From Methanobrevibacter sp. YE315 (lineage in GTDB: Archaea > Methanobacteriota > Methanobacteria > Methanobacteriales > Methanobacteriaceae), in contig NZ_CP010834.1 in NCBI RefSeq assembly GCF_001548675.1, forward strand, positions 1,585,501 to 1,649,500: 64,000 nt of DNA, read 5' to 3'. Numbering within the stretch: position 1 is the first letter of the stretch; the number at the start of each line of letters is the position of its first letter. The translations under genes and the position numbers were made by a program. Shown here in pieces: positions 1 through 64,000 of this stretch. Below the pieces are notes generated by a model. That model saw only the letters and a program-made list of their open reading frames with translations. It did no database searches and had not been told where the DNA came from.

Positions 1-1488
1 AAGATTGCTTCGGTCAATTTTTCCGTTGATGTTTCTTGGCAGTTTATCCAATTTTACAAAAATGGATGGAATCATATAATCAGGTAATTTTTCAGCGATT
101 CTATCTTTAATAGCTGAAACAAATTCCTTTTCATCATCAATCGGGTGTTCTGTGGCGAAATAGCAAACTAAATTATCTCCACCATGGATGTTTTCAAGGG
201 TGCAGACAACTTCTGAAATAGCTTTATCCTCCTGAATTACTATTTCAACTTCAGCCAATTCCACACGTATTCCATTAATGTTAACCATGAAGTCATTTCT
301 ACCGTGATACTCAAAAAGACCATTTTCATCCAAGGACATCAGGTCTCCTGTCTTGAACATTATATCATCATCGCTAAACGGACAGTCAACATATTTCTCT
401 TCGGTCGCTTCCGGAAGGTTCAGATATCCCTTGGATACTCCCTCACCAGAGACACACAATTCTCCTACAACACCGCTTTCAGTGATTTCATTTCCGTCTT
501 CATCAACCAGATATGTCTTCCAAAACGGACCAGGTTTGCCTAAAACTCTCGGTGAATCATCCTCTTTCATCAGATTACTAAGCACATATCCGCACTCAGA
601 GCAGCCATAATTCTCAAGAACTAAAAAGTTGTTTGTTTCAATGTTCTGGAGTTTTTCACCTCCACTATAAACAAATTTAATGCTCAAATCAGGATATGTT
701 TTTGAAATGTATCTCAAGACCTTTGAAGGCATGGACATGACTGTAATGCCATGGTTTTGAATGATATTGACAATTTTCGGAATATCCAATTTTTCTTCTT
801 CATCCAGAATATATGAAGTTGATCCGTTGATGATTGGTGTTAATAACTCAGAGTATACTATTGTAAAAGAGAATCCTGTCATGCATGCGAAATTATCATC
901 TTTTGTATATTCATAAAAGTCCTGCCAACAATTAAGATTTGAAATGGAAAAGAATTTCTGTCTATGAACAACCCCTTTGGATACTCCAGTGGACCCTGAA
1001 GTATATGCAATCATCCCCTCATTTTCCAGATTTGATAAGTTTATAGGATCTTTAATATAATTTTCATCCTTTCCGATAATATCCTCAATATCGAAAATAT
1101 TGCCCTCAATGCCTGTTTTATCAATATCCAAAGAGGAGATTATGCATCTGCAATTAGAATCATGGATAATGTAATTTTTCCTCTGATTAGGAAATTCAGG
1201 ATTAACATTAACAACACAGCATCCTGCTTTAATAATACCCAATAAAGTAGCGACAAATAATTTTTTACGTGGAAGCAATATACCAATCCTTTCACCATCC
1301 TTTCCCGCTTCAATATTGGCTTCAAGGTCAATTCCTTGATTATTGCATTCATTAACAATGAAATGAGCTATACCATTAGAAATCATGTCAAGCTCATGAT
1401 AAGAATAAGAACCATATTTATCTTTTAAAGCAATTTTATCAGGATACATACGCACCATATTACTAAATAGATTTACTACTGATTCCAT
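1..1488 (-). CDS. AMP-binding adenylation-domain protein, probably NRPS-like; 3' end cut by window edge
   Basis: This unbroken minus-strand frame of 496 codons starts at the ATG at 1488 and runs off the left edge. It is preceded by a GGTG ribosome binding site. The product is an ANL-superfamily adenylation domain that would activate a carboxylic or amino acid as an acyl-AMP. The A3 P-loop motif YTSGSTGVSKG lies near residues 161-171, a GELCVSGEGVSKGYL segment is typical of the A7 region, a KTGDL motif follows, and the A10 motif NGKIDR lies within the last ten visible residues. NRPS adenylation domains are usually followed by a thiolation domain, which would fall outside the window. Starting directly with an A domain, without a condensation domain, suggests an initiation module. 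A stand-alone ligase such as a DltA-type enzyme cannot be excluded. Substrate is unknown. Confidence 0.85.
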   Translation of the reverse strand, partial: MESVVNLFSNMVRMYPDKIALKDKYGSYSYHELDMISNGIAHFIVNECNNQGIDLEANIEAGKDGERIGILLPRKKLFVATLLGIIKAGCCVVNVNPEFPNQRKNYIIHDSNCRCIISSLDIDKTGIEGNIFDIEDIIGKDENYIKDPINLSNLENEGMIAYTSGSTGVSKGVVHRQKFFSISNLNCWQDFYEYTKDDNFACMTGFSFTIVYSELLTPIINGSTSYILDEEEKLDIPKIVNIIQNHGITVMSMPSKVLRYISKTYPDLSIKFVYSGGEKLQNIETNNFLVLENYGCSECGYVLSNLMKEDDSPRVLGKPGPFWKTYLVDEDGNEITESGVVGELCVSGEGVSKGYLNLPEATEEKYVDCPFSDDDIMFKTGDLMSLDENGLFEYHGRNDFMVNINGIRVELAEVEIVIQEDKAISEVVCTLENIHGGDNLVCYFATEHPIDDEKEFVSAIKDRIAEKLPDYMIPSIFVKLDKLPRNINGKIDRSNL

Positions 1489-1660
1489 GATAAACACCTT
1501 ATAAAAAAGTCTATTTAACAAATATATTAAATTTATTGATTGAAACATAAACTAGAAAAAATAGTTGATTATGAAAGAATTGATTGTTTATGCCCTAATA
1601 TTTTACAATTCAAAAAAAATTAATAAAAAAAATTAAAAAAAGAAAATTTATCCAATTTTC

Positions 1661-1873
1661 CTATTGATTCATCAGATATGCGTCATAAGCAGCATACAAT
1701 GAAATTAGCAAGTTGATAATGCTAACAAACCAACTTCTGAATACTAAAGCTGCAAGAGCACCTACAACAATTGCTGCAACAAACAGGATTATACCTTTCT
1801 TTAAATCCCCGGAGATAGCTTGACCTAAACCAGGAATGAAAAAGGATAATATAGCTGCAATAATAGAATTCAT
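1661..1873 (-). CDS. Small hydrophobic membrane protein
   Basis: This 70-residue protein starts at the ATG at 1873, which has a strong GGAGGG ribosome binding site just upstream. A longer frame opens earlier but has no such site. The N-terminus reads as a hydrophobic segment with the motif FFIPGLGQ, followed by a short loop with SGDLKKG and two further hydrophobic stretches around residues 28-45 and 49-65. PGLGQ followed by a G-D-x-x-K-G turn resembles the TM2-like or YxlF-like small membrane protein families, but I cannot assign a function. It stands alone, with its own AT-rich upstream region facing the divergent gene at 2053. Confidence 0.75.
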   Translation of the reverse strand: MNSIIAAILSFFIPGLGQAISGDLKKGIILFVAAIVVGALAALVFRSWFVSIINLLISLYAAYDAYLMNQ

Positions 1874-2052
1874 ATTTTTCCCTCCATTTAACTTTGATAT
1901 ATTAATATTTGCATAAACTTTAATATATATGATTTGATTTATTAGGTCAAAAATGAAAGGAAATCTTAACATTTATATAATTATAAAAAATATAAAGTAT
2001 ATAGGTTGAAATTTATTCAACAACACTTATAGTCATATAGGAGTTATAAAAC

Positions 2053-3237
2053 ATGAGATGTGTTGGTACAGTTGTACGTGGAATAAGAACACCTATCATT
2101 AAAGAAAACGATGATTTAGCCACAATAGTTGTAGATTCATTAATGGAAGCAAAAGAAAGTGAAGGATTTGAATTCAAAGACAAAGATATCGTTGCAATTA
2201 CAGAAGCGGTTGTAGGTATATCAGAAGGAAATTACGTAACCGTGGATGATGTTGCACAAGATTTACAAAAAAAATTCCCATCTAAAAACATTGGAGTAAC
2301 AAACCCTATTTTAAGTAGAAACAGATTCTCCATTATTCTAAAAGGTATTGCAAGAGGAATGGACAAGATTACTCTTTTAACATCTTTCCCTGCAGATGAA
2401 GTGGGAAACGGTATTTTAGATGAAAATATTCTAGATAAAAGTGAATACAATTTAGGAAGTGTCATAACTGAAGAGGAATACTATGAAACCTTCGGTTCAT
2501 GGAAACATCCATTCACTGGAATAAACATGATTGACTTCTACAGAGAATTAATCGAAAGCGAAGACTGTGAAGTTGAATTTGTCTTCTCCAATGATGTAAA
2601 AACAATTCTTGATTATAACACTGATGTTTTAACTTGTGATATCCATACAAGAGAAAAAACCACAAAATTACTCAAAGAAAAAGGAGCACATGTATACGGA
2701 TTGCACGAGGTCTTAACTGAACCTATCGGAGATTCCGGTTGTAATCCTGACTACGGATTGCTTGGTTCCAACAAAGCAACAGAAGAAAAATTAAAACTAT
2801 TCCCAAAAACAGGCGACACATTAGTCAGAGAAGTGCAAAAAAGATTAATAGACCTTACCGGCAAACAGATAGAAGTGATGGTTTACGGTGATGGTGCATT
2901 CAAAGATCCTGTTGGAAAGATTTGGGAATTGGCAGACCCTGTTGTCTCACCAGCACATACTGACGGATTAGTAGGATATCCAAATGAAATCAAATTAAAA
3001 TATGTTTCTGACAATAAATTCGCTGACTTGAAAGGCGATGAATTAAAAGAAGCTATTAAAGAAGAAATAAGACACAAAGATAAAGACTTGACTGGACAAA
3101 TGATTACTGAAGGAACCACACCAAGAGTATTGACCGATTTAATCGGCTCATTATGTGACTTGACCAGCGGTTCCGGAGATAAAGGAACACCAGTTATATT
3201 TATCCAAGGTTACTTCGATAATTTAGCAAATGACTAA
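2053..3237 (+). CDS. CofE-like coenzyme F420-0:L-glutamate ligase family protein
   Basis: This 394-residue soluble protein has a GGAG ribosome binding site 9 bases before the ATG. Its N-terminus (VGTVVRGIRTPII) and the segments DIVAITEAVVGISEGNYV and GDGAFKDPVGKIWELADPV resemble the F420-0:gamma-glutamyl ligase fold, which adds glutamate to the F420 side chain using GTP. At 394 residues it is much longer than canonical CofE (about 250), and it matches the longer paralogous group found in anaerobes, some of which do not make F420. The fold assignment is fairly safe. Activity on F420 is uncertain, and the amino-acid acceptor could be different. It is a single-gene unit followed by a T-rich stretch (about 3250-3285) that could end transcription. 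Confidence 0.7.
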   Translation: MRCVGTVVRGIRTPIIKENDDLATIVVDSLMEAKESEGFEFKDKDIVAITEAVVGISEGNYVTVDDVAQDLQKKFPSKNIGVTNPILSRNRFSIILKGIARGMDKITLLTSFPADEVGNGILDENILDKSEYNLGSVITEEEYYETFGSWKHPFTGINMIDFYRELIESEDCEVEFVFSNDVKTILDYNTDVLTCDIHTREKTTKLLKEKGAHVYGLHEVLTEPIGDSGCNPDYGLLGSNKATEEKLKLFPKTGDTLVREVQKRLIDLTGKQIEVMVYGDGAFKDPVGKIWELADPVVSPAHTDGLVGYPNEIKLKYVSDNKFADLKGDELKEAIKEEIRHKDKDLTGQMITEGTTPRVLTDLIGSLCDLTSGSGDKGTPVIFIQGYFDNLAND

Positions 3238-3447
3238 ATTTCGAAACCTTTCCCTTTTTTTATTTTTAAAACTATTTTTCAAAAAGATACAAATAAAGAA
3301 TTAATACTCATTCTAATTCATCTACGGCCACATTTCACAAACTATATAACTTTCATCATTTTAACTATTAATTAGTTAGAGATGTGATAATCTCCATCCT
3401 TTTCAGATTAGTGTATAATTAAAAGAAAGTTATTTTAAGATGATAAT

Positions 3448-4851
3448 ATGAAAAAAACAAAAATTATATGTAGTATAGGTCCGGCATCTGATTCTGTTGA
3501 GGTTATGAGTGAAATGGTTAAAAATGGTATGGACTGTGCACGTATTAATCTTAGCCATGCCACCGAAGAAGATATACTGAAAACAATTGACGTTATTAGG
3601 AGAGTACGTAAAGAAACCAACGTTCCTGTCGCCATTATGTATGATACTAAAGGACCTGAGTTCAGAACACTGAAATTTAACGATGGGGGCATTACCATTC
3701 ATGAAGGCGATACCATCAAGATGAGTAAGACCTGCATACATGGTGATGAAAAGGAATTCGGAGTCAATCATAGCGAGGCCATAGACTTTATAAACATAGG
3801 AAACAAAGTGCTGATAGATAACGCTTTGCTTGAATTGGAAGTCATTGATAAGAAGGATGATTTTGTTGTATTGAAAGCCTTAGGCAATGGCAAGATTCAG
3901 GATAATAAAACAGTCAATGTTCCTGGAGTTGATTTGAAATTAAATTTTATAAGTGAAGTAGACAAAAAGGATATCGCCTTTGCAGCACAGCACTCCTGTG
4001 ATTATCTGGCATTATCATTTGTGACCACTAAAGAAGACGTGATTGAAGCCCGTAAAATCATCGAGGAATCCGGAGGAGATGCACTTATTATTTCAAAAAT
4101 TGAAAGCCACAAGGGCATCGGAAATATAGATGACATAATTGATGAATCTGACGGCATTATGGTGGCCAGAGGAGATTTGGGAGTGGAAGTTCCAATGGAA
4201 AAGCTGCCGATGCTTCAAAAGAGCATTATTAAGAAATGTCGTGAAAAGGGCAAGTTTGCTATTGTCGCCACTGAAATGTTGGCTTCCATGTATGAAAATC
4301 CAAGACCTACAAGAGCAGAGGTATCGGATGTGGCTAATGCAATATTAGATGGAACTGATTGCGTTATGCTTTCCGGAGAAACCACCATTGGAAAACATCC
4401 GATTGAATCAGTTGAAATAATGAATAGAATATGCAAATATGTAGAATCCACTATTGATTATACAAAACATGTCGCTTACAAAGGAACAATCGGCGTTAGC
4501 GATACAATTGCCAAACTAGTTGTAGGTGCCGTTGAATTTTCTGACATTAAAGCGATAGTCACAACCACCATGACCGGTTTTACAGCTCGAAGCATCAGCA
4601 ATTTTAGACCAAACACAATAATTCTGGCATGTTGTCCTTCCAACCACATTGCAGAGAAAGTTGTTTTAAACTTTGGCGTTAAACCAGTCGTTACAGAAAT
4701 ATATGAAAGCACTGATGAGATGGTTGAGAATGCGAAAATAATTGCTCAAAAACACTTAGGCCTAAACAAAGGAGATTTGATAGTGGTTACTGGAGGATTT
4801 CCATTAGGCGAGGCGAAAAAAACTAATTATCTAAGAATTGAAGAAATATAA
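3448..4851 (+). CDS. pyk: Pyruvate kinase
   Basis: This enzyme of 467 residues converts phosphoenolpyruvate and ADP to pyruvate and ATP in lower glycolysis. Visible motifs are the N-terminal IICSIGPAS, the ARINLSHA active-site strand near residues 31-38, DTKGPEFRT near 65-73, the catalytic lysine segment IISKIESHKG near 213-222, and the metal-binding VARGDLGVE near 239-247. SGETTIGKHPIESV follows, and a C-terminal alpha/beta domain ends in GGFPLGEAKKTN. Length is normal for the family. A TATA-like CTATATAAC about 105 bases upstream leaves a leader of roughly 75-80 bases. The gene converges on purA. Confidence 0.96.
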   Translation: MKKTKIICSIGPASDSVEVMSEMVKNGMDCARINLSHATEEDILKTIDVIRRVRKETNVPVAIMYDTKGPEFRTLKFNDGGITIHEGDTIKMSKTCIHGDEKEFGVNHSEAIDFINIGNKVLIDNALLELEVIDKKDDFVVLKALGNGKIQDNKTVNVPGVDLKLNFISEVDKKDIAFAAQHSCDYLALSFVTTKEDVIEARKIIEESGGDALIISKIESHKGIGNIDDIIDESDGIMVARGDLGVEVPMEKLPMLQKSIIKKCREKGKFAIVATEMLASMYENPRPTRAEVSDVANAILDGTDCVMLSGETTIGKHPIESVEIMNRICKYVESTIDYTKHVAYKGTIGVSDTIAKLVVGAVEFSDIKAIVTTTMTGFTARSISNFRPNTIILACCPSNHIAEKVVLNFGVKPVVTEIYESTDEMVENAKIIAQKHLGLNKGDLIVVTGGFPLGEAKKTNYLRIEEI

Positions 4852-4892
4852 TCCTTGTTTAGTGTATGAAATAAAAAAAGAAAAAAAAGAAG

Positions 4893-5912
4893 TTATAACA
4901 ACTCTTTTCTTAAATCAATAGTGTCCTTTAAATCAGGACCTGTTGAAATAATAGTAACCGGCACACCGGTTTCAGTTTGAATATCTTCTATGAATGCTTT
5001 AGTTTCAGCGGATAATTCACCGTAGTCTTGAACACGGGCACAGTCAAACAATTTGTCAACGCAAGTTAAAGCAATTTGAGTTGCACCATTGATTCTGCAG
5101 GATTCTTTTGCAAGCTCCATGTCAAAGTAACCAATTCTTCTACGACGACCGGTTACAACACCATATTCTTCAAGACCTTGTCTTTCAGCTTCCTCTTGAG
5201 TCATTTCTGTCGGGAATGGTCCGCTTCCAACACGGGAAATGTAAGATTTGAATACATTAATGACTTCATCTATTTTAGTTGGTCCAACACCTACATCTGC
5301 AGCAAAGGTTGAAGCAGTGGTATCCTTACTAGTTACGAATGGATAAGATCCATAATAAAGAGATAAAGCAAATCCTTGAGAACCTTCAATAAATACTTCC
5401 TCACCATTATCAATAGCTTCATTACATGCTAAAGACACATCAGTAAGGTATTCCTCCAATTCCGGAATATCGCGAGCTATCTCAATAGTTCTCATTACCC
5501 TGTCAGAATTTGCAGGTCCGCAACCTGAACCGGTACTTCCTATCTTTTTAGACAGATATTCAGAGTTCTTATCCCTGGATAAGTGATCTTCATTAATAAT
5601 AGCACATCTAGGGTCAATACACATTCTTTCTTTTACATTATATTTTTTTAAATCTTCAAATTCCTTATATAATACATCCGGATTCACTAAAACTCCTGCA
5701 CCAATCATGAGTTTAGCGCCAGTATGTACAAAACCGGAGGGGGTTAATCTTAAACCATATTTTTCTCCGTTGAATTCAACAGAGTGCCCTGCATTTGGTC
5801 CTACTCCTGCACGAGCAATTATATCTGGTTTATCAGCATCGCAAAGGTAAGTAATACATTTTCCTTTACCTTCATCACCCCATGCTCCGCCAACTAGAAT
5901 ACTACAAGTCAT
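4893..5912 (-). CDS. purA: Adenylosuccinate synthetase (short archaeal form)
   Basis: The product joins IMP and aspartate with GTP hydrolysis to give adenylosuccinate, the first step from IMP to AMP. The N-terminal [11 protein letters not shown] (residues 8-18) is the diagnostic GTP-binding and catalytic motif. VGPNAGHSV, the [10 protein letters not shown] segment, and [10 protein letters not shown], which binds IMP and aspartate, follow in order. At 339 residues it is shorter than bacterial PurA (about 430), as expected for the archaeal group that lacks internal insertions. A GGAG ribosome binding site precedes the ATG, and a TATA-like ATTATATAG lies about 60 bases upstream. This suggests its own promoter rather than read-through from the dapL operon. 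Confidence 0.96.
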
Positions 5913-5995
5913 TTAATAACTCCTTAAACATCAATTTTTTTGGAAATCAGTAAAATTTCCAACCATATTAACTATATAATTCATAATTAAAAAGC

Positions 5996-6015
5996 TTTTT
6001 CCAATGATGGAAAAA
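5996..6015 (-). terminator. Hairpin at the end of the dapL operon
   Basis: A perfect 8-base inverted repeat (TTTTTCCA, loop ATGA, TGGAAAAA) begins directly after the stop codon of the last gene of the dapL operon. On the minus strand it is followed by GCTTTTTAATT. The position and T-run fit transcription termination before purA. Confidence 0.55.
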
Positions 6016-6609
6016 TTATTTTTCATCAAACAACAACGGATGGTCTTCACACATCGGATCTTTAATGATATTCCTTTTTTGATGATATTTCAAAAGATAA
6101 AGAACCCATTGGTTTGAAAGTTCACGCAGTGAAGAATCATCCAACCTCTCGAATGGTGAAAAGAAATCCATTTGATTTCCACCAACGACAAGGGCTATTT
6201 CATTAGTTTCAACTAACATGAAAAAGTCATTGCGAATATTGTGAATATCAAAATCGTCCATGACGGTAATTGTCTTTTCCTTTTTGAAATTGTAGAAAAA
6301 TGTATTGAGATATTCAAAATCAATGAATTTGACATCTTTAATATTGAAAAGGACGTCTTCGCTTAATAATTGGCTTTTATAATTATACTTGGATAGAAAC
6401 TCAATATCCCAAATATTGTTATAGAATGCTGTTATAAAAGAATCTTCAGCAAAACGAACAGTCAATGAGAATCCTTCGTCAGCCTTAGGAATTCCTAGTT
6501 CAACATCCTTGAATCCTAAATAAATAGAATCCTGGGATATTTCGATTGAAGTAAATTTACCTGAATTAATAATCACATCACGAATTAAATTTAAAGATTC
6601 CGTATTCAT
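6016..6609 (-). CDS. Acidic protein of unknown function, last gene of dapL operon
   Basis: This 197-residue protein has no signal peptide or membrane segment that I can see. It is rich in Asp, Glu and Phe. The first half looks like beta strands (SIEISQDSIYLGFKDVELG, SLTVRFAEDSFITAFYNN) and the C-terminal quarter looks helical (LRELSNQWVLYLLKYHQK). I do not recognise the family. It starts one base after the stop of the preceding gene with a GGTG ribosome binding site 5 bases before the ATG, so it is co-transcribed with the two genes upstream and dapL. Its size and composition resemble those two neighbours more than any enzyme. Confidence 0.8.
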   Translation of the reverse strand: MNTESLNLIRDVIINSGKFTSIEISQDSIYLGFKDVELGIPKADEGFSLTVRFAEDSFITAFYNNIWDIEFLSKYNYKSQLLSEDVLFNIKDVKFIDFEYLNTFFYNFKKEKTITVMDDFDIHNIRNDFFMLVETNEIALVVGGNQMDFFSPFERLDDSSLRELSNQWVLYLLKYHQKRNIIKDPMCEDHPLLFDEK

Positions 6610-6610
6610 T

Positions 6611-7201
6611 TTAACACCTATTATTTACAAAAACCTCATAAGCTCCTTCAATTTCATATTCTTTTTCATCATCGTATGATTTGTCCCATATAAACGGATT
6701 AATCTCAATTTGGTTGTTAACAGTTTCGTCCCAATTAATATTAAACTCTTCATTTTTCAAATGTTCAGCAACAATTTTTCCAATTTCCAATGCCTTTTCT
6801 TCACTGTTTTCAAAATCACCGAAGGTAATTCTTAACTTATTTTCAAAGACTGCTTCTTCAATATCCTCGAAGGTGTAAAAACAGAAGCCTTCTGCATTGA
6901 ACTTATTATTATTCAAATGGACGAAAAGTTCAAATGCATCTCCGACACCTTCCTCAATATCATAGCCGCAATTGTGAATAGCTACAATGTTTTCAGATAC
7001 CAATCCGTTAAAAACCTTCTCCAATCTGGAAAAATTCTCACAGGAATAATCATTTGGAGAAACTTCACAATCGGTAAAGTCAATATCTTCCTCAATAAAT
7101 TGGTCTTCCAATATCTCAATTATTTCATCGGATGAGAAAAAACCAGATTTAGCAAGCAAATCCTTCATATATTCGATTTCTTCAACTAAATCCGGATTCA
7201 T
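6611..7201 (-). CDS. Acidic protein resembling the DUF6891 family
   Basis: I place the start at the ATG at 7201, just after the stop of the upstream gene, giving 196 residues. An in-frame ATG at 7225 would add eight residues but has no ribosome binding site. The middle carries LEKVFNGLVSENIVAIHNCG and later EGFCFYTFEDIEEAV, LRITFGDFENSEEKALEIG and NINWDETVNNQIEINPFIW. That order matches my recollection of DUF6891 proteins, which have a dimerising helical N-terminus and no known activity. Family assignment is from memory and moderate. The pI must be very low. Co-transcription with dapL is clear from the spacing. Confidence 0.75.
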   Translation of the reverse strand: MNPDLVEEIEYMKDLLAKSGFFSSDEIIEILEDQFIEEDIDFTDCEVSPNDYSCENFSRLEKVFNGLVSENIVAIHNCGYDIEEGVGDAFELFVHLNNNKFNAEGFCFYTFEDIEEAVFENKLRITFGDFENSEEKALEIGKIVAEHLKNEEFNINWDETVNNQIEINPFIWDKSYDDEKEYEIEGAYEVFVNNRC

Positions 7202-7208
7202 TTTACCA

Positions 7209-7898
7209 CTATTCCTCTTCATCATACATCAATATACGTGTGATATTTCCTCTTTCGGTGAAACCAACAATTATCCTACTTTCACCAATTTTTGCTACTG
7301 CAAAATCGTCATGAGGCTTATATATGTACCCTTTGAGTTTGGTATATGCCTCAAAAGCGATTTTAGGATAAATCTTGAAATTTTTCTGGAAATTGTAAAA
7401 GGTATTTCTGAATTTTAAAAGGGAATTGTCTTCCTTGATGTCTTCAGATTCAACAGCTACAAAGATATCCAATCCATCTTCTGAAACGGCATAATAAGCA
7501 TCATAATTCAAAAAGGCGGTTGCGGTCATTGCTATTGAATGGCATGCATCATAATCTAATTGGATTATGGGTGCGCTAAACTCTACAATTTCGAATTCAT
7601 CCCCAACAGCTTTAATTTTGCTTGCCGCTTTAATTAAGTTTTCACCGAAGATGTCCTCATTGTCCCATGCCCAGGACCATTGGTTCAATTCATCGGAATA
7701 GAATCCTAAAATCTGAACAGGCATCTTAATATCGCCGAAGGTTACAAAGCCGTTTTCTAAATCCAACTCGCCTTTAGTATCTCCGATTAAATCTGAGAGA
7801 TTTTCCTGTTTGTCAAGACCTAAAGCACCATATTTGGATAATACCATTTTAAATGAATCGCCTTCTTCAATAGTTATTTCCTTTTCTATAACTTTCAA
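7209..7898 (-). CDS. Acidic protein resembling the DUF6882 family
   Basis: The likely start is TTG at 7898, placed 6 bases after a GGTG motif that overlaps the dapL stop. A GTG at 7907 is the alternative and adds three residues. The 229-residue product has a beta-rich core with QILGFYSDELNQWSWAWDNE near residues 60-80, the tryptophan pattern I associate with DUF6882 proteins. LDYDACHSIAMTATAF and a C-terminal half ending in DEEE follow. No signal or membrane segment is visible. It lies directly behind dapL and in front of two other acidic proteins. Function is unknown, and nothing links it biochemically to lysine synthesis. Confidence 0.78.
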   Translation of the reverse strand: MKVIEKEITIEEGDSFKMVLSKYGALGLDKQENLSDLIGDTKGELDLENGFVTFGDIKMPVQILGFYSDELNQWSWAWDNEDIFGENLIKAASKIKAVGDEFEIVEFSAPIIQLDYDACHSIAMTATAFLNYDAYYAVSEDGLDIFVAVESEDIKEDNSLLKFRNTFYNFQKNFKIYPKIAFEAYTKLKGYIYKPHDDFAVAKIGESRIIVGFTERGNITRILMYDEEE

Positions 7899-7907
7899 TG
7901 TTAACAC

Positions 7908-9143
7908 CTAAAATTCTAATTTTGAAATCCTATCCATTGCTTCTTTAGTATTTTCCAATGTATTGAATGCAGTGAGTCTTAAATAACCTTCCCCGCTTGG
8001 ACCAAATCCGGAACCTGGAGTTCCGATTACATTAGCTTCGTTTAATAATAAGTCAAAGAAAGCCCAGGAATCCATGTTATTAGGTGCTTTTACCCAAATA
8101 TATGGAGAACTTACCCCACCGTAGACCTCTAAACCTAAATCAGATAAGCTTTCACGAATCACTTTTGCATTTTCCATGTAATAGTCTACAACATCCCTGA
8201 TTTGTTTTTGACCTTCTTCAGTGTAGGTTGCTTCAGCAGCTTTTTGCACTGGGTAAGAGCATCCATTGAATTTAGTGGTTTGTCTTCTGTTCCATAACGG
8301 ATTGATTTCAACCTCATTGCCTTGGCTGTCATATCCCATCAATTCCTTAGGCACAACAGTGTATGCGCAACGAGTTCCTGTAAAACCTGCAGTTTTTGAA
8401 AAGCTCTTAAATTCGATAGCTACCTCTTTTGCACCTTCAATTTCATAAATAGTGTGAGGAACATTATCTTCATTTATGAATGCTTCATAAGCTGCATCGA
8501 ATAAAATAATTGCTTTGTTTTCCTTTGCATAATCGATGAATACTTTTAATTGGTCTTTGGTTAATGTAGTACCTGTCGGGTTGTTCGGATAGCATAAGTA
8601 AATAATATCCACCGGTTCGGACGGCAATTCAGGGACAAAGTTATTTTCAGAATTACATTTGAGATATGTCAATCCTTCATACATTCCATCGTCACCCATT
8701 TCTCCTGTTCTTCCGGCCATTACATTGGTGTCAACATAAACTGTATAAACAGGATCGGTTACGGCAATCTTATTGTCAATGCCGAATATTTCCTGAATGT
8801 TACCTGTATCACACTTAGCTCCATCGCTTATGAATACTTCTGATGTGTCTAAGGAAATTCCATATTTTTCATAATCATTTTTTATAATCGCTTCAGCTAA
8901 AAATTCATAACCTTGTTCTGGACCGTATCCCATGAATGTTTCGGCATCCCCCATCTCATCAACGGCATCGCGGAAAGCTTCAACAACAGCAGGGACTAAA
9001 GGTTTTGTTACGTCCCCGATACCCATTTTAATTACATTTGCATCAGGATTTGCTTTTACGAATTCAGATTCTCTTCTAGCCACTTCAACAAAAAGATAGC
9101 TACTTTTTAATTTAAGATAGTTTTCATTAATTTTAACAACCAT
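7908..9143 (-). CDS. dapL: LL-diaminopimelate aminotransferase
   Basis: This PLP-dependent class I aminotransferase of 411 residues converts tetrahydrodipicolinate and glutamate directly to LL-diaminopimelate, the short route to lysine in methanogens. In pseudomurein-walled species lysine is also a wall cross-link residue. Visible signatures are [16 protein letters not shown] near residues 42-57, [45 protein letters not shown], and the PLP-lysine segment [13 protein letters not shown] near residue 249. Strong similarity to the DapL group is apparent from the N-terminus ([13 protein letters not shown]). A GAGG ribosome binding site precedes the ATG. It is the first gene of a four-gene operon with three unassigned acidic proteins. 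Confidence 0.94.
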
Positions 9144-9395
9144 GATTAATCCTCATAATAAATTATTAATCTAATTTATATTTTATTTTAACAATATATA
9201 AAATATCTCATTATTCAAATTTTACTAAAAAAAACTTCATTTTAGCATATTAATTTTATCCGATTTTATAATATGAATTTGATAATTCCATTTATAAAAT
9301 AAACAATTTTACTCAAAATAATGGGAATTATAAAAATATTTAAATTAAGGAATATTACATACATATACATATAAACTATAAAATGTTGGGAAACT

Positions 9396-10910
9396 ATGAA
9401 CGGAATTACTATATTAATTTGGATAACAATTGCGTTAATCGGTATGATTGCGATAATACTGGTTAAATTACACTATAAAGATGACGAACTGGAAACTAGC
9501 GAAAATCCTATCATTTCAAGTACTAAAGGCCTTAGCGGCATCATTTCATCAAGGAAAGAAAAAAGCAATAATATTTTAAGTAGAAATTCATCCCAACATT
9601 CAGCAAACAAATCATTATATGGAAACAGAACTTCCATACCAAAAGATGATGCTTACATTGTTCCAGAAGCAAACAACGAACAATTTAAAAGATTTGAATA
9701 CGAATCTGAAAATCAAGTCCTTATCAATTATGGAAATGAAGTAAAAAAATTTCAAGAACCAATTAAACAAAGCCAGATGGATATTATGACTCAAAATAAA
9801 GAAGATAAAACCGAATTAAAAGATTTATTCACTATCGATGAATTGATTAAAGAATCCAAAAGAAAAGATAATGAAAGAGAAAAAGAATCACAAAAAATCA
9901 CTGAAGATGACGATTTAACTGAAATTAAGGAAAGCATTAAACAAAAACAAGAAAATAAGATTGATGAACCACTAATCGAAGAAATCATCGATGAAAATGA
10001 CACTATCGAAGAACTGCTCAATGAAACTCCAGAAGAGATTTCAGAAATCATCAGTGAAGAACCATCCAGTGAAATCATCGAAGAGACCCCTGAAATAGAA
10101 ACTCCAATTACCACCCAAAAGGATATTGAAGAAGCGATCACCTCAGCTTCCCAAGAAAGTGAAGAAGAAATCGAAAGCATTTCTGAAGAAACAAACATTA
10201 CAGACGTGTTATTGGACGCTGAAGATGATGAAATAGACATTCCAAATGAGGAAATCAAAGAACCAACCCTTAAAAGTCCAAGCAAAATTGGAGAAAGCAA
10301 AGATAATTCATTTGGAGCTCCAATTGAAGATTCAACCCTTTATAACGAAGAAGAAAAAGACATGGATCTAGATTACAGAAAAGATTTAGATAAACTTGCC
10401 AATAAGATTAAAGGTTCTAAAATATTCAAGGAAGTTAAAGAAAAATTGGTCTTTGAACAGGAAGAAACCCCTGAAACTGAAGGATTTGGAGAAGTCGAAG
10501 AGTCCTACATCAGAAATGTGAATGAATTCGATGAATTTGAACCTATCATCAATGAAACCCATATTGATTATGATGATACATTCGATGACATTCCTAGCTT
10601 TGACGATGAGCAAAGATTAAGAGAAGAAAACACCCGCAAAGTCTTCAATATGGCAAAAACTCCTGCTCCAGAACCTGAACTTGCTGAAGAAAAAATCGGA
10701 GCTATCAAAAACAAACCTTCAAAGGACAATATAAAAATTAATCTAAACAATAATGAAGTTGTACTCAAAAGAGGAGATGAAATCATATTTAACCATTTAG
10801 GCGAAACCTATTCAAGCCAAGTTTATGCCATCAATGGAGATGACATCTCTGTCAGGTACAGACGTAAAAACATAACCATCAAACCGGAAGATGTTAAAAA
10901 GATATACTAA
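9396..10910 (+). CDS. Membrane-anchored acidic protein with C-terminal SH3/KOW-like domain
   Basis: The 504-residue product begins with one transmembrane helix (ITILIWITIALIGMIAIILV, about residues 4-23). A long low-complexity region dominated by Glu, Asp, Ser and Ile follows, to about residue 430. The last 65 residues (VVLKRGDEIIFNHLG, DDISVRYRRKNITI) read as a small beta-barrel resembling SH3 or KOW modules. The layout suggests a membrane tether, a disordered acidic linker and a cytoplasmic interaction or nucleic-acid-binding head. I do not recognise the family and cannot assign a role. The 252-base upstream region is shared with divergent dapL. A T-rich run follows the stop, 80 bases before a HEAT-repeat gene. 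Confidence 0.82.
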   Translation: MNGITILIWITIALIGMIAIILVKLHYKDDELETSENPIISSTKGLSGIISSRKEKSNNILSRNSSQHSANKSLYGNRTSIPKDDAYIVPEANNEQFKRFEYESENQVLINYGNEVKKFQEPIKQSQMDIMTQNKEDKTELKDLFTIDELIKESKRKDNEREKESQKITEDDDLTEIKESIKQKQENKIDEPLIEEIIDENDTIEELLNETPEEISEIISEEPSSEIIEETPEIETPITTQKDIEEAITSASQESEEEIESISEETNITDVLLDAEDDEIDIPNEEIKEPTLKSPSKIGESKDNSFGAPIEDSTLYNEEEKDMDLDYRKDLDKLANKIKGSKIFKEVKEKLVFEQEETPETEGFGEVEESYIRNVNEFDEFEPIINETHIDYDDTFDDIPSFDDEQRLREENTRKVFNMAKTPAPEPELAEEKIGAIKNKPSKDNIKINLNNNEVVLKRGDEIIFNHLGETYSSQVYAINGDDISVRYRRKNITIKPEDVKKIY

Positions 10911-10992
10911 ATATCTTTTTACTACCTTTTTTTAATTTCATCTTGACAATCATTTAACAATACTTTTTTTATCATGAAGCTAGTGTGATTTT

Positions 10993-11322
10993 ATGGGATT
11001 TTTTGACAGATTTAAAAAATCAAAATGGCAGCATGGAGACTGGAAAGAGAGAATGCTGGAAGTTCAAAAATTGGATAATCCTGAAAAATTAGCTGAAATT
11101 GCCAAAAACGACACCAATAAAAAAGTAAGATTGGCAGCCATCGAAAAAATAAGCGACAAATCTGTCTTAACAGACCTTGCAAAAAACGACTCAAACAAAA
11201 CAGTCCGATTGGCGGCAATCGAAAAAATAAGCGACAAGACTGTTTTAACAGACCTTGCAAAAAACGACTCAAACAAAACAATCCGGTCAGCTGCCGGTAA
11301 AAGAATATCTGATTTTGAATAA
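10993..11322 (+). CDS. Small HEAT-like repeat protein
   Basis: This protein of 109 residues begins MGFFDRFKK, an amphipathic basic N-terminus. It then carries almost identical 26-residue units (NDSNKTVRLAAIEKISDK followed by TVLTDLAK). The DNA repeat is 78 bp with successive copies starting at 11107, 11185 and 11263, the last incomplete. The pattern of alternating helices with xVRxAAIEKI is typical of HEAT or PBS-lyase-type repeats, which serve as protein-interaction scaffolds. There is no catalytic motif. It lies 82 bases downstream of the acidic membrane protein on the same strand, so joint transcription is possible but unproven. Confidence 0.8.
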   Translation: MGFFDRFKKSKWQHGDWKERMLEVQKLDNPEKLAEIAKNDTNKKVRLAAIEKISDKSVLTDLAKNDSNKTVRLAAIEKISDKTVLTDLAKNDSNKTIRSAAGKRISDFE

Positions 11323-11366
11323 TGCCTCAAAAACTACACTTAAAAATAATATTAACATATAAAGAA

Positions 11367-11405
11367 TTTTAGGGGGATGGATTTTTAGCCAAAAAATCCC
11401 CAAAA
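11367..11405. terminator. Nested hairpin between convergent genes
   Basis: The stretch contains GGATTTTT (11379-11386), a short AGCC loop and AAAAATCC, enclosed by TTTTAGGGG and CCCCAAAA. It can fold in two overlapping ways. It sits between the stop of the HEAT gene (11322) and the stop of the convergent gene (11418), so it is best read as a bidirectional transcription end. Confidence 0.5.
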
Positions 11406-11417
11406 TTCATTAATCAT

Positions 11418-11882
11418 TCATTCCTTGTTAATCCTATAGCTTCCGTTTTCAACTATGTATTTTGGAACGACTATCTTCAATGAACGGATTACACCCAAAT
11501 AGAAGTCATCCAACTCCCTGTCAGCATAAGGATAGGTGTATTCGAAAATATAGAGATTGTTGTCTTCCACATATAGGAATTCGTTGCGGCGCACCTCATT
11601 TTCACCATCAGAAAATGAAGATACGACCATATAGTAAATCTTATCGTCAATCGGGAGAAAATCAGATGCTATCAAATTGATCTTTTCATTGGTCTTTATG
11701 TTTTTTTCAATGTCATCCTTTATAGCCGGAAGGCCAACCAGGGTGGGGGTTGTTGAGAATTTAATGGACATTGGGATTTTAGTATTTACCAGATACATGT
11801 CATTAAATTCATCTTTAGTTGCAATAGGCTCAAAATCCTTCGGCATTACTAATGTAGAAAAACCATTTGAAAACATTGTCAT
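11418..11882 (-). CDS. Protein of unknown function downstream of gltX
   Basis: This soluble protein has 154 residues. The sequence looks beta-rich, with charged loops (YMVVSSFSDGENEVRRNEF, LYVEDNNLYIFEYTYPYADR) and a C-terminus IVENGSYRINKE. No motif, signal peptide or membrane helix is seen, and I do not recognise the family. The ATG has a GGTGAT ribosome binding site and lies 8 bases after the gltX stop, so the two genes are almost certainly co-transcribed. That linkage alone does not establish a role in translation. Confidence 0.78.
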   Translation of the reverse strand: MTMFSNGFSTLVMPKDFEPIATKDEFNDMYLVNTKIPMSIKFSTTPTLVGLPAIKDDIEKNIKTNEKINLIASDFLPIDDKIYYMVVSSFSDGENEVRRNEFLYVEDNNLYIFEYTYPYADRELDDFYLGVIRSLKIVVPKYIVENGSYRINKE

Positions 11883-11890
11883 CTGATCAC

Positions 11891-13561
11891 CTATTTATGT
11901 GCATAGTAAAATATTAATTCATCATCTTTAACTTCATCCAAACGTGCAAATCCAACCCTTTCAAACTGGACAACATCACCGACACTCAAATCCTTAAGTG
12001 CGCTTTCACCTAAACCTTCCTTAATGGATGCATCATCCATGACTATTTTTACATTCACATTGTCTTCGGTTGGAACCCATTGGATGATTCTTGCTTTAAC
12101 CGCTCTTGCATCTTCAAATGATGTGGAATGATAAGCAATATTATCTCCGCTGATTTCAACATTGACTGCATCCATCAATCTGAAAATTCCGTCATTGATG
12201 TCTGAAGCCGCCAGATAAGCGGTTCCATTGAAAGGCAATAGCCTGTTTCCCCTGTCCAGATGGTCAGCGTGCAACGGCCTTTCGATTATGACTTCACCGT
12301 CTTCATAGTTTTCGACTTCAATTTCCACAGGGTCCTCACAGAAGAAGTATCTGTTGGCTATTGGCTCCAGGAAGTTGCGGTTTAATCCATAAATCTTTTT
12401 CCAGCTGATTGCTGAATCCGCCATTTTAACACCGATTTCTGTGATTAGGTTATAGATTGTTCTTGGGTCAATTCCACGTCTTGCAATGGCCCTTAATGTT
12501 CCAAGCCTTGGATCATCCCATCCTGAGTAGGTTCCGTCTTCAATTCCTGCCATGGCTTTGGATGTGCTCAATGCAATATCCTCCATTTTAAGCCTTCCAT
12601 AATGGATGTATTCAGGGGTATCCCATTCCATAGCATCATACAGGTATTTCTGCTTTTCAGTATTTGCCAGATGGTCCTTTCCCCTTAAAACATGAGTCAA
12701 TCCCATCAAGTGGTCGTCAACTGCAACAGAGAAGTTCATCATCGGATATATTCTGTATTTGGTGCCTAAGCGAGGGTGCTCTTCATCGACCAATCTCATT
12801 GCAACCCAGTCACGAATGGCGGGATTTTTGTGGTTGATATCTGTCTTTACCCTTAAAACCGCTTCGCCGGCTTCCATTGTATCGAACTTTTCCCATAATT
12901 CAAGGTTTTCCTCCACGCTGTTGTCACGGCATGGGCAAGCTTTGCAGTTATCCTTAAGCTCCTTAAAAGTTGCACCGTCACAGGTACACATGTAGGCTGC
13001 GCCGCTTTCAATCAATTGGCGGGCATAGTCATAATAGATTTCAAACCTGTCAGACTGGTAAATCACTTCATCTGCGTTGATTCCAAGCCATTCCAAATCC
13101 TCAGGAATCATTTCATATGCTGGTTCATAGACTCTTTTCGGATCTGTGTCCTCAATTCTTAAAATCAATTTACCATTGTGTCTTTTTACATATTCCGCAT
13201 TTGGAACTGCAGCTCTTGAGTGTCCGATATGAAGCGGCCCGCTTGGGTTCGGAGCAAATCTCAAGACGATGTTTTCATGAGTTCCAGGAAGCTCCTGCAA
13301 GCCGACTTCTTTAGCTTTAGGCTTTTTGTCTTGAACTTCCACACCTAACTTTTCCATTTCTGAGGCTTGCTCTTCTGGGCTTAACGCATTTACCATTGCT
13401 ACAATTTTGCCTGACATTGGACCTATCTCTTTTGCCTTGCTTCTAAGTTCCGGTTCGTTTGACATGATTGAACCCATTACAGCACCGGGATTTGCACTTC
13501 CCTTATGTTTGGCTGCATTCAACAGGGCATGTTTATAAATAATCTTTTCTAAATCATTCAT
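11891..13561 (-). CDS. gltX: Glutamyl-tRNA synthetase (archaeal type)
   Basis: This class I aminoacyl-tRNA synthetase of 556 residues charges tRNA-Glu. In methanogens it also mischarges tRNA-Gln for later amidation by GatDE; that part is family knowledge. The HIGH signature is in PNPSGPLHIGH (residues 104-114), and the KMSKS-like loop is MEDIALSTSK near 327-336. A Cys-rich insertion CTCDGATFKELKDNCKACPC is present in the catalytic domain. The C-terminal third is the beta-barrel anticodon-binding domain of the archaeal/eukaryotic GluRS-GlnRS branch. The 100-residue N-terminal extension is also typical of that branch. The divergent gene at 13681 shares the upstream region. Confidence 0.96.
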   Translation of the reverse strand: MNDLEKIIYKHALLNAAKHKGSANPGAVMGSIMSNEPELRSKAKEIGPMSGKIVAMVNALSPEEQASEMEKLGVEVQDKKPKAKEVGLQELPGTHENIVLRFAPNPSGPLHIGHSRAAVPNAEYVKRHNGKLILRIEDTDPKRVYEPAYEMIPEDLEWLGINADEVIYQSDRFEIYYDYARQLIESGAAYMCTCDGATFKELKDNCKACPCRDNSVEENLELWEKFDTMEAGEAVLRVKTDINHKNPAIRDWVAMRLVDEEHPRLGTKYRIYPMMNFSVAVDDHLMGLTHVLRGKDHLANTEKQKYLYDAMEWDTPEYIHYGRLKMEDIALSTSKAMAGIEDGTYSGWDDPRLGTLRAIARRGIDPRTIYNLITEIGVKMADSAISWKKIYGLNRNFLEPIANRYFFCEDPVEIEVENYEDGEVIIERPLHADHLDRGNRLLPFNGTAYLAASDINDGIFRLMDAVNVEISGDNIAYHSTSFEDARAVKARIIQWVPTEDNVNVKIVMDDASIKEGLGESALKDLSVGDVVQFERVGFARLDEVKDDELIFYYAHK

Positions 13562-13680
13562 TTAATCATCACATTTAATTAATTTAATAAAAATAAGCAA
13601 TATTATTTATTTAATTGAAGATATATAATATTAACGAGAGTAGCTATTAGGAGTAGATAAAAGAAACTTAGGTTGATAAG

Positions 13681-14685
13681 ATGAGTGATGCCGTTAGCCA
13701 AGCAAAGCAATATATTGAAGATGATAACTTTAGTGAAGCTCTTAAAATAGCCAGAAAAAGACATGGAAAAGATGATGTCGAATCATACTTACTTATTTTA
13801 GATTTATTGATAGATGCAGACCATCTGCCTGCACTTGAAGAGAAAGGATTATACTATCAATATTATGATGAAAGCCATGACAGCGGAGATTACGGTGAAA
13901 AGTACTTTGATGCGTATCTGGAAAGGCAGCCAAAATCTGTTAATGTGTTATGTGACAAGGCAATGTCAAGGTTCAACAAGGGAAACATAGATGAATCATT
14001 GGAATTCATAGATAAAGCATATAAAAACTATGCGAATTATTCCAAAATTGAAGAGCCGCGCATTTCTAAAAAGGAAGTCTTAATGAGTAAAATTGAACTG
14101 CTGATACAGGCCAAACGCTATGAGGATGCATTGAGACTTTTAAACAATTATGAAAATCAGTTTGGAAGCAACCAGAAGTCTGACTTGTACAAAGGCCAAA
14201 TGCTTCAGAAGAACGGAAGGAATGAAGAAGCCCTTGAATATTTAAACAAGTCTTTGCAGGAAGAAGATACATTAGTCGGGTTTAATGCAAAGGGAGATGC
14301 ACTTTTTGAGCTTGGAGAGTACAAGGAAGCATTGAAAAATTATAAAAACTGTTTAAGCTACGAAAGCAAAGTCGAGGATGACCTTGAACTGGTCACCAAT
14401 TTCAACTACAAGGCAGCATTCTGTTGCGTGAATCTCGGCGATGATGCCGAAGCCGTCAAATACCTGAACAAAACCATCAACATGCTGAATGAACATGGAA
14501 GGCTTCCGAAAGACATTGAATCCATCTATCAGAAATGCTCCTTTGAAAAGGAAAGGATAATGAAAAAGGGAGAAGTCAAAGATGAGGAATTTAGAAGGAC
14601 AATGTTCTTCTCTGCGAAAACCTCGATTATGATTTTGGCGGTCATACTGATTCTTTATGCCATATTGAAAATGAATGGATACTGA
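13681..14685 (+). CDS. Tail-anchored TPR-repeat protein
   Basis: The 334-residue protein consists of helical repeats, best seen in AKRYEDALRLLNNYENQFG, NGRNEEALEYLNKSLQEED and LGEYKEALKNYKNCL, all of tetratricopeptide type. The final 25 residues (TSIMILAVILILYAILKM) form a single hydrophobic helix, so the protein is probably tail-anchored with the TPR domain in the cytoplasm. TPR proteins act as interaction scaffolds, and the partner here is unknown. Start choice is supported by a GGTTGAT ribosome binding site 5 bases before the ATG. Confidence 0.85.
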   Translation: MSDAVSQAKQYIEDDNFSEALKIARKRHGKDDVESYLLILDLLIDADHLPALEEKGLYYQYYDESHDSGDYGEKYFDAYLERQPKSVNVLCDKAMSRFNKGNIDESLEFIDKAYKNYANYSKIEEPRISKKEVLMSKIELLIQAKRYEDALRLLNNYENQFGSNQKSDLYKGQMLQKNGRNEEALEYLNKSLQEEDTLVGFNAKGDALFELGEYKEALKNYKNCLSYESKVEDDLELVTNFNYKAAFCCVNLGDDAEAVKYLNKTINMLNEHGRLPKDIESIYQKCSFEKERIMKKGEVKDEEFRRTMFFSAKTSIMILAVILILYAILKMNGY

Positions 14686-14695
14686 AAGTGTCGCC

Positions 14696-14716
14696 TGATG
14701 ATTTCATCAAAACTTT
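14696..14716 (+). terminator. Weak hairpin with T-run after the TPR gene
   Basis: TGATGA and TCATCA form a 6-base stem with a 2-base spacer, followed by a run of T residues. It lies 11 bases past the TPR gene stop. The remainder of the 14686-14972 gap shows no gene and holds the adhesin promoter. Confidence 0.35.
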
Positions 14717-14904
14717 TTTAGAAATCTATAAAATTTTTATATTTTATATAACAGAAATAAAATTGATATAAAGTTTAAATCTAATTGACTTGGATAATTT
14801 GGTCAAGAGGCAAAGTTTTAATCGTTGGATATCTGAAAAGTCTTCATGTTCGGTCCAGATTTTGCAATATGATTAAATCCTTTCCGGCCGATAGGTTTGA
14901 ATAT

Positions 14905-14913
14905 TTTATATAA
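14905..14913 (+). promoter_or_regulatory. TATA box of the adhesin gene
   Basis: TTTATATAA lies about 60 bases before the adhesin ATG at 14973. Archaeal transcription normally starts about 25 bases after the TATA box, which would give a leader of roughly 35 bases. No clear ribosome binding site is visible before the ATG. Confidence 0.5.
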
Positions 14914-14972
14914 TCTAGAAATTTGTAGTCGAACTTAAAAATGTAATTTGTTGTTGAACTTTAATTTTTTAA

Positions 14973-17900
14973 ATGGATGTGAATAAAACGATTAACAAGA
15001 AAAAGCTGTTTATCAGCATTTTAATTGTATTAAGTGTTTTCATCTGTTTGACTTCTGTTGCAGCTCAGGATACTTTAGATGCCAACCTAACGCAGGATTA
15101 CAGTGATGAGGTTTCACAGGCCAGCGGAGACTATCAAAGCGAACCCCTGGAGGCTGAAATTGAGGAATCAGCTTTCGATTCGACTTCAAAAGGAAATGGT
15201 TCGGCAATCAACTCCGCATCTGATGAAAAGAATGTTTCTCAAGATAAGTTGGGTGCTACAAACGGCAAAGAACCGCTTGGAGACATTATTCCTGTCAGTG
15301 ATTACAGATTCAGCGTTATTCAAGATGCTATTTATCAAGCCCATTCCGGCGACACCATCTATCTCAAACCGGGCACCTACTACAATGACTGGAATCGTGA
15401 GATTAAAATCGATAAGACGGATATTACAATCATCGGTAATTCCGCAATTTTGGACGCACAAGGCCAATCAAGAATATTCTTGATTCAAAACTCAGATAAT
15501 GTAACAATACAGAATATTAAATTCAAAAACGGCCATGAATCTCATGATGGTGGTGCTATTTATTGGCATGGCGATAATGGTCAGGTTTCTGATTGTAGTT
15601 TTGAGAACAATACTGCTTATGATAGTGGTGCTATTTATTGGAATGGTGATAATGGTCAGGTTTCTGATTGTAGTTTTGTGAACAACACTGCACATACACG
15701 TGATGGTGCTGCTATTTATTGGGATGGTACTAATGGTCAGGTTTCTGGTTGTAGTTTTGTGAACAACACTGCAAGTAATGGTAATACTATTCGATGGAAC
15801 ATGGTTTCTAATGGCAAGATTTCCAACAGCATTTTTGTAAACAACAATGCAAGTGATTCTATTATATATTTTTTCGACTGGACTGGTTCTAATTTGACTA
15901 TTAACAACAATATTTTCTTAAATAACAGTTGTGCTAGTGAAATCTCTTTCTATCGTATGGATGATGCTTCCAATATCGATTTCAATTGGTTTGGAAACAA
16001 TGCAACAGACTATGCAGCACAGCCAAACACGGTTAATATTGTCCCTAATAACTGGCTGTATATGAATGATACTGCTAGCCATGGCGGAATTGCCGGCATA
16101 GACCCAAGCGACATTACCTTTGACCTGTTTGTCTATAACAACACTGCAGGCATAACCGAAGGCAAGTACGCTAACACTTCCCTTCTCATGCCTGTCAAGC
16201 TGACAGTCACTGCAACCAACGGAAACGTTAACAAAAACGTTACAACATTCGGTGAAACAATCACATACATTCCAACAGGTCATGGAAAATCTAGCGTAAC
16301 AGCACAGATAGCGAATGCAAAACAGACCTTTGAAATTCCCCTAGGGGACTTCGGCCTATTGCAGGACCTAATAGATAATGCCGGTGCAAATTCAGTTATC
16401 AATCTGACACGCAACTACACTTACAATGATTTGGACAACATGGATGATGGTGTACTGATAAATAACAGCAATGTCACAATCAACGGTAACGGATATACAA
16501 TCGATGCAAAAGGCAAATCAAGAATATTCGCCCTTTTCCAATCCACAAATATAACAATACGGAACATTACATTCAAAAACGGCCACGCCAATGGACGTTT
16601 AGTTGGTGGTGGTGCTATTTATTTGAATGATGCTGATAGTTGTAGTATTTCCGGTTGTAGTTTTGTGAACAACACTGCATCTTATGGTGATGGGGGTGCT
16701 ATTTATTTGAATGATGCTGATAATTGTAGTATTTCCGGTTGTAGTTTTGTAAGTAACTATGCATGGGAAAATGTTATTTATTTCCGCAATGTTTATGATG
16801 GTAAAAAAATAACTATTAACAACAATATCTTTTTAGATAATGATTGTCCTAGTGAAATTTCTTCCTATCAAACTGTTGCTGATTCCAATATCGATTTCAA
16901 TTGGTTTGGAAACAACGCAACCGACTATGCAGCACATCCAAAAACAGATACTATTGAGCCTAACAACTGGCTGTATCTGAATGCCACTGCCAGTCCAAAT
17001 GAACTTTCAATTTTGGACTCATCAAACATTACCTTTGATTTGTTTGTTTACAACAATACTTCACAAATGCCTGAAGACAAGTATGATTCTTCTCTTCTCC
17101 TGCCGGTCAACCTGACAGTCACAGCAACCAAAGGAAAAGTTAGCAAAAACGTCACAACATTCTGTGAAACAATCACATACACTCCAGCAAGTTCCGGAAC
17201 CGGTAGCGTAACCGCACAAATAGCGAATGCAAAACAGACAGTTGAACTTTCTCTAAAAGGGGACTTCGACCTATTGCAGGAACTAATAGACAATTCCAGT
17301 GCAAATTCAGTCATCAATCTGACACGCAACTACACCTACAACGATCTGGACACAATCACTGAAGGTGTAGTTATAAGAAACAGGAATGTCACAATCAACG
17401 GTAACGGATATGCAATCGATGCAAAAGGCCAATCAAGAATATTCAAGATTGAAGGCTCTCAAAGTGTAATAATAAAGAATATTACATTCAAAAATGGCCA
17501 CATAAGTAATTATGGTGGTGCTATTTATTGGGAAGGTAGTGCGGATGGTGTTGTTTCTGAGTGTAGTTTTGTGAATAACAGTGCTAGGTATAACGCTGGT
17601 GCAATTTATTGGGATAATAGTGCTAATGCGAATGTTTCGAATTGTAGTTTTGTTAACAATAATGCAAGTAATACTGCTGCTCTTTTAATGACATTTTGTA
17701 ATAATGCACATGTTTCTGGTTGTAGTTTTGTGAATAACAGTGCTAGGTATAACGCTGGTGCTATTGGTTGGGGAGCTAGTGATTATGGTAGTGTTTCTGG
17801 TTGTATTTTTGTGGATAACACTGCAAGTGATATTGGTGGTGCTATTTGTTGGGATACTGATTGTTCTAATGGTCAGATTTCCAACAACATTTTTGTAAAT

Positions 17901-20900
17901 AACAATGCAGGTCATAGTCTTATCTATTTTTACAACGACGGTAGAAATTACAATTTGACTATTAATAATAATATCTTTTTAGATAATGATTGTAATAGTG
18001 AAATTTATTTCGTTAAAAATGATGATGCTTCCAATATCGATTTCAATTGGTTTGGAAATAATGCAACCGACTATGCAGTGCAGCCCAACACAGTTAATAT
18101 AAACCCTAATAACTGGCTGTATCTGAATGCCACTGCCAACCCAGATGTCCTCACAAGCCTAGACCCAACCGACATTACCTTTGACCTGTTTGTCTATAAC
18201 AACAATGCAGGCACAACCGAAGGCAAGTACACAAACACTTCCCTTCTCATGCCTGTCAACCTGACAGTCACTGCAACCAACGGAAACGTTAACAAAAACG
18301 TCACACAATTCGGAGAGACAATCACATACGCTCCAGATAAGGTAGGAACCGCCAGAGTGACTGCATCAATAGAAAACGTTCATCAAACTATTGAAATTAA
18401 GGTTAAGGACAATTTAACCCTTCAGGCCACCTGCGATCCTATATGTTTTGGTGATAATGCTACTATTATTGTCACAGGTTTTGCAAACGCTACCGGTGAA
18501 GCCAGGGCCTATGTTGGTGATGGTCTGTACTGCGCAACTATTGTGAGCGGCGTTGCCACTTTCAATGTTCCGGGAGTAATCGAAAATACCACAGCCACAA
18601 TCAAGTATTTCGGCGATGACAATTACAACAACGCTTCCACTGAGGTTCTCATTATCGTAGGGCCTAAGGATGCATCCGTAAGCGTTGCCAATGACACCAT
18701 GGAGCTGAATATCGGTTCCAATGATACAATCATTGCAACTACCACTCCTGAGGGCTTGAATGTGACATTTGCTTCCAGCAACGAATCCGTTGCAACTGTT
18801 GATGAAAATGGTACAGTTGTAGCAGTCAGTGCAGGAACTGCCGTGATTACAGTCAGCGTTGGTGATGACATGGCATACGTCAAAAACTCAACCACTGTAG
18901 ATGTGACAGTTACAAAGATACCTACCGAAATCAATATCGCCAATGAAACCGTAGCGTTAAAAGTCAAGGGGGAAACCCCTGCAGGCGCAACATTAACACC
19001 TGCCGACGCACCAGTTGACAACTTGACATACGCATCAAGCGACGAAAGCATTGTCAAGGTTGAAAACGGCAAGATTATTGCCGTTGCTGAAGGCAATGCC
19101 ACTGTCACAGTTTCATTTGCCGGTGACAAGAAATATGCGGCAGCGCAAAGCAAGACAATCGCAGTTACCGTGACACTTAATGATGCTAAAGTTGATGTTG
19201 ATCAGTCCTCATTGGACTTATTGGTTGGCCAAAACAGTACAATAGTTGCTACAACAACACCTGATGGTTTAAATGTAACCTACACATCTAGTGATGAGTC
19301 AATCGTCAAAGTGGACAACGGCCAAGTCACTGCTGTTGGTGAAGGTAATGCAACCATAACCATCAGTGTCGGCGGAGATGGCGTATACGCAGAAAACTCA
19401 ACTTCCGTAAAAGTCGCAGTATCCAAAATACCTACCGAGATTACATTAACTAATGACACTCTCGATTTGAAAGTGAATGAGTGGATTAGTGATGTTGCGA
19501 AATTATCACCTTCCGAGGCAGGCAATCTAACCTATGTTTCTAGTGATGAAAGCATTGTCTTAGCTTCCGAGGGCATGATTTTTGCTCAAGGTAAAGGTAC
19601 TGCTACTGTTACCGTCTCATTCGCGGGTAATGATAAGTATGTGGCTGCCTTAAACAAAACAATAACCGTTAATGTTTCATTAAGGGACGCCAGAGTTAGC
19701 GTTGAGAATGATACCATTGACTTGAAGGTTGATGACCGGTATGACCTTAACGCTACAGCAGTTCCTCGTTTCTTGAATATTGAATATGTCTCAAGTAATG
19801 AGTCTGTTGCTACCGTCACTGACTACGGCATTGTCACTGCTGTCGGTGAAGGCACATGCGTCATTACATTAACTGTCGGCAATAACATTACCTTCGCTGT
19901 CAATTCCACCAATGTCACTGTAAAAGTAAGTAAAATCGCTACAGAAATTAACTTAACCAATGACACTCTCGATTTGAAAGTAAATGAGTGGGTTGATGAT
20001 GTTGCGAAATTGATACCTGCTGAAGCAGGCAATTTAACCTTTGTTTCCAGTGATGAAAGCATTGTCTTAGCTTCCGAGGGCATGATTTTTGCTCAAGGTA
20101 AAGGTACTGCTACTGTTACCGTCTCATTTGAGGGTAATGATAAGTATGCGGCTGCCTTAAACAAAACAATTACTGTTAATGTTTCATTAAGGGATGCCAG
20201 AGTTAGCGTTGAGAATGATACCGTTGACTTGAAGGTTGATGACCGGTATGACCTTAACGCTACAGCAGTTCCTCGTTTCTTGAATATTGAATATGTCTCA
20301 AGTGATGAGTCTGTTGCTACTGTCACTGATTACGGTATTGTCACTGCTGTCGGTGAAGGTACCTGCGTCATTACATTAACTGTCGGCAATAACATTACCT
20401 TCGCTGTCAATTCCACCAATGTCACTGTAAAAGTAAGTAAAATCGCTACAGAAATTAACTTAACCAATGACACTCTCGATTTGAAAGTGAATGAAATGGT
20501 CAGCGATGTGGCGAATCTGACTCCTGCAGATGCAGGCAATCTAACCTTCGTTTCCAGTGATGAAAACATTGTCAAGGTTGAAAACGGCAATATCATTGCC
20601 ATAACCGAAGGCAATGCTACAGTCACCGTTTCATTTGCAGGTGATGAGAAGTATGCGGCAGCGCAAAGCAAGACAATCACAGTTACAGTAACACTAAACG
20701 ATGCCAAAGTTGTTGTTGACAATTCATCCTTAGAGTTGATGGTTGGTGAAAGCAGCACAATAACTGCTACAACAACCCCTGAGGGCTTAGATGTCACATT
20801 TGCTTCCAGCGATGAGTCCATCGTCAAAGTGGATGATGGCCAGGTTACTGCCGTTGGCGAAGGCAATGCAACCATAACCGTCAGTGTTGGCGGAGATGGA

Positions 20901-22433
20901 GTATATGCACCAAACTCCACCACAGTAACAATAACAGTGACCAAAATACCTACAGAAATCAGTGCAAGCGCCGCTTCAGAGATGTATGTTGCTGATGAGT
21001 CCAAAGTAGACTATTCCTTAAATCCTAGCGATGCCAAAGGAAATGTGACTTTCACAAGCAACAATCCTGATGCAGTAACTGTTGATTCTGATGGTGTAAT
21101 AGTGGCTTGCGGCGAAGGCTCAGCAGTCATAAACATCAATTTCTCAGGAAATGAAAAATATGCTGCATCCAATACCACTGTCACTGTCACTGTTTCCAAA
21201 GCCGGATCAAAAGTTACAATCGAGCCTATCGACAATGCAAACTACGGCGAGGATGTCACTGTCAGATACTCAATCGAAAACAGAACAGGCAATGTCGGTG
21301 TCATTGTTGAGAATAGCGATGGAACTCCAGTATCTGAAGATAACATAATAATTGCTGACGATGAGGTTACAATTAGTGGTTTGGATGCCGGAAACTACAC
21401 AATCACTATAATCAACTATGCAGACGATAAGACCAAAGAGTCTGATGATTCTGCCATGTTTACTGTTTCCAAGTTCTCACCAAGCCTTTCCTTGGAGGTA
21501 TCCGACATCACTTGTGGTGAGGTGGAAGTCATAACCATTAAAAGCGACGTTCCGGGAACTGTCAATGTCACTGTCAACGGCATTACCGAGACACTTGAGC
21601 TCAATGGTGAGTCCAAAGAGATACTCTTTGCTGCGTTTTCAAACGTTTTAAAATCAGATAACAGGGCAACCTTAAGCCTCGACAATCTGAAGGCTGGAAA
21701 ATATCCTGTAACTGTTGCCTATAACGGTGATGATAACTATGAAAGCGTCACCAAATCAGACGAGTTTACAGTCAGTTCCAAAAACGCAACCATTGATGTC
21801 GATTCAAGTGACATTAAAGTGGGCGAAGATGAGACAATTACCGTAACCCTGCCGGAAGATGCGACAGGCACAGTCACCGTAGAACTGGATGGTGCCAATT
21901 ACACTGCACCGGTAGAAAACGGCAAAGCGGTCTTTGACATTCCTGATTTGAGTGCGGGCGATAAAACAGCCAAGATCAATTATTCAGGTGACGATAACTA
22001 CGGTCCATCCGAGACCACCATTTCGTTTACAGTGAGCAAAGTCAAACCTGACGTATCCGCTCAGAATGTTTCAAGTGATGACAGCGGCAAGATTGTCATT
22101 TCTCTTCCTGAAGATGCAACAGGTACAGTTACAATTACCGTTGACGGTGAAAACTACACTGCACCGGTAGAAAACGGCAAAGCGATCTTTGATATTCAAA
22201 GGTTATCCCCAGGAAAACACGACATCAAAGTATACTACTCAGGTGACGACAAATACGAAGCGATGGAATTTGAGTTGACCATTACTGTAGAAGGCAACGG
22301 CACTGATGAACACAACAGAACTATTGAATCTTCAAATGTTGAAAAGACAACTGCAACAGGAAATCCTATATTGGCATTGCTTCTGGCATTGCTTGCAGTT
22401 GGATTTGCCCCTTGCAGAAAAAACAGAAAATAA
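14973..22433 (+). CDS. Giant adhesin-like surface protein (beta-helix plus Big_2 Ig-like domains)
   Basis: This 2486-residue protein has an N-terminal signal sequence (LFISILIVLSVFICLTSVAA). Residues about 100-1143 form three right-handed beta-helix modules of similar layout. Each ends in DFNWFGNNATDYA followed by an Ig-like segment with DITFDLFVYNN. The later two each begin with a SANSVINLTRNYTYNDLD-type segment, near residues 470 and 775. One Ig-like domain follows, then about ten Big_2-type domains of 84 residues (about 1234-2083), then four Ig-like domains, two sharing LPEDATGTV and NYTAPVENGKA. The C-terminus is a hydrophobic helix plus CRKNRK, a membrane anchor. Many N-x-T/S sites suggest N-glycosylation. 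Such proteins are thought to mediate attachment to host or bacterial partners. The ligand is unknown. Confidence 0.9.
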   Translation: MDVNKTINKKKLFISILIVLSVFICLTSVAAQDTLDANLTQDYSDEVSQASGDYQSEPLEAEIEESAFDSTSKGNGSAINSASDEKNVSQDKLGATNGKEPLGDIIPVSDYRFSVIQDAIYQAHSGDTIYLKPGTYYNDWNREIKIDKTDITIIGNSAILDAQGQSRIFLIQNSDNVTIQNIKFKNGHESHDGGAIYWHGDNGQVSDCSFENNTAYDSGAIYWNGDNGQVSDCSFVNNTAHTRDGAAIYWDGTNGQVSGCSFVNNTASNGNTIRWNMVSNGKISNSIFVNNNASDSIIYFFDWTGSNLTINNNIFLNNSCASEISFYRMDDASNIDFNWFGNNATDYAAQPNTVNIVPNNWLYMNDTASHGGIAGIDPSDITFDLFVYNNTAGITEGKYANTSLLMPVKLTVTATNGNVNKNVTTFGETITYIPTGHGKSSVTAQIANAKQTFEIPLGDFGLLQDLIDNAGANSVINLTRNYTYNDLDNMDDGVLINNSNVTINGNGYTIDAKGKSRIFALFQSTNITIRNITFKNGHANGRLVGGGAIYLNDADSCSISGCSFVNNTASYGDGGAIYLNDADNCSISGCSFVSNYAWENVIYFRNVYDGKKITINNNIFLDNDCPSEISSYQTVADSNIDFNWFGNNATDYAAHPKTDTIEPNNWLYLNATASPNELSILDSSNITFDLFVYNNTSQMPEDKYDSSLLLPVNLTVTATKGKVSKNVTTFCETITYTPASSGTGSVTAQIANAKQTVELSLKGDFDLLQELIDNSSANSVINLTRNYTYNDLDTITEGVVIRNRNVTINGNGYAIDAKGQSRIFKIEGSQSVIIKNITFKNGHISNYGGAIYWEGSADGVVSECSFVNNSARYNAGAIYWDNSANANVSNCSFVNNNASNTAALLMTFCNNAHVSGCSFVNNSARYNAGAIGWGASDYGSVSGCIFVDNTASDIGGAICWDTDCSNGQISNNIFVNNNAGHSLIYFYNDGRNYNLTINNNIFLDNDCNSEIYFVKNDDASNIDFNWFGNNATDYAVQPNTVNINPNNWLYLNATANPDVLTSLDPTDITFDLFVYNNNAGTTEGKYTNTSLLMPVNLTVTATNGNVNKNVTQFGETITYAPDKVGTARVTASIENVHQTIEIKVKDNLTLQATCDPICFGDNATIIVTGFANATGEARAYVGDGLYCATIVSGVATFNVPGVIENTTATIKYFGDDNYNNASTEVLIIVGPKDASVSVANDTMELNIGSNDTIIATTTPEGLNVTFASSNESVATVDENGTVVAVSAGTAVITVSVGDDMAYVKNSTTVDVTVTKIPTEINIANETVALKVKGETPAGATLTPADAPVDNLTYASSDESIVKVENGKIIAVAEGNATVTVSFAGDKKYAAAQSKTIAVTVTLNDAKVDVDQSSLDLLVGQNSTIVATTTPDGLNVTYTSSDESIVKVDNGQVTAVGEGNATITISVGGDGVYAENSTSVKVAVSKIPTEITLTNDTLDLKVNEWISDVAKLSPSEAGNLTYVSSDESIVLASEGMIFAQGKGTATVTVSFAGNDKYVAALNKTITVNVSLRDARVSVENDTIDLKVDDRYDLNATAVPRFLNIEYVSSNESVATVTDYGIVTAVGEGTCVITLTVGNNITFAVNSTNVTVKVSKIATEINLTNDTLDLKVNEWVDDVAKLIPAEAGNLTFVSSDESIVLASEGMIFAQGKGTATVTVSFEGNDKYAAALNKTITVNVSLRDARVSVENDTVDLKVDDRYDLNATAVPRFLNIEYVSSDESVATVTDYGIVTAVGEGTCVITLTVGNNITFAVNSTNVTVKVSKIATEINLTNDTLDLKVNEMVSDVANLTPADAGNLTFVSSDENIVKVENGNIIAITEGNATVTVSFAGDEKYAAAQSKTITVTVTLNDAKVVVDNSSLELMVGESSTITATTTPEGLDVTFASSDESIVKVDDGQVTAVGEGNATITVSVGGDGVYAPNSTTVTITVTKIPTEISASAASEMYVADESKVDYSLNPSDAKGNVTFTSNNPDAVTVDSDGVIVACGEGSAVININFSGNEKYAASNTTVTVTVSKAGSKVTIEPIDNANYGEDVTVRYSIENRTGNVGVIVENSDGTPVSEDNIIIADDEVTISGLDAGNYTITIINYADDKTKESDDSAMFTVSKFSPSLSLEVSDITCGEVEVITIKSDVPGTVNVTVNGITETLELNGESKEILFAAFSNVLKSDNRATLSLDNLKAGKYPVTVAYNGDDNYESVTKSDEFTVSSKNATIDVDSSDIKVGEDETITVTLPEDATGTVTVELDGANYTAPVENGKAVFDIPDLSAGDKTAKINYSGDDNYGPSETTISFTVSKVKPDVSAQNVSSDDSGKIVISLPEDATGTVTITVDGENYTAPVENGKAIFDIQRLSPGKHDIKVYYSGDDKYEAMEFELTITVEGNGTDEHNRTIESSNVEKTTATGNPILALLLALLAVGFAPCRKNRK
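19455..20468 (+). repeat. Two tandem 507-bp repeats inside the adhesin
   Basis: Copy 1 spans 19455-19961 and copy 2 spans 19962-20468. A third copy begins at 20469 but soon diverges. The unit is exactly 169 codons, a pair of Big_2-type domains, so the frame is kept. The copies look over 90 percent identical by eye, with long identical blocks such as the region around GACCGGTATGACCTTAACGC. This points to recent unequal crossover or gene conversion. Confidence 0.9.
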
Positions 22434-22448
22434 ATTTTAAAATTTAAG

Positions 22449-22489
22449 TTAGAAGATGCATATTCATCTTCTAATCCTATTCTTTTTTT
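22449..22489 (+). terminator. Strong hairpin terminator after the adhesin
   Basis: TTAGAAGATG and CATCTTCTAA form a perfect 10-base stem with a 6-base loop (22449-22474), followed by a T-rich stretch at 22480-22489. It lies 16 bases after the adhesin stop. Confidence 0.65.
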
Positions 22490-22595
22490 ACAAAAATTCC
22501 AATAAATCAAATAATTTTATTATCTCATTTTAACATACCAAATATTATGGGATTTAGCATGAATCCAAAAAGAGTGAAGTTTGGGATGGTTTAAA

Positions 22596-23603
22596 ATGAG
22601 GCTTGGAAAAACTAATCTTGAAGTAAACAAAAACGGATTCGGCGCACTGCCGATTCAGAGACGAAACATGGCCGATTCAATCGAAATTCTTCAAACCGCA
22701 TATGAAAACGGGATAAATTTCTACGATACTGCACATTTCTACACAGACAGCGAAGAAAAGATTGGACGTGCATTGAGCGATGTTCGGGAAAACATCTATC
22801 TTGCAACAAAAAGCGGAGCCGAAACTGTGGAAGACTTCTGGAGCGATCTGGAAACATCACTTAAAAACATGAAGACCGATTATCTTGACCTGCATCAGTT
22901 CCACAACATCTCCTTCTGCCCAAAGGAAGATGACGATTTATACAAGGCAATGCTTGATGCAAAAGAGCAAGGTCTGGTAAAACATATCGGAATAACTACA
23001 CACAAAATCACACATGCCCATGAAGCGCTCGATTCAGGACTATACGAAACACTCCAATATCCTTTCTCCTATTTGAGCGGTGAAGAGGAAATACAACTAG
23101 TTGAAAAATGCAAACAATTGGATGTAGGATTCATTGCCATGAAGGCAATGGGCGGAGGACTGATTAAAAACTCAAAAGCAAGCTACGCATTCCTAAACCA
23201 ATTCGACAATGTCCTGCCGATTTGGGGAATCCAAAAGCTAGAAGAGCTCAATGAATTTTTATCATACGATGAAAACACCGTTTTGGATGATGATTTAAGA
23301 GCCCTCATTGAAAAGGACAAAAAGGAACTCGGAACTAATTTCTGCAGAGGCTGCGGATACTGCATGCCATGCCCTGAAGGAATAAACATCAGCCTATGCG
23401 GAAGAATGTCACTTTGGATTAGAAGATTTCCGACCGAACCAAATTTAGATGAAAAAACCCAGGAAATGATGAAACATACACTGGACTGTACAGAATGCTA
23501 TTCCTGTGTAGACAAGTGCCCATATGAACTGGATATCCCTGAACTCTTAAAGGAAAACTATGAAGACTACCAGAACGTCCTGACCGGAAAGACAAAGGTG
23601 TGA
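22596..23603 (+). CDS. Aldo/keto reductase with C-terminal Fe-S cysteine motifs
   Basis: The product has 335 residues from the ATG at 22596, which has GGGATGGT upstream. An in-frame TTG at 22581 would add five residues but is less likely. The N-terminal two-thirds is an aldo/keto reductase TIM barrel (RLGKTNLEVNKNGFGALPIQ, NFYDTAHFYTDSEEKIGRAL, YLDLHQFHN). The C-terminus carries Cys 250, 253, 256 and 259 in CRGCGYCMPCPEG and Cys 298, 301, 304 and 308 in CTECYSCVDKCP. These look like ligands of one or two 4Fe-4S clusters. This matches the ferredoxin-fused aldo/keto reductases of anaerobes. The substrate is unknown and electrons probably come from ferredoxin rather than only NADPH. The next gene follows at once. 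Confidence 0.88.
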   Translation: MRLGKTNLEVNKNGFGALPIQRRNMADSIEILQTAYENGINFYDTAHFYTDSEEKIGRALSDVRENIYLATKSGAETVEDFWSDLETSLKNMKTDYLDLHQFHNISFCPKEDDDLYKAMLDAKEQGLVKHIGITTHKITHAHEALDSGLYETLQYPFSYLSGEEEIQLVEKCKQLDVGFIAMKAMGGGLIKNSKASYAFLNQFDNVLPIWGIQKLEELNEFLSYDENTVLDDDLRALIEKDKKELGTNFCRGCGYCMPCPEGINISLCGRMSLWIRRFPTEPNLDEKTQEMMKHTLDCTECYSCVDKCPYELDIPELLKENYEDYQNVLTGKTKV

Positions 23604-23605
23604 AT

Positions 23606-24418
23606 ATGAAGCAATACATTGAAAACCCCAATGATGTCGATTGGGTGAGTTTCTGGGCTGAAAGATTGGCAAACAAAAAGAATAAAGATTGGGACAAGGC
23701 TGCACCCGGATTTTACAAAAGAACCCGTAAAGATGATTATCAGGATGCGTTATTTGACAGCCTGATTTTAGATGAAAACGATACCGTTTTGGATGTGGGC
23801 TGCGGTGAAGGGTCAGTTACCATCCCAATAGCCAAAAGGGTAAAAAAGGTAATTGGACTTGATTCATCAACCAAAATGTTGGAATATCTGGAAAAAAGGG
23901 CTAGTGACAATGACATTGACAATATTGAAACCATTCTAAAGCCTATTGAGGAAATACGATATGAAGATATCGGAGATGTTGATGTCGTAATCTGCTCAAG
24001 ATCTCTAAATGGAATCATACCGATTGATGAAGTGTTGCTTGAATTGGATAAAATAGCCAACAAATACGTCTTCATAACTGTTTTCGGACCGGAAAACAAG
24101 AAAATCGAAAAGGATTTCGACAAGGAACTAGGAATTAAAACAGAAGATTTCCCGGATTACAACTATTTCTTCAATATCCTATTTAATTTGGGGATTTACG
24201 CAAATGTCGAAAGGTTTGACCTGAATAATTACCGTGAATATGACAGCATTGAAGAAGCTATGGACAATGGCAAATTCAGGCTGGATTTATATGATGATGA
24301 AGAAAAGGAACTTCTAAAGAGTTATTTAAAAAGAATACTTTCCTATGATGAGGAAACAAAAAAATATTATAATGTCAAAGACAAAGCGGATTGGATTTTA
24401 ATATGGTGGAAAAAATAA
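23606..24418 (+). CDS. Class I SAM-dependent methyltransferase
   Basis: The product is 270 residues from the ATG at 23606, supported by a GGTG site that overlaps the end of the upstream gene. A GTG at 23600 is possible but would sit within that site. The Rossmann-type SAM motif VLDVGCGEGSVTIPIAKRV is followed by VIGLDSSTKMLEYL and VDVVICSRSLNGI, the classic motif I, II and IV order. The C-terminal part is acidic. The methyl acceptor cannot be read from the sequence. Coupling to the Fe-S aldo/keto reductase (2-base gap) suggests a shared pathway or substrate. Confidence 0.85.
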   Translation: MKQYIENPNDVDWVSFWAERLANKKNKDWDKAAPGFYKRTRKDDYQDALFDSLILDENDTVLDVGCGEGSVTIPIAKRVKKVIGLDSSTKMLEYLEKRASDNDIDNIETILKPIEEIRYEDIGDVDVVICSRSLNGIIPIDEVLLELDKIANKYVFITVFGPENKKIEKDFDKELGIKTEDFPDYNYFFNILFNLGIYANVERFDLNNYREYDSIEEAMDNGKFRLDLYDDEEKELLKSYLKRILSYDEETKKYYNVKDKADWILIWWKK

Positions 24419-24502
24419 CCACCACAATCCATGTTTCTAATTTTTAAGAGAGATTTGTTAAAAAATAGTATTAAATTAAATAAAAAAAATATAAAAATGA
24501 AA

Positions 24503-24832
24503 TTAATCACTTTTTATCATGGTTAAAATCATTTTAAATGGACTGTTTTCAGCTTGAAGTGCATGTGGGTCATTAGCTGGCATGATAATAATTTCACCTG
24601 CTTTTACGGTATTTTTTACACCTGAAATTGTGATTTCCGCTTCACCGTCAATGACCTGAACCATTGCATCAAAGGGAGCTGAATGTTCAGACAATCCCTG
24701 ACCTTGGTCAAAGGCAAAGAATGTGACTGTACCCAACTCTTTTTTGATTACTTCACGGCTTACTACACTGTCCTTTTGATAATCCAATAAGGATTGGATA
24801 TTTAAAGCTTTAGCCTTAATATCCTCGTTCAT
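24503..24832 (-). CDS. Single-domain cupin protein
   Basis: This small cupin of 109 residues carries the two conserved motifs. The first covers GQGLSEHSAPFDAMVQVIDGE, lacking the usual second His but with H at its core. The second covers GEIIIMPANDPHAL with one His. The beta-barrel probably binds a metal or a small molecule, and no catalytic role can be assigned. It lies three bases after the hcp stop and is therefore in an operon with the hybrid-cluster protein. A link to nitrosative or oxidative stress is inferred from that context only. Confidence 0.82.
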   Translation of the reverse strand: MNEDIKAKALNIQSLLDYQKDSVVSREVIKKELGTVTFFAFDQGQGLSEHSAPFDAMVQVIDGEAEITISGVKNTVKAGEIIIMPANDPHALQAENSPFKMILTMIKSD

Positions 24833-24835
24833 GAA

Positions 24836-26143
24836 CTATTCCCCCATTATGGTTTTTATGTCGGCTATTGCATCGCCGGTTGTTGGAGTTAAGTTGTAGT
24901 TTTCAACCAGGACATTTAATATGTCTTCATTTGCCCAAGCAGGAAGTACCGGTCCGATCCACATGTCGGTTTTGCCCAAGTAGAGTAAAGCCCAGAGTAC
25001 TGCGGCCGCTTTCTGTTCCATCCAACTGAGGACAATAGTCAATGGCAATTCATTCAATTCCATGTCGAACAATTCACATAATGCTACTGCCACATCAACT
25101 GCAACAATAGTGTCATTGCATTGACCTACATCCAATAATCTTGGGATGCCTTCAATATCTCCTAAATCCAAATCATTGAACTTGTATTTTCCGCATGCCA
25201 AGGTTAAGATAACAGTGTCTTCAGGCAAGTTTTGAACGAATTCTCTGTAGTAGTCATTGTGTTTTGCTGCTTTGTCACATCCTCCTACAACGAAGAATCT
25301 TCTGATTTTGCCTTCTTCAACTAATTTTTTGATTGCATCTGCATGCTCTACGATAGCTCCTGCACTCCAACCGGTTGTGATTGTGGTTAATTCTTCAGCT
25401 TCTAAAGATCCTAAGGATTTTGCACATTCGATAACTTCTGAAAAGTCATAATCTTCTATTGTTTTTACGCCTTCAAGTTTTGCCACATCCATTGTGAACA
25501 TTCTTTCTTTGTATGCATCGAGTGCAGGCAATACGCAGTTGCTGGTTCCAACGATTGCTGCATTGTATTTTTTAAAGATTGTTCTTTGGTCATGCCATGC
25601 TCCACCTAGTTGACCTGCCAGGTTTTCGTATTTGTTGAGTCCAGGGTATCCGTGAGCCGGCAACATTTCAGAGTGAGTGTAAACTTTAATGTCAGTCCCT
25701 TCCACTTGTTTTAATAATTCTTCTAATGCCTTCAAGTCGTGACCGGTTACAATGATAGCTGGTCCTTCTTGTGCACCCACTTTCACTTCTACAGGTTGTG
25801 GTTCGCCGTAAGCTTCAATGTGAGCATCTTTTAGCAATCTCATTACATCTACGCTGACTTTACCTGCTTCAAGAGCTAATGCAACTAAGTCGTTAGTGTC
25901 GAAGTTGACGTTGGTTAAAGTGGTGTATAAACCTTTGGTTAAAAATGCATCAATTTCAGGGTCGAATTTTCCTAAAACATTTGCATTGTAGTTATAAGCA
26001 CTAATTCCTTTCATAGTAAAGATTAAATTATCTTGTAATCTTGCTACAGTTGCATTTTTACCACAAACACCTTTTACAGTACAACCAGTACCTTTAGCGG
26101 TTTGGGAACATTGATAACAAAACATATCTAAGCCGTCTGCCAT
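24836..26143 (-). CDS. hcp: Hybrid-cluster protein / hydroxylamine reductase, short class III form
   Basis: This protein of 435 residues has an N-terminal cysteine motif at C9, C12, C21 and C27 ([13 protein letters not shown] then TVKGVC) for the cubane cluster. Hybrid-cluster ligand segments are all present in order: [57 protein letters not shown] and [11 protein letters not shown]. It is about 110 residues shorter than E. coli or Desulfovibrio Hcp, which fits class III enzymes that lack part of the helical N-terminal domain. The family reduces hydroxylamine in vitro and nitric oxide physiologically. A TATA box and palindrome upstream, with a divergent TrmB-like gene, suggest regulated expression. 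The cupin gene follows. Confidence 0.94.
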
Positions 26144-26190
26144 TTTAATTACCTCTTAATTATTGTTAATTATAGATTTCAGTCAGTTAG

Positions 26191-26198
26191 TATATAAG
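26191..26198 (-). promoter_or_regulatory. TATA box of hcp-cupin operon
   Basis: Read on the minus strand, CTTATATA lies 48-55 bases before the hcp ATG at 26143. It abuts the palindrome at 26204-26231, so a protein bound there would touch the TFB-recognition element on its upstream side. Confidence 0.5.
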
Positions 26199-26203
26199 TA
26201 TTT

Positions 26204-26231
26204 TGTCACTTTTCAAGGGTGAAAAGTAACA
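26204..26231. promoter_or_regulatory. 12-4-12 palindrome, candidate operator between hcp and trmB-like gene
   Basis: The arms are TGTCACTTTTCA and TGAAAAGTAACA with AGGG between them, and there is one mismatch in the dyad. The site sits exactly between the two divergent TATA elements (26191-26198 and 26234-26243), only 2 and 5 bases from them. Two-fold symmetry of this size fits a dimeric winged-helix regulator, most simply the TrmB-like protein encoded alongside. Binding would affect both promoters. Confidence 0.65.
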
Positions 26232-26233
26232 AA

Positions 26234-26243
26234 TTTATATATT
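26234..26243 (+). promoter_or_regulatory. TATA box of trmB-like gene
   Basis: TTTATATATT is centred about 27 bases before the ATG at 26265. Initiation at the usual archaeal distance would give a leaderless or nearly leaderless mRNA, consistent with the absence of a ribosome binding site. Confidence 0.55.
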
Positions 26244-26264
26244 ATCTACAACAAAACATTAAAC

Positions 26265-27053
26265 ATGGACGAAAATATCAAAATACTTAAAGGAATCGGA
26301 CTTACAATGTATGAAGCACAGGCATACGTAACACTCACTTCATTGATATCATCAAATGCAGCCGAAATAGCTGAAAAATCAGATATTCCAAGAAGCAAAA
26401 TATATGATGTGCTTAAAGGATTGGTTAAAAAGAATTTTATTGAAGTCGAAGACGGAAGACCACTGACATATAACGTCAAATCCCCCGTCGAAGTGCTAAG
26501 CCGAGAAAAAGAAAAAATAAACTCGGAAATAGATGACACAATAACAAGATTAACCTACATATATGAGAACGGTATGAGCCAGGTTCAAGCACCAATCTGG
26601 AGAATATACGGCGTTGACAAAATCATCTCACAGGAAATAGAAATCATCAGCCGTGCAAAAAGTTCAATCAACATGAGAATAGGATTCCTTTTCGAAGGCG
26701 AAGGGGAAGCCCTGGTTAAAGCATTTAAAAAAAGGCGAAAATTGAATGTGAACATACTGGCTTCACCGACATGCTACATCAACAATGAAGAATTTGACAT
26801 CATTGAATTCTTTAAGGAAAACGACATCCCCATCCAAAAAGCCGACATTCCATTTGTAAAAGTGCTGATTTCAGATTCAAAAGAGATGATGCACACCTAC
26901 ACCAAATTTACAGAGGACAAGAGAAACGTTATCCCCCAGACAGCTATTGGAATCTGGAACAAATACGAGGACGTTGCAAGAAACTATGATGAAAGGTTCA
27001 TGAATCAGCTGAATAAGATGAAATCCAAAAAGCAGAATAATAAAAGAGATTAA
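26265..27053 (+). CDS. TrmB-family transcriptional regulator
   Basis: This protein of 262 residues has an N-terminal winged helix of about 70 residues. The segments LKGIGLTMYEAQAYVTL, SSNAAEIAEKSDIPRSKIYD and VLKGLVKKNFIEVEDGRPLTY are the hallmark of the TrmB family. A helical linker (EVLSREKEKINSEID) follows, then a C-terminal phospholipase-D-like domain (YGVDKIISQEIEIISRAKSSI) that senses ligands or mediates dimer contacts in this family. No sugar-binding signature is evident. It is transcribed divergently from hcp and cupin across a palindrome, so it probably controls that operon and itself. The ligand is unknown. Confidence 0.9.
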   Translation: MDENIKILKGIGLTMYEAQAYVTLTSLISSNAAEIAEKSDIPRSKIYDVLKGLVKKNFIEVEDGRPLTYNVKSPVEVLSREKEKINSEIDDTITRLTYIYENGMSQVQAPIWRIYGVDKIISQEIEIISRAKSSINMRIGFLFEGEGEALVKAFKKRRKLNVNILASPTCYINNEEFDIIEFFKENDIPIQKADIPFVKVLISDSKEMMHTYTKFTEDKRNVIPQTAIGIWNKYEDVARNYDERFMNQLNKMKSKKQNNKRD

Positions 27054-27130
27054 ACATAAGTTCAAAAAAAGGATAGGATTCCAAAGTCTTGCTTAAAATT
27101 TAAATAATTTAACCTCTAAAATTATGTTAC

Positions 27131-28519
27131 ATGTATAGTTTCTTAATTTGTTTTTTAGCACTGATCGGTTCATATTTTTTATATGGTAAACTTATTGAAA
27201 AAGTTGTTGGCGTTGATGAGAATAATACAACACCAGCATATGAGATAAATGACGGCGTTGATTACGTACCACTATCCCGTTTGAAGAATTTTCTGATTCA
27301 TTTCTTAAATATTGCCGGACTGGGTCCTATTTTTGGAGCTATACAAGGTGCATTATTCGGTCCAGCCGCATTTTTATGGATTGTACTTGGAACAATATTC
27401 ATTGGAGCCGTACATGACTTCTTCTCAGGATTCATGTCCTTGAGAAATGACGGGTTAACAATGCCAAACATTATTGCCAAATATCTTGGAAACACAGTTC
27501 AGAAATTTATCGCATTTATCATTATCATTACAGGCGTTCTTGTTGCAGCCACTTTTGCTACAGGATCTGCAGATTTGCTTGCAAAACTAACAAATGTGGA
27601 TGCATTCATATGGATTGTAATAATCTTTATCTATTTCTTAATCGCAACAGTATTTCCGGTCGATAAGATTATCGGGAAAATCTACCCTATCTTTGGAGCA
27701 TTATTCCTGCTTATGGCTGTGTTTATGATAGGAGCTTTACTTCTCAATCCTGCATACACCATTCCGGAATTCACAACACAAGGACTATACCTTACTGATA
27801 AAACAATTTTCCCATATTTATTCGTTACAATTGCATGCGGAGCCATTTCCGGTTTCCACGCATCCCAATCCCCTATTGTTGCCAGATGCATGAAAAATGA
27901 AAATGATGCAAGACCTGTATTTTTTGGCGCAATGGTTCTGGAAGGTATAACAGCTTTAATCTGGGCAGCCGTTGCAATGGCATTTTTCCACGGCCAACCA
28001 CAGCTTGCGGTAATCTATGGTGCAACACCATCCGTAGCCGTACATGAAATGGCATTGGCCCTGCTCGGTCCGCTTGGAGTGATTCTAGCGGTTATCGGTG
28101 TGGTAATCTGTCCAATCACTACCGGTGATACTTCACTTAGAAGTTCAAGAATAACTTTTGCCGACGTGTTCAATATTAACCAGGAAAACATTAAGTCAAG
28201 GTTAAAATTAGCGGTGCCCTTATTCATTGCGTCATTCGCATTGACTTTTGTTGACTTTACATTAATCTGGAGATACTTTGCATGGGCCCAATTAATAATC
28301 GCGACAGCAGTATTGTTTGCGGGCACAATTTATCTGATTCAAAAAGAAAAACCTTACATCATTACATTAGCCCCTGCAATAGTATGTACATTAATTACTT
28401 TTGGATACATATTGCAAGCTCCTGAAGGTTTGGGATTGCCTTCAATGATCGCCAATGTGATTTCAGTCATTGCAACATTGGTTATAACCATTGTCTTTAT
28501 GAAAAAATATAAAAAATAG
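27131..28519 (+). CDS. cstA: Carbon starvation protein A family transporter
   Basis: This polytopic membrane protein of 462 residues has at least eleven hydrophobic segments. The CstA signatures are near the N-terminus (YGKLIEKVVGVDE, PAYEINDGVDYVP, FGAIQGALFGPAAFLWIVLG, GAVHDFFSGFMSLR). ACGAISGFHASQSPIVARC and TTGDTSLRSSRI follow in the middle. CstA proteins import peptides or pyruvate in bacteria. In a methanogen, uptake of amino-acid or peptide substrates is plausible but unproven. It is shorter than E. coli CstA (about 700), as are many archaeal and Gram-positive homologues. It converges on the next gene with only 10 bases between stops. Confidence 0.92.
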   Translation: MYSFLICFLALIGSYFLYGKLIEKVVGVDENNTTPAYEINDGVDYVPLSRLKNFLIHFLNIAGLGPIFGAIQGALFGPAAFLWIVLGTIFIGAVHDFFSGFMSLRNDGLTMPNIIAKYLGNTVQKFIAFIIIITGVLVAATFATGSADLLAKLTNVDAFIWIVIIFIYFLIATVFPVDKIIGKIYPIFGALFLLMAVFMIGALLLNPAYTIPEFTTQGLYLTDKTIFPYLFVTIACGAISGFHASQSPIVARCMKNENDARPVFFGAMVLEGITALIWAAVAMAFFHGQPQLAVIYGATPSVAVHEMALALLGPLGVILAVIGVVICPITTGDTSLRSSRITFADVFNINQENIKSRLKLAVPLFIASFALTFVDFTLIWRYFAWAQLIIATAVLFAGTIYLIQKEKPYIITLAPAIVCTLITFGYILQAPEGLGLPSMIANVISVIATLVITIVFMKKYKK

Positions 28520-28529
28520 AAGAAAGTTC

Positions 28530-29315
28530 CTACATGAACTTTTCTTCAAAATCAATGAAAACGTTTAATAGAGTATAATCCAGGCGATGAATAGCCTTGT
28601 ATGCAATTTTTTTAGGAACATCATAATAAGCGGATGCTATGCTTCCAGCTATTGCTGCCTGCGTATCGGCATCTCCTCCAAGTGAAACCGCATTTCTGAT
28701 TACATCTTCAAACGAATCCCCTTCCAAAAAGCAGATGATTGATTCGGGAACGCTTCCTGCACATGATACATCAAAGCTGTAATAAGGCCTTATTTCATCC
28801 ACCGTGCGGTTTAAGTCATATTCATATCTTACTTCGATATGAGTTTTGATTTCATCCTTATCGGCACCACACCTTGCCAGATAGATCGCATCTGATGTGG
28901 CAAGAGCACCTTTAATGCCTTCCGGATGGTCATGAGTTACAGCCGCAGACATATATGCCAAATCCTGAGCTTCTTTTAAGGATTCCGCCACCCATGCACA
29001 AGGGGACACTCTCATAGCAGAACCGTTTGCCCAACTGCCATAAGGCTCGGGGTCTTCCTCCTGTATCCACTGCATAAACATTCCGCCATATCCGGCATTA
29101 GGATACAAATTGCCAAAATACTGCAAATTCCTGATTAGAACATCTTTAGAACGTTTGTCTTCAACCAACCAATTTGCAATTGCCAGAGTCATTACAGTAT
29201 CATCAGTGAATATTGATTTTCTGTTATATAGACTAAAATCTTTTGTTTTACCTGGATTGAACTCATGAGTTGATCCGATTATATCTCCGCAAATAGCTCC
29301 TATAATTCCTTTCAT
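28530..29315 (-). CDS. ADP-ribosylglycohydrolase family protein
   Basis: This protein of 261 residues carries the DraG/ARH metal-site segments. These are GDIIGSTHEFN at residues 10-20, FTDDTVMTLAIANWL near 36-50, and GGDADTQAAIAGSIASAYY near 213-231. The paired aspartates bind two Mg2+ ions, and members remove ADP-ribose from proteins, RNA or small molecules. The middle AVTHDHPEGIKGALATSDAI also matches the family. The substrate in this organism is unknown. The roughly 300-base region upstream (29316-29614) shows no gene. It contains a hairpin at its far end and AT-rich promoter sequence. Confidence 0.9.
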   Translation of the reverse strand: MKGIIGAICGDIIGSTHEFNPGKTKDFSLYNRKSIFTDDTVMTLAIANWLVEDKRSKDVLIRNLQYFGNLYPNAGYGGMFMQWIQEEDPEPYGSWANGSAMRVSPCAWVAESLKEAQDLAYMSAAVTHDHPEGIKGALATSDAIYLARCGADKDEIKTHIEVRYEYDLNRTVDEIRPYYSFDVSCAGSVPESIICFLEGDSFEDVIRNAVSLGGDADTQAAIAGSIASAYYDVPKKIAYKAIHRLDYTLLNVFIDFEEKFM

Positions 29316-29578
29316 GATAATATATTGTGTTAAAATACTTAATAAAATTATTGTTTTAATTTATAAAAATTAATTTTAAACTTAAAAATTGCTTTGAAAT
29401 GAAAGAAAAAAGATAAATATTACCTAAAATAGAATAAGGAATGATAATTAGAACAATTATCAAAATACTGGGATTTCTAGGACGCATATCTAGTGTGAAC
29501 ATCCGGCACAAATTTAATTGTTAGTTTAAACTATAGAATTCCAGTCGATTACTTCACAAAAATCTAAATATACAAATG

Positions 29579-29603
29579 GGTTCCATGTTTTGACATGGAA
29601 TCC
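29579..29603 (-). terminator. Hairpin after nicotianamine-synthase-like gene
   Basis: GGTTCCATG and CATGGAATCC pair across a 6-base loop 12 bases past the stop of the gene at 29615, and a T-rich stretch follows on the minus strand. This fits a transcription end. The rest of the gap 29316-29578 shows nothing I can name. Confidence 0.45.
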
Positions 29604-29614
29604 GAAATTAAAAT

Positions 29615-30436
29615 TTAAACTATTTTTCTAATTAAAACTGAAGTGTTATTAGTATTTCCTGTTGGAAGAACCATTACCTCCTTGTGGAAACCTCTAGTGT
29701 CCTTATCAAGAACAGGAGCATATAGAATAGCTCTCATACCGGTATAGGTCCTGTAGATAACTGGAGTCTGTTCGTCAACAAATTCCCAGATGTTTGAAAA
29801 TACCCTTTCTTTTGGCTCAGCAAGAGCTGCAACCATCAAGATATCATAATCCAATTTTTCAATGACCTTTTCATCACCAACAACTATCTCAATGTCCTTA
29901 TCGAGATCCAATCTTTTTAAAACCTTACGGGACAATTCAGCAACGTCTTCAAGCTGTTCGATTCCAATGCATTTGCAGCCGAAAACCTTATTGAACATTA
30001 TCAGTGTTAATGGCAAAGGACCTGAGCCTAAAAATACAAATGTTTTTTCTTGATTGAATTTAGCCAATTGTGATTCATTTTCAATCAGACCAATGTAACG
30101 GTCATAGAAATGGAAGGAATCCAATGTTTCTGTTGGATTGTCGGATTCTAAAATTTTCAATGCATTTTCCGTTTCAAGTCTGGCACCGACATAAACATAA
30201 AACTTTCTAATCAGCTTTAAGGCCCTGTTCATCTTTTCGTCATCAAGAATATGTTTTGCTGAGTCAAAATCAATTGTTTTATCATGTGCAATGATTTCAA
30301 CATCATCCAATATCTCGATTATTTCATTAATGTCAACGTCATCTAGGGCAGAATCGCCGTATTTATCCAAATCACCGTAACTAGATAATTTGTTTGCGAT
30401 TTCTTCAAGTTTTCCCCAATATTTATAACAACTCAT
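29615..30436 (-). CDS. Nicotianamine synthase-like protein
   Basis: This protein of 273 residues has a helical N-terminal domain and a Rossmann-like C-terminal domain. The signature FVFLGSGPLPLTLIMF near residues 140-155, then KCIGIEQLEDVAELSRKVL, and IVVGDEKVIEKLDYDILMVA match the nicotianamine synthase family. The characterised archaeal member, from Methanothermobacter, condenses aminocarboxypropyl groups from SAM with glutamate to give thermonicotianamine; this is recalled knowledge. Such molecules chelate Ni, Fe or other metals, which is relevant to a nickel-dependent methanogen. A GGTGATT ribosome binding site precedes the ATG. No metal transporter is adjacent. Confidence 0.88.
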   Translation of the reverse strand: MSCYKYWGKLEEIANKLSSYGDLDKYGDSALDDVDINEIIEILDDVEIIAHDKTIDFDSAKHILDDEKMNRALKLIRKFYVYVGARLETENALKILESDNPTETLDSFHFYDRYIGLIENESQLAKFNQEKTFVFLGSGPLPLTLIMFNKVFGCKCIGIEQLEDVAELSRKVLKRLDLDKDIEIVVGDEKVIEKLDYDILMVAALAEPKERVFSNIWEFVDEQTPVIYRTYTGMRAILYAPVLDKDTRGFHKEVMVLPTGNTNNTSVLIRKIV

Positions 30437-30582
30437 AGAATCACCATTTGATAATTAAATCTTTGATATTTATTCTTATTAACTTTATTTAATTTCAAGC
30501 AAAAATAACATGTTAATATCTGAAAATTTTATTAAAAAAATAAAGTAAAAATTAATTTACATTAGCGATTGAATCAATAAAT

Positions 30583-30616
30583 AAAAAAAGTGAGAGAAAA
30601 TTTATGCACTTCTCTC
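30583..30616 (-). terminator. Terminator after idsA
   Basis: On the minus strand GAGAGAA (30616-30610) pairs with TTCTCTC (30598-30592), overlapping the idsA stop. It is followed by a run of seven T residues (30589-30583). It would end the enolase-to-idsA transcript. Confidence 0.6.
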
Positions 30617-31582
30617 AAGTACAAAATCTGCAATGTCAATAAGTATCTGTTTAGATGAAGAATCATCCAATATTTCGAGTACTTCTTTGGATTTATCTAC
30701 AGATTCTAGTGCAAGATTTCGAGCATATTCAATAGCACCACAATTTGTTAAAATTTCAATTGCTTCATCTATCTCATCTTGAGAATTATTTTCAGCTTTT
30801 AAGATTTCAAGCAATCTTCCCGAATCATCACTGGCCAAACCTTTAATTGCAATAATGGTCATCTTACCTTTACCAATATCGGAACCAATCGGTTTTCCTA
30901 AAGTCTCTTCGTCTGAAGCCAAATCAAGGTAATCGTCCTGAATCTGGAAAGCAAGACCAATTAAACGACCATATTCATACATTGCATCAATGACTTCATC
31001 TGATGCTCCACCCATAATGGCTCCAGCTTTGGTTGCAGCGGCAATCAATGCACCAGTCTTTTTGAAAATCATTTCCATATATTCATCTTCAGTAACATCA
31101 AACCTGTCTTCAAATCCCATGTCTAACGCTTGACCTTCACAAATTTTCACACATGCATCCGCAACAGTAGCCAAAGCTTTGTTATTTTGATCTGAACTAG
31201 TTCCTTCAGTACCAATAATTATTTCAAAAGCTTTTGAGAATAAGGTGTCCCCTGCCAATATAGCTACATCATCACCCCAGACCTTATGAACTGAAGGCAT
31301 TCCTCTTCTCATGTCATCCTGATCCATAATGTCATCATGGATAAGAGAAAATGTGTGAATCAATTCAATGGCTGCAGCAGACTTTAATGCAGATTCCTGA
31401 GTACCGCCAACAGCATCAGCAGTTATTAATGTTAAAGCAGGCCTTAACATTTTACCTCCTGCTCTAGTAAGGTAAACTGATGCTTCTGCAAGATTATCGG
31501 GAGTAATTGTTGCTAGCTCTTCTTCGATTGTTTTAGTAATTTCTGTTGAATAATTCCCTAATACTTCTTTTACATCACTCAT
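30602..31582 (-). CDS. idsA: Short-chain isoprenyl diphosphate synthase (FPP/GGPP synthase)
   Basis: This enzyme extends allylic diphosphates with IPP to farnesyl and geranylgeranyl diphosphate, precursors of archaeal lipids. The first aspartate-rich motif is in [13 protein letters not shown] (near residues 84-96). The second is [23 protein letters not shown] (near 215). [12 protein letters not shown] is also present. I choose the ATG at 31582 (326 residues) because it lies 7 bases behind GAGGTG. The upstream in-frame ATG at 31588 is only one or two bases from that site. It is the last gene of the isoprenoid block behind RNase J. Confidence 0.95.
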
Positions 31583-31596
31583 ATTCATTCACCTCT

Positions 31597-32940
31597 CTAA
31601 CTTTTAAAAACTTGTGCTTGTGCATTTCTTAAAATATGAATATCGTAACCTATTCTATATCCTTCTTCTTCAGCCAGTTCAGCATAAGCTGCAAGCATTG
31701 ATAAATCTCCGTGTGCTGGAATAATATGCTGTGGCTTTACCATACGCAAGAATTCACGATGGTCTTCTCTTCCAGCGTGTCCGGAAACGTGAGCATTTGG
31801 ATAAATTCTTGCACCCTTAACCTTTAACCTTCTCTCCATAATATGCCTATTTGCAGCATTTGTCGGGTTTGGAATAATCGGTGCGGAGATAATTATGTTG
31901 TCTCCTTTCTTGATATTAAAAGGAGTTCTTCCATTGGCAATTCTTGGAAGCAATGCATCAGGCTCTCCTTGGTGTCCTGTAGTAACAAGCAAATAGTTTG
32001 CCCTATCTTCATCAGCCCTTATTAATGCCTTATTTACAGCTTTTGGAGATCCATAAATGCAGGCATTTTTAGGAAGCTTTAGAATTCCTAATTTTTGCGC
32101 AATACCGCAGAACCTTTCCATTGACCTTCCAAGGAAAAATATTTCCCTATGGCTTTTTTTAGCAATATCCGCAATAGCCTGAACACGTTCTACGTGAGAT
32201 GAAAATGTTGTAACAATCATACCATTTTTCTCTTGCAATGGTCCTTTCATCACATCTTCAAGAATATTACGTGCAATACGCTCAGAATGAGTCTTTACCT
32301 CATTGTAATTTTTAGCATTAGTTGTTTCTACAATTAAAGCAAGCACACCTTTCCTGCCCAATTCCTTTAATCTTTTATAATCAGGAGGAGGTGACACCTT
32401 TTGATGATTATCAAATTTAAAGTCTAAAGCATAAATAATAATTCCTTCCGGAGTATGCAATACCGGAAATACTGCTTGTGGAATACTGTGAGTTGATTGG
32501 ACAAATTCCAATGTAATGTCTTTTGAAAGCTTTAATTTGTTTCCAGGATTCAAAGGCCTAATCGGATTAGTTACCTTGAATTTACGTTCTCCTTTTATTT
32601 GCTTTTCAATTAACGCAGCAGTATATGGTGTTCCAATTAATGGTGCGTCATATCTATGTGCCAATTTAGCAACAGCACCAATATGGTCTAAATGACCGTG
32701 TGAAAAGACTATTCCTTTTACTTTACCATCAACATCCTTCATTAATGTATCGTCCGGAATAACCCCCCGTTCAATTAAATCTAAACTATGCATTCTATCG
32801 ATATCAGTATCTTCATGCATACTAATCCTGTCCAAGTGAATACCCATATCAAAAATGATGACGTCCTCACCAATTTTGACCGCTGTCATGTTTTTCCCAA
32901 CTTCCTGGTATCCACCAATAGCGATTACTTCAACGCTCAT
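31597..32940 (-). CDS. rnj: Archaeal RNase J (beta-CASP ribonuclease)
   Basis: This metallo-beta-lactamase fold nuclease of 447 residues has 5'-to-3' exoribonuclease activity in archaeal homologues. FSHGHLDHIGAVAKLAHRYD holds the metal-binding HxHxDH motif near residue 80, and the beta-CASP domain includes GIMVTTFSSHVERVQAIADI-like sequence and YLLVTTGHQGEPDALLPRIA. The C-terminal histidine lies in HVSGHAGREDHREFL, with IIPAHGDLSML following. The location between idsA and IPP isomerase is the conserved arrangement in methanobacteria. Co-transcription with isoprenoid genes is shown by gaps of 3-14 bases. Confidence 0.94.
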   Translation of the reverse strand: MSVEVIAIGGYQEVGKNMTAVKIGEDVIIFDMGIHLDRISMHEDTDIDRMHSLDLIERGVIPDDTLMKDVDGKVKGIVFSHGHLDHIGAVAKLAHRYDAPLIGTPYTAALIEKQIKGERKFKVTNPIRPLNPGNKLKLSKDITLEFVQSTHSIPQAVFPVLHTPEGIIIYALDFKFDNHQKVSPPPDYKRLKELGRKGVLALIVETTNAKNYNEVKTHSERIARNILEDVMKGPLQEKNGMIVTTFSSHVERVQAIADIAKKSHREIFFLGRSMERFCGIAQKLGILKLPKNACIYGSPKAVNKALIRADEDRANYLLVTTGHQGEPDALLPRIANGRTPFNIKKGDNIIISAPIIPNPTNAANRHIMERRLKVKGARIYPNAHVSGHAGREDHREFLRMVKPQHIIPAHGDLSMLAAYAELAEEEGYRIGYDIHILRNAQAQVFKS

Positions 32941-32943
32941 GTT

Positions 32944-33992
<1,049 letters not shown>

Positions 33993-33993
33993 A

Positions 33994-34794
33994 TTAATTT
34001 CCCCTTGAAATTATAGTTCCTTTGACCTTTTCGTTTTCCAATACTTTAAAAATATTATTTTCGACTTCAGCATTTATTATTTTAGATTCAATTCCTAAAT
34101 CTGCTAAATATAACAATTCTTTGATTTTTCCAACCATTCCACCGGTAACATCGACATTGGTTGTGCCCTCCAAGGTATCCAGATCTTCGAGGGATGAAAA
34201 CTTATCAAAGAATATAGCATCATCATGTGTTTTAGGGTTCTTATTATAAACGCCATCCACATCAGTTCCGAGAATGACTTCATCAGGGCTAAGATTCACT
34301 GCCAGATATTGAATGAGCTGATCGCCTGAAATAACGCAGATTTCCAACTCATCATCTAAAACAACATCCCCATAGATTACGGGAATAAATCCTTTATCAA
34401 GATATCTTTTAAATGAATCCAAGTTGCCGTGAGTAATTCTTTTATTGGTTGCTGTCATGAAACTTGAAGCAGGAATTGCCACAACAGGCAGACCTTCCTT
34501 GATAAATGCTTCACAGACATGCATATTTAATTTCTTAACGGCATTTTGAGTTTCGCAAAAACCGATTCTTTTTTCTGGAAACTCAGATTTGTCGAATGCC
34601 TCACCAATTTTATATTTCTTAGCAGGAGGATGTCCGAATGAACCGGCACCATGGACTATTATTAACTCTTTAAAAGAATTGTCCAGGGAGGATTTTATCT
34701 CACGAGCGATTCTTTCAAGACTCCCAGCATCAACTTCACTTTCTGAGGAATCCTTGTTTGTCAGAATGCTCCCGCCAATTTTTAAAATAATCAT
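33994..34794 (-). CDS. ipk: Isopentenyl phosphate kinase
   Basis: This amino-acid-kinase-fold enzyme of 266 residues phosphorylates isopentenyl phosphate to IPP, the last step of the archaeal mevalonate pathway. The N-terminal KIGGSILTNKDS is the phosphate loop, and VHGAGSFGHPPAKKYKIGE carries the conserved catalytic histidine that distinguishes IPK from other amino acid kinases. VILGTDVDGVYNKNP and VDVTGGMVGKIKELL are the nucleotide-binding segments. Its place between mevalonate kinase and IPP isomerase supports the assignment. Confidence 0.94.
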   Translation of the reverse strand: MIILKIGGSILTNKDSSESEVDAGSLERIAREIKSSLDNSFKELIIVHGAGSFGHPPAKKYKIGEAFDKSEFPEKRIGFCETQNAVKKLNMHVCEAFIKEGLPVVAIPASSFMTATNKRITHGNLDSFKRYLDKGFIPVIYGDVVLDDELEICVISGDQLIQYLAVNLSPDEVILGTDVDGVYNKNPKTHDDAIFFDKFSSLEDLDTLEGTTNVDVTGGMVGKIKELLYLADLGIESKIINAEVENNIFKVLENEKVKGTIISRGN

Positions 34795-34798
34795 AAAA

Positions 34799-35761
34799 TC
34801 ACTTGTAAACCCTTGAAGAAACCCCTCTTTTAGTAAATCTAATTTTTAAAATGTTATCATCACGAGCAATAGCACTTGCCACTTCATCAACTCTTCCAGG
34901 ACAAAGTGCAATAATACTACCTCCACCACCAGCGCCAGTGGTTTTGGATCCAATAGCTCCTGCTTCCCTTGCATTATATACCATACGTGAAAGTTCTAAA
35001 GTGTTTACTCCCAAAACATCCAAAAATCCATGATTGATATTCATCAATTCTCCAACCTTGTTGAAATCTTTCTTCAAAATAGCCTGCTTAGCATAATTGG
35101 TAAGATTTCCCATAGCTGTAATGACAGGATTTATGATTTTAGGATTCCTGTTTTTCAGATTTCTAACATCTTTAACCATTTTGCCTGTATTTCCATGCTT
35201 TGTTGTATATCCAACAACAAAAGGAGCGTTGAAATTGACTTTAAAATGTTCAACTTTCTTGTTTCTAGACAGATAAACCAATCCTCCATAGGTGGATACC
35301 AATGTATCCAAAGGACTGGCCACTCCCTGAACAGCCTGTTCAACCATATGGGCATCATGGGCTAAAGACTTTTTATTGAAACGAACGTTATGATATCTGT
35401 ATAATGCAGCCAGCATAGCCACTGTAACCGCTGCTGATGAACCTAATCCAGAACCAATAGGAACATTTGAAGATAACGTGACCTCTATTGGACTGTGGTC
35501 ATGTGCTCTATAAAGAGATTCTAAAATATATCTAATAATACCTGGTTTTCCTTTTGTTAAAATGTATTTTTTCTGACGTGAGAGTAATTCAGCTTCAAAT
35601 CCTATATCAGGTGCTTTGAAAATGGATTTTTCATTGTTTGATTCTCTAATTGTAATATAAGCTCTTTTATTTACCGCTCCCGCAATTGCAGGTTCATCAT
35701 AAACGACTGAATGTTCACCGAATAGAATTGTTTTTGCCGGAGCAGAAGCTTTAGCTATCAT
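34799..35761 (-). CDS. mvk: Mevalonate kinase
   Basis: This GHMP-family kinase of 320 residues phosphorylates mevalonate at position 5. Motif 1 is in SAPAKTILFGEHSVVYDEPA (residues 6-25), motif 2 is PIGSGLGSSAAVTVAML near 96-112, and motif 3 is KTTGAGGGGSIIALCPG near 273. A conserved catalytic Asp lies in ASPLDTLVSTYGG. It is the first isoprenoid gene in the mvk-ipk-fni-rnj-idsA run and follows the MEMO gene by 9 bases. Confidence 0.95.
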   Translation of the reverse strand: MIAKASAPAKTILFGEHSVVYDEPAIAGAVNKRAYITIRESNNEKSIFKAPDIGFEAELLSRQKKYILTKGKPGIIRYILESLYRAHDHSPIEVTLSSNVPIGSGLGSSAAVTVAMLAALYRYHNVRFNKKSLAHDAHMVEQAVQGVASPLDTLVSTYGGLVYLSRNKKVEHFKVNFNAPFVVGYTTKHGNTGKMVKDVRNLKNRNPKIINPVITAMGNLTNYAKQAILKKDFNKVGELMNINHGFLDVLGVNTLELSRMVYNAREAGAIGSKTTGAGGGGSIIALCPGRVDEVASAIARDDNILKIRFTKRGVSSRVYK

Positions 35762-35770
35762 GAATACACC

Positions 35771-36619
35771 TTACTTAAAAATACCTGAAGCATAACCTAC
35801 AACCGAACTAAAATCGCCAGTCACATCACCGCTTGTTTGGTATGCAAGAATTTCAGATTCGTTTTTATCTGCCATTTTAGAGATGACAATTGTAGTCATT
35901 ACAGGCCCGTAACCACACATGGTAATATTGTATTGAATCACTTCTTCGAATAATTTGAATTCATTCATCTCTTCAATATCCTCTAAAACAAAGCCGTCGA
36001 CCTTATTTGCTTTTTCCTGATTATTGAAATGGGACAAATCCGTACTTGCAATAACTGCATATGATTTGCCCAATTTGTTTCCTGCTTCGAATATGGATTT
36101 TGCTAAATCGTTTGAAGCTAGAAAGCTTTGGGAACCCATAGTTATGGGAACAATTTTAAAATCAGAAGAAAAATACTGAAGAAACGGTAGCTGAACTTCA
36201 ATACTGTGTTCACGAATGTGAGCAGAAAAATCGGCAGATGCAAAATCCGAAGAGGATATTATTTCATCTGCAAACTCTTTGTCCACCTCAACATTTCCCA
36301 GAGGAGTAATCCATTCCCCCTCATTGAAAACAGAAACTTCACTACCTAAACCAGTATGATTTGGACTTAATATTATGAAAACTTCAGGAAAACCATTTTG
36401 AACGATTTTGCAATAGCCATGAGAAGCTATTGCGCCAGAGTATTGATAACCTGCATGAGGGACCATAACGTTTATAGGGTAATCTTTCCCATCAAAACTG
36501 TTCAATTCCGGTATGAAACCAACACCGGATTCATCTAAAAAACAACTTTCAATAAGCCTTTTTAGATTTGAAGCATCCTCCGGATAGAATAATCCGGCTA
36601 CAGCAGGTTTTCTTAACAT
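35771..36619 (-). CDS. MEMO1 / AmmeMemoRadiSam system protein B family protein
   Basis: This protein of 282 residues has the MEMO fold, related to extradiol dioxygenases. Diagnostic segments are RKPAVAGLFYPEDASNL at the start, MVPHAGYQYSGAIASHGY, FIILSPNHTGLGSEVSVF, HIREHSIEVQLPFLQYF and VIASTDLSHFNNQE. Three histidines and a cysteine in such segments form a metal-like site in homologues. Archaeal function is unknown. AMMECR1 and radical-SAM partners are not encoded nearby. It is co-transcribed between S2 and mevalonate kinase, a conserved archaeal placement. Confidence 0.92.
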   Translation of the reverse strand: MLRKPAVAGLFYPEDASNLKRLIESCFLDESGVGFIPELNSFDGKDYPINVMVPHAGYQYSGAIASHGYCKIVQNGFPEVFIILSPNHTGLGSEVSVFNEGEWITPLGNVEVDKEFADEIISSSDFASADFSAHIREHSIEVQLPFLQYFSSDFKIVPITMGSQSFLASNDLAKSIFEAGNKLGKSYAVIASTDLSHFNNQEKANKVDGFVLEDIEEMNEFKLFEEVIQYNITMCGYGPVMTTIVISKMADKNESEILAYQTSGDVTGDFSSVVGYASGIFK

Positions 36620-36628
36620 TTAACTCAC

Positions 36629-37231
36629 TTAAAATTTAAGTTCGAAATCAGTTGAATCAATATCCAAGTCACCGTCTTCAGGAATGTCTCCTCTTTCTCT
36701 TAAGATTTGTCTTGCAAGTAACCAGTAAACTAAAGCAATAGCTTTTCTACCTTTGTTGTTTACAGGTACAGCAATATCAACAAAACTGAGCAAGTTTTCA
36801 GTATCACATAATGCAATTACAGGAATACCGTTTTGTTTGGATTCGAGAATTGCTTGTGCATCTGATCTTGGGTCAGTTACGACAATAATTTTTGGTTCAA
36901 TAAATTTAGCATAATTTGGGTTTGTTAAAGTACCAGGAATGAATCTACCAGGAATGGTTTTTGCACCGGTAATTTCACCGAATTTTTTAACAGGAGCTTG
37001 ACCGTATTGTCTGGTAGCTACTACTAAAATATCATCTGGGTCATATTTTGCTAAAAGTTTTGCAATTTGTCTGATTCTTTCATCGGTTTTTTGAATATCT
37101 AATACATATAAACCATCGGATCTTACTCTGAATATGTATTTTTCCATATCACTGGTTTTTTGTTGAGTTCCAATGTGTAAACCTGCTGCTAAATAATTAT
37201 CTAAATCTATTAAAAGTTCGTCATTTGCCAT
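36629..37231 (-). CDS. rps2: Small ribosomal subunit protein S2
   Basis: This archaeal S2 of 200 residues assembles on the small-subunit body. Characteristic segments are [20 protein letters not shown] at the start, [38 protein letters not shown] and [30 protein letters not shown] ribosome binding site precedes the ATG. The gene follows the ferredoxin in the enolase transcript, the usual archaeal rpoN-rpoK-eno-rps2 order. Confidence 0.96.
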
Positions 37232-37243
37232 TTTTTCACCTAT

Positions 37244-37438
37244 TTAATCTTCATCTTCAATTTTAACGCATTCGTTAGGACATACATCCATACATACTTC
37301 ACAATAACTACATTCTGAAGGGTCAGTAATTACTATTTTGTCCCCTTCAAGAACTAATACTTCCATTGGGCAGACATCAGCGCATTCTGCGCAGTCAGCA
37401 CCATCACATTTATCATAATCAATAGTTACTTTAGCCAT
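37244..37438 (-). CDS. 2[4Fe-4S] ferredoxin
   Basis: This protein of 64 residues has two cluster motifs. The N-terminal one is variant (CDGADCAECADVCP, with CDGADC spacing), and the C-terminal one is CSYCEVCMDVCP. A low-potential electron carrier is likely. Methanogen ferredoxins serve many oxidoreductases, so the partner cannot be named. The gene lies between enolase and S2 with gaps of 21 and 12 bases and shares their transcript. Confidence 0.92.
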   Translation of the reverse strand: MAKVTIDYDKCDGADCAECADVCPMEVLVLEGDKIVITDPSECSYCEVCMDVCPNECVKIEDED

Positions 37439-37459
37439 TTTATTTTCCCCAAAACAATT

Positions 37460-38704
37460 TTAAAATTTTCCCATCTGAGGATTTGGGAGTTCCTCTTCAA
37501 TACGAATAAGCTCGTTTAGTTTAGCAATTCTTTCCCCACCAATAGCTCCGGTTTTAATCATAGGGGATGAAAATCCTACTGCCAAATGAGCAATGGTTTC
37601 ATCGGTAGTTTCACCGGATCTGTGAGATACTACGGGAACTATGTTATTTTCCTTAGCTAATTTTACAGTTGCATAAGTCTCGGATAATGAACCGATCTGA
37701 TTCGGTTTAATGATGATTGCATTAGCAGCATTCATTTCAATACCTTTTGATAGGAGTTCCTTATTTGTTACAAACAAATCGTCTCCACAAACAAGGCATT
37801 TATCACCGACTTTTGCAGTTAATTGAGCAAATCCATCGAAGTCAGACTCATCAAATGGGTCTTCTACATAAAATATATTATAAGTATCAATAATATCTTT
37901 TACGAAATCGATTTGATCACCGGTATCTCTTTTAATACCATCTTGAGCATAAATATATTTTTGCTCTTTTGCATCCCATAATTCGGATGCAGCCATATCT
38001 AAAGAAGGTCTGATTTCAATACCTAATTCATCACCAACCTCTTCACAAGCTTTAGCTTGAATTTCCAAAGCGGTATCATTAGTGATATTAGGAACCCAAC
38101 CTCCTTCATCACCTTTGCCTCCAGTGAAATTTGAATCCTTGGTTTGAATCAGTTCTTTTAGTTTTTTATGAACTGAAGCGTTTGCAAAAATTGCATCCAT
38201 GACATTGCTGGCACCAACAGGAACAACCAAAAATTCCTGAATATCCGGTGCATTAATGCCCGCATGCGCTCCGCCATTCATCATGTTTCCAAGAGGGAAA
38301 GGCAATTCGTTTACTAAATTTCCACCAATGTATTTATATAATGGCATATTGTAAGATGCAGCTGCAGCTTTGGCCGCTGCCATTGAGATTGCAACAGTAG
38401 TGTTACCGCCGATAGCAGACAGATTATCAGTTCCATCAACTTCCCTCAATACTTCATCGATGGTTGCCAAATCTTCAGCATCCATACCGATGAGTTCAGA
38501 AGCGATCATATCTTCCATTTCACTTACAACTTCATCAATTCCACCTTTAGGGAATGGTACTACTTCTCTTGAACCAGTACTTGCTCCACTAGGCGCAGCA
38601 GCTCTACCTGAACTATTCCAAGTAACGACATCTACTTCGATAGTCGGGTTTCCTCTGCTGTCCAAAATCTTTCGAACTTGGACGTCTTCTATTATACTAA
38701 CCAA
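37460..38704 (-). CDS. eno: Enolase
   Basis: This enzyme interconverts 2-phosphoglycerate and phosphoenolpyruvate. The product has 414 residues from a TTG at 38704, chosen because GAGGTG (38716-38711) stands 6 bases in front and [19 protein letters not shown] then begins as in other enolases. A GTG at 38713 would overlap that site. Active-site segments seen are [38 protein letters not shown]-like [22 protein letters not shown] and [18 protein letters not shown]. It heads the transcript that continues through ferredoxin and S2. Confidence 0.95.
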
Positions 38705-38821
38705 AAAAAACACCTCAGTGCCATTTAATTTATTACCATATAATCTATACTCTTTAAAAAATCAGTAAGTTTCTTTATAGAGTTATGTTGGTATTTTTTA
38801 TTTTTTTTAAATAAATATTAG

Positions 38822-38847
38822 GAATAAATAGAAAAAACTATTTATTC
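38822..38847 (-). terminator. Hairpin at the end of the S13-to-rpoK transcript
   Basis: GAATAAATAG and CTATTTATTC form a perfect 10-base stem with an A6 loop, overlapping the rpoK stop codon. A T-rich stretch follows on the minus strand toward the enolase promoter. This separates the RNA-polymerase transcript from the enolase transcript. Confidence 0.6.
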
Positions 38848-39024
38848 ATCTCTAATAACATCTAATGGTAAAACTCCAGCTTTAAGTTCTTCATAAGCTA
38901 TATCAATCGGATCTAAAGAATCTTTAATTTCGACTAAAGGCTTAGCACCCATAGATATTTGGATTGCTCTAGCTCCAAGAAGTCTAGCTCTTTCAAACCT
39001 TGTCAATTTTTTTTCAACATTCAT
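38842..39024 (-). CDS. rpoK: RNA polymerase subunit K (Rpo6)
   Basis: This homologue of eukaryotic Rpb6 and bacterial omega has 60 residues and helps assemble the clamp region. [20 protein letters not shown] and the C-terminal [20 protein letters not shown] are diagnostic. A GGAG ribosome binding site precedes the ATG. It follows rpoN in the usual archaeal order. Confidence 0.95.
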
Positions 39025-39105
39025 GAATATTACTCCATTTTTTAGGCATATATTTTACCAAGATTATATTTTTTAATTAAAAAATATCCCTACGAATTGA
39101 AAAAT

Positions 39106-39276
39106 TCATTCCCATGTTTCGACATGAGAAATTAACATTCTTCTACAACAGTATCTAGTTAACCCTAAGTCATCCAAAACATCTTTTGACTTTTCACCAG
39201 CTGCAATTCTTTTATTGTATTCATCGAAAAGAGCTGAAACAGGTTTTCCACAACTTAAGCATCTAATAGGAATCAT
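39106..39276 (-). CDS. rpoN: RNA polymerase subunit N (Rpo10)
   Basis: This 56-residue protein, too short for many gene callers, reads MIPIRCLSCGKPVSALFDEY at the start and ends GLTRYCCRRMLISHVETWE. CLSCGK and RYCCRR give the CxxC...CC zinc ligands of Rpb10 homologues. It bridges subunits D and L in the polymerase core. It lies between S9 and rpoK on the same strand. Confidence 0.96.
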   Translation of the reverse strand: MIPIRCLSCGKPVSALFDEYNKRIAAGEKSKDVLDDLGLTRYCCRRMLISHVETWE

Positions 39277-39324
39277 TTATATCATCTTTTTTAATTTTAA
39301 TTAAAATATAAAATTACAGAAGAA

Positions 39325-39726
39325 TTATCTGTAACTTTTTTGTTTACGTGCTCTTGCACCAGGACCACCGTATTTTTTAGGTTCTGAACGTCTTGGGTCA
39401 CCTACTAACATGGTTCTGTCATATTGTATGAATTTTTCTTTTAAATCCATATCTTGTGACCATTGGACGAGTCCTTTTGCAATTACCATACGTGCAGCTT
39501 CAGCTTGACCCATTACTCCTCCACCAAAAACGCGGATATTAATATCCACTTCATTAGCTAAGTCACCAGCTAAGATTAATGGTTCTTGTAATTTCAAGTT
39601 AGCAAGCTCTGGAGAATAAAGTTCTAAAGGAACTCTGTTAATTCTAACTTTACCGGTTCCTTCACGAACAGTACCTCTTGCGATAGCTGTTTTACGTTTT
39701 CCACTAGTATGAATAACTTTAACCAT
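39325..39726 (-). CDS. rps9: Small ribosomal subunit protein S9
   Basis: Archaeal S9 of 133 residues. [20 protein letters not shown] near the start and the invariant basic C-terminus [19 protein letters not shown], which reaches the P-site tRNA, are clear. It is preceded by L13 with an 18-base gap, as in most archaea and bacteria. Confidence 0.97.
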
Positions 39727-39744
39727 AATTACACATCCATTTAT

Positions 39745-40167
39745 CTAAAAGGTAGCTCCTAAAAGTTTGGAGATTTCTCCTAATTCAATACCTTTTTTAA
39801 GATCTTTGTATTCTGCTTCCGGAACTGAAGTGAGTTCTGCATCTGCATATTCTGCTGGTACACCAACAAATGCTTTTAAACCTTTGAATGCAGTTTTACC
39901 TTTAGCTTTTTTGAAAGGTAACATTCCTCTTACAGTTCTTCTAAATATATCATCTGGTCTTCTAGGATATTTAGGACCTAAGTCACGAGGGTTAGAAATA
40001 CTTGCCCTGTCAACTCTTTGTTTGTATTTAGCATAAGCCCAATCCTTGTTACCAGTTAACATAATTTTTTCAGCATTAAGAATAACTACTTCTTCGCCTT
40101 CTAAAAGATTTTTACTAGTAATACTAGCTAATCTTCCTAAAACGCATCCTTCTCCATCAATAATCAT
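39745..40167 (-). CDS. rpl13: Large ribosomal subunit protein L13
   Basis: Archaeal L13 of 140 residues binds 23S rRNA early in assembly. [20 protein letters not shown] and [20 protein letters not shown] are characteristic. It sits between L18e and S9 in the conserved polymerase-ribosome cluster with a GGGTG ribosome binding site. Confidence 0.96.
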
Positions 40168-40180
40168 AATAACACCCTAT

Positions 40181-40546
40181 CTATTCCATGATCCTAATGT
40201 TTGACCCTTTAGGATTTGATTCGATTATCTCGTCAATTGAGATGCATTCTCCACCAGCACTTTCGATTTTTTCTTGTGCTTTAGCTGAGAATTTTAATGC
40301 TACTACATCTACTTTTTCTGTTAAATCACCGTTTGATAAAACTTTACCCGGTACTAAAATAGTTTCACCAGCTTCAGCATGTCTTGCAATGTCAGACAAA
40401 TTGACTTCAGCGGTTCTTCTGTTAGACCTGGAAAGTCTTTCTGCAACATCCTTCCAGATAGCTGCATCTTCACTTCTTGATTGTTCATAAAGTTTATTAA
40501 TAAGTTCAATAAGGTTAGGATTTGTTTTTATAACTTTTTTAACCAT
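40181..40546 (-). CDS. rpl18e: Large ribosomal subunit protein L18e
   Basis: Archaeal/eukaryotic protein of 121 residues related to bacterial L15. RSNRRTAEVNLSDIARHAEA and ETILVPGKVLSNGDL are recognisable. Its ATG overlaps the rpoD stop by one base (TAATG), indicating translational coupling. Confidence 0.95.
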   Translation of the reverse strand: MVKKVIKTNPNLIELINKLYEQSRSEDAAIWKDVAERLSRSNRRTAEVNLSDIARHAEAGETILVPGKVLSNGDLTEKVDVVALKFSAKAQEKIESAGGECISIDEIIESNPKGSNIRIME

Positions 40547-41349
40547 TATTTACTTCCTCCTTCATCACTAAATCTGATAAACTTATCTGCTTTTTCACCT
40601 AATACTTCACAAGCTTTTAATAAAACTTCTTTAGGAGGCATTGATCCATCAGTTTCAATTCTAAATATGAAATCATTTTCACGATACCCTACATTAATGT
40701 ATCCATTAGTTGAAGCTCTAACACAGCTTTTACACATGGTACAGTTTTCAATGTCCAAAATCTTAATCTTTTTAGACCTTCTGTCAGATTTTAAAACACC
40801 TCTAGGACATGCTTGAGCACAATCATAATCAATTTCAATATCATCATTGAAAGTGATTTCCGGATATTGCTTGTATGCACAAACAGTAGTTGGCATCCAT
40901 TTAGCATGTTCTTTTCCGTAACCTACTTTTGCAACAGCTTCAATATTGAGTTCTTCGCCTTCTTTAAGTTTAACTAAAGGAATGGTATCGTATACTGGTT
41001 TAATTTTTGAGTCTGAAGATATTAAATCCTTAGAATAAACTACTTTAGGTCCCACTTCATTTAAACTGAACATGATACCATTTGAAAACTCTTCCCAGTC
41101 ATCATCTTCAGGTAAAGATAAACCTTCAAGAGCATCAAGATCAGAAACTAAAGGAGTTAAACCAAGTCTATGAGCGAGTACCTCATTAAACATTGCAGAA
41201 TCATTTCTGATAATATTCACATCTTCGATAGCTATTTTAGGTACGTTTACCATAGCACATCTTCTTATAGCATTGATAAAAGGCACTTCTGCATCGCGAA
41301 CAATGAATACAATTTCATCATTGCTTTGACTCTTTAATTCTATCTCCAT
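40546..41349 (-). CDS. rpoD: RNA polymerase subunit D (Rpo3) with ferredoxin-like domain
   Basis: This polymerase assembly subunit of 267 residues is homologous to Rpb3 and alpha. The dimerisation region (VPFINAIRRCAMVNVPKIAI) and HRLGLTPLVSD are typical. An inserted ferredoxin-like domain has CAQACPRGVL near residues 178-187 and CTMCKSCVRAS near 202-212. The first motif keeps only its last two cysteines and the second keeps three, so a single [4Fe-4S] cluster made from both is expected. This corresponds to the one-cluster archaeal D type. It follows S11 and is translationally coupled to L18e. Confidence 0.95.
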   Translation of the reverse strand: MEIELKSQSNDEIVFIVRDAEVPFINAIRRCAMVNVPKIAIEDVNIIRNDSAMFNEVLAHRLGLTPLVSDLDALEGLSLPEDDDWEEFSNGIMFSLNEVGPKVVYSKDLISSDSKIKPVYDTIPLVKLKEGEELNIEAVAKVGYGKEHAKWMPTTVCAYKQYPEITFNDDIEIDYDCAQACPRGVLKSDRRSKKIKILDIENCTMCKSCVRASTNGYINVGYRENDFIFRIETDGSMPPKEVLLKACEVLGEKADKFIRFSDEGGSK

Positions 41350-41364
41350 ATTAAACCCTTCCGC

Positions 41365-41757
41365 TTAGACTCTTCTTCCTCTTTTACCACCAGGTCTTCC
41401 AGTACCATCGTGAGGAATAGGAGTAATATCTTCTATTTTTCCTATTTTAATTCCAGCTCTTGCTAAAGCACGAATAGTAGCTTGTGCACCAGGTCCAGGA
41501 CTTCTAGGTCCATTTCCACCAGGAGCTCTTACTTTAATATGTAAGCCAACAAATCCTTTTTCTTTAGCATCATCAGCTATTCTGGTTGCTGCAGCCATAG
41601 CTGCGAAAGGTGAAGCTTGTTGTCTGTCTGCACGAACAACTCTTCCACCAGACCATTGAGAAATAGTCTCAGCACCAGTAATATCTGTTACAGTAATAAT
41701 AGTGTTATTGAATGATGAGTAAATATTAGCTATACCCCATTTTTCATCTTTTGCCAT
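41365..41757 (-). CDS. rps11: Small ribosomal subunit protein S11
   Basis: Archaeal S11 of 130 residues forms part of the platform near the E site. [40 protein letters not shown] and the C-terminal [19 protein letters not shown] are standard. The gene order S13-S4-S11-rpoD is the archaeal alpha-operon arrangement. Confidence 0.97.
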
Positions 41758-41768
41758 AGTTACACCCT

Positions 41769-42308
41769 TTATTCCTCAGTATTAGCTTTATTAGCTTTGC
41801 TATTGTTGTATTCTTCAATTTGTTTAGCTACAGGTGAAGAACGGTAGAAACCGATTTCATCTTCTTGACCTTTTAAAACCACATAACTTGGTGAGTTGAT
41901 TTTTTTACCAGCTAAAGCAATGTGTCCATGTACAACAAACATTCTTGCTTCTTTAGGAGTACGAGCTAAACCTTTTTTGTATACAATAGTTTGTAATCTT
42001 CTTCTTAAGATATCTTCAACGTTTAAATCTAAGATTTCTTCAAGAGCAGCACCTTCAGGCAAAACACCGGTTCTAGCTAAGTGTCCTAATAATTGTAATT
42101 TTTCTTCTTGCATTTGATCAGCAGAAAAACCGAGTAAGTATCTTGCTTCCCTACTGTATCTTCTGACTAAAGTATCAGCTTTCCAAATTTCTTTTTTGTT
42201 TTTTAAACCGTATTTAGTCATTAATTTATTTTCATTTTTAATTCTTTCCGCGTTCCAAGGATGTGGTGGTGTATTATACTTTTTCCTTGCTTTTCTAGGT
42301 TGTCCCAT
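41769..42308 (-). CDS. rps4: Small ribosomal subunit protein S4
   Basis: Archaeal S4 of 179 residues starts the assembly of the 30S 5' domain. [20 protein letters not shown] is the usual N-terminus, and the S4 RNA-binding domain ([39 protein letters not shown]) is complete. S4 is the autogenous repressor of the alpha operon in bacteria. Whether that holds here is untested. Confidence 0.97.
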
Positions 42309-42370
42309 TAAAACATCTCCTTAATAAAATTGAATTTAAATATTTAATTTTTTTAAAAAAAAGTTCATGT

Positions 42371-42820
42371 CTATCCGCGTGAACGTTTTACACCAACTGA
42401 AGAACTTTTTCTGAAAGTAGATTTGGTTCTTTGTCCTCTAACAGGTAAACCAACTTCGTGTCTTCTACCTTTGTAACTTCTGGTCTTTTTCATTCTGTTC
42501 AAATCATCTCTTAAAGTCATGTCAAGATCAGATTCGATTAAGTGAATGTCGTCACCAGTTTCATAGTCTTCCCTACGGTTTAACATCCAGCTAGGAATGT
42601 CAAATTTCTGTGGGTTTTCTAAAATTTCTTCAATTCTTAAAACATCTTCGTCAGCAATGTATCCAATTTTAGAGTCTAAATCTAAGTCTAAAGTACGGCA
42701 CATAGTTTTAGATAAAGATATTCCAACACCTTTAATTTCGGTTAAAGCTTGTTCAATGGTTTTATTACCATTTACATCCTTTCTTGAAATACGCACTAAA
42801 TGCTTAAAATCGTCTTCCAT
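42371..42820 (-). CDS. rps13: Small ribosomal subunit protein S13
   Basis: Archaeal S13 of 149 residues sits at the subunit head. [36 protein letters not shown] and [18 protein letters not shown]-like [20 protein letters not shown] are diagnostic. It is the first gene of the S13-to-rpoK transcript and is preceded by two hairpins in its probable leader. A GGAGG ribosome binding site lies 8 bases before the ATG. Confidence 0.97.
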
Positions 42821-42875
42821 TAAATAACCTCCATTTATAGAGCGAACCTACGAGACGTAAAATTATAGATTCGAA

Positions 42876-42936
42876 TGTTTTGACTAGCAAAACACAGTTC
42901 TTTCAACAAATCATAAACTTAGCTTATTAAGCTAAG
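42876..42936 (-). promoter_or_regulatory. Two hairpins in the rps13 leader
   Basis: TGTTTTG (42876-42882) pairs perfectly with CAAAACA (42888-42894). CTTAGCTT (42918-42925) pairs perfectly with AAGCTAAG (42929-42936). Both lie between AT-rich TATA-like sequence (about 42970-42990) and the rps13 ATG at 42820. If transcription starts about 42945, both would be in a leader of about 125 bases. Confidence 0.45.
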
Positions 42937-43003
42937 AGTGCAAAAATATCAGTTTAACAAGTATTTTTAATGATATAAAAAAATATAGTTAAAAACTAAT
43001 AAA

Positions 43004-43088
43004 CGCCGAGACTGGGATTTGAACCCAGGAGGGCTGAACGCCCACGAGATTTCCAGTCTCGCGCCTTACCAGGCTAGACTATCTCGGC
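43004..43088 (-). tRNA. tRNA-Ser (GGA anticodon)
   Basis: An 85-base cloverleaf reads from 43088 down. The acceptor arm GCCGAGA pairs with TCTCGGC, with discriminator G. The anticodon stem CGAGA encloses loop CTGGAAA with anticodon GGA. A long variable arm (TGGGCGTTCAGCCC) and the T arm CCTGGGTTCAAATCCCAG follow. The long variable arm and anticodon identify serine, reading UCC and UCU codons. CCA is not encoded. No intron is seen. Confidence 0.97.
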
Positions 43089-43113
43089 ATAAAATAGTTA
43101 GCAATACTTGCAC

Positions 43114-43138
43114 ATCATATTGTCTAGAATAATATGAT
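43114..43138. promoter_or_regulatory. Inverted repeat in the tRNA-Ser upstream region
   Basis: ATCATATT and AATATGAT are perfect 8-base arms separated by 9 bases, 26 bases upstream of the tRNA gene. They overlap the expected promoter. A further TATA-like stretch lies at about 43141-43153. It could be chance in AT-rich DNA. Confidence 0.3.
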
Positions 43139-43299
43139 AACATAATATATTTAGTTACACATATATAAAGGTATTGTTTAAAAGCCCTATTTTTAAAAAA
43201 TTAATTATTTTGCAAATATAATTATAATTTGCCGGACATTAAACATAAAAAAGCAAAGTATATTTTAAATTATCATTATATTTATTAATAGGTGAAAAA

Positions 43300-43857
43300 A
43301 TGAATTGGATTATTATAATAGTAGTCATTATATTAATAATATTTGTTGTCGTGACACTAATTCACATGTACAACAACCTCGTTGGACTTAGAAACCGCGT
43401 GAAAAACAGTTACGCACAAATCGATGTTCAACTTAAAAGAAGAAACGATTTAATACCAAACCTTGTAGAAACCGTTAAAGGTTATGCAGCTCATGAAAAA
43501 GGCGTTCTTGAAGAAGTGACAAAAGCAAGAACCAGCGTAATGAACGCTTCATCTATAGAAGAAGCAAGTGCTGCAGACAACCAATTGACTGGCGCTTTAA
43601 AATCATTGTTTGCTGTTGCTGAAAATTATCCGGAACTTAAAGCAAATAGTAATTTCCAACAGTTACAATCCGAATTAACTGAAACCGAAGATAAAATTTC
43701 ATATGCAAGACAGTTCTATAATGATGTGGTTTTAAAATACAACAATGCTTGTCAACAATTCCCAAGCAGCATCATTGCACGTTTGTTTGGTTTTAAAGAA
43801 GAATCATTCTTTGAAGCACCTGAAGCAGAAAAAGCAGTCCCTGAAGTTAAATTTTAA
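43300..43857 (+). CDS. LemA family membrane protein
   Basis: This protein of 185 residues has one N-terminal membrane helix ([19 protein letters not shown]). A coiled-coil helical domain follows with the family signature [20 protein letters not shown] and [16 protein letters not shown]. LemA proteins are of unclear function, often found with DUF2207 or TPM-domain partners and implicated in envelope stress. It has a GGTG ribosome binding site and lies 14 bases before a DUF2207 protein. Both are on the plus strand, against the surrounding ribosomal cluster. Confidence 0.94.
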
Positions 43858-43871
43858 ATTGAGGATACCAC

Positions 43872-45647
43872 ATGAATGTTAAAAAGACATTTTGTATAAT
43901 CATATTCCTCCTGATATTATTTTCAACATTGACCATAGTCTCAGCTGATGATGATAAGAGTTACAGCATAGAGAAAGCATTTATCGAGTTGACTGTTGAA
44001 AAAAACGGCCTTCTACATGTAGAAGAACAGCTGGATTATACATTTGATGGGGAATTCAATGGAGTCTATAGGGATATTCCTTTAAAATCAGGAGAGAGTA
44101 TAGGGAATATCCATGTAGAAGCAGAGGGCGCTTATCCTGTTTTGAAGGAAATTGACCAGGACGGTAAAAAACGTCTGAAAATCTATTTATATTCTGATGC
44201 AGCCCATACTAAAAAAATAAGGGATTGCTCCGTATCTGTTTTTATCAGCTATGATTTGAAAAATGTCGTTACTCTTTTTAATGATGTTGGAGGACTCCAA
44301 TACAAACTATGGGGAGAAGATTGGGATGTCGGTGTCGGATCTGTAGACGCCACAATTTTCGTACCGGGAAAAGAAGGTAATGAATATTTCCTAAATCCAC
44401 AGGAATATAACTATACAAGCAGAATAACTGGAGATAGAATAACTGCCATATCCACATCCATTCCTAAAGGAGAATTCTATGAATTGCTTCTTTTAATGCC
44501 AATTGAAGATTTTGATGATAATGCGCCTTATGCAAAGCATGTTAATCAAAACGGTAGGGAAATGGCAATGAAAAACCTAAACGATAGTGTGAACGGGAGA
44601 AATTTCTGGAACACAACATATTTAGGCTTGGCATTACTGTCAATTCTCAGCCCGATTGGCGCAGCATTTACATACCTAAAATACGGTAGAGAGCCAAAAG
44701 TGGATTATGATGGAATCTATGAAAGAGAATTGCCTACAAATGATCCTCCAGAGGTAATTAATGCACTTATTGAAAATAAAGTCAATATTGGAAAACCAAA
44801 TATGAAAGGATTTGAATCATCCATCATGAACCTGATTGACAGGAAAATCCTAAAACTATATACTGAAGTTGACCCTAACACTGAAACAAAAGATTTGATA
44901 TTAACATTTAATCATGAAAAGGAAAATGAATTGAGTCGCAGCGAGAAAATCGTATTTAATACATTGTCACATTTCGCATACGATAATTCATTGAATCTTT
45001 CCAGATTAAATGACAGGTTATCTTCAGAATCTGAAGCGCAATGGTTTGTCAATCAAATCGAAAAATGGGAAAATTCAGTTGAAAAAAAAGCGAATGCACC
45101 GTACTACTTTGATGATACCGGTTCGACTATCAGCAGTTTTATAATGTTCGGAGGATTGATATTTGGAATAATTATCCTTATATTAGGTTTCATAACCAAT
45201 CTTTTAAACGGATTTTACTGTATCATCGCCGGAATATTTCTAATAATATTCTCAGTGGCAATGATGTTTCTTAATGAAGACATCTTTGGAAGATGGACTG
45301 AAAAGGGTAGAGTCTTCTACCTCAAATGGGATAATTTCAAGAAATTCTTAGAGGACAACAGTTTAATTGAAGAACACCCTCCAGAATCAATCGTTGTATG
45401 GAAAAAGTACTTGATTTATGGTACCGCGCTTGGAGTAGCTGATGAAGTCTACGAATCCATGAAACTTCAAGTGCCGAACATATCCGATTATGACGATGGA
45501 ATATTCATGTACCATTATTACGGAGGATATGGTCTGATGGATAGCGCTTACCATACTAGTGAAACTACACTTAACCCATCATCCGACTCCAGTGGATTCG
45601 GTGGTCTCGGAGGAGGATCAGGTGGTGGAGGTGGAGGAGCTTTCTAG
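43872..45647 (+). CDS. DUF2207 membrane protein, partner of LemA
   Basis: This protein of 591 residues has a signal sequence (FCIIIFLLILFSTLTIVSA) and an external beta domain (YSIEKAFIELTVEKNG, VYRDIPLKSGESIGNIHVEA), which is the DUF2207 N-terminus. A membrane helix lies near residue 250 (LGLALLSILSPIGAAFTYL), followed by a cytoplasmic region with ALIENKVNIGKPNMKG. A hydrophobic pair lies near 418-465 (FIMFGGLIFGIIILILGFI and a second). The C-terminus is glycine-rich (GGLGGGSGGGGGGAF), as in most family members. It is co-transcribed with LemA. Function is unknown. Confidence 0.92.
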   Translation: MNVKKTFCIIIFLLILFSTLTIVSADDDKSYSIEKAFIELTVEKNGLLHVEEQLDYTFDGEFNGVYRDIPLKSGESIGNIHVEAEGAYPVLKEIDQDGKKRLKIYLYSDAAHTKKIRDCSVSVFISYDLKNVVTLFNDVGGLQYKLWGEDWDVGVGSVDATIFVPGKEGNEYFLNPQEYNYTSRITGDRITAISTSIPKGEFYELLLLMPIEDFDDNAPYAKHVNQNGREMAMKNLNDSVNGRNFWNTTYLGLALLSILSPIGAAFTYLKYGREPKVDYDGIYERELPTNDPPEVINALIENKVNIGKPNMKGFESSIMNLIDRKILKLYTEVDPNTETKDLILTFNHEKENELSRSEKIVFNTLSHFAYDNSLNLSRLNDRLSSESEAQWFVNQIEKWENSVEKKANAPYYFDDTGSTISSFIMFGGLIFGIIILILGFITNLLNGFYCIIAGIFLIIFSVAMMFLNEDIFGRWTEKGRVFYLKWDNFKKFLEDNSLIEEHPPESIVVWKKYLIYGTALGVADEVYESMKLQVPNISDYDDGIFMYHYYGGYGLMDSAYHTSETTLNPSSDSSGFGGLGGGSGGGGGGAF

Positions 45648-45735
45648 CTTTTCCATTCCCTTTTCTTTTTTTTAAAACTTAACAAAAAAATAGCAATTAC
45701 ATTAACAAATAGTTAACTGATTAGAAATAACAATA

Positions 45736-46701
45736 TCATTTCCAGAATCTTGGATATGTATCAGGTTTCATGAACACTTTAGAAACATTAACAGCAAAAC
45801 CGGAATCTGATTCTAAAATTTCATTGGAATTCAATAATGAATGACCTGCTCCAACTAATTCTCCCTTAAGAGTTTCAATTGCAACGATATCATTTTTTTG
45901 AATATTATCCGCCAATTCTGCAATACCTCCGCATGCAAGGTCCGCACCATGGCATATTGCATCAACTGCGGAGTCTTTAATAACGATTTTAGGCAAATAA
46001 TCAGCAGCCCGTTCCATCGGCATGATGGCTTTACGCAAGAATGATTCATCACCATCCTCTATCCAGAAATGGTATGCGTCAGTTACATCCTGAAGTGTAA
46101 CGAGATTATTCTTTTCATTGAAAGAACCTACTTGGGTTCTTCTAAGTTCTGCCATATGGGCTCCAACGCCTAATGCTTCACCAATATTGTGACAATAAGT
46201 TCTAACATAAGTTCCAGCTTCACATCCTATCCTGAATAAAACATCACGGCCTTCAATTTCATAAATTGTTGAATAATAAATGTTACGTGTTCTCAATTCA
46301 CGTTTTACAGCAGATTTTACAGGTGGAAGTTGGAATATCTTACCAGTGAATTCGGCAAATACTTCACGTATCCTTTCTTCTGGAACATCCTGGTGGAAAG
46401 TTAAAAGACAAACATACTCCTTAGGAGCAGTTAACAATAACTGAATAGCCCTTGTTGCATCATCCAATCCCACAGGCAAAATTCCGGTAACCTTAGGATC
46501 CAATGTTCCGCCATGTCCAGATTTCTCAACCGGTAAAATTCTTTTAATCCAAGAGTCGATTTCATGAGAAGTCGGACCGGATGGCTTATCCAAATTGATA
46601 ACACCTTTAGAAATATATTCAGACATTTCCCTTTCTTCAGGCTTACATCCAAAATCAGATGAAGTAAAACTTTTTGATTTAGTTACCATATCAAACTTCA
46701 T
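45736..46701 (-). CDS. cbf5: tRNA/rRNA pseudouridine synthase Cbf5
   Basis: This archaeal Cbf5 (dyskerin homologue) of 321 residues is the catalytic subunit of H/ACA RNPs and can act alone on tRNA U55. GVINLDKPSGPTSHEIDSW and the catalytic Asp in SGHGGTLDPKVTGILPVGL are present, and RTRNIYYSTIYEIEGRDVLF follows. The C-terminal PUA domain contains LPKIVIKDSAVDAICHGADL. The start at 46701 has a weak AAGG site. An internal ATG (MSEYISKGV) could also serve. It follows L14e but a terminator-like hairpin stands between them. Confidence 0.94.
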   Translation of the reverse strand: MKFDMVTKSKSFTSSDFGCKPEEREMSEYISKGVINLDKPSGPTSHEIDSWIKRILPVEKSGHGGTLDPKVTGILPVGLDDATRAIQLLLTAPKEYVCLLTFHQDVPEERIREVFAEFTGKIFQLPPVKSAVKRELRTRNIYYSTIYEIEGRDVLFRIGCEAGTYVRTYCHNIGEALGVGAHMAELRRTQVGSFNEKNNLVTLQDVTDAYHFWIEDGDESFLRKAIMPMERAADYLPKIVIKDSAVDAICHGADLACGGIAELADNIQKNDIVAIETLKGELVGAGHSLLNSNEILESDSGFAVNVSKVFMKPDTYPRFWK

Positions 46702-46740
46702 GAAAAAAACCTTGAATATTAATAAAAAAATAGTTAAATA

Positions 46741-46774
46741 AAAAAAGATATGAATAATAGTTTTAATTATTCAT
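46741..46774 (-). terminator. Terminator after L14e
   Basis: ATGAATAAT (46750-46758) and ATTATTCAT (46766-46774) form a perfect 9-base stem directly after the L14e stop. A T-run follows on the minus strand (46746-46741 and beyond). This is a good candidate for the end of the L3-to-L14e superoperon. Confidence 0.6.
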
Positions 46775-46996
46775 TTATAAGTCAGCTAAAGCTGCTTTGA
46801 TAGATTCAGCATCGCCAGAAACATCAATAGAATCTGCAGTTGGTTCTAAGTGAGCAATATTACATCTTCTGTTTTTAACAGCTTCACCAATTACTTCTAC
46901 AAAGTTTTCATCGATAATTTCAACGATTGCACATTTTTCGCCTGCTTCTCTACCAGCAGTTTTAACACATACTCTACCTACTTCGATTGATGCCAT
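46775..46996 (-). CDS. rpl14e: Large ribosomal subunit protein L14e
   Basis: Archaeal L14e of 73 residues has a KOW-type SH3 fold. SIEVGRVCVKTAGREAGEKC and VEVIGEAVKNRRCNIAHLEP are diagnostic. It has a GGTGAT ribosome binding site and immediately follows cmk. Confidence 0.95.
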   Translation of the reverse strand: MASIEVGRVCVKTAGREAGEKCAIVEIIDENFVEVIGEAVKNRRCNIAHLEPTADSIDVSGDAESIKAALADL

Positions 46997-47518
46997 TTAT
47001 ATCACCTTTAATGTTGTTGTAATGATTTCTGATATGCTTTCAGGGTCAAAGCTATCAGTATTTATAATTAAATCATAAATATCCATGTTTTTAATGTCAA
47101 TGTCATGGATAAGTTTATATCTTAAAGCCTCACTTTTTTCACGGAGAATAATTTCTCCTTTAGCTATCTCAACAGACTTGTTTTCCCTTTGAGCTATTCT
47201 TTTAGAACGAACATCAAATGGAGTCATTAACCAAACTCTTAAATCAGCATTTTCAACAAAGAAGGCTGATAATCTTCCTTCGATTATTAGATTATCTGAA
47301 GATTTAGCTTTTTCAGCTTGCCTTTTATCAATTTCTTTATCAATATCATCATTACCTTCGGCAAATTCGCTGAATTCAAGAACACTCATTCCCATTTCAG
47401 CAGCCATTTCCCTAAAAATGAAACCTGCAGAAATATACGGAATGTTTAATTCGTCACTCAACACTTCAGCAAGTGTTGTAGTTCCGGTTCCCGCTAATCC
47501 GCCGATTGTAATTATCAT
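46997..47518 (-). CDS. cmk: Cytidylate kinase (archaeal type)
   Basis: This enzyme of 173 residues phosphorylates CMP and dCMP with ATP. The P-loop is in GGLAGTGTTTLAEVLSDELN (residues 6-25). The segments NLIIEGRLSAFF and VWLMTPFDVRSKRIAQREN supply substrate and lid residues. The ATG overlaps the L34e stop by one base. Cmk within the ribosomal cluster is the conserved euryarchaeal arrangement. Confidence 0.95.
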   Translation of the reverse strand: MIITIGGLAGTGTTTLAEVLSDELNIPYISAGFIFREMAAEMGMSVLEFSEFAEGNDDIDKEIDKRQAEKAKSSDNLIIEGRLSAFFVENADLRVWLMTPFDVRSKRIAQRENKSVEIAKGEIILREKSEALRYKLIHDIDIKNMDIYDLIINTDSFDPESISEIITTTLKVI

Positions 47519-47784
47519 TATTTTCTAGCCTCGTTTTTGAAATATTTACGAGCACAACTTGAGCATAAGTACCCACCAAATGGACGGTTAGGTCTTTTTG
47601 CTGTTTTTGATAATTTTCCAATTTCATATGGACGTCCACGAGGAACTCCATGTAATACTGCACCACACTCAGCACAAACATGCTTAGATGGTTTTTTCTT
47701 TTTATATCTTAAAACATTAGCTCCGCCAGGAGTGTTTTTATGAATTCTTTTATATGATCTTGATCTAAACCTATTTGCAGGCAT
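47518..47784 (-). CDS. rpl34e: Large ribosomal subunit protein L34e
   Basis: Archaeal L34e of 88 residues with a zinc site formed by [10 protein letters not shown] and CSSCARKYF. The N-terminus [20 protein letters not shown] is typical. It is co-transcribed with cmk by one-base overlap. Confidence 0.95.
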
Positions 47785-47901
47785 TTAATCACCTTAATAA
47801 TTTTTAATAAAATATTTAATAATTGTGTAATAGCGTATTCAAAATAGAATACTATAATATATTTTTCTCATTATTAATAAATGTATAGTTTTTAGGCAAA
47901 T

Positions 47902-48480
47902 TTAGAACCCTTGTTTGAATCCTAAATATTTTCTTAAAATCTGACTCATACCAAAGGTACAAATCATATACCATAATAACCAACCAATTCCATAAGGGAT
48001 AGTAGCTTTACCACCGTACATTACACTTCCTAATGCGTGCCAAATTGGAGTTAAAGTAATCCAATATACGGTTTGAGGCAATATAATAACTAAATCATTT
48101 ATTGCAGAAGATCTCATCCAAAAGAATATCAAAATAATCGGAACGAAAGTTACAAACATCGGTTTGAACTGTTCAGTCATCATAGCTGTTTGATCTTTCA
48201 TCATTTCAGCCTGTTCAGCCTGAAGTTTTGCAATTTCTTTCCCGTCCCCTCTTTTTTGAGCATCTCTTAATCTTTTATTAAACTCTTTCATACTTGCCTG
48301 TCTTTCATTTAATTCATCTTGATCAACTAAATATTTATTAGCAACAGTAGTTATCAAAGAAACGATGAACGCAATAATCAAAACAGTTAAAGCAGGGTTA
48401 GTTGGATTCGGATCCATCGCTAATATCGGATTGAAAATGGAATTCAATACACCATAAACTGGTCCCAATAAATCAGCCAT
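47902..48480 (-). CDS. DUF106 membrane protein (YidC/Oxa1/EMC3 superfamily)
   Basis: This protein of 192 residues starts from the ATG at 48480, seven bases behind GAGG. The earlier ATG at 48486 is too close to that site. It has an N-terminal membrane helix (ALTVLIIAFIVSLITTVANK), a cytoplasmic coiled coil (MKEFNKRLRDAQKRGDGKEI), then two further helices (FVTFVPIILIFFWM and IGWLLWYMICTFGM). This is the layout of archaeal DUF106 proteins, which structural work places in the Oxa1 insertase superfamily. Its location next to secY supports a role in membrane protein insertion. Confidence 0.92.
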   Translation of the reverse strand: MADLLGPVYGVLNSIFNPILAMDPNPTNPALTVLIIAFIVSLITTVANKYLVDQDELNERQASMKEFNKRLRDAQKRGDGKEIAKLQAEQAEMMKDQTAMMTEQFKPMFVTFVPIILIFFWMRSSAINDLVIILPQTVYWITLTPIWHALGSVMYGGKATIPYGIGWLLWYMICTFGMSQILRKYLGFKQGF

Positions 48481-48490
48481 AATCATACCT

Positions 48491-49051
48491 CTATAAATTT
48501 AATACATTCACTAATTTGGAAACTGAAGAATTTAAATGATTATCATGATTTTCGACAATTTTAACAGTAGCTCCAGTTAAAGTTGCATAAGCCATTGAAG
48601 TAGCTCTGTTCATTTCTTGATGTAACTTGATATCCTTAGCTTTTTGAACATCTCTTTGACGAGTTTCGTCATTTAATCTTCTGTAAATAATTTCATCAGG
48701 GTTTGCTTCAATCAATATGAAAAGATCCGGCTGCAATTGTTCTAAAACCCAAATTGGCAAGCCCGGTAAGAATCCGGCCGGAGTATTGATTGTACAATGA
48801 GTATCCACAATAACATTATCATTTTCAGATCTTTCTTTAATTTCCTTAGCAGCTTTAGCTTGAATTTCTTTTTGTGTTTCAGCTGGTAATTTTCTTAAAG
48901 AATCCCTGTCTTCAACAAGACCCTCTTTAATAGCAATTTCAGTCATTATGTCACCATAATTTAAGTGTACATAATCAACTTCTTCAAGTGCTTTTTTGAG
49001 TAATGTTGTACTTCCAGAACCTGGAATACCTGTTAATACTACTAATTTCAA
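48491..49051 (-). CDS. adkA: Adenylate kinase (archaeal AdkA type)
   Basis: This enzyme of 186 residues equilibrates AMP, ADP and ATP. The P-loop is in LTGIPGSGSTTLLKKALEEV (residues 6-25), and VIVDTHCTINTPAGFLPGLP and RRLNDETRQRDVQ supply AMP-site and lid elements. It starts with TTG at 49051, supported by GAGGGA five bases upstream. The secY-adk linkage is shared by archaea and bacteria. Confidence 0.95.
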   Translation of the reverse strand: MKLVVLTGIPGSGSTTLLKKALEEVDYVHLNYGDIMTEIAIKEGLVEDRDSLRKLPAETQKEIQAKAAKEIKERSENDNVIVDTHCTINTPAGFLPGLPIWVLEQLQPDLFILIEANPDEIIYRRLNDETRQRDVQKAKDIKLHQEMNRATSMAYATLTGATVKIVENHDNHLNSSVSKLVNVLNL

Positions 49052-49095
49052 TTTAATCCCTCTTTATTTGTTAAAAAGAAAAAAATAGAAGATAT

Positions 49096-50454
49096 TTAAT
49101 CTCCTAAGAATTTTCTAAGAAGTGGATTTGCTGACATGAGTTGTTCCTCTGCCATTTCTTCATAAAGCTTATGAAGAATACCTACAGTAAGCAATACACC
49201 AGTACCTCCACCTAAAGCACTGGTTAAATCTGCAAGGAATGCAATAAGTCCTACATAGACCCCACTGATAATAGTGAGTGCAGGAATATATTTCTTTAAA
49301 ATTTTATATAATTGACGTTTACTACTTCTGAAACCAGGAATCTGAATACCTGAGTTATAAAGTTGTTCAGAAATCTTTTTAGCATTTAATCCACTGATTT
49401 CTACCCACAAGTATGAGAATAAAATACAACATACAATGAAAAATATTGCATATACAAGTACATGAAGCGGTTCAGTTACAAACATTTGTAACTTAGGAGT
49501 GGATAATAACCAAGCAATACCATCCACCGCTTTACCGTTCTCTGTGCGTCCTAAAATTGGGAAACCAATTTTTTGGAAAATGTTTGCAAACAATGTTACG
49601 TTAACGAGTAAAGCACTTGTTAAGATAACTGGCATGTTACTTGAATAAACAAATTTCAAAGGATATTTACCGACAGATCCTCTAATTCTTCCATGACCTC
49701 TAACGCTACCATGGGAAATAGGAATTTCAACTCTCATGGCCTCTCCATAAAGAACAACCAGGAATACAATAATAGTTGCGATTAATGGAATCAATATACT
49801 GAAGTCAGGACGACCTGCAGCACATAGTTGGATAAATTTAGGAAGAATACCTGCAAATAAACCATCAGAACCATTCAAAATACTGAAAGTACCAACAATA
49901 ATTTGTTGACATACACCTGCAGCAATGAATAACCCGATACCACTACCGAATCCCCATTTTGAAACAACTTCATCAAGGTAAATAATAACTAATGCACCAA
50001 TAACAAGTTGAAGAATCAAAATAAATGTGTATGAACTGTCAATAGGTGTTAAGTTACCTGTTAATACCAAAACACTTGCTTCAAATACAGTGAAAACAAT
50101 AGAAAGTATTTTTTGAGTAGCTTGGAAATGAGATTTATCTTTATGGGATGACAAATCCAATTCTAAAAGATTTGAACCCACTAATAATTGTAAAACAATG
50201 GATGCTGTAACAATCGGACCAATACCTAATGTAAGGATTGAACCGAAACTTCCAGCCATAACTGCTCTTAATTGAGCAAATGAATCAATAGCTCCCGGAA
50301 TTAAACCATATAATGGAATTTGAGTTAATATAAAGTATAAAACTAAAACAAGAGCTGTCCATTTAAGTTTTTCGTTAAAATCTTCTCTGTGAACAGGAGA
50401 TTTAACTTCCGGGACAACTTTAAATATTGGCTCTAAAACTTCTAGCGCGGACAT
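49096..50454 (-). CDS. secY: Preprotein translocase subunit SecY
   Basis: This central pore subunit of the Sec translocon has 452 residues and ten hydrophobic segments. LYFILTQIPLYGLIPGAIDS near residue 40 includes the conserved TM1 and plug region. GIGPIVTASIVLQLLVGSNL is TM2, and HGSVRGHGRIRGSVGKYPLK is a cytoplasmic loop that contacts ribosomes. The C-terminus SANPLLRKFLGD is typical. It follows L15, the universal arrangement. Confidence 0.97.
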   Translation of the reverse strand: MSALEVLEPIFKVVPEVKSPVHREDFNEKLKWTALVLVLYFILTQIPLYGLIPGAIDSFAQLRAVMAGSFGSILTLGIGPIVTASIVLQLLVGSNLLELDLSSHKDKSHFQATQKILSIVFTVFEASVLVLTGNLTPIDSSYTFILILQLVIGALVIIYLDEVVSKWGFGSGIGLFIAAGVCQQIIVGTFSILNGSDGLFAGILPKFIQLCAAGRPDFSILIPLIATIIVFLVVLYGEAMRVEIPISHGSVRGHGRIRGSVGKYPLKFVYSSNMPVILTSALLVNVTLFANIFQKIGFPILGRTENGKAVDGIAWLLSTPKLQMFVTEPLHVLVYAIFFIVCCILFSYLWVEISGLNAKKISEQLYNSGIQIPGFRSSKRQLYKILKKYIPALTIISGVYVGLIAFLADLTSALGGGTGVLLTVGILHKLYEEMAEEQLMSANPLLRKFLGD

Positions 50455-50495
50455 TTTATTCCCCTATAATAATTAATTATTAATAGAGAAAAAAG

Positions 50496-50933
50496 CTATA
50501 ATTCTATAGCTTCTCCTCCTAATTCTTCAATTTTTTCAATAGCAGCTGCGGAAAACTTAGGAGCTGAAATTATGAAAGTTTTGGAAATTTTACCTTTAGA
50601 TAAAACTTTATCAAAACCTAATTCAGTTACATCAATGACAATTGCATCTCCATCTTTGGATGCTTTTCCTTGTGCAATTAAATCATCAGCTTGTTCTTCT
50701 AAGTAACTTAAATTAACAGCATTAACTTTTTTAATCATTTTTTGAGGTCTTTTGAAACCATGTTTACCAAAGTGATCAGGGTCGTGGATTACAGTCCAAG
50801 TCCAGTGTTGTTTACCCATACCGGCTTTTCCTTTTCCACCTTTGTTACCTGCACCTCTACGTTTTTTGGTACATCCTCCACCGTTGGATCTAGAACCTCT
50901 TTGTTTGTTAATTTTACGTTTTGTTCTAATCAT
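50496..50933 (-). CDS. rpl15: Large ribosomal subunit protein L15
   Basis: Archaeal L15 of 145 residues. RTKRKINKQRGSRSNGGGCT and KKRRGAGNKGGKGKAGMGKQ form the basic glycine-rich extension that threads into 23S rRNA. HFGKHGFKRPQKMIKKVNAV and the C-terminal domain are complete. It is followed by secY after 41 bases. Confidence 0.97.
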   Translation of the reverse strand: MIRTKRKINKQRGSRSNGGGCTKKRRGAGNKGGKGKAGMGKQHWTWTVIHDPDHFGKHGFKRPQKMIKKVNAVNLSYLEEQADDLIAQGKASKDGDAIVIDVTELGFDKVLSKGKISKTFIISAPKFSAAAIEKIEELGGEAIEL

Positions 50934-50948
50934 AAATATACACCTGAT

Positions 50949-51407
50949 TTAAAGCATTCTTTTTGCAAGATCTTTAATTTCTTCTCCCCTGTAACCTAAA
51001 GATCCACCTTCTTTTACAGATAAACGGATGTCTTCATATCCTTTTCTTGGAGGGTGTAAACGGAATACAGGTTTAATTCCAACATCAGCTAATTTAACTT
51101 TAGAATCGATTAAAGCTTCAGCTAAATCAGCAATGTCTTTGTAATCAGTATTTTCAGCAACGTATTCATCAGTGACTTTTACATTTCCTGGGAGTCTACC
51201 TCTTTTAGCAATGATAGCAGCTAAAGTTTCTGCATCAATTTCACCCCAGGTGATGTAATCCTTAGCTTTTTGAAGCATACCTTCATAACTAGGATTTTCT
51301 TCAACGATTACTGCGTGGCTGATTCTGTTAAGTCTTAACATGTCTAATGTGTCAGCAATATTTTTAATGACACCGGTAGTTCCTCTAACTCTAATAACCA
51401 AAAACAT
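50949..51407 (-). CDS. rpl30: Large ribosomal subunit protein L30
   Basis: Archaeal L30 of 152 residues from the ATG at 51407, which lies behind GGTGATTACT. The upstream GTG at 51419 is inside that site. [20 protein letters not shown] and the long archaeal extension containing [20 protein letters not shown] are clear. It sits between S5 and L15. Confidence 0.95.
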
Positions 51408-51419
51408 AGTAATCACCAT

Positions 51420-52061
51420 CTAGTAGTTAACTCCCATTTTTTTGAGGTCTTCTTTGGTAGCTTTAACATTACTTAATTCTTTTAAAGCATCGAATACTGC
51501 ATTAGCAAAGTTAACAGTAGTTTGGGTTTGTCCGAAAGATTGTGACCATACATCGTGAATACCAGCAAGTTTTAAGATAGTTTTACCAACATCACCGATT
51601 ACTAAACCGACTCCTGCAGGAGCTGGCATTAAGGTAACGCTTACACTACTGGTTTTACCTTGTACTTTGAAAGGAACTGTGTGTTCTCTTCCACAAACAC
51701 AACCCCAATCTCCACAACCTCTTCTTACTTTAATAATGTTGTATTTAGCGTTGTCTACAGCTTTTCTAATAGCAGGACCAACCTCTTTAGCTTTACCTTG
51801 GCCTAATCCTACGTATCCGTCTTTGTTACCAACAGCAACAATTACTCTGAAATTAACTTTTCTACCAGATTTATGCATCCTTTGAACTAAGTTAACATCC
51901 ATTACTTCTTCTTCTAAATCTGGAATTAAGGCATCAACTATTTCTAATTCCATAATTGGAAGACCTTTTTCAAAGATTTCATCGATATCAGTAATGGTTC
52001 CATCTTTAACTAATTTACCCATTTTAGTTTTAGGTTCCCATTCATCAATATTAAAACTCAT
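51420..52061 (-). CDS. rps5: Small ribosomal subunit protein S5
   Basis: Archaeal S5 (S2e homologue) of 213 residues. [20 protein letters not shown] and [20 protein letters not shown] form the double-stranded RNA-binding domain, and [20 protein letters not shown] the C-terminal domain. [16 protein letters not shown] carries three cysteines typical of archaeal members. Gaps to L18 and L30 are only a few bases. Confidence 0.97.
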
Positions 52062-52063
52062 AG

Positions 52064-52645
52064 TTATACCTCTGCCTCATCAATATTCTTAATAGTTTCA
52101 TCAAAGTTTTCCGGTAAATCTTTAGGATTAAGTCCTCTTTCAAAATACTTTGAGAATTTTTCAGCAACTTCTTCTGCATCTAAGGATTCAGCATAATTTG
52201 CAACATGTTCTCCTCTGATACGTTCATCTTCAGGGAAAATGAAATCGCCGTGAGGGATATCTAAACCTGCATCAACAGCACCTTTAAGAGCTGCAAATAC
52301 TTTAGATCCTTTAATTGGAGATTTTAAACCAATATCTAAAATCGCACTTTCAACACCTTTAGCTAAAGCTCTTTTAGCACAGAGATAAGCGGTTAAGTAA
52401 AATGCTGAAATGTTATTAGTGTGACCTAAGTAACCGAAACTAGCTAATTGTTTACTTACAGCAGAAGCAACAGTGATATCTCCTTCAGGAGCATAATCAA
52501 TAACTTGAACGGTTGCATGAGAATTTGAAACTCTAACAACTAAACGAGATTTGTCATAATCAACTAATTTCATTCTAGCTGCATAATCAGTTTTACCTTC
52601 TCTTCTTCTTCTGAATGCTACTTTATAATTAGTTCCATGTGCCAT
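52064..52645 (-). CDS. rpl18: Large ribosomal subunit protein L18
   Basis: Archaeal L18 (eukaryotic uL18) of 193 residues, a 5S rRNA binder. [39 protein letters not shown] and [20 protein letters not shown] are diagnostic. Length matches archaeal members, which are longer than bacterial L18. It follows L19e by two bases. Confidence 0.97.
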
Positions 52646-52647
52646 GT

Positions 52648-53103
52648 TTATTCATCTCCTTTAATCATATCATGGTCACGGGCGTAGTTTCTCATGTAAG
52701 ATTTACTTCTGAATGCGCCACCCTTAGCCATTTTGTATAATTTACGATAGGTAGTAGCATCGATAATTTCTTCTTCACGCATTTCTTTAAGATCTTTTCT
52801 TAAAGCCCTTATAGTAGTCATCCAAGCTTTTTTCTTAGGGGTACGTGCTTTTTTAGCTCCTTTTACACTACCTCTACCTTTTCTTTTACCTTTTGCTTTT
52901 TGTTCTTTAATTTTTTTAGATCTATAGCTACTAATACCTTTTTCAGGTTTTGCTTTAATAGCTCCGTCGTTAATTAACTGCTTTACTCCTTCTCTAGTAA
53001 TCGCCATGGATACTTCTTCTAATCTTTCCGGATCGATCCATACACGATTAAGCCCTACTTTGAGTATACTAGCAGCTAATCTTCTTTGAGTTGTAAGATT
53101 CAT
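52648..53103 (-). CDS. rpl19e: Large ribosomal subunit protein L19e
   Basis: Archaeal L19e of 151 residues, highly basic. NLTTQRRLAASILKVGLNRV and the helix-rich KRKGRGSVKGAKKARTPKKK region, then WMTTIRALRKDLKEM, are characteristic. It is separated from L32e by 131 bases, the longest gap inside the superoperon. That gap holds a TATA-like element and an inverted repeat. Confidence 0.96.
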   Translation of the reverse strand: MNLTTQRRLAASILKVGLNRVWIDPERLEEVSMAITREGVKQLINDGAIKAKPEKGISSYRSKKIKEQKAKGKRKGRGSVKGAKKARTPKKKAWMTTIRALRKDLKEMREEEIIDATTYRKLYKMAKGGAFRSKSYMRNYARDHDMIKGDE

Positions 53104-53136
53104 ATATATAATCCTCCATATTCAGCCTAGCTGATT

Positions 53137-53153
53137 AATTTAGATAAAATCTA
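53137..53153 (-). promoter_or_regulatory. Hairpin in the L32e-L19e gap
   Basis: TTTAGAT and ATCTAAA are perfect 7-base arms around AAA, 34 bases upstream of the L19e start. Together with a TATA-like stretch at about 53215-53226 it could be an internal promoter with a short structured leader, or part of a processing site. Confidence 0.3.
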
Positions 53154-53234
53154 AATTCCCTTTTTAATTTTATTTTACAGTCAATACAATTCATTAAAAA
53201 CCCCGGAATCGATTGACTTATAAATATGATTAAT

Positions 53235-53564
53235 TTATTTATTTAAAACTTTAATTCCGAGTTCTGATGCTTTTTGTAACATCAAATCTTTTTTCCTTTT
53301 TCCGATAGAAGCGCTTATTCTTGCAGCATCAGTAGCTGGGTCTAAGTCTTCTAATTCTTTCATATTATGAACAAGAACATCATTATATCCTGAAGGGTGT
53401 AAATACCTAATAGCTCTAGGGGTTCTGTAACCAATAGCTGGCATGTCAGGTTTTCCTGCTTCATATCTTCTCATTTTACTGGTTTTACCTCTAGGGCGTC
53501 TCCATTTGATTCCAAGTTTTTTATAACGAGCATATTCTTGTCTTTTAAATCTTTTATTAGCCAT
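53235..53564 (-). CDS. rpl32e: Large ribosomal subunit protein L32e
   Basis: Archaeal L32e of 109 residues. KRQEYARYKKLGIKWRRPRG and KPDMPAIGYRTPRAIRYLHP are diagnostic, and GYNDVLVHNMKELEDLDP follows. A GGTGAT ribosome binding site precedes the ATG. Confidence 0.96.
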   Translation of the reverse strand: MANKRFKRQEYARYKKLGIKWRRPRGKTSKMRRYEAGKPDMPAIGYRTPRAIRYLHPSGYNDVLVHNMKELEDLDPATDAARISASIGKRKKDLMLQKASELGIKVLNK

Positions 53565-53578
53565 TTAAATCACCAAAC

Positions 53579-54115
53579 TTATTCCTTGCTAGTTAAATAT
53601 ATTCCGTCTTGGAATACTCTAGGATCTCTTCCTTTAATTTTGGTCGCTTGTTCTAAGTTAGCCATAGTTTGACCAACATGTTCCTTATTAATACCTGTAA
53701 TTGTTACCTCATCACCTTTTACTGCTACTTCAGCACTGCCGACGATTTTAGCAGTTCTTGGGTGTCTTTCCCCGAGGAAATTATCAATTACTACTACATC
53801 ATTTTGAACTTTCACAGTCATTGGAAAGTGAGCAAAAACGATTTTCATGTGGTATGTGAAACCATCAGTTACACCGGTAATCATATTGTTAATGTGTGCT
53901 CTAGTGGTTCCAATCATTGCTTTGTCTTTCTTTTTTGGGAATGCAGTTTCTAAAACAACTACATCATCTTCTTCCTTAATACTTACATTAGGATAAGTAA
54001 ATTTTCTGGAGTCTTCTCCATTAGGTCCTTTTACAGAAACCTCATTATTTTCAATTATAACTTCAACGCCTTCAGGGATTTCAATTTCTTCCCTTATAGC
54101 TGCAGCTACTACCAT
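53579..54115 (-). CDS. rpl6: Large ribosomal subunit protein L6
   Basis: Archaeal L6 of 178 residues near the factor-binding site. Two repeated domains are visible. [20 protein letters not shown] and [19 protein letters not shown] come first. [20 protein letters not shown] and [18 protein letters not shown] follow. It lies between S8 and L32e in the standard order. Confidence 0.97.
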
Positions 54116-54123
54116 TTTATCAC

Positions 54124-54516
54124 CTAATACATGTAAGCCAACAAACGTCCGCCAATTCCTCTTTCCTTAGCCTCATAGTGAGTCATAATTCCTTCAGGAG
54201 TTGTGACGATTAAAATACCAAAGTTTTTTGCTGGCAAATATCTTTTTTCAAATTTCTCAAATTCATCTTTCTTAACAGCATGACGAGGTTTGATAACACC
54301 ACATTTGTTAATGTTACCTTCTAATTCTACTATGAATTTTCCTGCCCTGTTGTCATCAATATATTCAAAATTACCAATATAATTCTCTTTTTGCATAGTG
54401 CTTAACACTTGTCCAATTAATTTAGACGCAGGAGAAATAACACAAGAGTCATTAACTTGTAATTCGTTATTTCTGATATTAGTTAAAGCATCAGCAAGAG
54501 GATCCATAAGACTCAT
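54124..54516 (-). CDS. rps8: Small ribosomal subunit protein S8
   Basis: Archaeal S8 of 130 residues binds the central domain of 16S r[20 protein letters not shown], and near the C-terminus [20 protein letters not shown] with [12 protein letters not shown], are diagnostic. A GAGG ribosome binding site lies 8 bases before the ATG. Confidence 0.97.
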
Positions 54517-54527
54517 ATTTATAACCT

Positions 54528-54671
54528 CTAATTATATTTTTTAAATCCTATTTTAGGGGCAATTTCCCTAAAACATTGTCTGCATAAGTTTAATCCATAT
54601 CTACTAATCATAGCAGAATGGTCTCCGCAACGACTACATTTTTTAGCAGCTTTTCCGTATTTTCTTGGCAA
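54528..54671 (-). CDS. rps14: Small ribosomal subunit protein S14 (zinc type)
   Basis: This 47-residue protein, easily missed because it is short, begins with a TTG codon at 54671 behind a GGTGAT site 3 bases away. The product starts [20 protein letters not shown] and ends [24 protein letters not shown] and CRQC are the zinc ligands. The N-terminus PRKYGKA matches archaeal S14 exactly, which supports the non-ATG start. It lies between L5 and S8. Confidence 0.94.
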
Positions 54672-54680
54672 AATATCACC

Positions 54681-55193
54681 TTATTCTGTTACATAATTAA
54701 CTTTGAAGTTTTCTTCCATAAATTTCATAGTTTCTTCTTTAGAAATTCTATGTTTTTGAGGAACTTTCTTTTGTTGGATTTTTCTTTTAGAAATTCTGTA
54801 ACCTGGTTTTTCAAAAGTAACAGAAACATTCATACCAAAAATACCAATATCAGGATTATATCTCATACCTGGAATATCAATATGTTCTCTAATACCAAAA
54901 GAAAGGTTTCCTTGAGCATCAAATTGAGTAGGTTTAATATTTCTACTAATACCTTCTAATACCATATCAATAGCTTTATCTGCTTTTTCTCCACGTAAAG
55001 TTAATTTACATGCGATTGGTTGTTTTTTCCTAATACCCCATTCAGGATTAGTTACTTTAGAGTAAGTTTTAACTGGGGTTTGATCGAACATTTGTTCTAA
55101 AAGGGTAATAGCACGGGATAATTTTTCACCTGCTTCACCAACACCAATACTTACAGTAGCTTTTTCGATACGTACTTCATTCATTGGGTTCAT
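54681..55193 (-). CDS. rpl5: Large ribosomal subunit protein L5
   Basis: Archaeal L5 of 170 residues binds 5S rRNA at the central protuberance. [40 protein letters not shown] and [20 protein letters not shown] are typical. The start overlaps the S4e stop by four bases, so translation is coupled. Confidence 0.97.
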
Positions 55194-55918
55194 TTATTAA
55201 CCTCCAATAAAGATATTGCTGGTGCATCGTTACCAACTACAAATGCATAATCTTTTAAAGTTAAGAATTCATCTTTAGAACTATTCTCAATAATAATAGT
55301 ATTTGGATTGGAAGATTTGTTTTCAATAATTTCAGATATGGTACCTAATTCACCAGTGTGTTTACCACCAGTAACAAGAACGGTAGCTCCTTCTTGTAAA
55401 GGATATGCTTCAACAATTTCTTGTTCAGGTACTTTTAAACAAATAACATCTCCAACAGAGTAGTCATCTTCATCAATGATAACATTTTTACCATCATGAA
55501 GGTTTAATTGAGTTTTTCCACCTTTAATGGTAGATTTATTAACAACCTTAGATAATTTAGCACTACTATCATCAATTAAGTCTAATTGTAATCTTCCTTT
55601 TCTATCTAAAAGAACTCTATAAGCTTCCTCAGTTTTTGGAATTTCGACAATGTCCATAAATCCAACTGGGAATTTATAATCTTTAACAACTCTTCCATCA
55701 ACTAAGACATTACCAGAGTTAATAATTCTTTTTGCTTCTCTAGCATTGTCAGCTAATTTTAAAACATCTCTAATAACTAATGTTAATGGAATAGAATCAT
55801 TAATGGAATGTGAACCTGCGGAAGGTTTTACAGTCCAAGTATCTTCTTTAGGATGAATAGGCCAAGATTTTGGTGCTTTATATCTTTTAAGATGTTTTCT
55901 AGATCCCATTTTAGCCAT
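55190..55918 (-). CDS. rps4e: Small ribosomal subunit protein S4e
   Basis: Archaeal/eukaryotic S4e of 242 residues, without bacterial equivalent. [20 protein letters not shown] is the basic N-terminus, an S4-like RNA-binding segment ([20 protein letters not shown]) follows, and a KOW motif lies near [20 protein letters not shown]. It sits between L24 and L5. Confidence 0.97.
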
Positions 55919-55919
55919 A

Positions 55920-56270
55920 TTAATTATCTCCTTTATTTTTAATTCTTCTATCGTCTTTTAAATCTGCATCAATAATAATTAAGTTAGATGGGTCAACTGG
56001 GAGAAAAGTAGCAGTTCCATCAGGTTTGGATAAAGTAACTTCTTCGATGGTTACTTTGTATGAACCATAATCTACACTAAGAACTTCTCCTTCATGTCCT
56101 TTGAAATCTCCACGGACAACTCTAACTTTGTCTCCTGATCTGACTGGTAAAGATTTTTTTCCTAATTTTTCTTTTAAATCTTTACTTAAAGAAGCACTCA
56201 AATGTTTTCCACGAGCGTGAGCAGGAGCATTATAAAGAGCTTTTCTTTGTTTTCTTGGTTGTTTTGACAT
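55920..56270 (-). CDS. rpl24: Large ribosomal subunit protein L24
   Basis: Archaeal L24 of 116 residues. [20 protein letters not shown] is the archaeal N-terminus. The KOW motif is in [25 protein letters not shown] ribosome binding site precedes the ATG, and S4e follows after one base. Confidence 0.97.
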
Positions 56271-56279
56271 TTTTTCACC

Positions 56280-56678
56280 TTATACTAAAATATTTGCTGC
56301 ACTACCTACACTAGGCCATCTGTCAGCTGCTTCTTTAGCAACAGGACCTCTAATTTCAGATCCTTTTAAAATTCCTTCAGGAGTAATAATAACAGCTGCA
56401 TTATCTTCGAATTTAACACGAAGACCGTCAGCACGTCTATATTCCTTTTTTTGTCTAACTACTACTGCATTGACAACTTCTCTTCTCATGTCAGCAGTTC
56501 CTTTTTTAACAGAAGCAACAACTAAATCTCCAACACCAGCAACGTCGAGTCTCCTTCTTACACCTTTGAATCCTTTTACGGAAATGATTTCGATTTCACG
56601 TGCACCGGTATTGTCAACACATTGGAGGGTTGCTCCAATTGGTAATGCTTTAGTAACACTTGAGGTTAATGGTTTCAT
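56280..56678 (-). CDS. rpl14: Large ribosomal subunit protein L14
   Basis: Archaeal L14 of 132 residues at the subunit interface. [40 protein letters not shown] and [20 protein letters not shown] are diagnostic. It follows S17 with a 5-base gap. Confidence 0.97.
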
Positions 56679-56683
56679 AATAA

Positions 56684-57001
56684 TTACTCTCCTTTAACTT
56701 CAACTAAAACAAAATGTTTAGTCTTACTTAATGGTCTGCATTCTGCAACTTTTACAGAATCACCAACATTCACACTTAAACAATCTGGTTTGTGAACGTT
56801 GATTTTAGATTTCCTCTTTTCATATCTTTCATATTTTTTAATGAATTTATAGTAACTACGTTCAACAGTAATGGTCCTTTCTGCTTTGTTACTGACAACA
56901 ACACCTTCAAGGACTTGACCTCTTACAGGCAAAGTACCGTGGAAAGGGCAGTTAGGATCATCACATGTAGTTTCTGGTTCTTGAACGTTAAGCCCAACCA
57001 T
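56684..57001 (-). CDS. rps17: Small ribosomal subunit protein S17
   Basis: Archaeal S17 of 105 residues. The archaeal N-terminal segment with [20 protein letters not shown] and the core [20 protein letters not shown] are present. The zinc-like pair C-D-D-P-N-C-P-F-H is a feature of archaeal and eukaryotic S17. It is between Rnp1 and L14. Confidence 0.96.
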
Positions 57002-57012
57002 ATTATCACCAT

Positions 57013-57291
57013 TTATATTTTTTTAAACCTTTTTTTTATTCTATCTTCAGGACGAATTGACAAAATGTTACCATCAATTTCAACTTTTTCCCCGTCAGGA
57101 AGTTCAAATACGAATAATGTTCCATTTTTAGGAATCATTTTCTCAGTATTGTCCTCTCCTTCAATTTTAATGGTATTCTTTGTCTCATCAATAATTGTTC
57201 CTTTTAAATTAAGAGACTTATTCTTCACATTAGTGGCATGAACCTTCAATCCAATGAATTCATGATGAACTAAGTTATCTGAAGTAATCAT
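57013..57291 (-). CDS. rnp1: RNase P protein component 1 (Rpp29/Pop4)
   Basis: This 92-residue homologue of eukaryotic Rpp29 supports the RNase P RNA in tRNA 5' processing. [20 protein letters not shown] and [19 protein letters not shown] form the Sm-like barrel. It lies between aIF1 and S17, its conserved archaeal place. An 84-base AT-rich gap separates it from the upstream aIF1 gene. Confidence 0.93.
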
Positions 57292-57375
57292 TTTCCCAAT
57301 CTCTTAATATAACATTTACAATAAATAATGCAGAAAATTACAAAATTTTATTGAAAAACATATCGAATAGATGAA

Positions 57376-57714
57376 TTATCTCCTTTTTTTATTATTCTTC
57401 TTAGATTCACGAATTTCAATAGTATCAGAAGAGAAACCCATATCAGATAAAACTTCTTTTACCTTAACTTTATGATCTCCTTGAAGTTCAATTTGACCAT
57501 TTTTAGCAGTTCCTCCACAAGCACATTTTGCCTTAAGAGTTTTAGTGAGTTCCTTGATATCTATATCGTGTTCATCTATACCTTCGATAATAGTCATGAG
57601 TTTTCCGAATCTTCTTCTAACTGTAAAAACTTTTAGAGATTGAACTTCACGAGCAATCTCTTCACATACACAAAGTTCTTCTGGAAGCCCACATACATCA
57701 CAAATTTTTGACAT
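57376..57714 (-). CDS. SUI1 family translation initiation factor (aIF1)
   Basis: This protein of 112 residues has an N-terminal cysteine cluster ([15 protein letters not shown]) that may bind zinc. The SUI1 domain with [20 protein letters not shown] and [20 protein letters not shown] follows, then [16 protein letters not shown]. It helps select start codons on the small subunit. The C-terminus is very basic (SKKNNKKRR). It is one base from L29. Confidence 0.94.
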
Positions 57715-57921
57715 TTAATTCTCCTTTTGTTTTTCATTCAATATTGTAAGAACACGAGCAATTGTTCTTCTTAATTCTCTAATTTTACCTGGGTTTTCAT
57801 TTACCCCAGCAGCTGCACTTTTAGAAACGTTTTTGGATAATTCAGTTCTGAGTTCAACTAATTTTTCTTGAATCTCATCAACTTCCATGTCCCAAATTTC
57901 TTTACTTCTTAAAATCGCCAT
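57715..57921 (-). CDS. rpl29: Large ribosomal subunit protein L29
   Basis: Archaeal L29 of 68 residues, a two-helix protein at the tunnel exit. EIWDMEVDEIQEKLVELRTE and GKIRELRRTIARVLTILNEK are diagnostic. It lies between S3 and aIF1. Confidence 0.96.
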   Translation of the reverse strand: MAILRSKEIWDMEVDEIQEKLVELRTELSKNVSKSAAAGVNENPGKIRELRRTIARVLTILNEKQKEN

Positions 57922-57955
57922 TGTTCCAACTCTTTTAAGATAATTAAATTGAAAT

Positions 57956-58714
57956 TTAACTATCGTCTTTTTCTACTTCTTCAGTAGACTTTTCTTCAAC
58001 AACTTCTTCTAATTCGTCGAGGTCTTCAACTTCCTCAATGATTTCTTCTTCTTCGATGATTTCTTCAGTTTCAACATCGATTTCTTCTTCAACAATTTCA
58101 CCATCTTCTTCAATGATGACTTTTGGAGGAAGGATTTCGACAGAATCAGGTAATACAGTTTCCGGAGGCATAATTCTAACATAAATACCTAATACACCAG
58201 GTTTTAATTGTGCAGTAGCAAAACCTTCTTCTACTAATCTGGTTGAAGGTTCACCACATTTTTTAATGTATCCTTCAACGAATTTAGCTACAGCAGATCT
58301 AGAACCTCTGATTTTACCAGAAATAGTTACTTCTACACCTTGAGCACCAGCACCCATAATTCTACGAATAGTTGAATAAGCAACTCTTCTAAAGTGCATA
58401 CCTCTTTGTAACATGTTAGAAATTTTGTAAGCCATGATTTTAGGGTTAAGTTCAGGAACTTCAACCTCTTTAACTTCAATTTGAGGATTGTCTAAACCAA
58501 ATTCAGTTTTAAGAGTGTTGGTAATAGTCCTTACGTTTTTACCACCTCTACCAATAACCATACCCGGTCTTTCAGCATATACAACAACCATGGTACCTAA
58601 AGGGGTAATTTGAACTTCCATACCACCGTATCCGGCTCTTTCAAGTTCTTTTTCTAAATATTCGTCAATTCTGGTTCTTCTAAGGCCCTCTGTGACAAAA
58701 TCTTTTTCTATCAT
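57956..58714 (-). CDS. rps3: Small ribosomal subunit protein S3 with long acidic tail
   Basis: Archaeal S3 of 252 residues at the mRNA entry. The KH domain has GMVIGRGGKNVRTITNTLKT, and the C-terminal domain has RRVAYSTIRRIMGAGAQGVE and PGVLGIYVRIMPPETVLPD. The last 45-50 residues are almost all Glu, Asp, Val and Ile (EEIDVETEEIIEEEEIIEEV is one segment). Ribosomal proteins are normally basic, so this tail is unusual. It starts one base into the L22 stop, indicating coupling. Confidence 0.97.
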   Translation of the reverse strand: MIEKDFVTEGLRRTRIDEYLEKELERAGYGGMEVQITPLGTMVVVYAERPGMVIGRGGKNVRTITNTLKTEFGLDNPQIEVKEVEVPELNPKIMAYKISNMLQRGMHFRRVAYSTIRRIMGAGAQGVEVTISGKIRGSRSAVAKFVEGYIKKCGEPSTRLVEEGFATAQLKPGVLGIYVRIMPPETVLPDSVEILPPKVIIEEDGEIVEEEIDVETEEIIEEEEIIEEVEDLDELEEVVEEKSTEEVEKDDS

Positions 58715-59178
58715 TAGTTAGCCTCCTGTAATACAATTTGAATATGAGTAGTTGGTGTGTTAAATGGAGTCATTCTACCGAATGCCCTTGGGATGTAACC
58801 AGGGATAACAACACCTCTGTGACTAGAAATGTGTTCAATGAATAATTTTTCAGTGTCCATACCTTTGTACTCTGCATTAGCTTCTGCATTTTCTAAGACT
58901 TTTAAAATTTGTTCAGCAGCTTTTACAGGGTATCTACCGGAAGGCCAACCTTCTTGACCTTTTCTGTGACCAACTTTTTTATTGTGTCTTTTGAAAGGAA
59001 CTGATTTTTTCATTTCAATAACATCTTCTAAGTAAGCTTTTGCTTTTTCTACTTCCATTCCTCTGATTGCGCTGCAAATTTCAACACAGTGTTTTGGAGA
59101 AATCTTAAGAGATTTTGCCATAGCACGTGCAGTTTTTGCTTCATCAACTTCTTTATTATAAGCATATTTGTTAGCCAT
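58714..59178 (-). CDS. rpl22: Large ribosomal subunit protein L22
   Basis: Archaeal L22 of 154 residues lines the nascent-chain tunnel. [40 protein letters not shown] and [20 protein letters not shown], which contains the tunnel loop, are diagnostic. It lies between S19 and S3. Confidence 0.97.
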
Positions 59179-59190
59179 GTTCTAATCTCC

Positions 59191-59601
59191 TTATTTAAGT
59201 GGTACAAACATGGATGATCTAGTAGCACCCATACCTGGGTCTCCGTGTTGAACTCTTTTTCTGGTTGGTGCATATTCACCGAAATAATGACCAATCATTT
59301 CAGGTTCAATAGTTACTTCTACAAAATTTTGACCATCATAAATACCGAAAGTGGTTCCAACCATTTCAGGTATAACAATCATGTCTCTACAATGGGTCCT
59401 AACTACAACAGGACGGCCATCTTTAGTTCCTTCTTTATTTAATTTTCTCATTTTATCCAAAACAATTTGTTGTCTTGGTAAGAATCCTCTCTTTAAAGAT
59501 CTTCTTTGTCTTGCAGGGAGTAATTCCATTACTTCCTCTAAAGACATTGCTTGTAATTCTTCAAGAGTATAACCTTTATATTTAAATACTTTTCTTGCCA
59601 A
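59191..59601 (-). CDS. rps19: Small ribosomal subunit protein S19
   Basis: Archaeal S19 of 136 residues. [40 protein letters not shown] and the conserved [20 protein letters not shown] with [20 protein letters not shown] are clear. It is longer than bacterial S19, as expected for archaea. Confidence 0.97.
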
Positions 59602-59616
59602 TGAAACACCCTCTAT

Positions 59617-60342
59617 CTATCTTTTTAAACCTGTTCTCTTAGCTGCAATTGAACCAACTTTTCTTCCTGGTGGTGCATGTCTTGAAACAGTTGTAGGACG
59701 ACCAGGATGTTGTCTGTTACCTCCCCCGTGAGGGTGATCAACAGCATTCATTGCTACTCCTCTTACAGTCATGAATTTCTTACCTTTAGCTTTATAAGCA
59801 TGCCATTTTTTACCAGCTTTAAGGAATGGTTTATCTTTTCTTCCTCCACCAGCTACTACACCAATACTAGCACGGCAGTTAGGATTTAAGTATTTTAATT
59901 CCCCTGATGGTAATTCAACAACAGTTTGGTTAGCATCATGAGTAACAACATTAGCATAAGTTCCAGAAGATCTTACAAAACGACCTCCGTCTCCAGGAGT
60001 GTTTTCAATATCATAAATTGGAGTACCTTCAGGAATTTCAGCAAGCGGTAATGTATTACCGAATTTGATTGGAGCAGAAATACCACATTCAATTTCATCG
60101 TTGACTTGAATGCTTTCAGGTGCTAATATGAATTTCTTTTCACCATTTTCGAATTTTACTTCTGCAATAGGAGCGGTCCTTGCTGGGTCATGTACAATGT
60201 CGATGACTTTACCTTTAATACTACCTTCTTTTTCTAATGCATCGTAAGATCTGTATTTGATTTTATCTTTAAAACGATGAGAAGCAACACGGTGAGCAGG
60301 AGTTCCTCTTCCTCTTCTTTGATGAATTAATCGTTTTCCCAT
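59617..60342 (-). CDS. rpl2: Large ribosomal subunit protein L2
   Basis: Archaeal L2 of 241 residues at the peptidyl-transferase region. KRLIHQRRGRGTPAHRVASH at the start and the near-universal VAMNAVDHPHGGGNRQHPGR, with the catalytically implicated His, are present. PPGRKVGSIAAKRTGLKR ends the protein. It is between L23 and S19. Confidence 0.98.
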   Translation of the reverse strand: MGKRLIHQRRGRGTPAHRVASHRFKDKIKYRSYDALEKEGSIKGKVIDIVHDPARTAPIAEVKFENGEKKFILAPESIQVNDEIECGISAPIKFGNTLPLAEIPEGTPIYDIENTPGDGGRFVRSSGTYANVVTHDANQTVVELPSGELKYLNPNCRASIGVVAGGGRKDKPFLKAGKKWHAYKAKGKKFMTVRGVAMNAVDHPHGGGNRQHPGRPTTVSRHAPPGRKVGSIAAKRTGLKR

Positions 60343-60354
60343 TCAAATTCCTCC

Positions 60355-60615
60355 TTAGAATACTCCTATTCTGACAGCGAGTTCTTCTGCCATTTCTTCT
60401 TCAACAAGTGTTATATATGCTACTTTTTGACCTTTAGTATTGATATGAGTATTAACTTTAGCTACTTTTTCTTCGTATAACTCTTCAAAAGCTCTTTTGA
60501 TTTGCTTTTTGTTAGCGCTACGACGTACGATAAAAGTAATTTCGTTATTCTGATCAATTAAGTTCATGGTTTTTTCAGTAACATGAGGTTTAAGAATAAT
60601 TGAATATGCGTCCAT
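60355..60615 (-). CDS. rpl23: Large ribosomal subunit protein L23
   Basis: Archaeal L23 of 86 residues at the tunnel exit, the docking site for SRP. I use the ATG at 60615, which follows GGTGATTATC. A GTG at 60624 lies within that site. YSIILKPHVTEKTMNLIDQN and KKQIKRAFEELYEEKVAKVN are diagnostic. Confidence 0.95.
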   Translation of the reverse strand: MDAYSIILKPHVTEKTMNLIDQNNEITFIVRRSANKKQIKRAFEELYEEKVAKVNTHINTKGQKVAYITLVEEEMAEELAVRIGVF

Positions 60616-60636
60616 GATAATCACCTATTTTCCAAA

Positions 60637-61401
60637 TTATTGGAATAAACCTCCTAACTTTTCAACAGCTGATTTAGTGTAAATAGTAAGCCTTCCAGCG
60701 TGAGTACCAGGTGCTAATAATTCAGCATTTAAGTTTTCTGCAACCACAACATCTACACCAGCGTGGTTTCTAGCACCTAAAGAAATACCATTATCTTCAC
60801 CAACAACTACGAGAGGTCCTTTTACTTTTTTGTATTTTCTTCCTCTAGTTTTACCTCTACCAGCTCTTATCCTTTTACCTTCTTTAGCACGAATGATATC
60901 ATCATAAACTCCTAAGTTTTGGAAGATTTCACGAGTTTGTTTAGTAGTTTTAACTGCTTCAATCTCATCTTCAACAATAATAGGAACTTGTTCTAATTCT
61001 GCAACTTTGTGGCCTCTGTTTTCAACAATCTCTTTATCAGTGGTTGCTGCAACAGCAGATCTGATTGCAAATCTTCTTTCTTTTATGTTGATTTTTTCGT
61101 GATGATTTTTTTCAGCTCTAGTAGGATGTGCTTGCCTACCACCAATAGCCATTGGTACGAAAGCTGCTTTTGAACCATTTTTAATCCTTGGTACTCTTGC
61201 GGTACCTCTACCTGAACCCCATCCTTTAGCGGAAGTTCTTTTACCTGCCATTGGGTCATTACCCCATGGTTGTACCCTAGCAGATTGTGCAGAAAGTACA
61301 GCTCTTTTGATTAAATCTGGTCTGTAAACTTCATCAAAAATAGCTGGAAGTTCGATTTCTTCTTTTACTTCCCCATTAATAGAATAAACATTAACTTTCA
61401 T
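60637..61401 (-). CDS. rpl4: Large ribosomal subunit protein L4
   Basis: Archaeal L4 of 254 residues. VYRPDLIKRAVLSAQSARVQ and KRTSAKGWGSGRGTARVPRI form the extended loop in the tunnel wall, and RAGRGKTRGRKYKKVKGPLV is the basic core. It follows L3 by two bases. Confidence 0.97.
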   Translation of the reverse strand: MKVNVYSINGEVKEEIELPAIFDEVYRPDLIKRAVLSAQSARVQPWGNDPMAGKRTSAKGWGSGRGTARVPRIKNGSKAAFVPMAIGGRQAHPTRAEKNHHEKINIKERRFAIRSAVAATTDKEIVENRGHKVAELEQVPIIVEDEIEAVKTTKQTREIFQNLGVYDDIIRAKEGKRIRAGRGKTRGRKYKKVKGPLVVVGEDNGISLGARNHAGVDVVVAENLNAELLAPGTHAGRLTIYTKSAVEKLGGLFQ

Positions 61402-61403
61402 GA

Positions 61404-62414
61404 TTATACCCCTTGTTTAGATTTTGTACTTATGTAATTAATTTGAGGTATATCCTCAGCTTTATTATTAGGTCTAATAGGTTGTCTTAAGATTACTAAT
61501 CTTTTAGATGGTCCTGGAAGAGAACCTTTAACTAAAACATAATCATTTTTAACAAGACCGTATTTTACAAATCCACCGTCTGGGTTAATTTGATCAACTT
61601 CATCAGCTGATGCAATTTTTAAGATTTTTTTATTGAATTCAGTTCTTTTGTGGTATCCCATTTGACCTGCTTGTGCAACAGTCCACATAGTTCTTCTAGG
61701 TGTCCAAGGACCGATAGAACCAACGTGTCTACCTTTACCTGCTCTTACTGCTTTACCGTATTGAATTCTGATTCCCCATCTTTTGACTACACCTTGGAAT
61801 CCTTTTCCTTTTGTAGTTGCAATCGCATCAACAAATTCGCCTTCATTGAAGATTTCACTAGCTTTAACTTCATTACCTAATAATTCTAATGCGGTGTTTA
61901 ATTTTTCTTCAGGATTTGCTCCTCCGATACCACATTCAAATATATCCGGTTTTTTCTTAGGCACGCTAGTTACTTTTGGATTTGTGTGTACTAAGACTCT
62001 AATTTCTTCTGTGTTTTCTAATGCACCTTGTATTTTTGCAATAGCTTCAGATTTATTGTACTCTTTAGGAAGGGAAATTTTCCTAGAAAGTTCTTCATCT
62101 AAATTATCTGCAAGAACTTCGGTGATTACTTTCAAACCACGAGAAGTTTTTTCATAAGCTCTAATTCCCATTACTACGACCGGAGGTACTTCCAATACAG
62201 TAACTGGAGTGAAAATGTCCATACCGTTGGTTGGAGAGTTTTTATCAGTATCAGTGACTAAAGCGTGAGTCATACCGACTTTATAACCTGCGAGGCCGAG
62301 TAATTTTGGTTCATCAATTTGAGGCCAAGATTTTACTCTAGGGGTTTCTTTTGCTGCCCTTTTCCTTGGACTAAAAGCAACAGACCCTTTTCTTGGCTGG
62401 TGATGTCTTACCAT
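61404..62414 (-). CDS. rpl3: Large ribosomal subunit protein L3
   Basis: Archaeal L3 of 336 residues reaches the peptidyl-transferase centre. HQPRKGSVAFSPRKRAAKET, DAIATTKGKGFQGVVKRWGI and GAGRHVGSIGPWTPRRTMW-like RHVGSIGPWTPRRTMWTVAQ are diagnostic. It is the first ribosomal gene of the superoperon. The ATG has a GGAGG ribosome binding site 8 bases upstream. A 345-base gap with hairpin and promoter-like sequence precedes it. Confidence 0.97.
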   Translation of the reverse strand: MVRHHQPRKGSVAFSPRKRAAKETPRVKSWPQIDEPKLLGLAGYKVGMTHALVTDTDKNSPTNGMDIFTPVTVLEVPPVVVMGIRAYEKTSRGLKVITEVLADNLDEELSRKISLPKEYNKSEAIAKIQGALENTEEIRVLVHTNPKVTSVPKKKPDIFECGIGGANPEEKLNTALELLGNEVKASEIFNEGEFVDAIATTKGKGFQGVVKRWGIRIQYGKAVRAGKGRHVGSIGPWTPRRTMWTVAQAGQMGYHKRTEFNKKILKIASADEVDQINPDGGFVKYGLVKNDYVLVKGSLPGPSKRLVILRQPIRPNNKAEDIPQINYISTKSKQGV

Positions 62415-62759
62415 TTAATTTAACCTCCTAATTAATATTTTTTCCTTATTTTTTTAAATCAATTTAATTTTTTCAGATTAATAGCTAATTAAATAACTAT
62501 TAACGAAGTTTGATAAAATTATAATAAATATAATTCCATCGAATTAATAAATAGCTATAAGAAGACTTATAACTAGATAAATATTAAATTTCAATATATT
62601 CCATTGAGTTTAATCTAATTGAAGCACAATTGAGAACATATTTAATGTATAAATCATTCTGCGCTAAGATAATTTTTAGGTGAGTCCTAAAAATATCAAT
62701 GTATAAAAAGTTGAGCAAGTTATCTATTAGCAGTGATAAAAACTAATAAATCAAGAGAA
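62415..62759 (-). promoter_or_regulatory. Gene-free region before rpl3
   Basis: This 345-base AT-rich stretch between the SPOUT-like gene and rpl3 shows no ORF or RNA gene that I can support. Several TATA-like sequences are present on the minus strand (for example TTATATTTAT near 62525-62535 and GTTATAAGT near 62565-62575). It probably holds the main promoter of the ribosomal superoperon. The exact start site cannot be chosen by eye. Confidence 0.5.
62673..62693 (-). terminator. Hairpin downstream of the SPOUT-like gene
   Basis: TTTTTAGG and CCTAAAAA form a perfect 8-base stem around TGAGT, 67 bases past the stop of the gene at 62760. No T-run of note follows on the minus strand, so it may equally be a regulatory or processing structure upstream of rpl3. 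Confidence 0.35.
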
Positions 62760-63587
62760 TTAAAATCTCATAAAGTTAAATAAAGAAAGTGTAGCGACAA
62801 CAGCCTCTTCAGTCCTAACGGTTTCAGTACCCTGATTAGGAATAGTATTTACTTTAAATAACTCCCAATTTGGATTTGAAACATCTTCTTGAATTGAAGA
62901 ATAAGGGCCACCAAATAAAATAGCAATACTTTTACATTCATCTACTTTAGGTTTTAATTCATCAAAAATAGAATCAATATAATCTCCATATCTTGTAGTT
63001 TCAACAACAAGATCAGGTTTAATTAATTTTAAGCTATTTTTAAGACTCTTATTAGAGGACATTACATTATATCCCCAGTAAACGTCATCTGGTTTATCAG
63101 GTGTGACTATTACTTCTTTCTTAGCAATCTTAGTAATCTTAAAGTCAAAAATTCTTTTGACTGAAAGTTGCTCTTTACAGAATGCAAGTTTATCCATACC
63201 TATGTCAACAAAAGTTCCTTTCTTATTTCTCTTAACAGTGAAACCTTGTCTATAATCACCCACGTCTGGCTGACTATTAACAGGATGATGAGGAGTCCTA
63301 AGCGGTGGAAGAATACCTACATGCTTTAATTCTGGCCTTATAGGAAATGCTTGTTTCCTCAAATATTGAGGAGTATTCATATAACTCAAAATTTCAGCAA
63401 TAAAAGATTCATCCATCTCTCCTTCTTCATTTTTCATATGGTCATCATTATAAATAACCACATTATCTGCTTGAAAAATAGCTAAAGCTCTTCCTAAAAT
63501 ACCCACCTTATAAGTACGAATTTTAAGGTCTTTAGACTCAGAAAGAAATGAATTTGGAATAAATATAGATAGCTCATCTTTATACAT
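62760..63587 (-). CDS. Putative RNA methyltransferase, SPOUT family (DUF171)
   Basis: This protein of 275 residues begins LSIFIPNSFLSESKDLKIRT. It continues with YKVGILGRALAIFQADNVVI, and RKQAFPIRPELKHVGILPPL followed by RTPHHP is the hallmark of the archaeal DUF171 (SPOUT1/CENP-32-related) group. An OB-like insertion follows. The C-terminal knot region contains CKSIAILFGGPYSSIQEDVS and TIPNQGTETVRTEEAVVATL, where SAM should bind. It probably methylates rRNA uridine N3 or similar. The target is inferred from relatives and from its fixed place before rpl3. Confidence 0.88.
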   Translation of the reverse strand: MYKDELSIFIPNSFLSESKDLKIRTYKVGILGRALAIFQADNVVIYNDDHMKNEEGEMDESFIAEILSYMNTPQYLRKQAFPIRPELKHVGILPPLRTPHHPVNSQPDVGDYRQGFTVKRNKKGTFVDIGMDKLAFCKEQLSVKRIFDFKITKIAKKEVIVTPDKPDDVYWGYNVMSSNKSLKNSLKLIKPDLVVETTRYGDYIDSIFDELKPKVDECKSIAILFGGPYSSIQEDVSNPNWELFKVNTIPNQGTETVRTEEAVVATLSLFNFMRF

Positions 63588-63775
63588 TACCTTACATTAT
63601 ATAAAATAAAGTATATAAAGATTACCCTACATTTATATAGCTATCACTAAATAGACTTACACATTTACAAAATATTATATCACTTATAATATCCGTAGCT
63701 TCTTTTCATGCTACCAACTTTTTTATACTCAGAGAATATATTAATATAAAGTATAGGTTACCCACTATATAAATG
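63586..63775. repeat. Three imperfect copies of a TTACC(C)-TATA element
   Basis: Copies read ATTACCTTACATTATATAA (63586-63604), ATTACCCTACATTTATATA (63621-63639) and GTTACCCACTATATAAATG (about 63757-63775). The second and third are each preceded by AAAGTATA. They lie upstream of the SPOUT-like gene, and the first overlaps its start. They may be duplicated promoter elements. Confidence 0.5.
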
Positions 63776-63837
63776 TATTGTTTTTTTGAGTAAAAACTAG
63801 GAAAAATGATCTTTAAAAAATTTATTCAATCATGATT

Positions 63838-64000
63838 TTAATTGCTCGGACAAGTTTTAACGCTGACATCTCTTACTTCAGGCAACTCCAGAATTTTTTG
63901 TTCAACCTGGCATGAAATTTCATACGCTTCCTTAACCGTCAAATCAGCATCGACTTCCACATCCAATGCAACGATTATATATGATGCGAAGTTATCCATT
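63838..64000 (-). CDS. C-terminal end of a probable cation diffusion facilitator transporter (partial)
   Basis: About 53 residues are visible, ending at the TAA at 63838-63840. The gene continues past the right edge. SYIIVALDVEVDADLTVKEA and YEISCQVEQKILELPEVRDV match the cytoplasmic ferredoxin-like C-terminal domain of CDF transporters, which export Zn, Mn or other divalent metals and use this domain for dimerisation. A Met codon at 63999 is in frame, but the domain normally starts further upstream. Family call is by pattern only. Confidence 0.6.
   Translation of the reverse strand, partial: MDNFASYIIVALDVEVDADLTVKEAYEISCQVEQKILELPEVRDVSVKTCPSN

Follow-up and report, generated by a model that had tools for sequence, protein, structure and literature searches.

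In the organisms in which it has been studied, Hcp acts on nitric oxide and hydroxylamine (PMC10210160), and bacteria place small nitrogen-oxide regulons under a dedicated regulator (HcpR, NsrR, NorR or DNR), which is often encoded beside hcp (PMC1274295). In the literature that we searched, no regulator of an archaeal hcp was found described. The TrmB family includes the sugar regulators TrmB and TrmBL1 as well as TrmBL2 of the Thermococcales, an abundant chromatin protein and global repressor. In OxsR of Haloferax volcanii, a winged helix of the TrmB family serves stress and not sugar (PMC9426492). Here, a window of 64,000 nucleotides from Methanobrevibacter sp. YE315 was analyzed, in which a palindromic element lies between hcp and a divergent TrmB-like gene. 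We consider it quite probable that this element serves as operator for a small stress regulon centred on hcp and governed by the divergent regulator, a TrmBL2-like protein without the TrmB sugar domain.

The intergenic region (26144-26264) separates hcp-cupin on the minus strand (24503-26143) from the TrmB-like gene on the plus strand (26265-27053). The hcp gene (24836-26143, minus strand) encodes a class III-like hybrid cluster protein of 435 aa that matched PF03063 (Prismane; E=1e-120) and TIGR01703 (E=1e-191), with a family score of 637.6 bits against a cut-off of 360.8 and the shortened N-terminal part of class III proteins, the main stretch of the match beginning at model position 120. 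The downstream gene (24503-24832, minus strand) encodes a cupin-domain protein of 109 aa (Cupin_2, PF07883; E=6e-9); it comes after hcp in nearly all relatives and is apparently co-transcribed with it. The 262-aa regulator matched PF01978 (E=1e-20; 73.8 bits against a cut-off of 25.6), and these matches support the identities of hcp, cupin and TrmB-family genes given in the preliminary description. Elsewhere in the window (14973-22433), a repetitive secreted or surface protein of 2486 aa is encoded, resembling the adhesin-like proteins of gut Methanobrevibacter. As had also been described, two divergent TATA boxes flank the dyad: CTTATATA of hcp-cupin (26198-26191, minus strand), located 3 nt from the dyad with a TATA spacing that is fixed in relatives, and TTTATATA of the TrmB-like gene (26234-26241, plus strand), which touches the dyad. 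If the distance from TATA box to start is the one common in archaea, transcription of the regulator gene would begin at or beside the ATG at 26265, giving a leaderless mRNA, and that of hcp would begin approximately 25 nt upstream of the hcp ATG, giving an mRNA with an AGAGGT ribosome site. The leaderless regulator mRNA suggested earlier fits the spacing at this locus but is not general, as in several relatives the leader is longer and has sequences resembling ribosome sites.

The dyad, TTTGTCACTTTTCA-AGGG-TGAAAAGTAACAAA, occupies 26202-26233 and consists of 14-nt arms around a 4-nt spacer, with 13 of 14 positions paired. The one-mismatch dyad first noted as 12-4-12 at 26204-26231 is real, but its arms are longer, giving 14-4-14. 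No other dyad in the window reached at least 13 of 14 pairs with a loop of 0-12 nt, and the sequence, with up to 3 mismatches allowed, was present once in the 2.27-Mb genome. When the AT-rich 121-bp intergenic region was shuffled 2000 times with dinucleotides approximately preserved, 7 shuffles reached the same dyad quality; judged on symmetry alone, a chance origin is modestly unlikely but still possible. The dyad lies within a conserved 33-bp element, TTTTGTCACTTTTCAAGGGTGAAAAGTAACAAA (26201-26233, no strand assigned), which is common to 53 distinct hcp//regulator intergenic sequences of the genus. The strictest part is the hcp-proximal half site (26201-26210, minus strand; TTTTGTCACT on the plus strand and AGTGACAAAA on the hcp strand), which abuts the BRE/TATA of hcp; TTTTGTnACT adjoined the hcp TATA box in 47 of these 53 sequences. 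The asymmetric centre GGGT (26217-26220, minus strand; ACCC on the hcp strand) was found in 50, while the regulator-proximal half site, AAAAGTAAC (26222-26230, plus strand), was less conserved, with AAAAGTnAC in 21 and its AGT core in 47. Judging from this comparison across the genus, in which the hcp half and the centre are strict and the regulator half drifts, the site is directional and not a simple palindrome. The label of a palindromic operator therefore describes the dyad symmetry, but not a site that is strongest at its hcp side (47 versus 21 sequences). In one genome (L018/L047), approximately 560 extra bases containing an open reading frame separate the regulator from the hcp-side half site, and of the operator only the hcp-facing part, with GGGTGAAAA, is retained.

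A homologue of the regulator was present in 62 of 67 congeneric genomes and was divergent from hcp-cupin at almost all congeneric loci examined; nearly all genomes of the genus had the site between the two. The gene pair and its site were also found in other genera of the family, and a model built on the hcp sites of Methanobrevibacter recovered the hcp//regulator site in genera outside its training set (for example, G085, 6e-9; G105, 1e-8; G068, 2e-8). Methanothermobacter-like and Methanothermus-like genomes, which represent other families of the order, carried the hcp-cupin//regulator pair with a related site, TTTTTGTCACT-N6-GTATAAAATGnnACA, at the same place between hcp-cupin and the regulator, the centre being GTAT in the Methanothermobacter-like genomes. 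The Hcp proteins of these genomes (L282-L285) have an N-terminal rubredoxin-like extension that is absent from the Hcp of the window. Overall, the expectation that the same dyad would accompany the same gene pair in relatives was strongly borne out across the genus and the order.

Further promoters were identified with a sequence-only profile, R1, built from 42 hcp//regulator sites and containing no other targets in its training set (1500 shuffles gave a mean score of -22.5, a standard deviation of 6.3 and a maximum of 9.1). In the own genome, R1 found three promoters at E<1e-3, namely the training site and two others, one ahead of the gene for a 96-aa protein designated P96 (genome position 1848513), the other ahead of that for a 73-aa DUF1858-like protein (genome position 1760448). 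R1 matched in 87 of 139 genomes of the family, and the extra matches were nearly all in one orientation, just upstream of a gene's TATA box. The genes behind them most often encoded P96, then the DUF1858-like protein, and further a DUF2249 protein (beside a DUF1858-like gene), CMD/AhpD-like proteins, cupins, Hcp itself and one MtrA-like protein; the G043 site within a coding sequence is probably a chance match. When upstream regions were scored, 52 of 55 were positive for P96 and 21 of 25 for the DUF1858-like gene, all in the same orientation. Both genes are fronted by the hcp-proximal half TTTTGTnACT, and the gene-strand consensus of the hcp promoters is ACTTTTnACCCTTnaanAGTgACAAAATcTTTATA. 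One fprA with a site was found in relatives by a pattern search, not by R1; before either FprA gene of the own genome the site was not found. The operator is shared by hcp and nitrogen-oxide genes (DUF1858-like, DUF2249 and one fprA). The earlier view that the site controls hcp-cupin and the TrmB-like gene agrees with its location between both, but it was too narrow, as P96 and DUF1858-like genes also stand behind the element. Conservation across relatives and recurrence at other promoters, going beyond what chance would give, are our grounds for regarding the palindrome between hcp and the TrmB-like gene as a real control site. The idea of a common core promoter was dropped, since among 13 matches to the half site plus TATA (up to 2 mismatches) the GTnAC core and GGGT occurred together in only the three regulon promoters.

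P96 (MHVKDLLDDLG...QHWYSTD...KDDFEYIG; L121:2665-2952, genome 1848164-1848451) is conserved in most genomes of the genus and has a mostly beta predicted structure. It matched nothing in Pfam or NCBIfam, and neither a relative by sequence in the PDB nor a convincing fold match was obtained. At several loci, a nitroreductase gene and an MtrA-like gene that stands alone are in the vicinity of P96. A stand-alone MtrA-like gene (L188, L271) is preceded by the operator in G006 and by a degenerate half-site with TATA in the own genome, a hint that a protein of methanogenesis type may be linked to the element. The own DUF1858-like protein matched DUF1858 weakly (E=0.22) and had no NCBIfam match; 8 of 15 members of its family matched DUF1858, the best at 8e-10.

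In the structure model of the regulator (pLDDT 90.9), a winged helix, a coiled coil and a PLD-like domain can be distinguished, and the closest solved structures were TrmBL2 and, for the second half, PLD-family proteins. This is the architecture of TrmBL2 (~264 aa, winged helix plus PLD-like domain), while the score of 38.5 bits is far from the 530 of the TrmBL2 equivalog level. The protein is not of the sugar-sensing TrmB/TrmBL1 type, scoring 82 bits against 650 for TrmBL1 and showing no match to the TrmB sugar domain PF11495, nor of the OxsR thiol type, having two domains and no invariant cysteine. Among 39 members of the regulator family no cysteine was invariant; 7 had none at all and Cys170 was found in 30. 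A thiol-switch sensor was dropped as a candidate for this reason. In the second domain, Gly140, Glu146, Asp204, Glu207 and Asn232 are among the residues that do not vary. In several genomes (L081-L084, L086-L088), a paralogue of the regulator with 40-43% identity is located directly upstream of fprA, in an operon, behind TGTCACT-N14-AGTnACA by a TATA box, which is the same half-site architecture as that of the hcp site. In the tree, the fprA-linked paralogues formed one clade whose nearest relatives were the hcp-linked regulators of another genus, suggesting that they may have been acquired from that genus by transfer and then re-assigned.

In the explanation that we favor, the TrmB-like protein, probably as a dimer, binds TTTTGTnACT-N6-GGGT-nAAAAGTnAC, and for binding as such our confidence is high. 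The site would act from directly upstream of, and overlapping, the hcp-cupin BRE at a fixed spacing to the TATA box, and since it also abuts the regulator TATA, one site could provide both hcp control and autoregulation; in the own genome, P96 and the DUF1858-like gene would be under the same element. The PLD-like domain would sense a nitrogen-oxide or related redox signal, upon which the regulator would most likely help TFB/TBP and activate transcription. At TrmBL1-activated promoters, the regulator's site is likewise upstream of and on the BRE. The same arrangement at OxsR-activated promoters (PMC9426492) is the reason why activation, rather than repression, seems to us the better-founded assumption, if by no means a firm one.

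The main rival on direction is that the TrmB-like protein binds but works as an NsrR-type repressor, blocking TFB at both promoters until released by a nitrosative or redox signal. A BRE-overlapping position suits a repressor too, the element touches the regulator TATA, the methanogen regulator MsvR derepresses itself and a neighbouring operon (PMC9426492), and hcp and its regulator change in the same direction in M. ruminantium (PMC5816558). Against this, the element is upstream of TATA in all targets, with the strict half against TATA and an asymmetric centre, which is the usual layout for archaeal activators. Archaeal repressor sites are more often on or downstream of TATA. We regard repression as possible, though rather doubtful. 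That another factor reads the element, with the TrmB-like gene merely one of its targets, is suggested by P96 sites kept where neither hcp nor regulator was found (loci L249-L252, in G016, which is 96% complete, and in the less complete G018, G043 and G045), an observation that also counts against the explanation that we favor. Such sites could reflect a reader other than the regulator, or else hcp and regulator may have been lost jointly or fall into assembly gaps; these genomes are drafts that lack hcp as well as the regulator, which is the pattern that joint loss or a gap would produce. Moreover, the regulator is coupled to the site throughout the order and a separate version of the site precedes the fprA-linked paralogue, so that a different reader appears unlikely. 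A strong extended core promoter (BRE plus TATA) with no dedicated regulator would account for the strictest half being on the BRE and for the high expression of hcp in M. ruminantium (log2 counts per million of 12.26; PMC5816558). It is nevertheless highly improbable, considering that only three promoters in 2.27 Mb carry the element, that conservation extends ~25 bp past the BRE and includes GGGT and AAAAGT, and that the targets are functionally related.

Regarding the signal, we presume that DUF2249 is the same family as COG4309. COG4309 belongs to bacterial NsrR and NnrR nitrogen-oxide regulons (PMC1274295), a DUF1858-DUF2249 fusion is DrpB of a Thermus nitrate-respiration cluster (PMC6282519), and DUF2249 genes rise in denitrifying haloarchaea (PMC11218638). 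FprA is a flavodiiron protein, and relatives of this group are nitric-oxide reductases. When M. ruminantium was exposed to lauric acid, hcp (mru_2121) and the adjacent regulator (mru_2122) changed jointly, by -1.46 and -1.62 log2, respectively, opposite to fprA1, fprA2 and rubrerythrin (PMC5816558); the adjacent locus numbers identify them as the pair described here. Together, the DUF1858/DUF2249/FprA links and this expression pattern make a nitrogen-oxide related signal likelier than general oxygen stress, and whether it is nitrosative or closely related we judge to be evenly poised. Alternatively, regulator and operator are real and the signal is not nitrosative; it would then be oxygen, iron-sulphur damage or a metabolite that the PLD-like domain binds. 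A paralogue tied to fprA, of the F420H2/oxygen oxidase family, CMD/AhpD-like and cupin genes among the targets, and the lack of an evident NO-sensing motif in the regulator point this way, whereas the main ties of DUF1858 and DUF2249 are to nitrogen-oxide metabolism and the opposite movement in M. ruminantium disagrees with it. Such a signal is a serious possibility, if somewhat short of even. We also count against the explanation that we favor that FprA, an obvious partner, has no site in the own genome, that fprA2 rises while hcp falls in M. ruminantium (PMC5816558), and that no invariant cysteine shows how NO would be sensed. The preliminary description had proposed a nitrosative- or redox-stress regulator distinct from sugar-sensing TrmB; the DUF1858-like, DUF2249 and FprA genes with the site and the lack of a sugar-domain match lend this independent support, with binding and signal as putative parts of the proposal.

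Overall, the data point to a previously undescribed archaeal stress regulon. In full, the Methanobacteriales would possess a dedicated nitrogen-oxide or redox stress regulon, and its TrmBL2-like regulator, sensing through a PLD-like domain, would be the first for an archaeal hcp. Paralogues would have been re-assigned to fprA, and P96 and the DUF1858-like protein would be newly recognized components of nitrosative defence in methanogens; this picture may hold or fail with about equal probability. Methanogens of the gut and rumen are exposed to nitrite, NO and nitro-compounds, among them feed additives that lower methane, so that the sensing and survival of such compounds is of practical weight. 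The work yields an operator that can be tested, a short list of genes and two uncharacterised proteins for study, and the TrmB family is extended to another likely stress role.

The bacterial regulators HcpR, NsrR, NorR and DNR share with the system described here its general plan, but they belong to the CRP/FNR, Rrf2 or NtrC families and not to TrmB; the HcpR2 motif GTAACnnnnGTTAC has letters in common with the site, but not the spacing. MsvR likewise acts in methanogens on a neighbouring oxidative-stress operon and on its own gene, but its protein family and motif differ. TrmB and TrmBL1 have a related winged helix and PLD-like part; in contrast, the targets here are not sugar genes and the score is far under the curated equivalog cut-offs. 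TrmBL2 has the same length and domain order and was the best full-length PDB match (E=4e-22 by sequence, E=1e-16 by fold), but where it acts globally on chromatin, a specific operator is found here at very few promoters. OxsR is similar in having a motif upstream of BRE/TATA that is associated with activation, but it is a single 123-aa domain with Cys24 and a CG-rich motif (PMC9426492), whereas here the motif is AT-rich, with GTnAC, and the protein, without an invariant cysteine, carries a PLD-like second domain.
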